Below are positions 1-15,648 of a stretch of DNA of 15,648 bases, piece after piece. The notes beneath the pieces were generated by a model. The model was not told where the DNA came from. It saw only the letters and a program-made list of their open reading frames with translations, and made no database searches. Source of the DNA: Candidatus Sumerlaeota bacterium (GTDB lineage Bacteria; Sumerlaeota; Sumerlaeia; JADFCT01); assembly GCA_026398575.1 (NCBI GenBank), contig JAPLSP010000186.1, positions 1-15,648 of the forward strand, in the 5' to 3' direction. The position numbers were made by a program, and so were the translations under genes. How positions within the stretch are numbered: position 1 is the stretch's first letter; each line of letters starts with the position of its first letter.

Positions 1-82
1 GGAGTAAGGTGGCTCGCCGCCTTCTTTTGGGCGGATTCAATGGCCTTGGCGCTAAAAAGAAGGCGGCGAGCCACCTTACTCC
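1..82. repeat. Perfect 28-bp inverted repeat (palindromic intergenic element)
   Basis: Bases 1-28 and 55-82 are exact reverse complements, separated by a 26-base loop (29-54). The arm contains the core GTGGCTCGCCGCCTTC. It lies about 100 bp beyond the stop of the minus-strand heparinase fragment, so as RNA it would form a very stable hairpin that could end or shield that transcript. No U-tract follows on either strand, so it is not a textbook intrinsic terminator. The layout (long perfect arms, short loop, intergenic) resembles REP or MITE-type dispersed repeats. The window edge cuts at base 1, so the element may extend to the left. Confidence 0.8.
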
Positions 83-182
83 AAAAGCTGGCGCCGCTCC
101 TGTCTGCATTAATCTCCCATCCCTTACATGATTATTTGTAGTGCGTATATGCCGTCGTGCTTGAGGATATTAGCGCTGGGTT

Positions 183-1415
183 TCACTTCCAGCTTTCCAA
201 GGGCGTGATCTTCGGCGCAGAGGCCGCCTTGCCCCCAGTCCAGACGGGCGCCAGCAAGACTGCGACCGTCAGGCTTCCCGTGCGATTGGGAAGGCGGATC
301 ATCAGGCGCGAAAAGCCTCTGTTCGAGTGCTCTTCGGGTTTCTCGCGCGTTGGCTCGATGGTGAACTTCGCGCCGGCGGGCGATAAAATCACGGCGCGCA
401 GTTGCTGGTTTCCCCGGCTGAGAGTCGCGGTTTCATTTTGCAGCGCGATTTTCGCATCGGTCGTCATACCCCACGCTACTTCGCAAGGGCTTTTCAGTTC
501 GAATTCATCCTGGATCAGCGCCGCGCCGGCGGCGATTCCCGGAGGACCGGGTTCCACCGCCACGCCGCGCGTGACGCGGCGCGCCAACTCCGAATAGGCC
601 GCGGTCAGGTCAACGATGGCGAATCGCCCCGCGCCGTCGCTTTTGAATTTCGCGATTTCGGCTTTGCCTTTGATGTTCTGGTTTTTGCCATTCAGGAGCG
701 GCACGTTATGACTCTCCGACATCAGCCGGTAATACGTCCAGCGCTTGCCGGTTTCGCCGCTGCTGAAGTAACTGGGCAGATTGTAGTCGTCGCTCCCCAG
801 ATCGTTCGCCCAGCGCTGGCCGAGCGCGTCAAACTCGAACTGCCCCAGATCGAGGTGCCCGTGGTTGACCTGGTTGTATCCGCCTTTGACGGCGAGGAAA
901 ACCGCATTGGGATCGTTCCACGCGCCGTGAAAAACCGCCACCGGCACCGGCCCGTGAAAGAGCTTGTCCAGCGGCAGCGGCAGCGTGGCCTTTTGCGGCG
1001 GGAAATACCAGATAACGTCCCACGGCGTTGCGGCGTCGCCACGCGTGAGCATAGCGCGCTGAGCGTCTGCCAGGTCGAGCTTGTCATAGCGCCGCACCAG
1101 CCAGAAAAGGCAGTCTATGCCTTTGAGACGCGGGTTGCCGCCAACGTCGGCGAAGTTGAAGAGAAATCCCGCCGGTCCGGCGGTCATCAGCGGGAAGTAT
1201 CCAGCCTGCGCCAGCCCTTTGGATTCCGACAATCCGTAATCGGTTCCCAGCGCCGTTTGCAGCGCCGCAAGCGCGAAGCACGTGTAGTGCGTGGCATAAG
1301 ACCAATAGCCCGGCCCTTCGCCCCAGGCGCCGTCAGGCTCGTAGGAGACCAGCGCTTTGGGCAGCGAGAGTACGGCCGCCGGAACGATTTTTTGCGCGTA
1401 TTCCGGATCGGTTTC
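183..1415 (-). pseudogene. Heparinase II/III-like protein, C-terminal fragment
   Basis: This is the C-terminal part of a polysaccharide lyase of the heparinase II/III type (PF07940-like), normally a secreted enzyme that cleaves uronic-acid polysaccharides by beta-elimination. Family-like segments seen are WGEGPGYWSYATHYT, then the beta-sheet segment VNHGHLDLGQFEFDALGQRW followed by LGSDDYNLPSYF, where the His/Asp-rich strand is the hallmark. Homologous sequence starts near DPEYAQKIV (about base 1408). The open frame continues upstream to a start at 1496, but those roughly 25 residues are encoded by the repeat element at 1416-1529 and are not enzyme sequence. The signal peptide and N-terminal helices lie at 2680-3029, and about 100 expected residues between the pieces are absent, including the central conserved Asn/His segment. 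A functional lyase is therefore unlikely. The stop is TGA at 185-183. Confidence 0.8.
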
Positions 1416-1529
1416 GAATGGTGCTAATTTAAGCGCTGTGGCAGGGGCATCTTGCCCATGAAACTCCATGGAACACGGGCAGGATGCCCGTGCCACGTTT
1501 TCCTTCAGGCGCTTAAGTTAGCGCCATTC
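1416..1529. repeat. MITE-like repeat, copy 1 (114 bp, terminal inverted repeats)
   Basis: The left end reads GAATGGTGCTAATTTAAGCG and the right end is the near reverse complement CGCTTAAGTTAGCGCCATTC (18 of 20 positions pair). Inside is a second palindrome, roughly 1437-1496: GTGGCAGGGGCATCTTGCCC pairs with GGGCAGGATGCCCGTGCCAC around a loop holding CTCCATGG. A second copy, nearly identical apart from a few substitutions and one indel, lies at 2362-2476. Both are followed by AGGT(C/T)TGACCC. No clear target-site duplication is visible. The left end abuts heparinase coding sequence, so this end marks one boundary of the foreign segment. No transposase is encoded, so mobilisation would have to be in trans. 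Confidence 0.8.
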
Positions 1530-1576
1530 AGGTCTGACCCCGCCGCTGTTGCCATTTTCGCATTCGCATTTTTGCC

Positions 1577-1609
1577 TTGACAATAGGGGGAACCTAATGA
1601 AAATATATA
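1577..1609 (+). promoter_or_regulatory. Possible sigma70-type promoter of the two-gene cassette
   Basis: A perfect -35 hexamer TTGACA lies at 1577-1582 in an AT-rich stretch upstream of the cassette. The best -10 candidate is TATATA at 1604-1609 (4 of 6 consensus matches), but the spacer is 21 bases, longer than usual, so the pairing is doubtful. The location, after the end of repeat copy 1 and before the first cassette gene, suggests the cassette carries its own promoter. Confidence 0.35.
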
Positions 1610-1626
1610 CCTAAGCTCTTTTGAGA

Positions 1627-1661
1627 GTGCATCGCTTCGCCGATGCGCCTTAAGAGAGGCG
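1627..1661 (+). promoter_or_regulatory. Two hairpins in the cassette leader
   Basis: Between the candidate promoter and the first cassette gene, GTGCATCG (1627-1634) pairs with CGATGCGC (1641-1648) around the loop CTTCGC, with one G-U pair. Overlapping it, CGCCT (1646-1650) pairs with AGGCG (1657-1661) around TAAGAG. The two stems share bases 1646-1648, so they are mutually exclusive, which would allow a switch-like leader. The ribosome binding site at 1678-1684 lies just downstream. No function is demonstrated. Confidence 0.4.
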
Positions 1662-1690
1662 TTATGCGGAGAAACCTAAAGGAGCATATT

Positions 1691-2149
1691 ATGAGCAAAG
1701 CTACCCCCGACTTGATGGGGTTCATTCGGGCAAAGGCGCGCAGCAGAGCGAAAGTCGAACCCGAGGTTGATTGGGAAGTCAGAAAGAATAATTGGCTAAG
1801 GCAGATTGCGCAATTGTACTCGCTCATGCGAAAATGGCTGGCGCCGCTGGAAAAGGAGGGCAGTGTGCGCTACCTAACTGCCAATATCCCCTTGCAAGAG
1901 GATTATATAGGCGCATACGAGGCTGAAGTGCTTACAGTCCTCATCGCAAAACAGAGAGTTGCTTTCTACCCAAAGGGGACCCTGATCGTTGGCGCCGATG
2001 GCAGGATAGATATACGAGGCCCCAAAGGTGTCCGAACAGTCGTCCACAGCGATGACAAATGGCAGCTTGTCGAAAGAAGCCCCAACCTCAAGCTCATTCC
2101 TTTTAATCAGGACTCATTTCGGGATTTGCTTAGCGAGGTCATGCTATGA
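1691..2149 (+). CDS. Uncharacterised 152-residue protein, first gene of the repeat-flanked cassette
   Basis: I do not recognise a characterised family. The start at 1691 is chosen because AAAGGAG (1678-1684) sits 6 bases upstream; an in-frame ATG at 1643 would add 16 basic residues and has no comparable site. The product has no signal peptide or membrane segment, so it is probably cytoplasmic. Its N-terminal half is basic and helical, with a WLRQIAQLYSLMRKWL stretch. The C-terminal half looks beta-rich: FYPKGTLIVGADGRIDIRGP, then a WQLVERSP strand and a closing helix FRDLLSEVML. The TGA stop overlaps the start of the next gene (ATGA), implying co-translation. Base composition is visibly more AT-rich than the flanking enzyme genes, consistent with acquisition. 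A toxin-antitoxin, defence or gene-cassette role is possible by context only. Confidence 0.75.
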   Translation: MSKATPDLMGFIRAKARSRAKVEPEVDWEVRKNNWLRQIAQLYSLMRKWLAPLEKEGSVRYLTANIPLQEDYIGAYEAEVLTVLIAKQRVAFYPKGTLIVGADGRIDIRGPKGVRTVVHSDDKWQLVERSPNLKLIPFNQDSFRDLLSEVML

Positions 2150-2373
2150 AGACCAGAAACTCCATCAATCCAGACCAGGTTACCGTGGATGATGTTTGGG
2201 AGCATTATCAGTTTAGCCGGGACAGTATTGCACAGACTGCTGATCGCACGATGCAAGCTATAGTTACAGGAAGCGCCATTCCTGACTCGCGATTCATCGC
2301 AATGAGCCGCGAAGAAGTAGACGAGTTTTTTGAAGCGAAATTGAATGAGACAGATAACCAGGCATGTCCCTAA
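2146..2373 (+). CDS. Uncharacterised 75-residue protein, second gene of the cassette
   Basis: This is a small acidic protein overlapping the preceding gene by ATGA, with GAGG (2135-2138) seven bases upstream of its ATG, a typical translationally coupled pair. It has no signal peptide or transmembrane segment. It appears helical, with the motif VWEHYQFSRDSIAQTADRT followed by SRFIAMSREEVDEFFEAKL. The C-terminal residues and the TAA stop (2371-2373) run into the left end of repeat copy 2, so the natural C terminus may have been altered. Its size, charge and coupling to a basic partner resemble an antitoxin or small binding partner, but no family was recognised, so that is speculation. Confidence 0.65.
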   Translation: MKTRNSINPDQVTVDDVWEHYQFSRDSIAQTADRTMQAIVTGSAIPDSRFIAMSREEVDEFFEAKLNETDNQACP

Positions 2374-2476
2374 CTTAAGCGCTGTGGCAGGGGCAATCTT
2401 GCCCATGAAACTCCATGGAACACGTGCAGGATGCCCGTGCCACGTTTGCCTTCAGGCGCTTAAGTTAGCGCCATTC
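2362..2476. repeat. MITE-like repeat, copy 2 (about 115 bp)
   Basis: This is a direct-orientation copy of the element at 1416-1529, with the same internal palindrome (GTGGCAGGGGCAATCTTGCC pairing with the region ending GATGCCCGTGCCAC) and the same right terminus CGCTTAAGTTAGCGCCATTC. The left terminus is degenerate: GCATGTCCCTAACTTAAGCG matches copy 1's end only in part. It therefore probably decayed, or the cassette joined there. It is followed by AGGTTTGACCC, which matches the flank of copy 1. Direct repeats on both sides of the cassette would allow its loss by homologous recombination, or its capture as a composite unit. Confidence 0.75.
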
Positions 2477-2544
2477 AGGTTTGACCCAGCCCGGTAATAG
2501 CCTCAGAAAAGTGTGAAAAATATTGGAAGGGAAAGGATTCAAAA

Positions 2545-2670
2545 ATGAAAAAACATTTCAGAACTCCGATACTTGTGATGGCGGCTTTCCTTTGTTCCCT
2601 CTGTGCCTATACTCTTGAGACACCCTTCCTGAAAAAATTAGACTCTAACAGGAAGGAGAAAAAAACATGA
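2545..2670 (+). CDS. Small secreted or membrane peptide ORF (41 residues), probably a displaced fragment
   Basis: The ORF reads MKKHFRTPILVMAAFLCSLC, then about 21 more residues ending in KEKKT and TGA. The N terminus has the layout of a signal peptide: Lys-Lys-His, then a hydrophobic stretch of about 14 residues, then possible cleavage near Ala-Tyr-Thr. A purine-rich site (GGGAAAGG, 2529-2536) precedes the ATG. Its stop overlaps a second ATG at 2667 that has its own strong site AGGAAGGAG (2650-2658), but the frame starting there only reads antisense through the heparinase fragment. This looks like the start of a foreign operon, cut off where heparinase sequence begins near 2680. It may be a real small protein or just a remnant. 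Confidence 0.4.
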   Translation: MKKHFRTPILVMAAFLCSLCAYTLETPFLKKLDSNRKEKKT

Positions 2671-3029
2671 GTTCCAGTAGCGCCGTCGTTCCTCCAGGCC
2701 AGCGCCAGCGCATAAACGCGATCCAGACAGTCGCGGCTGACTTGCAGAAGCCGCGGGCCGATCTTCTCGTACTTGAGCGGCGGCTTCCTCATAGCCTTAT
2801 CCGCTCTGCCGACCACGTCCTTGACGCATTTTTTCAGCAGCTCATCCTTCTGCATGAGCGCCTTGATTTCTTCGAGGTTTTTATCTTTAAGGAGCAAGCG
2901 CGGATGCTGCTTATCGAGCGTCGAGAGGACGGTTTCCGGTTTTGGAACCTCCGCCGCGGAAACGGAAGCGCAGGCCCATCCTGCCAGCAGGAGGATGGAA
3001 AGGAATTTCAGAAAAAAAGCACGGAGCAT
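2607..3029 (-). pseudogene. Heparinase II/III-like protein, N-terminal fragment
   Basis: This is the first ~117 residues of the enzyme whose C-terminal part lies at 183-1415. It begins with a signal peptide (residues 1-26: FFLKFLSILLLAGWACASVSA), then the typical opening HPRLLLKDKNLEEIKALM and the helical segment GPRLLQVSRDCLDRVYALAL ending AWRNDG. The start at 3029 is supported by GAGGAG eight to nine bases upstream. Homology stops near base 2680; the last ~23 residues of the open frame read through foreign sequence. In related proteins about 100 residues, including a conserved central Asn/His segment, would separate this piece from the C-terminal one. Those residues are not found anywhere in the window, so the gene was replaced in part and not merely split. 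The exported stub probably has no lyase activity. Confidence 0.75.
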
Positions 3030-3056
3030 GAAATCGTTCTCCTCAGGCTGGATTAG

Positions 3057-3127
3057 GTCAGACCGGTCGGACGCCCTAGGCCGTCGGACGCGTCAGACCC
3101 GTCGGACGCATCGGACGGGGCGGATCA
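3057..3127. repeat. Degenerate 9-bp tandem array (GTCGGACGC type)
   Basis: Successive 9-base units are GTCAGACCG, GTCGGACGC, an 8-base variant (CCTAGGCC), GTCGGACGC, GTCAGACCC, GTCGGACGC, ATCGGACGG and GGCGGATCA. The array fills the gap between the GH50-like gene's stop and the heparinase start on the minus strand. The same 9-base period and GGAC/GTCC core recur at 5981-6016 and 13610-13682. Confidence 0.75.
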
Positions 3128-3153
3128 GCCAAATAACCGCAACGCCAATTCTG

Positions 3154-6100
3154 TCACTGTGCAAACGCCGCCCGTCCCCATCCGCTGCGGTCGCCGGAGT
3201 TGCGGGCGCTGCCGTTCCACATCAATTGCCGCAGCCGCGCCTTGCCATCCGCCGAATCATCCACGCCGAGATCGAACAGGATTTCCTGCCCCGCCTTTGG
3301 AGCGAAGCCCAGCGCTTTGAAGGGGAGCGCCACTTCGAGCGTATATCCTTTGCCGTCCACATTCGGGATCGCGATCATGTCACAAACCGGCTGTTCCGGC
3401 GCTTTGGCAAAGAACCATTGGCATTTTCCATCCGCTTTGCCTGCGCTCAACAGAATCTGCCGGTCGGTGAAAAGCAACGGCCCGCTCTGATCCAGTTTCT
3501 CAAATCCGATGAAGAGTTCGAGCCCATCCGCGCTCCAGATCATGTCGCCTTTCTGATCGTTCTTCATCGGCGTTGGGTCCTGCACGTTGGCCAGCAGATA
3601 AAGGTTTGTGTCATCCCAGCACAGTTTGAAACTCGCTTCCACGCCGCCGGCGTCGCTGCCCTGAACCAGCCGGTCGCTCGAAATCGTTTCGGCGGGCGTG
3701 CCCGGCCAGTTTTGGGCCAATCCGTTGATCTTGATCGCGCCCGTGGCCCGCCCGATCTTCGCTACTTTCCGGCCCGTGCCCTTGGCGGCAAAGCGCGGAT
3801 CATCATAAGTGAACGGCGCCCGCTGGCTGAAGAAGACATCGTAAATTCCGTAATTGGTTTTCATCATCTCAGCCAGCATCTCTTTCCACGGACGATCCGT
3901 CACGGACAGCAGGCCGGTGTTGCCGTTTTCGCCGCTGAATTTTTCAAACCAGCGGCCCGTCATGGCCTGATCCTCGAACGTGAACCACTCGATCCCGACG
4001 ACGAACCCGAGCGAGGCGGCCTGCTCGACGTAGTTGCGATAGCCCAGCCCGCGCTCAACCTGGCTGGCGACGTCTTTTCCGCCGCCGGGCAGGCCGCTGT
4101 CTTTGGGGCTGTTGTAATAGAATTCGCTCAAGAACATGGGCCGCCCGCCCGTCCATCCATAGATGCGTTTCAGGAAGTCTTTGTCGAGCCCGTAGGTGTA
4201 GTAGTTGAACGAGATGACATCCATGTATTTGCCGCTGATGCGGCACAGTTGCTCATTGTTGATGGTTCCGGACTGGAAGCGATTGCCGATCAGTATATGG
4301 TTCTTGTCATATTTGCGGAACGTCTCGCAGATGAGTTTGAAATAGGCGTCAAGAAAGAGCCCGGTGAATTCCTGCATATCCTCGAAAGCCGGCTTGGTCT
4401 TGACAGCCAAGCCGCTGCTGGCGACGGCTTCGAAGGAAGCCATCGAAGCTTCCCACGCCTTGTTGAAGGCTTCGATGGTCTTATATTTTTCCTGAAGCAT
4501 CTGCGCCAGCCGCTGCTTGCAGGCGTATTTGCCGTTGAGGGTCGGGATCGCGCGCGGGATGTCTTCATAGAGCGGCTCGTTGGCCAGGAAATAGCCGATG
4601 ATGAGGGGATCGTCCGCCCCTGCGGCGACCCTGGTCGAAAAACTCTTTTCGCACTGCGCGCGGATTTTCTCATCAAAGGGATCGAACGTTCCCGTGATTC
4701 CCGGAAGCGGCGGGAAGCCTTCCCATTGGCTCAGCGGCAGGTGCGAAACGCTGGGGAATTGCGCGGCGCGGCGGGCCGTGGCGTCTCCCCCGCCGAATGC
4801 GCCGCCGGAATTGAAGCCCCATTTGCGCAGGCGTTCGATCATGCGGGCGCCATATTCCGTGGCAGTATAGGGTTTGCCGTATTTGCGGATCAGATTGGCC
4901 AGATGAAACGAGACCACGTCGCGCCCACTCTCCGGGCGATACGCTGTCTTGAAGTCTCCCTCATACGGAGGCAGCCATTCATAAACGCGCTCGCGCCCTT
5001 TGACGGTGGTGAAATCATCGCTCGGCTGAAGCCCGCAGACGCCGATATGAAAGAAGGCATTGCCTTCCGGGTCCACCAGAATCCAGCGCTCGCCGTGCTT
5101 TTCGACGTGGAAGAAACCGGTCTGCTTCAGCCCCAGCTTTTCCTTGCTTCCGGGCAGGCCGCCGTAGGTGTCCCTTTGTGGGGGCGTCAATCCGGCGTAG
5201 TATTGCTTTTCCGCTTCAACGTCCTTCATCAATTCCTCTTCGGATTTCACTTTCGCTGGGAAATCCTTCTGGGCGTTCTGGCCGAACTTATCCACCAAGA
5301 GTTTGCGCGCGGCTGAAGCCGCGTCCCCGGCGCCGCTCGCTGTCGTGCCGCCGCCTGTGCCTTGCGCGATCTTGACAGGGAAAGTATCCTCATCGGGGTT
5401 ATAAGGAATCTGGAAATACCATCCGAAAACTTTCCATCCCCATTCGCGGTTGTCCTGCAATTGCTGGAAGCTGCCGGAGGGCAATTTGAAGCTCAGCGCC
5501 GCGCCTTCGAAATTTTTGATCATGAAGGTTTCCGCTGTTTCCTGATAGAGGAACGCCTTGGCGGGTTTTTCGGCGGGGAACGGCGTCTCGGGGCTTGCGC
5601 CCGCTTTCCAAGCGCCGCCGTTTGCATAGCTGAAATCAATCAGCATGCTCATACGGATTGTTTTATAGTCCTGGGTGATGCCGGAGGCTTTCACCGTGAT
5701 GACGCCATCGCTTGGCGAAAGCTTAAGATCAATGGCGGCGCCGGCATCGAACTTGAGGACTGCCGCATTTCCCGTGATGTTTTTTTCAATGAGTTTGCGA
5801 ATCTGATCGTATCGCGCGCCTACCAGAACCGGATATTCGAGGGTTAATTGCGCCATGCTTCCGGCCTCAATCGCGATACCCTCATTGACGAACTTGAGCG
5901 ACAGCTTACCCGCTGGAACCGCCGCTTTCACCGCCGCCGCTCCAGCTCCCGCCGCCGGCCCTTTCGCCGCCGCGACATTCTTGGCGTCCTTTGCGTCCCT
6001 TACGTCCCTTCCGTCCTTCGCGGCCGCCTCCCCTGCCGCTCCCGTGATAACACTAAAAGTATAATATCCCTCGCCCGCGCCTGACTGCGGCATTTGGGTT

Positions 6101-6690
6101 GACGTCATATAGCCGAAGGAATTGCCGTTCCACTTCCGGTTGTCCTGCATTTGCTGCCAGCCATAGGGCATCGAGAGGGTAAACTCCGCGCCCTTCGGGC
6201 AGACGATCTTCACAGGCTTGGGCTCGCCCTTGAAAACAAACTGCTCGCCTTCGCATTTGGCCGGGAACGGCTTGAGGCCGCCACCTTCCATCTCCCATTT
6301 GCCGCCGTCCTTGAACACAATCGGAACGGCCATTTCCATGCGGAATTCCTTGGCCTCCGCCGGGAGGCTGGTAAAATGCAGCGTGATGGCCGAGCCATCC
6401 ATCGTGGCCTCCATCTGCGCGCCATTGCTGTATCGCATCTTCGCCGTCTTGCCCTCCATCTGCGCCGGCGCCGGCTTGATCTGCTTTTGCGCCGCATCGA
6501 GAAGGATGGGATATTCCAGGATGAACTGGCCGTCAGACGGAGTCGCAATGCAGACTCCGCGTTCGCCGAACGATACTTTCGCTCCACCAGATTGCGGATC
6601 GGCGGCGCGCGACGTGCCTGTCTGCATCATGCTCACTGCGGTTGCGGCCAGCGTCCAGATAAGAACTAATGCGCTTGAAGTTTTTGACAT
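3154..6690 (-). CDS. Secreted agarase-like glycoside hydrolase (GH50/clan GH-A type) with CBM9-like domain, 1178 residues
   Basis: Likely a secreted endo- or exo-hydrolase of a marine-type or sulfated polysaccharide. The start at 6690 is chosen over upstream in-frame positions because it opens a clear signal peptide (MSKTSSALVLIWTLAATAVS, then SRAADP) and has GGAG eight bases upstream. Domains: two similar beta-sandwich repeats (about residues 33-218 and 258-440; each ends with a QQMQDNRKW or QQLQDNREW motif), linkers, a catalytic barrel (about 520-960) opening with WILVDPEGNAFF, and a C-terminal CBM9-like sugar-binding domain (about 975-1178, with LCWDDTNLYLLANVQD). Predicted acid/base is Glu705 in FLANEPLYED and predicted nucleophile Glu856 in MFLSEFYY, 151 residues apart as expected for clan GH-A. 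The first linker (residues 225-237) is encoded by a 9-base repeat. Family is assigned by motif memory; the substrate (agar or another galactan) is an inference. Confidence 0.8.
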   Translation of the reverse strand: MSKTSSALVLIWTLAATAVSMMQTGTSRAADPQSGGAKVSFGERGVCIATPSDGQFILEYPILLDAAQKQIKPAPAQMEGKTAKMRYSNGAQMEATMDGSAITLHFTSLPAEAKEFRMEMAVPIVFKDGGKWEMEGGGLKPFPAKCEGEQFVFKGEPKPVKIVCPKGAEFTLSMPYGWQQMQDNRKWNGNSFGYMTSTQMPQSGAGEGYYTFSVITGAAGEAAAKDGRDVRDAKDAKNVAAAKGPAAGAGAAAVKAAVPAGKLSLKFVNEGIAIEAGSMAQLTLEYPVLVGARYDQIRKLIEKNITGNAAVLKFDAGAAIDLKLSPSDGVITVKASGITQDYKTIRMSMLIDFSYANGGAWKAGASPETPFPAEKPAKAFLYQETAETFMIKNFEGAALSFKLPSGSFQQLQDNREWGWKVFGWYFQIPYNPDEDTFPVKIAQGTGGGTTASGAGDAASAARKLLVDKFGQNAQKDFPAKVKSEEELMKDVEAEKQYYAGLTPPQRDTYGGLPGSKEKLGLKQTGFFHVEKHGERWILVDPEGNAFFHIGVCGLQPSDDFTTVKGRERVYEWLPPYEGDFKTAYRPESGRDVVSFHLANLIRKYGKPYTATEYGARMIERLRKWGFNSGGAFGGGDATARRAAQFPSVSHLPLSQWEGFPPLPGITGTFDPFDEKIRAQCEKSFSTRVAAGADDPLIIGYFLANEPLYEDIPRAIPTLNGKYACKQRLAQMLQEKYKTIEAFNKAWEASMASFEAVASSGLAVKTKPAFEDMQEFTGLFLDAYFKLICETFRKYDKNHILIGNRFQSGTINNEQLCRISGKYMDVISFNYYTYGLDKDFLKRIYGWTGGRPMFLSEFYYNSPKDSGLPGGGKDVASQVERGLGYRNYVEQAASLGFVVGIEWFTFEDQAMTGRWFEKFSGENGNTGLLSVTDRPWKEMLAEMMKTNYGIYDVFFSQRAPFTYDDPRFAAKGTGRKVAKIGRATGAIKINGLAQNWPGTPAETISSDRLVQGSDAGGVEASFKLCWDDTNLYLLANVQDPTPMKNDQKGDMIWSADGLELFIGFEKLDQSGPLLFTDRQILLSAGKADGKCQWFFAKAPEQPVCDMIAIPNVDGKGYTLEVALPFKALGFAPKAGQEILFDLGVDDSADGKARLRQLMWNGSARNSGDRSGWGRAAFAQ
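5981..6016. repeat. Degenerate 9-bp array inside the GH50-like gene
   Basis: Four consecutive 9-base units end in CGTCC (TTGGCGTCC, TTTGCGTCC, CTTACGTCC, CTTCCGTCC). Read on the coding strand they give a charged linker with the core RDVRDAKDAK between the two beta-sandwich repeats. A 9-base period preserves the reading frame, so the array could expand or invade without frameshift. Confidence 0.7.
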
Positions 6691-6992
6691 GAAGGATTCT
6701 CCGGAAAGTTTTAATGACTGCTCATGATGAAAAGGCAGACCCGCGCTCCAAACACGATGCGCCGCATCATTCAAAAGCTTCGGGGATGCTAATGGGCGCG
6801 GTTTCGCGCAGTCCATGTTTTTTTGCGGCGCGGACTTTTGCCTGCGCGGATTTTACTTTGACAGCCCCGCGCGGAATAGCGCATATTGATTCCCAGCGAA
6901 CTATATATCTCAGCCCTCGCCAGCAATAGAAATCATCTCACATATTCCTTGCGCGCATCGAAGAATCACAGCAGGGAAGGAAGCGGCGTACC
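6691..6992. promoter_or_regulatory. Divergent intergenic region with a promoter for the Hsp70-kinase gene
   Basis: This 302-base gap separates the minus-strand GH50-like gene from the plus-strand fusion gene. On the plus strand a perfect TTGACA lies at 6858-6863 and CATATT (4 of 6) at 6882-6887, with an 18-base spacer, which would start transcription near 6895 and give a leader of about 98 bases. The translation start at 6993 is preceded by GGAAGGAAG (6975-6983). No convincing promoter was seen for the minus-strand gene beyond its GGAG site. No ORF of note lies here. Confidence 0.5.
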
Positions 6993-9900
6993 ATGGCGGA
7001 AAACGAAGAACCCATTATCGGCATAGACTTGGGAACCACCAATTCAGAGGTCGCCATCCTCGAGGGCGAAAAACCTGTCGTCATCGTGAGCTCGGAGGGA
7101 TCGAACCGAACCCCTTCCGTCGTTGCGTTCCTGAGCAACGGCGACGTGGCCGTGGGCGACATGGCCGTGCGCCAGGCAGCCACCAATCCCACGCGCACCA
7201 TCAGCGTCATCAAACGCCTGATGGGCCGTTTTTATTCGGACCTTACCGAGGAAGACCTTCAATGCCCCTACCGGATCATTGACCACGACGACGAGATCAT
7301 GATTGACATAGACGGCAAGGGATATACCCCGCCGCAGCTGTCTTCGCTTATCCTGGGCAAACTGAAGGCCACCGCCGAAGAATATCTCGGAACCAAGGTG
7401 AAGAAGGCCGTCATCACGGTTCCCGCCTACTTCGATGATCTCCAGCGCGAGGCGACGGCCGAAGCGGGGCGTCTGGCGGGCCTGGAAGTCCTCCGGCTGA
7501 TCAACGAGCCGACGGCCGCGGCCATGGCGTATGGGCTGGACAAAGATGAACAGGAAACCATCGCCGTCTATGACTTCGGCGGCGGCACCTTTGACCTTTC
7601 GATTTTGGAGGTGGATAGAAACTCGTTCGAGGTCATTACCTCCCTGGGCGACACGCACTTGGGCGGCGAGGACATTGACCGCGCCTTGCTTGCCATGATT
7701 TGCGGCAAATACCAGGAAGAGAAAGGCGTGGACCTGGCCGCCGATCCCGTCAGCTATTATCGCTTGAAGGAAGCGGTTGAGAAAGCCAAATGCGAGCTGT
7801 CCGCGATGAAACAAGCGCGCCTGAATCTGCCGTTCATCGCCACGAAGGACAGCCAGCCCATCCATCTGGACACCGTCATCACGCGCGAGGAACTCGAGGA
7901 ATTGGTCGAGCCGCTGACCGAGCGCACCACTCAAATCTGCAAACGCGCTTTGCAGGAAGCCGGCTTGAAACGCAGCCAGATCGGCAAAGTGATTCTGGTC
8001 GGCGGGACGTCGCGCATTCCGCTCGTCCAGCAAATGGTGGGAGAATTCTTCGACCAGGAGCCGTTCAAGGGCGTCAATCCGGACGAAGCCGTGGCGCTCG
8101 GCGCCGCCACACAAGGCGCCGTCTTCGGCGGCAAGCTCGAGGAAGTGATCCTGCTGGACGTGACGCCGCATTCCCTGGGCATCGAAGTCCTGGGATCGCG
8201 TTTTTCGCCGATCATCGAAAAAAACAGCACCATCCCCATCAAAGCGGGAAAAATTTTCACGACGACCGAGGAAAACCAGGAATTTGTGACGGTGCACGTC
8301 TTGCAGGGCGAAAGTCAAAACGCCGCCGATAATCGCTCGATCGGAAAATTCATGCTGGCCGGCTTGACGCCCCGGCCCAAAGGCTCGCCCCGCATCCAAG
8401 TCGTGTTTTTTATCAACTCCGACGGCATCGTGGAAATTTCGGCCAAGGACCTGGAATCCGGCGCCGAGAAAAGCCTGAAGGTTGTGCATTCGCATCTGAG
8501 TGAGAAAGAGCGGAACGAACGCAGCAAGCGGCGCAGCAAAGCGGCGCGCGGCGGACGGCGCAAAGCTGCCGCCGTCAAGCCGGAATTCGAAGGAGTCGCG
8601 CTGCCGGAAGCAGGGGAGGAAGACGCGACGGCGCTCGGTGAATCCTTCGCCGAGGTTACGGGCGAATCCGCGCTGGTGCGTCCGGCGCCGGCGCCCGCCG
8701 GACAGCCCGAAGCCCCCACAACCAGGAAAGCGGGCGCCACCGCCGTTCCGAGAAAAGCTGCTACCGGCGCAACTCCGCAAAAAGCCGCAACCGGCGTAAC
8801 CCCAAAAACAGCCGCAGCAGCGCCTTCAGCGCCCGCGCCCCCTCCCACAGCGCCCCCCGCCCCGCCTGCGCCTGTCGCCGAGCCTGCGCCCGCCGCAGAG
8901 CCCGCGCCCGGACCTTCCGCGGAAATTCCCGAATCCGTGCGGATGACCGAGGCCATGCTGGCGGCGAACAAGGAAGATACCTCCGCGCTCCTGCTCTACG
9001 AATCCACCGCGGACGCCTATAAGACGCTGATTGCCGGGGCGGCCGAAGGACAGCCGATGGGTTGGGCGATCCTCTCGCTTGCGCGCGTGTATGCGCTGCG
9101 CAAACAGCCGGATGAGGCCATGGCGCTGTTGCGCGAGGCGAAGGAAAAGGGACGCCTGACGGCGCCGCAATTGAGCGCGGCCCTGGACGGCCTCATCGAG
9201 CGTTTCCCCAATTATGGCCCCGCCCTTATTGAGCGGGCGCAGGCGCGCTCGCAGGAAGGGCGCATGGATGAGGCGATCGAAGACGCCGAGCAGGCCGTCG
9301 CGCGCGAGGAAACCAACGACGCCTGGGCCGACGTGCTGGAATCCCTGTACCGCCAAAGCATCGTCGCGCAGCCGGATCCCGCCGTCGAATTCAAGATGGT
9401 CAAGTTGTTCCTGCAGCGCGACAAGGTGGATGAAGCCATCGAAATTCTCCAGCGCCTGACGGAGAATCCGGAATATGAGAAGCGGGCGCTCAAAATCCTG
9501 GGCCTGTGTTTCTGGCAAAAAAATCTGTATTACCTGGCCTGGCAAAAGTTCAAGCAAATCGAACTCAACGAAGAGATCAAGGACGTGCTGTACCGGCTGG
9601 CGGCCGATATGGAAAACGCCGACCAGCTCAGCAATGCGCGGCAGGTGTTGGATCACCTGGCCGAGGCCGACTCCAACTATCGCGACATCAAGGCGCGCTT
9701 GCAGCGCATCGGCTTCCAGATCAAGGCGCAGCAAGAGGACCTGGAGCGCGCGGGGATGCCCGAGACGCATCAGATCCTCAAAGATTCCCGGTTTATCATT
9801 CTCGAGGAAATCAACCGCGGCTCGATGGGTGTGATCTATCGCGCCAAGGACGTGGTCCTGGACGAAGTGGTGGCGCTCAAAGTCCTCAACGACTACCTGT

Positions 9901-10571
9901 GCGCCGATCCGATGGCGATCGAGCGCTTCAAGACCGAGGCGCGCGCCGCCCGGAAACTGACCCATCGCAATATCGTGCGCATCCACGACTTTTTCGAGAG
10001 CGGCAAAAAGAAATTCATTTCAATGGAATACATCGAAGGCAAGGACCTGAAGACAATCCTGAAGGAGGAAGGACCCTTGCAGCCGTAGCGCGTGGCCAAG
10101 CTGATCTCCTCCGTGGCGCATGCGCTGGACTATGCGCATTCGCGCAAGGTGATCCACCGCGACATCAAGCCCGCCAACCTGATGATCGCCGCCGACGGCG
10201 AGATTCGCATCACGGACTTCGGCATCGCGAAGATCATCCGGTCCGACGACGCCACGCTGAGCGCGTCGGTGATCGTAGGCACGCCGCTTTACATGGCGCC
10301 CGAGCAGATCGAGGGCAGCGAGATTGACTGCCGGGCCGATCTGTACGCCCTGGGGATTGTCATTTATGAATTGATCACGGGCCGCCCGCCGTTCCTCGAA
10401 GGCAACATCGAATATCACCATATCCATACGCCGCCGCCGCCGCTGCCGGACAGCGTTCCCGCGAAAATGACGGCCATCATCATGCGCGCCATCGAAAAGA
10501 AACCAGCCAATCGCTATCAAACGGCGGCCGAGATGGCCAAGGCGCTGGATGAATTCATGGCGCAATTATAA
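6993..10571 (+). CDS. Hsp70 (DnaK-like) - TPR - Ser/Thr protein kinase fusion, interrupted by in-frame TAG at 10086-10088
   Basis: Probable cytoplasmic chaperone/kinase signalling protein; 1192 codons if the amber at codon 1032 is read through, or a 1031-residue product if not. The Hsp70 ATPase domain (1-385) has IGIDLGTTNS near 9, INEPTAAAMAYG near 170, YDFGGGTFDLS near 193 and VILVGGTSRIP near 333. A substrate-binding beta domain follows to about 500; the usual alpha-helical lid is replaced by a basic stretch and an Ala/Pro-rich linker (about 520-646). Helical TPR-type repeats span about 650-920 and a Hanks-type kinase about 930-1190. The kinase has a glycine loop INRGSMG, Lys963 in VALKVL, then TAG, then HRDIKPAN (Asp1057), DFG (Asp1075) and APE. 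Sequence on both sides of the TAG is in one frame and well conserved, so the break is a single nonsense codon (plausibly from CAG or GAG), an assembly error or recoding. Without readthrough the kinase lacks its catalytic loop. A GTG at 10092 has no well-placed ribosome site. Confidence 0.85.
10086..10088 (+). other. In-frame amber codon within the kinase domain
   Basis: The frame reads GPLQP, TAG, then RVAKLISSVAHAL. In kinases of this type this point lies between the hinge region and the helix preceding the catalytic loop, where Glu or Gln is common. Every other gene-like ORF in the window that I could check ends in TGA or TAA, so this is the only TAG seen at the end of an ORF. That fits either a recent mutation or recoding, and the sample is small. 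Confidence 0.8.
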
Positions 10572-10654
10572 TAGCGCGAAATCCTTCAGACCGCCGGATG
10601 CCATCGCGCGCCGGCAAAAGAACCTGACCTTTCAACGCAAAGAGGATGAAAGCC

Positions 10655-10816
10655 ATGTCCAAGTACCAATGCCAGCCTTGCGGCTATATCTATGACCCGG
10701 TGGTGGGCGATCCCGACAATGGCGTCGCCCCGGGAACCCCCTTCGAGAGTCTGCCCGCCGACTGGACCTGCCCCGTCTGCGGCGTCGGCAAAGAAGAATT
10801 CATCAAACTCGAATAA
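10655..10816 (+). CDS. Rubredoxin (53 residues)
   Basis: Small cytoplasmic one-electron carrier with a mononuclear iron bound by four cysteines. The two ligand motifs are visible: Cys6-x-x-Cys9-Gly in [12 protein letters not shown] and Cys39-x-x-Cys42-Gly in [13 protein letters not shown]. The central segment [20 protein letters not shown] is canonical, and the length of 53 matches the family. The start at 10655 is preferred to an in-frame ATG at 10646 because AGAGG (10641-10645) is nine bases upstream of the former and directly abuts the latter. It lies 83 bases after the kinase fusion on the same strand and may be co-transcribed. Its partner is not in the window; in anaerobes and microaerophiles rubredoxins often serve oxygen or peroxide reduction. 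Confidence 0.95.
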
Positions 10817-10828
10817 CGTTCGGAGTGT

Positions 10829-10998
10829 TTGTAGTTCCAACTGTTCGTAGTTCCAACTGTTCGTAGTTCCAACTTTAGTTGGCGCTCGTAGTTCCAACTT
10901 TAGTTGGCGCTCGTAGTTCCAACTTTAGTTGGCGCTCGTAGTTCCAACTTTAGTTGGCGCTCGTAGTTCCAACTTTAGTTGGCGCTTGTAGTTCCAAC
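10829..10998. repeat. Palindromic tandem array: two 16-bp units, then five 25-bp units and a partial
   Basis: Two 16-base units (10829-10844, 10845-10860; TCGTAGTTCCAACTGT type) are followed by five 25-base units at 10861, 10886, 10911, 10936 and 10961, each TCGTAGTTCCAACT plus TTAGTTGGCGC, identical to one another. A partial unit lies at 10986-10998. Each 25-base unit contains the hairpin CCAACT-TT-AGTTGG. The array begins 12 bases after the rubredoxin stop and overlaps the 3' end of the convergent gene at 10950-11981. Between convergent genes it could act as a two-way terminator, but the homogeneity suggests recent tandem expansion. Confidence 0.9.
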
Positions 10999-11981
10999 GC
11001 CGGCTGCAGCGCGGGCAATCGGGCCGAGCAACTCAAGCCGATATTCAGCGACAAGGCGATGACCTCCAGACACGGGCGAAGGCGTGGATTGCGATAAACA
11101 ATCCGCTCAGGCGCCGCGCCAACGTTCTCAATCATGCCGAGTATTTCATTCGCCATCTTCAAATGCGCGTCCTTCGGATGAAGCATTTGCCATCCAAACA
11201 CCATTCCTGACCTGCGATCCACGCACATCAACATAATGGGAAAAAATGAGCGCTCTTTGTCCCCGACGGGGGCAGGGATGGCCTTCATATCCATTTCCCA
11301 AACGCCGGCGCGGGAAAGATTCCTGGAGGCGAGCGCCTGCAATCTGCGGCTGTCAATGACCGGTGAAACCAAGGGAGTCGCTGTCCGGACAGGACGCAGC
11401 CATTGATCCTTCCAAACGCGCTGGCCGCCCTCTTCGACCGGAACGCGGGCAAAAAACGCGCCCTCTTCCGGCGCCGCCAGCAGATTGGGATCGTTCTTGA
11501 ACCTGCGAGCAACGTCGCAGGTCTGTTCAAGGATGGCAAGGAAAAAGCGGGCCTCCGCCGCATTGAAATCCCAGGGCACATAGCCCGGCAGATAGCTGCG
11601 CAAGGCCGGCCAGGCTTCCTTCCCGCGAAAATGAAGGCCCAGGTCCTTGATCACGGCGAGCGCCTGCTTGCGCATTCCGCGCCGCTCTACAAATAAAAGA
11701 GCCAGCGAATTCTGTTCGAGAACGGCAAGGAAGGGGTCTTCCTGCGGCCCATCCGCTTCCAATTTATCCAGAAACGCCAGCCCTTCCTCTCCGCGATACG
11801 CCGCCAGCCCCAGGCACTCTCCCAATGCGCCCATGACGCAGCAATAGGCCGTTTCGCCTGTTTCCGGGTCCCGCACGGCAATCATATCGCGATCGCGCAT
11901 CCATTGCCAGCACGCCAATTCGCGATAGGCGATAGCCGCCTGATAAAGCCGCTTTGATTCTTCAAGGCTGGGATAATTCAT
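10950..11981 (-). CDS. Uncharacterised DUF7309/DUF6930-type protein (343 residues) with repeat-encoded C terminus
   Basis: The opening layout (LYQAAIAYRELACWQWM, then a DPETGETAYCCVMGALGE stretch and YRGEEGLAFL) and the middle segment SYLPGYVPWDFNAAEARFFL resemble a widespread family of uncharacterised proteins that I recall under DUF7309 and DUF6930; the family numbers are from memory. No catalytic motif, signal peptide or membrane segment is evident. The natural protein probably ends near LPALQPAL. The last ~15 residues (LELQAPTKVGTTSAN) are encoded by the palindromic array, and the TAA stop (10952-10950) lies inside its fourth 25-base unit, so the original stop was likely lost when the array arrived. 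The gene lies 43 bases downstream of the M48 protease and is linked to it through a mini-ORF, so the two are probably one operon. Confidence 0.7.
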   Translation of the reverse strand: MNYPSLEESKRLYQAAIAYRELACWQWMRDRDMIAVRDPETGETAYCCVMGALGECLGLAAYRGEEGLAFLDKLEADGPQEDPFLAVLEQNSLALLFVERRGMRKQALAVIKDLGLHFRGKEAWPALRSYLPGYVPWDFNAAEARFFLAILEQTCDVARRFKNDPNLLAAPEEGAFFARVPVEEGGQRVWKDQWLRPVRTATPLVSPVIDSRRLQALASRNLSRAGVWEMDMKAIPAPVGDKERSFFPIMLMCVDRRSGMVFGWQMLHPKDAHLKMANEILGMIENVGAAPERIVYRNPRLRPCLEVIALSLNIGLSCSARLPALQPALELQAPTKVGTTSAN

Positions 11982-12028
11982 CGGTTGATCGCGCCTTTCG
12001 GATTATTTTGCTCATTTTTTTCGTTCAT
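11978..12028 (-). CDS. 16-residue bridging mini-ORF between protease and DUF gene
   Basis: The peptide reads MNEKNEQNNPKGAINR. Its ATG overlaps the TGA of the M48 protease gene (ATGA) and its own TGA overlaps the ATG of the DUF7309-type gene (ATGA). GGAG lies eight bases upstream within the end of the protease gene, while the downstream gene has only a weak AAAGG. The arrangement would let ribosomes pass from gene to gene by termination-reinitiation. It may be a coupling device and not a functional peptide, or chance. Confidence 0.35.
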   Translation of the reverse strand: MNEKNEQNNPKGAINR

Positions 12029-13317
12029 CCCAATTTCTCCAGCGCATCCAGCCGCTCGCTCAGCGCCGGATGCGTATAGTGGAAAAAGCTATACAATGGA
12101 TGCGGCGTCAAGTTAGATAAATTATCCCGCGACAAACTCAGCAGCGCCTCCGCCAATTCGCCCGCGTTCCCCAGCGTCCGCGCCGCGAAGCGGTCCGCCT
12201 GGTATTCATAGCGCCGTGACAGCGCCGACACCAGCGGCGTCAGGAAAAACGTGAACGGCCCCGAACAGAGCGCGAAAATAGCAAGCGCCCGATAGGGCCG
12301 ATATGGCGGCGGCGCCGCGAATCCGAACGCCGCATAAAACGGCGGCCAGGCCATGAGCAGGCTCAGCAGATAGAATCCGGCGATTTGAAAAACGGAGGCC
12401 AGGACGAGGTTCTTCCAAACATGGCGCAGTTTGAAGTGTCCCATCTCATGCGCCAGCACCGCCACCAGATGCCGGACGCTGAGCGCGCGGATCAGAGTGT
12501 CGAACAAAACGATGCGCCGGCTCGAACCCCAGCCGGTGAAATAAGCGTTGCCGTGCCGCGTGCGGCGCGAGGCGTCCATCTGATAAATCCCGCCGAGGCT
12601 GAATCGAATTTTGCGGGCCAGCTCCGTGACGGCCGTCTTGAGTTCGCCGTCTTCGAGCGGCGTGAATTTGTTGAACAGCGGCGCGATGAACGTGGGAAAG
12701 AGCCATTGCAGAAACAGCATCACGCCCAGCAGAAAGAGCGATGTATAAATCCACCACGCGGCGCCGGCGGCCTCCATGAACCAAAGGACGCAAAAAATCG
12801 CCGGCCCTCCCAGCAGGGCGCCGAGCAGCAGCATCTTGAGCAAATCCACGATCCACAGGCGAAGCGTCATTTTATTGAAGCCGAACCGCTGCTCGATGAC
12901 GAATTTGGCGTAATAGCGGAATGGCGCCGAGAGCGCCGTGAAGAGTAACCCGACCGCTGCAAAATAAATCACGCCGCTCCATTTCGGCCCCAAGCCCCAG
13001 GGCGCCACCGCAATCCGGTCAATCCAGGCGAATCCGCCCGCCAGGACAAACACGATGAGGACAATCGCATCGAAGGCGCCTTCCATGCTCGATAATCGCG
13101 CGCGCGCCAGCGTGTACTGCGTGGATTTTTGATAAGCGCTTTTATCCACGTGCGCCCGGAAACGCTCGGGAACCTCCGCAGCGTTGCGCCGGACGTGGCG
13201 AACGTTGAGAAAGTCCAGCCAAAGACTCACCAACAATTCAGCCAACACAGCGGCGAGGAATATAGCGAGAATAACGCCTGAAGTCACGCGAACGGTTCCT
13301 TTCAACGCCCGGATCAT
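12025..13317 (-). CDS. M48 family membrane metalloprotease, Ste24/CAAX protease-like (430 residues)
   Basis: An integral-membrane zinc endopeptidase, related to eukaryotic Ste24 and bacterial HtpX, likely acting in membrane protein quality control. The zinc motif HEMGH has His290, Glu291 and His294, and the third ligand is probably Glu371 in EYQADRFAA. The C-terminal signature NLSNLTPHPLYSFFHYTHPALSER is characteristic of the Ste24 branch, here read in two parts: NLSNLTPHPLYSFF and HYTHPALSERL. Hydrophobic segments lie at about 12-34, 77-98, 112-132, 155-205 (two), 305-325 and 345-365, as expected. Start chosen: ATG at 13317; the frame is open to a TTG at 13329, and neither has a good ribosome site. 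Bacterial CAAX prenylation is not known, so the 'CAAX' name reflects fold only. Confidence 0.9.
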   Translation of the reverse strand: MIRALKGTVRVTSGVILAIFLAAVLAELLVSLWLDFLNVRHVRRNAAEVPERFRAHVDKSAYQKSTQYTLARARLSSMEGAFDAIVLIVFVLAGGFAWIDRIAVAPWGLGPKWSGVIYFAAVGLLFTALSAPFRYYAKFVIEQRFGFNKMTLRLWIVDLLKMLLLGALLGGPAIFCVLWFMEAAGAAWWIYTSLFLLGVMLFLQWLFPTFIAPLFNKFTPLEDGELKTAVTELARKIRFSLGGIYQMDASRRTRHGNAYFTGWGSSRRIVLFDTLIRALSVRHLVAVLAHEMGHFKLRHVWKNLVLASVFQIAGFYLLSLLMAWPPFYAAFGFAAPPPYRPYRALAIFALCSGPFTFFLTPLVSALSRRYEYQADRFAARTLGNAGELAEALLSLSRDNLSNLTPHPLYSFFHYTHPALSERLDALEKLG

Positions 13318-13439
13318 ACGCCGTGGCAAACAAACGAGATAACCGGCGAAACCATAGAGGCTTTCCCGCTTGAAGAAAAGGGCGGATTTTCATAAAATCC
13401 GGAAGAGGTTTTGTGCGCCTTAAGCCGCATAACGATAAG

Positions 13440-13526
13440 GTCACCACAGAGAAACCGAGGCACAGAGAAATTCACAAAGAACATTCCTTGATATATTTCT
13501 CTGTGCCTCGGTGTCTCTGTGGTGAC
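13440..13526. repeat. 32-bp inverted repeat (CACAGAG/CTCTGTG type)
   Basis: The left arm 13440-13471 and right arm 13495-13526 are reverse complements at 31 of 32 positions, around a 23-base loop. The arm begins GTCACCACAGAGA and continues CCGAGGCACAGAGAAAT, a motif I recall from intergenic DNA of many environmental bacteria. The hairpin lies between divergent genes, so a terminator role is unlikely; a mobile palindrome or protein-binding site is more plausible. Confidence 0.85.
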
Positions 13527-13609
13527 TTCATAAAAATTGGTTAAAGGGATACGATATTTTTAGGCTTAGCCCCCCCGCTCCCCAGCGCCTGCCTTGCCCA
13601 GCCCTTGTC

Positions 13610-13682
13610 TTCTTTGTGTTCTTTGCGTTCTTTGCGGTTCTTAGTATCCTTGCTGTCCTTGCGGTCCTTGCTGTCCTTGTAG
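13610..13682. repeat. Degenerate 9-bp tandem array (TCCTTGCGG / TTCTTTGCG type)
   Basis: Eight units in a row: TTCTTTGTG, TTCTTTGCG, a 10-base unit (TTCTTTGCGG), TTCTTAGTA, TCCTTGCTG, TCCTTGCGG, TCCTTGCTG and TCCTTGTAG. Units on the left share TTCTTTG and those on the right TCCTTG, suggesting two expansion steps. The period and core match the arrays at 3057-3127 and 5981-6016. Confidence 0.8.
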
Positions 13683-13837
13683 TTTTGGCGCCCCTTCCCC
13701 CATGGCTTTGATTTCGCTGAATCCGATTGCGGCCGCGGAATCCTCGTATTATGATTGGATCGTTACAGTGGGGGAGCCAAGCGTGGGAATACAGGAATGC
13801 CCGTGGCGTAGTCATGCGCAAATTCGGAGGACGAAAA

Positions 13838-15349
13838 ATGAATCACAGCGCCGATGTGAATCGAATGAGGCTGACCGGGCGGATTCGGGCGACAACGGCC
13901 GCTCTGATCGCCGCGACAATGACCGCCCTAATCGCCGCGACGCTGACATCGTTTGCCGCCGCCGCGCCGAAACTGAATGTGCTCTTCATCGCCGTGGACG
14001 ACATGAACAACGACCTCGCCTGCTATGGGCATCCGCTGGTGAAGTCGCCGAGCATTGACCGGCTCGCGGCGCAGGGCGTGCGCTTCGAGCGGGCCTACTG
14101 CCAGTTCCCGCTATGCAGCCCCAGTCGCTCGTCGCTGCTGACGGGGCTGCGTCCCGACACCACCCGCGTGTTCGATTTGCAGTATCATTTCCGCCAGGGA
14201 ATGCCCGACGTGGTGACGCTGCCGCAACTGTTCGCGAAGAACGGCTACTACGTGGCGCGCGTGGGAAAAATGTACCACTACGGCAACCCCGGCGACATCG
14301 GCACAAACGGCCTCGATGACCGCGCCTCATGGGGGGAGCGCTACAACCCGGCAGGCCGCGACAAGACGACGCTGGAATTGGATGTCATCAACTACACGCC
14401 GAAACGCGGACTAGGCTCGGCGATGGCGTTCCTCGCCGACAAAACCGGCGTGGATGTACAGCACACCGACGGCAAGGTGGCCGACGAGACGATCGCGCTG
14501 ATGGAGAAACACAAAAACGGCCCGTTTTTCATCGGCGCCGGATTTTACAAACCGCATACCCCGTGGATCACGCCGAAGAAATACTTCGACCTCTATTCGC
14601 TCGACAAAATCGCGCTGCCGAAAATCACCTCGGACACCACCAACGATTACCCGCCGCCGGCCCTCGCCTCGACGCAGCCGTGGCCGTATTTCGGTATCAC
14701 GCCCGATCACGCGCGCGAATGCAAACTGGCTTACTACGCGGCCATTTCATTCGTGGACGCGCAAATCGGACGCGTGCTCGACGCCGTGGACCGCCTCGGC
14801 CTGCGCGACAACACCATCATCGTCTTCTGGAGCGACCACGGCTATCACCTCGGCGAACACGGCCTTTGGTTCAAGCAATCCTGCTTCGAGGAATCCGCCC
14901 GCGTCCCGATGATCATCTCCGCGCCCGGCTTCAAGTCCGCCAGCCAGGCCAGCCCGCGCCCCGTCGAAATGGTTGACCTCTACCCGACGCTCGCCGACCT
15001 GGCCGGCCTCACGCCGCCGCAGGGCCTGCAGGGCTTCAGCCTGCGCCCCTTGCTCGAAAATCCGCAAGCGAACTGGGACCACCCCGCCTACACCCAAGTC
15101 CAGCGCGGCGCCGTCCCCGGCCACAGCGTCCGCACCGAGCGCTGGCGATACACCGAATGGGACTTCGCCTCCAAAGGCGCCGAACTCTACGACCACGACA
15201 ACGACCCCCAGGAACTCCACAACCTCGCCGCCGATCCCAAACACGCCCCCATCGTCGCCCAAATGAAAGCGCTCCTCAAAACAGTCCACCCCCAGCCCGT
15301 CACAGCCGGCAAAGCCGAGCCGAATACAAAGCAAAAGTTTTCAAACTGA
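13838..15349 (+). CDS. Secreted sulfatase, iduronate-2-sulfatase-like (503 residues)
   Basis: Type I (formylglycine) sulfatase that would remove sulfate esters from polysaccharides in the periplasm or outside the cell. The start at 13838 is supported by GGAGG seven bases upstream and by the signal sequence that follows; the frame is open further upstream without such support. The hydrophobic core of the leader is a tandem duplication, ALIAATMT then ALIAATLT, before SFAAAAPKLN. Calcium and active-site residues: Asp54-Asp55 in AVDDMN, Cys93 in LCSPSRSSLLTG (the Cys converted to formylglycine), Lys in RVGKMYH, HTPW, and Asp333-His334 in WSDHGYHLGEHG. Length and the closing segment ELYDHDNDPQELHNLA fit the iduronate-2-sulfatase-like group. 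It requires a formylglycine-generating or anaerobic maturase not seen here. Substrate is not determined. Confidence 0.92.
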   Translation: MNHSADVNRMRLTGRIRATTAALIAATMTALIAATLTSFAAAAPKLNVLFIAVDDMNNDLACYGHPLVKSPSIDRLAAQGVRFERAYCQFPLCSPSRSSLLTGLRPDTTRVFDLQYHFRQGMPDVVTLPQLFAKNGYYVARVGKMYHYGNPGDIGTNGLDDRASWGERYNPAGRDKTTLELDVINYTPKRGLGSAMAFLADKTGVDVQHTDGKVADETIALMEKHKNGPFFIGAGFYKPHTPWITPKKYFDLYSLDKIALPKITSDTTNDYPPPALASTQPWPYFGITPDHARECKLAYYAAISFVDAQIGRVLDAVDRLGLRDNTIIVFWSDHGYHLGEHGLWFKQSCFEESARVPMIISAPGFKSASQASPRPVEMVDLYPTLADLAGLTPPQGLQGFSLRPLLENPQANWDHPAYTQVQRGAVPGHSVRTERWRYTEWDFASKGAELYDHDNDPQELHNLAADPKHAPIVAQMKALLKTVHPQPVTAGKAEPNTKQKFSN

Positions 15350-15359
15350 TCTGAAAACT
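15336..15359 (+). terminator. Weak inverted repeat at the sulfatase stop
   Basis: AGTTTTCA (15336-15343) pairs with TGAAAACT (15352-15359) around an 8-base loop that contains the TGA stop. The stem is AT-rich and the nearest T-run (15369-15373) is about ten bases downstream, so termination strength would be low. Confidence 0.25.
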
Positions 15360-15609
15360 AAAGCCCAGATTTTTAATCTCTTGCGTTCCCCGCTCCCCCA
15401 AGGTCCCTTACGTCCCTTTAGCCTGGATTTCTCACCAAGATCAGCCCGCTCTCTATCATAGCTCAGATGCAAACGGTGTTCCGTAATGCCCTGAAAGGGC
15501 AAAAAGAAAACGTATGCCTTTAGCCGCCTGAAGTAGGTGATGAAAATAATTTTCATAAACCCGAAAATTTAACTATTGTGACGTGAGGCCTTTATGTAAT
15601 GTCCGTCTC
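15360..15609. other. Intergenic stretch after the sulfatase with small palindromes
   Basis: No gene is evident. It contains a short GTCCCTTACGTCCCTTTA tract (about 15404-15421) resembling two units of the 9-bp repeat. It also has a perfect hairpin GCCCT-GAA-AGGGC (15488-15500) within GTAATGCCCTGAAAGGGC, a motif I recall as a common intergenic repeat in Planctomycetes-like genomes. An AT palindrome ATGAAAAT-A-ATTTTCAT (15540-15556) could be an operator. Confidence 0.5.
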
Positions 15610-15648
15610 ATGACGGAACAAATCACCGAGCACTACCTGCTGCAGCTG
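15610..15648 (+). CDS. Possible start of a gene cut by the window edge
   Basis: An ATG at 15610 opens a frame reading MTEQITEHYLLQL to the end of the window. No ribosome binding site is well placed. The HYLLQL pattern faintly recalls the N terminus of ISL3-type transposases, but 13 residues cannot support an assignment. Confidence 0.25.
   Translation, partial: MTEQITEHYLLQL

What the first reader, a model, noticed from the sequence alone, without database searches (positions are those of the whole stretch)
1416..2670. Repeat-flanked two-gene cassette of unknown function lodged inside a heparinase gene
Two overlapping small genes (152 and 75 residues, ATGA junction, each with a ribosome site, with a candidate promoter and leader hairpins) lie between direct copies of a ~115-bp MITE-like repeat and interrupt a secreted lyase gene. 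The segment is more AT-rich than its surroundings. A basic first protein coupled to a small acidic second protein, self-contained and mobile-looking, is the layout of many toxin-antitoxin or defence modules, yet I recognise neither family. Seen: structure and boundaries. Inferred: mobility and function.
Basis: partly seen in the sequence, partly recalled or inferred. Interest (0 to 1): 0.75.

Follow-up and report, generated by a model that had tools for sequence, protein, structure and literature searches.

The report
Broken mobile RNase toxin gene pair
A two-gene module, found intact on prophages, small plasmids and several bacterial genomes, pairs an undescribed small protein with a HEPN-type enzyme that probably cuts RNA; in this stretch of DNA the enzyme gene has been cut short by a repeat, so only its partner is left whole.

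Summary
The anatomy is real: two genes joined by ATGA (1691-2149, 2146-2373) lie between two 122-bp, 95%-identical palindromic repeats inside a lyase gene. Two points change. The 75-residue second protein is not an acidic antitoxin: it is the first 40% of a ~190-residue protein, cut off at the second repeat. The lyase gene is not merely split; about 97 codons are gone. Full-length relatives of gene 2 (B) carry the Rx4H motif of HEPN ribonucleases, model as a HEPN-like bundle and link by profile to a protein with a Pfam HEPN match. Gene 1 (A) belongs to an undescribed family, perhaps frataxin-like in fold. A lies directly upstream of B in 8 of 8 viral contigs found through B. Of 11 places found through A in two phyla, 8 have an intact Rx4H protein directly downstream, some of other HEPN types. 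No library searched has a match above cut-off for either. I read the module as a HEPN toxin with a new non-MNT partner (antitoxin or regulator), carried by prophages and plasmids, probably defensive; this copy is disabled. Toxicity, neutralisation and defence are inferred, not shown.

The parts
183..1430 (-). C-terminal part of an interrupted heparinase/chondroitinase-type lyase gene (Hepar_II_III_C)
   Evidence: Pfam PF07940 E 3.8e-06; aligns to residues 184-604 of PDB 8khv, E 2.2e-46
1416..1547 (.). repeat copy 1: ~122-bp palindromic, MITE-like repeat with imperfect terminal inverted repeats
   Evidence: 95% identical to copy 2; hairpin -79.1 kcal/mol, z -9.5
1577..1604 (+). sigma-70-like promoter candidate TTGACA-16-GAAAAT
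   Evidence: consensus scan, 10 of 12 matches; 3 sites in the region against 0.9 expected in shuffles; weak
1616..1658 (+). leader hairpin upstream of gene A, seen only in this copy
   Evidence: RNA fold z -2.86; no counterpart seen in 10 relatives
1691..2149 (+). gene A, 152 aa, full length; predicted antitoxin/regulator, possibly frataxin-like fold; GxxGR[IVL]D motif
2146..2373 (+). gene B stump, 75 aa: N-terminal 40% of a ~190-aa HEPN-like protein; Rx4H region absent
   Evidence: aligned with full-length B proteins; profile hit to model positions 1-67 of 178 only; no Rx4H
2370..2491 (.). repeat copy 2, same orientation as copy 1, left end diverged; supplies the stop codon of the B stump
2492..2689 (+). 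unassigned AT-rich segment (G+C 0.41) with a 41-aa ORF at 2545-2670 that looks like a signal peptide
   Evidence: no Pfam match
2690..3029 (-). N-terminal part of the interrupted lyase gene, with a signal-peptide-like start
   Evidence: aligns to residues 14-86 of PDB 8khv, E 1.3e-06

Best explanation
The segment is a decayed copy of a mobile two-gene module. The intact module makes a small alpha/beta protein A first and, usually through overlapping reading frames, a HEPN ribonuclease B second. Most likely A binds B and keeps it inactive; when A is lost, displaced or inactivated (superinfecting phage, loss of the carrying plasmid), B cuts RNA and stops growth, which protects the prophage, plasmid or sister cells. 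In this window a palindromic repeat has replaced B from codon 75 on, removing the active site, so no ribonuclease can be made; A is still full length. The block repeat - A - stump - repeat, with a further foreign piece, replaced about 97 codons of a lyase gene. Shown by sequence: the pairing, its order and coupling, B's HEPN marks, B's truncation, the lyase deletion. Inferred: RNase activity, inhibition by A, the trigger, a defensive role, repeat-mediated movement.
For: Pairing: 8 of 8 viral contigs found through B have A directly upstream. Of 11 places found through A in samples of 395 and 398 genomes, 8 have an intact Rx4H protein directly downstream; the partners in G687, G688, G757 and G225 are other HEPN-like types. 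Coupling: of 16 pairs with both ends assigned (window and two near-identical Klebsiella copies included), 13 overlap by 4-14 bases and 3 have gaps of 4-11. HEPN: Rx4H in 23 of 23 full-length partners aligned (8 of them were found by that motif), the upstream E in 21 of 21 and Ex3[KR] in 12 of 21, marks described in PMC3710099; B profile against the L044-L046 partners prob 97.9, E 4.9e-13 over 158 columns; L044 partner to PF18735 HEPN_RiboL-PSP E 2.5e-4, below its cut-off; 6 of the first 10 Foldseek rows and 14 of the first 20 VIA-align rows are HEPN chains. Mobility: phage hallmark genes beside 7 of 8 viral-contig copies; small plasmids in Klebsiella and Raoultella, three records typed ColRNAI. 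Truncation. Loss of B's active half recurs: 3 of the 21 proteins stop or change frame before Rx4H. A occurs without B (L005, L026); among loci read in full, an intact B lacked an intact A once (L007).
Confidence: 0.62

Rival explanations
1. A is not an antitoxin but a required subunit: A and B together form one effector, for instance with A recognising a phage component or RNA and B cutting.
For: A and B are nearly always together in fixed order; A is predicted as a well-folded domain (pLDDT 88) with nine columns invariant in 19 proteins, more than a simple disordered antitoxin needs.
Against: A occurs alone in L005 and L026; the 5' position of A is the usual antitoxin position (PMC3710099 section 14).
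Confidence: 0.25
2. The HEPN protein is a non-catalytic RNA-binding regulator and A its ligand sensor, a regulatory pair rather than a toxin system.
For: Some HEPN families without the motif are thought to act that way (MtlR, PMC3710099 section 14).
Against: Rx4H is kept in 23 of 23 full-length partners across very different A-B lineages, and the residue after R changes only among H, N and D, as described for active HEPN RNases.
Confidence: 0.1
3. The window cassette is itself a functional two-gene unit in which the short B has become the antitoxin or partner.
For: Both ORFs are open with a tight junction and A is full length. Short B forms without Rx4H occur elsewhere: P0025, P0026 and P0030, 107-122 aa, P0026 in 27 contigs.
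Against: The window stump ends exactly at the repeat border where full-length relatives go on for about 115 residues; P0025 and P0026 end in frame-changed tails, as expected of broken genes; no homologue of the stump of similar length was found among 5.8e9 proteins (which sees only proteins 0.55-1.75 times its length).
Confidence: 0.05
4. A was kept after B was lost because it still neutralises related HEPN toxins arriving on phages or plasmids (an anti-addiction remnant).
For: A is full length while B is destroyed here; A without B also in L005 and L026.
Against: B may simply have been broken recently; selection on A was not measured, as no close DNA relative was at hand.
Confidence: 0.2

Closest known systems
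HepT/MntA (HEPN-MNT, type VII toxin-antitoxin; PMC7641770, passages read)
   Same: Two genes, partner first and HEPN ribonuclease second; HEPN-like fold; Rx4H motif.
   Different: Partner A has no GSX10DXD motif (0 of 26) and no nucleotidyltransferase match; B has no RX4HXY (0 of 23), so AMP transfer to that tyrosine cannot apply.
RiboL-PSP-HEPN and MAE_28990 HEPN families (PF18735, PF18737)
   Same: Nearest Pfam HEPN models: L044 partner E 2.5e-4 and 0.009, L046 partner 0.022 (PF18737), L021 B 0.044 (PF18735).
   Different: All below curated cut-offs; no RNase L-PSP domain seen; the partner gene differs from the ParB, methylase and ParA/Soj-like partners listed for these families in PMC3710099.
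HEPN-containing defence systems of prophages and satellites (PMC9519451, PMC9122126, PMC13092281; passages only)
   Same: HEPN proteins on prophages or satellites, often with unannotated partners.
   Different: The passages read do not describe this pair; figures and supplementary tables, which could, were not readable here.
Frataxin/CyaY
   Different: No sequence match; Foldseek found nothing significant; no reason to expect iron chemistry.

Membership tests
HEPN superfamily (B, intact relatives) | Rx4-6H motif with polar residue after R | tested here: met
   23 of 23 full-length partners aligned; 8 were retrieved with the motif, while L003, L004, L006, L027, L044, L045 and L046 were reached through A. 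Three short B forms lack it
HEPN superfamily (B, intact relatives) | all-alpha HEPN fold | tested here: inconclusive
HEPN superfamily (B, intact relatives) | profile relation to a recognised HEPN family | tested here: met
   indirect: A6-A10 hhalign prob 97.9 and L044 partner to PF18735 E 2.5e-4, below gathering score; direct Pfam scans of the RHWLAHGR type gave no match near a cut-off
HEPN superfamily (window B) | Rx4-6H motif present | tested here: not met
   75-aa stump ends before it
HepT/MntA type VII toxin-antitoxin | partner with GSX10DXD adenylyltransferase motif | tested here: not met
   0 of 26 A proteins
HepT/MntA type VII toxin-antitoxin | RX4HXY in the HEPN protein | tested here: not met
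   0 of 23 full-length partners
Toxin-antitoxin module | two coupled genes, conserved as a pair | tested here: met
   exceptions L005, L026 (A alone) and L007 (A frameshifted)
Toxin-antitoxin module | one product toxic, the other neutralises it | not testable with these tools
   needs expression in a laboratory strain
Anti-phage defence system | protects against phage | not testable with these tools
   prophage and plasmid carriage only; no PADLOC match
Frataxin family (A) | frataxin fold | tested here: inconclusive
Frataxin family (A) | sequence profile match | tested here: not met
   no Pfam family at E up to 1 for the window's A
MITE (flanking repeat) | terminal inverted repeats, no coding capacity of its own | tested here: met
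MITE (flanking repeat) | target-site duplication and many genomic copies | tested here: inconclusive
   no duplication seen by eye; 2 copies in the window; the genome is not held
Integron cassette (attC) | RYYYAAC and GTTRRRY core sites (recalled consensus) | tested here: not met
   RYYYAAC absent from both window repeats and from 7 of 7 L002/L003 repeats; GTTRRRY present in 4 of those 7

The most novel reading that the evidence does not exclude
Protein A founds a new class of HEPN-controlling proteins: a frataxin-like antitoxin or sensor that has repeatedly been paired with different HEPN ribonucleases (RHWLAHGR, RNWIAHG, RDWLAH and RNEIAH types), giving a widespread but unannotated phage-defence or addiction module of prophages, small plasmids and repeat-flanked cassettes. 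The window shows an end stage, in which the toxin is destroyed and the antidote is kept.
Probability: 0.42. Interest if true: 0.72.

Novelty: new variant of a known kind. Interest (0 to 1): 0.52.

Why it matters
HEPN ribonucleases are common effectors of bacterial defence and toxin systems, and how each is kept silent is known for few. A conserved partner without the nucleotidyltransferase motif would be another way of controlling them, open to test in an ordinary laboratory strain, and would give names to unannotated gene pairs on prophages and on small enterobacterial plasmids. For the window itself the result is a warning: a tidy repeat-bounded two-gene cassette can be a broken copy whose short second gene misleads about which protein is the toxin.

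Tried and rejected
Pfam, NCBIfam, PADLOC and PHROGs scans of the window's two proteins gave nothing significant; Pfam, NCBIfam and PADLOC scans of 7 relatives (3 B, 4 A) gave no match near a cut-off. Later Pfam scans gave weak HEPN matches for some partners and, for the diverged A of L046, Glutaredoxin2_C at E 3.7e-5, below cut-off. Rfam: no match in the window. A homologue search with the 75-aa stump found only itself. The A-led search of viral contigs found none, although the B-led search of the same collection found 8 loci that do encode A relatives: the A pattern was too narrow. Phage records gave nothing; E. coli genomes gave nothing at DNA level. Direct comparison of B's profile with one DUF86-like HEPN and with the L027 partner was not significant. 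PDB sequence searches with the A and B profiles and with the L027 partner gave nothing meaningful. The viral structure library gave no significant match. A conserved leader RNA was rejected. An integron origin for the repeats was rejected on core motifs. Flanking direct repeats of 40 bases or more were sought in 15 loci: only L003 has a pair bracketing A and B; L004 has a tandem array upstream and L046 a partial duplication of the pair itself; L002, examined, has copies on both sides with other genes between. The window's repeat was not found elsewhere. Literature: searches did not show this pair; six papers were opened, PMC3710099 by outline, passages and sections 5 (part 1), 6 and 14, and PMC9519451, PMC9122126, PMC13092281, PMC10799925 and PMC7641770 by passages only; other papers were seen only as search listings. 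Supplementary tables were not readable, so an earlier description there is not excluded.

Full report
What is there. The window reads as the finding says in outline. Gene A (1691-2149) and gene B (2146-2373) overlap by ATGA. They lie between two direct copies of a 122-bp repeat, 1424-1544 and 2370-2491, 95.1% identical. Copy 1 folds as almost one perfect hairpin (-79.1 kcal/mol, z -9.5), with imperfect terminal inverted repeats; the left end of copy 2 has diverged. The G+C between the repeats is 0.49, against 0.62 and 0.56 for the flanking gene pieces.

The interrupted host gene. Both flanks belong to one lyase gene on the minus strand. The C-part matches Pfam Hepar_II_III_C and aligns to residues 184-604 of PDB 8khv (E 2.2e-46); the N-part aligns to residues 14-86 of the same chain (E 1.3e-06), and 8khw agrees (187-608 and 14-89). 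About 97 codons are therefore missing at the insertion site. A further AT-rich piece (2492-2689, G+C 0.41) of unknown origin with a 41-aa ORF lies between repeat 2 and the N-part. So this is a replacement, not a clean insertion, and I saw no target-site duplication.

Gene 2 is a stump. Homologues of A were found first (11 besides the query among 5.8e9 proteins; 4 genome contigs). In L003 and L004 the next gene is 192 and 184 aa long, and its first 70 or so residues align with the window's 75-aa protein. Search with the L003 gene gave 21 proteins; one of the closest full-length ones, P0027, is 64% identical to the window protein over the shared part. Of the 21, 18 carry Rx4H (17 of them RHWLAH, one RNWLAH); the other three are short forms discussed below. 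The window protein stops at the border with repeat 2, which supplies the stop codon. A maximum-sensitivity profile search of all six frames of the window found B only at 2134-2370, model positions 1-67 of 178.

Short B forms elsewhere. P0025, P0026 (122 aa) and P0030 (107 aa) end before Rx4H; the first two end in frame-changed tails. P0026 stands for 7 sequences in 27 contigs, the longest 175 kb. P0021 (144 aa) instead lacks the N-terminus and reads RNWLAH. I did not align or count these four rows at first. They show that loss of B's active half recurs, which fits a toxin gene under decay; they also leave open that a short B has a use, so I raised that rival from 0.04 to 0.05.

The pair. B-led: in 8 of 8 viral contigs (L009-L016) and at 7 of 7 genome places listed an A relative lies immediately upstream; four of those seven (G001, G002, G003:C106, G004) had been reached through A, so only G003:C82, G010 and the decayed G378 are independent. 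A-led: (395 and 398 genomes of two phyla, overlapping the samples) list 11 places. Eight are followed directly by an intact Rx4H protein (G003 twice, G010, G004, G225, G687, G688, G757); the other three are a solo A (G279), a decayed pair (G378) and a decayed second copy (G757). The G225, G687, G688 and G757 partners are not of the RHWLAHGR type; the diverged A genes match the A profile with probabilities 97.8-99.3. Of 16 pairs with both ends assigned, 13 overlap by 4-14 bases; L003, L014 and L027 have gaps of 6, 4 and 11 bases. Exceptions: L001 ends inside B at a contig end and the B frame of L002 is broken; L005 has A alone. Of 18 B-bearing Klebsiella-group plasmids, A was matched in 17 and in the 18th it runs across the record's start, both pieces found; in one, a 9.3-kb dimer, A is frameshifted in both copies while B is intact. 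Only L006 and L008 of the others were read through in full. The frameshift speaks against A as an indispensable antitoxin unless it is a sequencing error.

Where intact pairs live. Of the 8 viral-contig loci, 7 have phage hallmark genes among the neighbours scanned (terminase, scaffold, tail, repressor, integrase, helicase-primase, lysozyme); L010's scanned neighbours are a PAPS reductase-like gene and rdgC, with one more unmatched. In L013 an FRG-domain gene lies directly upstream of A. Klebsiella-group copies lie on plasmids of 3.7-4.7 kb, a 9.3-kb dimer and plasmids of 135-177 kb; three of the small records looked at are typed ColRNAI and one large one IncFIB. The pair is rare: B in 2 of 297 and 2 of 299 sampled genomes, each count including the centre genome. 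In L003 the pair is bracketed by two of three direct copies of a different, ~130-185-bp repeat; four copies occur in L002, among RelE- and HigA-like genes recognised by eye. These repeats lack the attC core RYYYAAC (consensus recalled). One of 15 loci tested shows such bracketing, so repeat flanking is not a general feature.

Mechanism. Best supported is a toxin-antitoxin-like or abortive-infection module: A first and inhibitory, B a HEPN ribonuclease. The order fits the argument made for MNT-HEPN pairs in PMC3710099 section 14. It is not HepT/MntA: A lacks GSX10DXD (0 of 26) and B lacks RX4HXY (0 of 23) (motifs as given in PMC7641770 passages). Rivals are an obligate two-part effector, a non-catalytic regulator and, for this window, an antidote kept after loss of its toxin. 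None can be decided by sequence.

Novelty. HEPN-partner gene pairs are a known kind. The partner family A, its pairing with several HEPN types, and the RHWLAHGR subfamily had no match above cut-off in the libraries searched, and literature searches did not show them; figures and supplementary tables of defence screens were not readable, so earlier listing under a system number remains possible. I rate it a new variant of a known kind. The window's own copy cannot work as the full module.

Noticed in passing
window 6993-10571: Gene for an Hsp70 (DnaK-like) domain followed by TPR repeats and a Ser/Thr kinase domain in one frame; an in-frame TAG at 10086-10088 splits the kinase domain. Unusual fusion; mutation, sequencing error or two genes.
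   Followed up: partly
window 10818-11023: Array of 16- and 25-bp tandem repeats (GTAGTTCCAACTTTAGTTGGCGCTC) reaching into the 3' end of a DUF7309-DUF6930 gene (10950-11981, minus strand).
   Followed up: no
window 1-82 and 13435-13531: Two further long hairpin repeats (33- and 37-bp arms, over 90% complementary), unlike the cassette repeat.
   Followed up: no
L034 1021-1368 (minus): A DUF86-like HEPN gene (RNYVAHNY, recognised by eye) close to an intact A-B pair in G003; the same genome has a second A-B pair in L003.
   Followed up: partly
L002 and L003: Direct copies of a ~130-220-bp repeat, 4 and 3 per contig, between short gene groups; in L002 these include RelE- and HigA-like toxin-antitoxin genes recognised by eye.
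   Followed up: partly
L007 (Klebsiella plasmid dimer): Gene A frameshifted in both copies while gene B is intact, in 1 of 18 B-bearing plasmids.
   Followed up: partly
P0025, P0026, P0030: Short B proteins (107-122 aa) without Rx4H, two with frame-changed tails; P0026 occurs in 27 contigs.
   Followed up: partly
L046 3732-3947: A decayed second copy of gene A about 2.1 kb from the intact pair, 92% identical over 213 nt.
   Followed up: no
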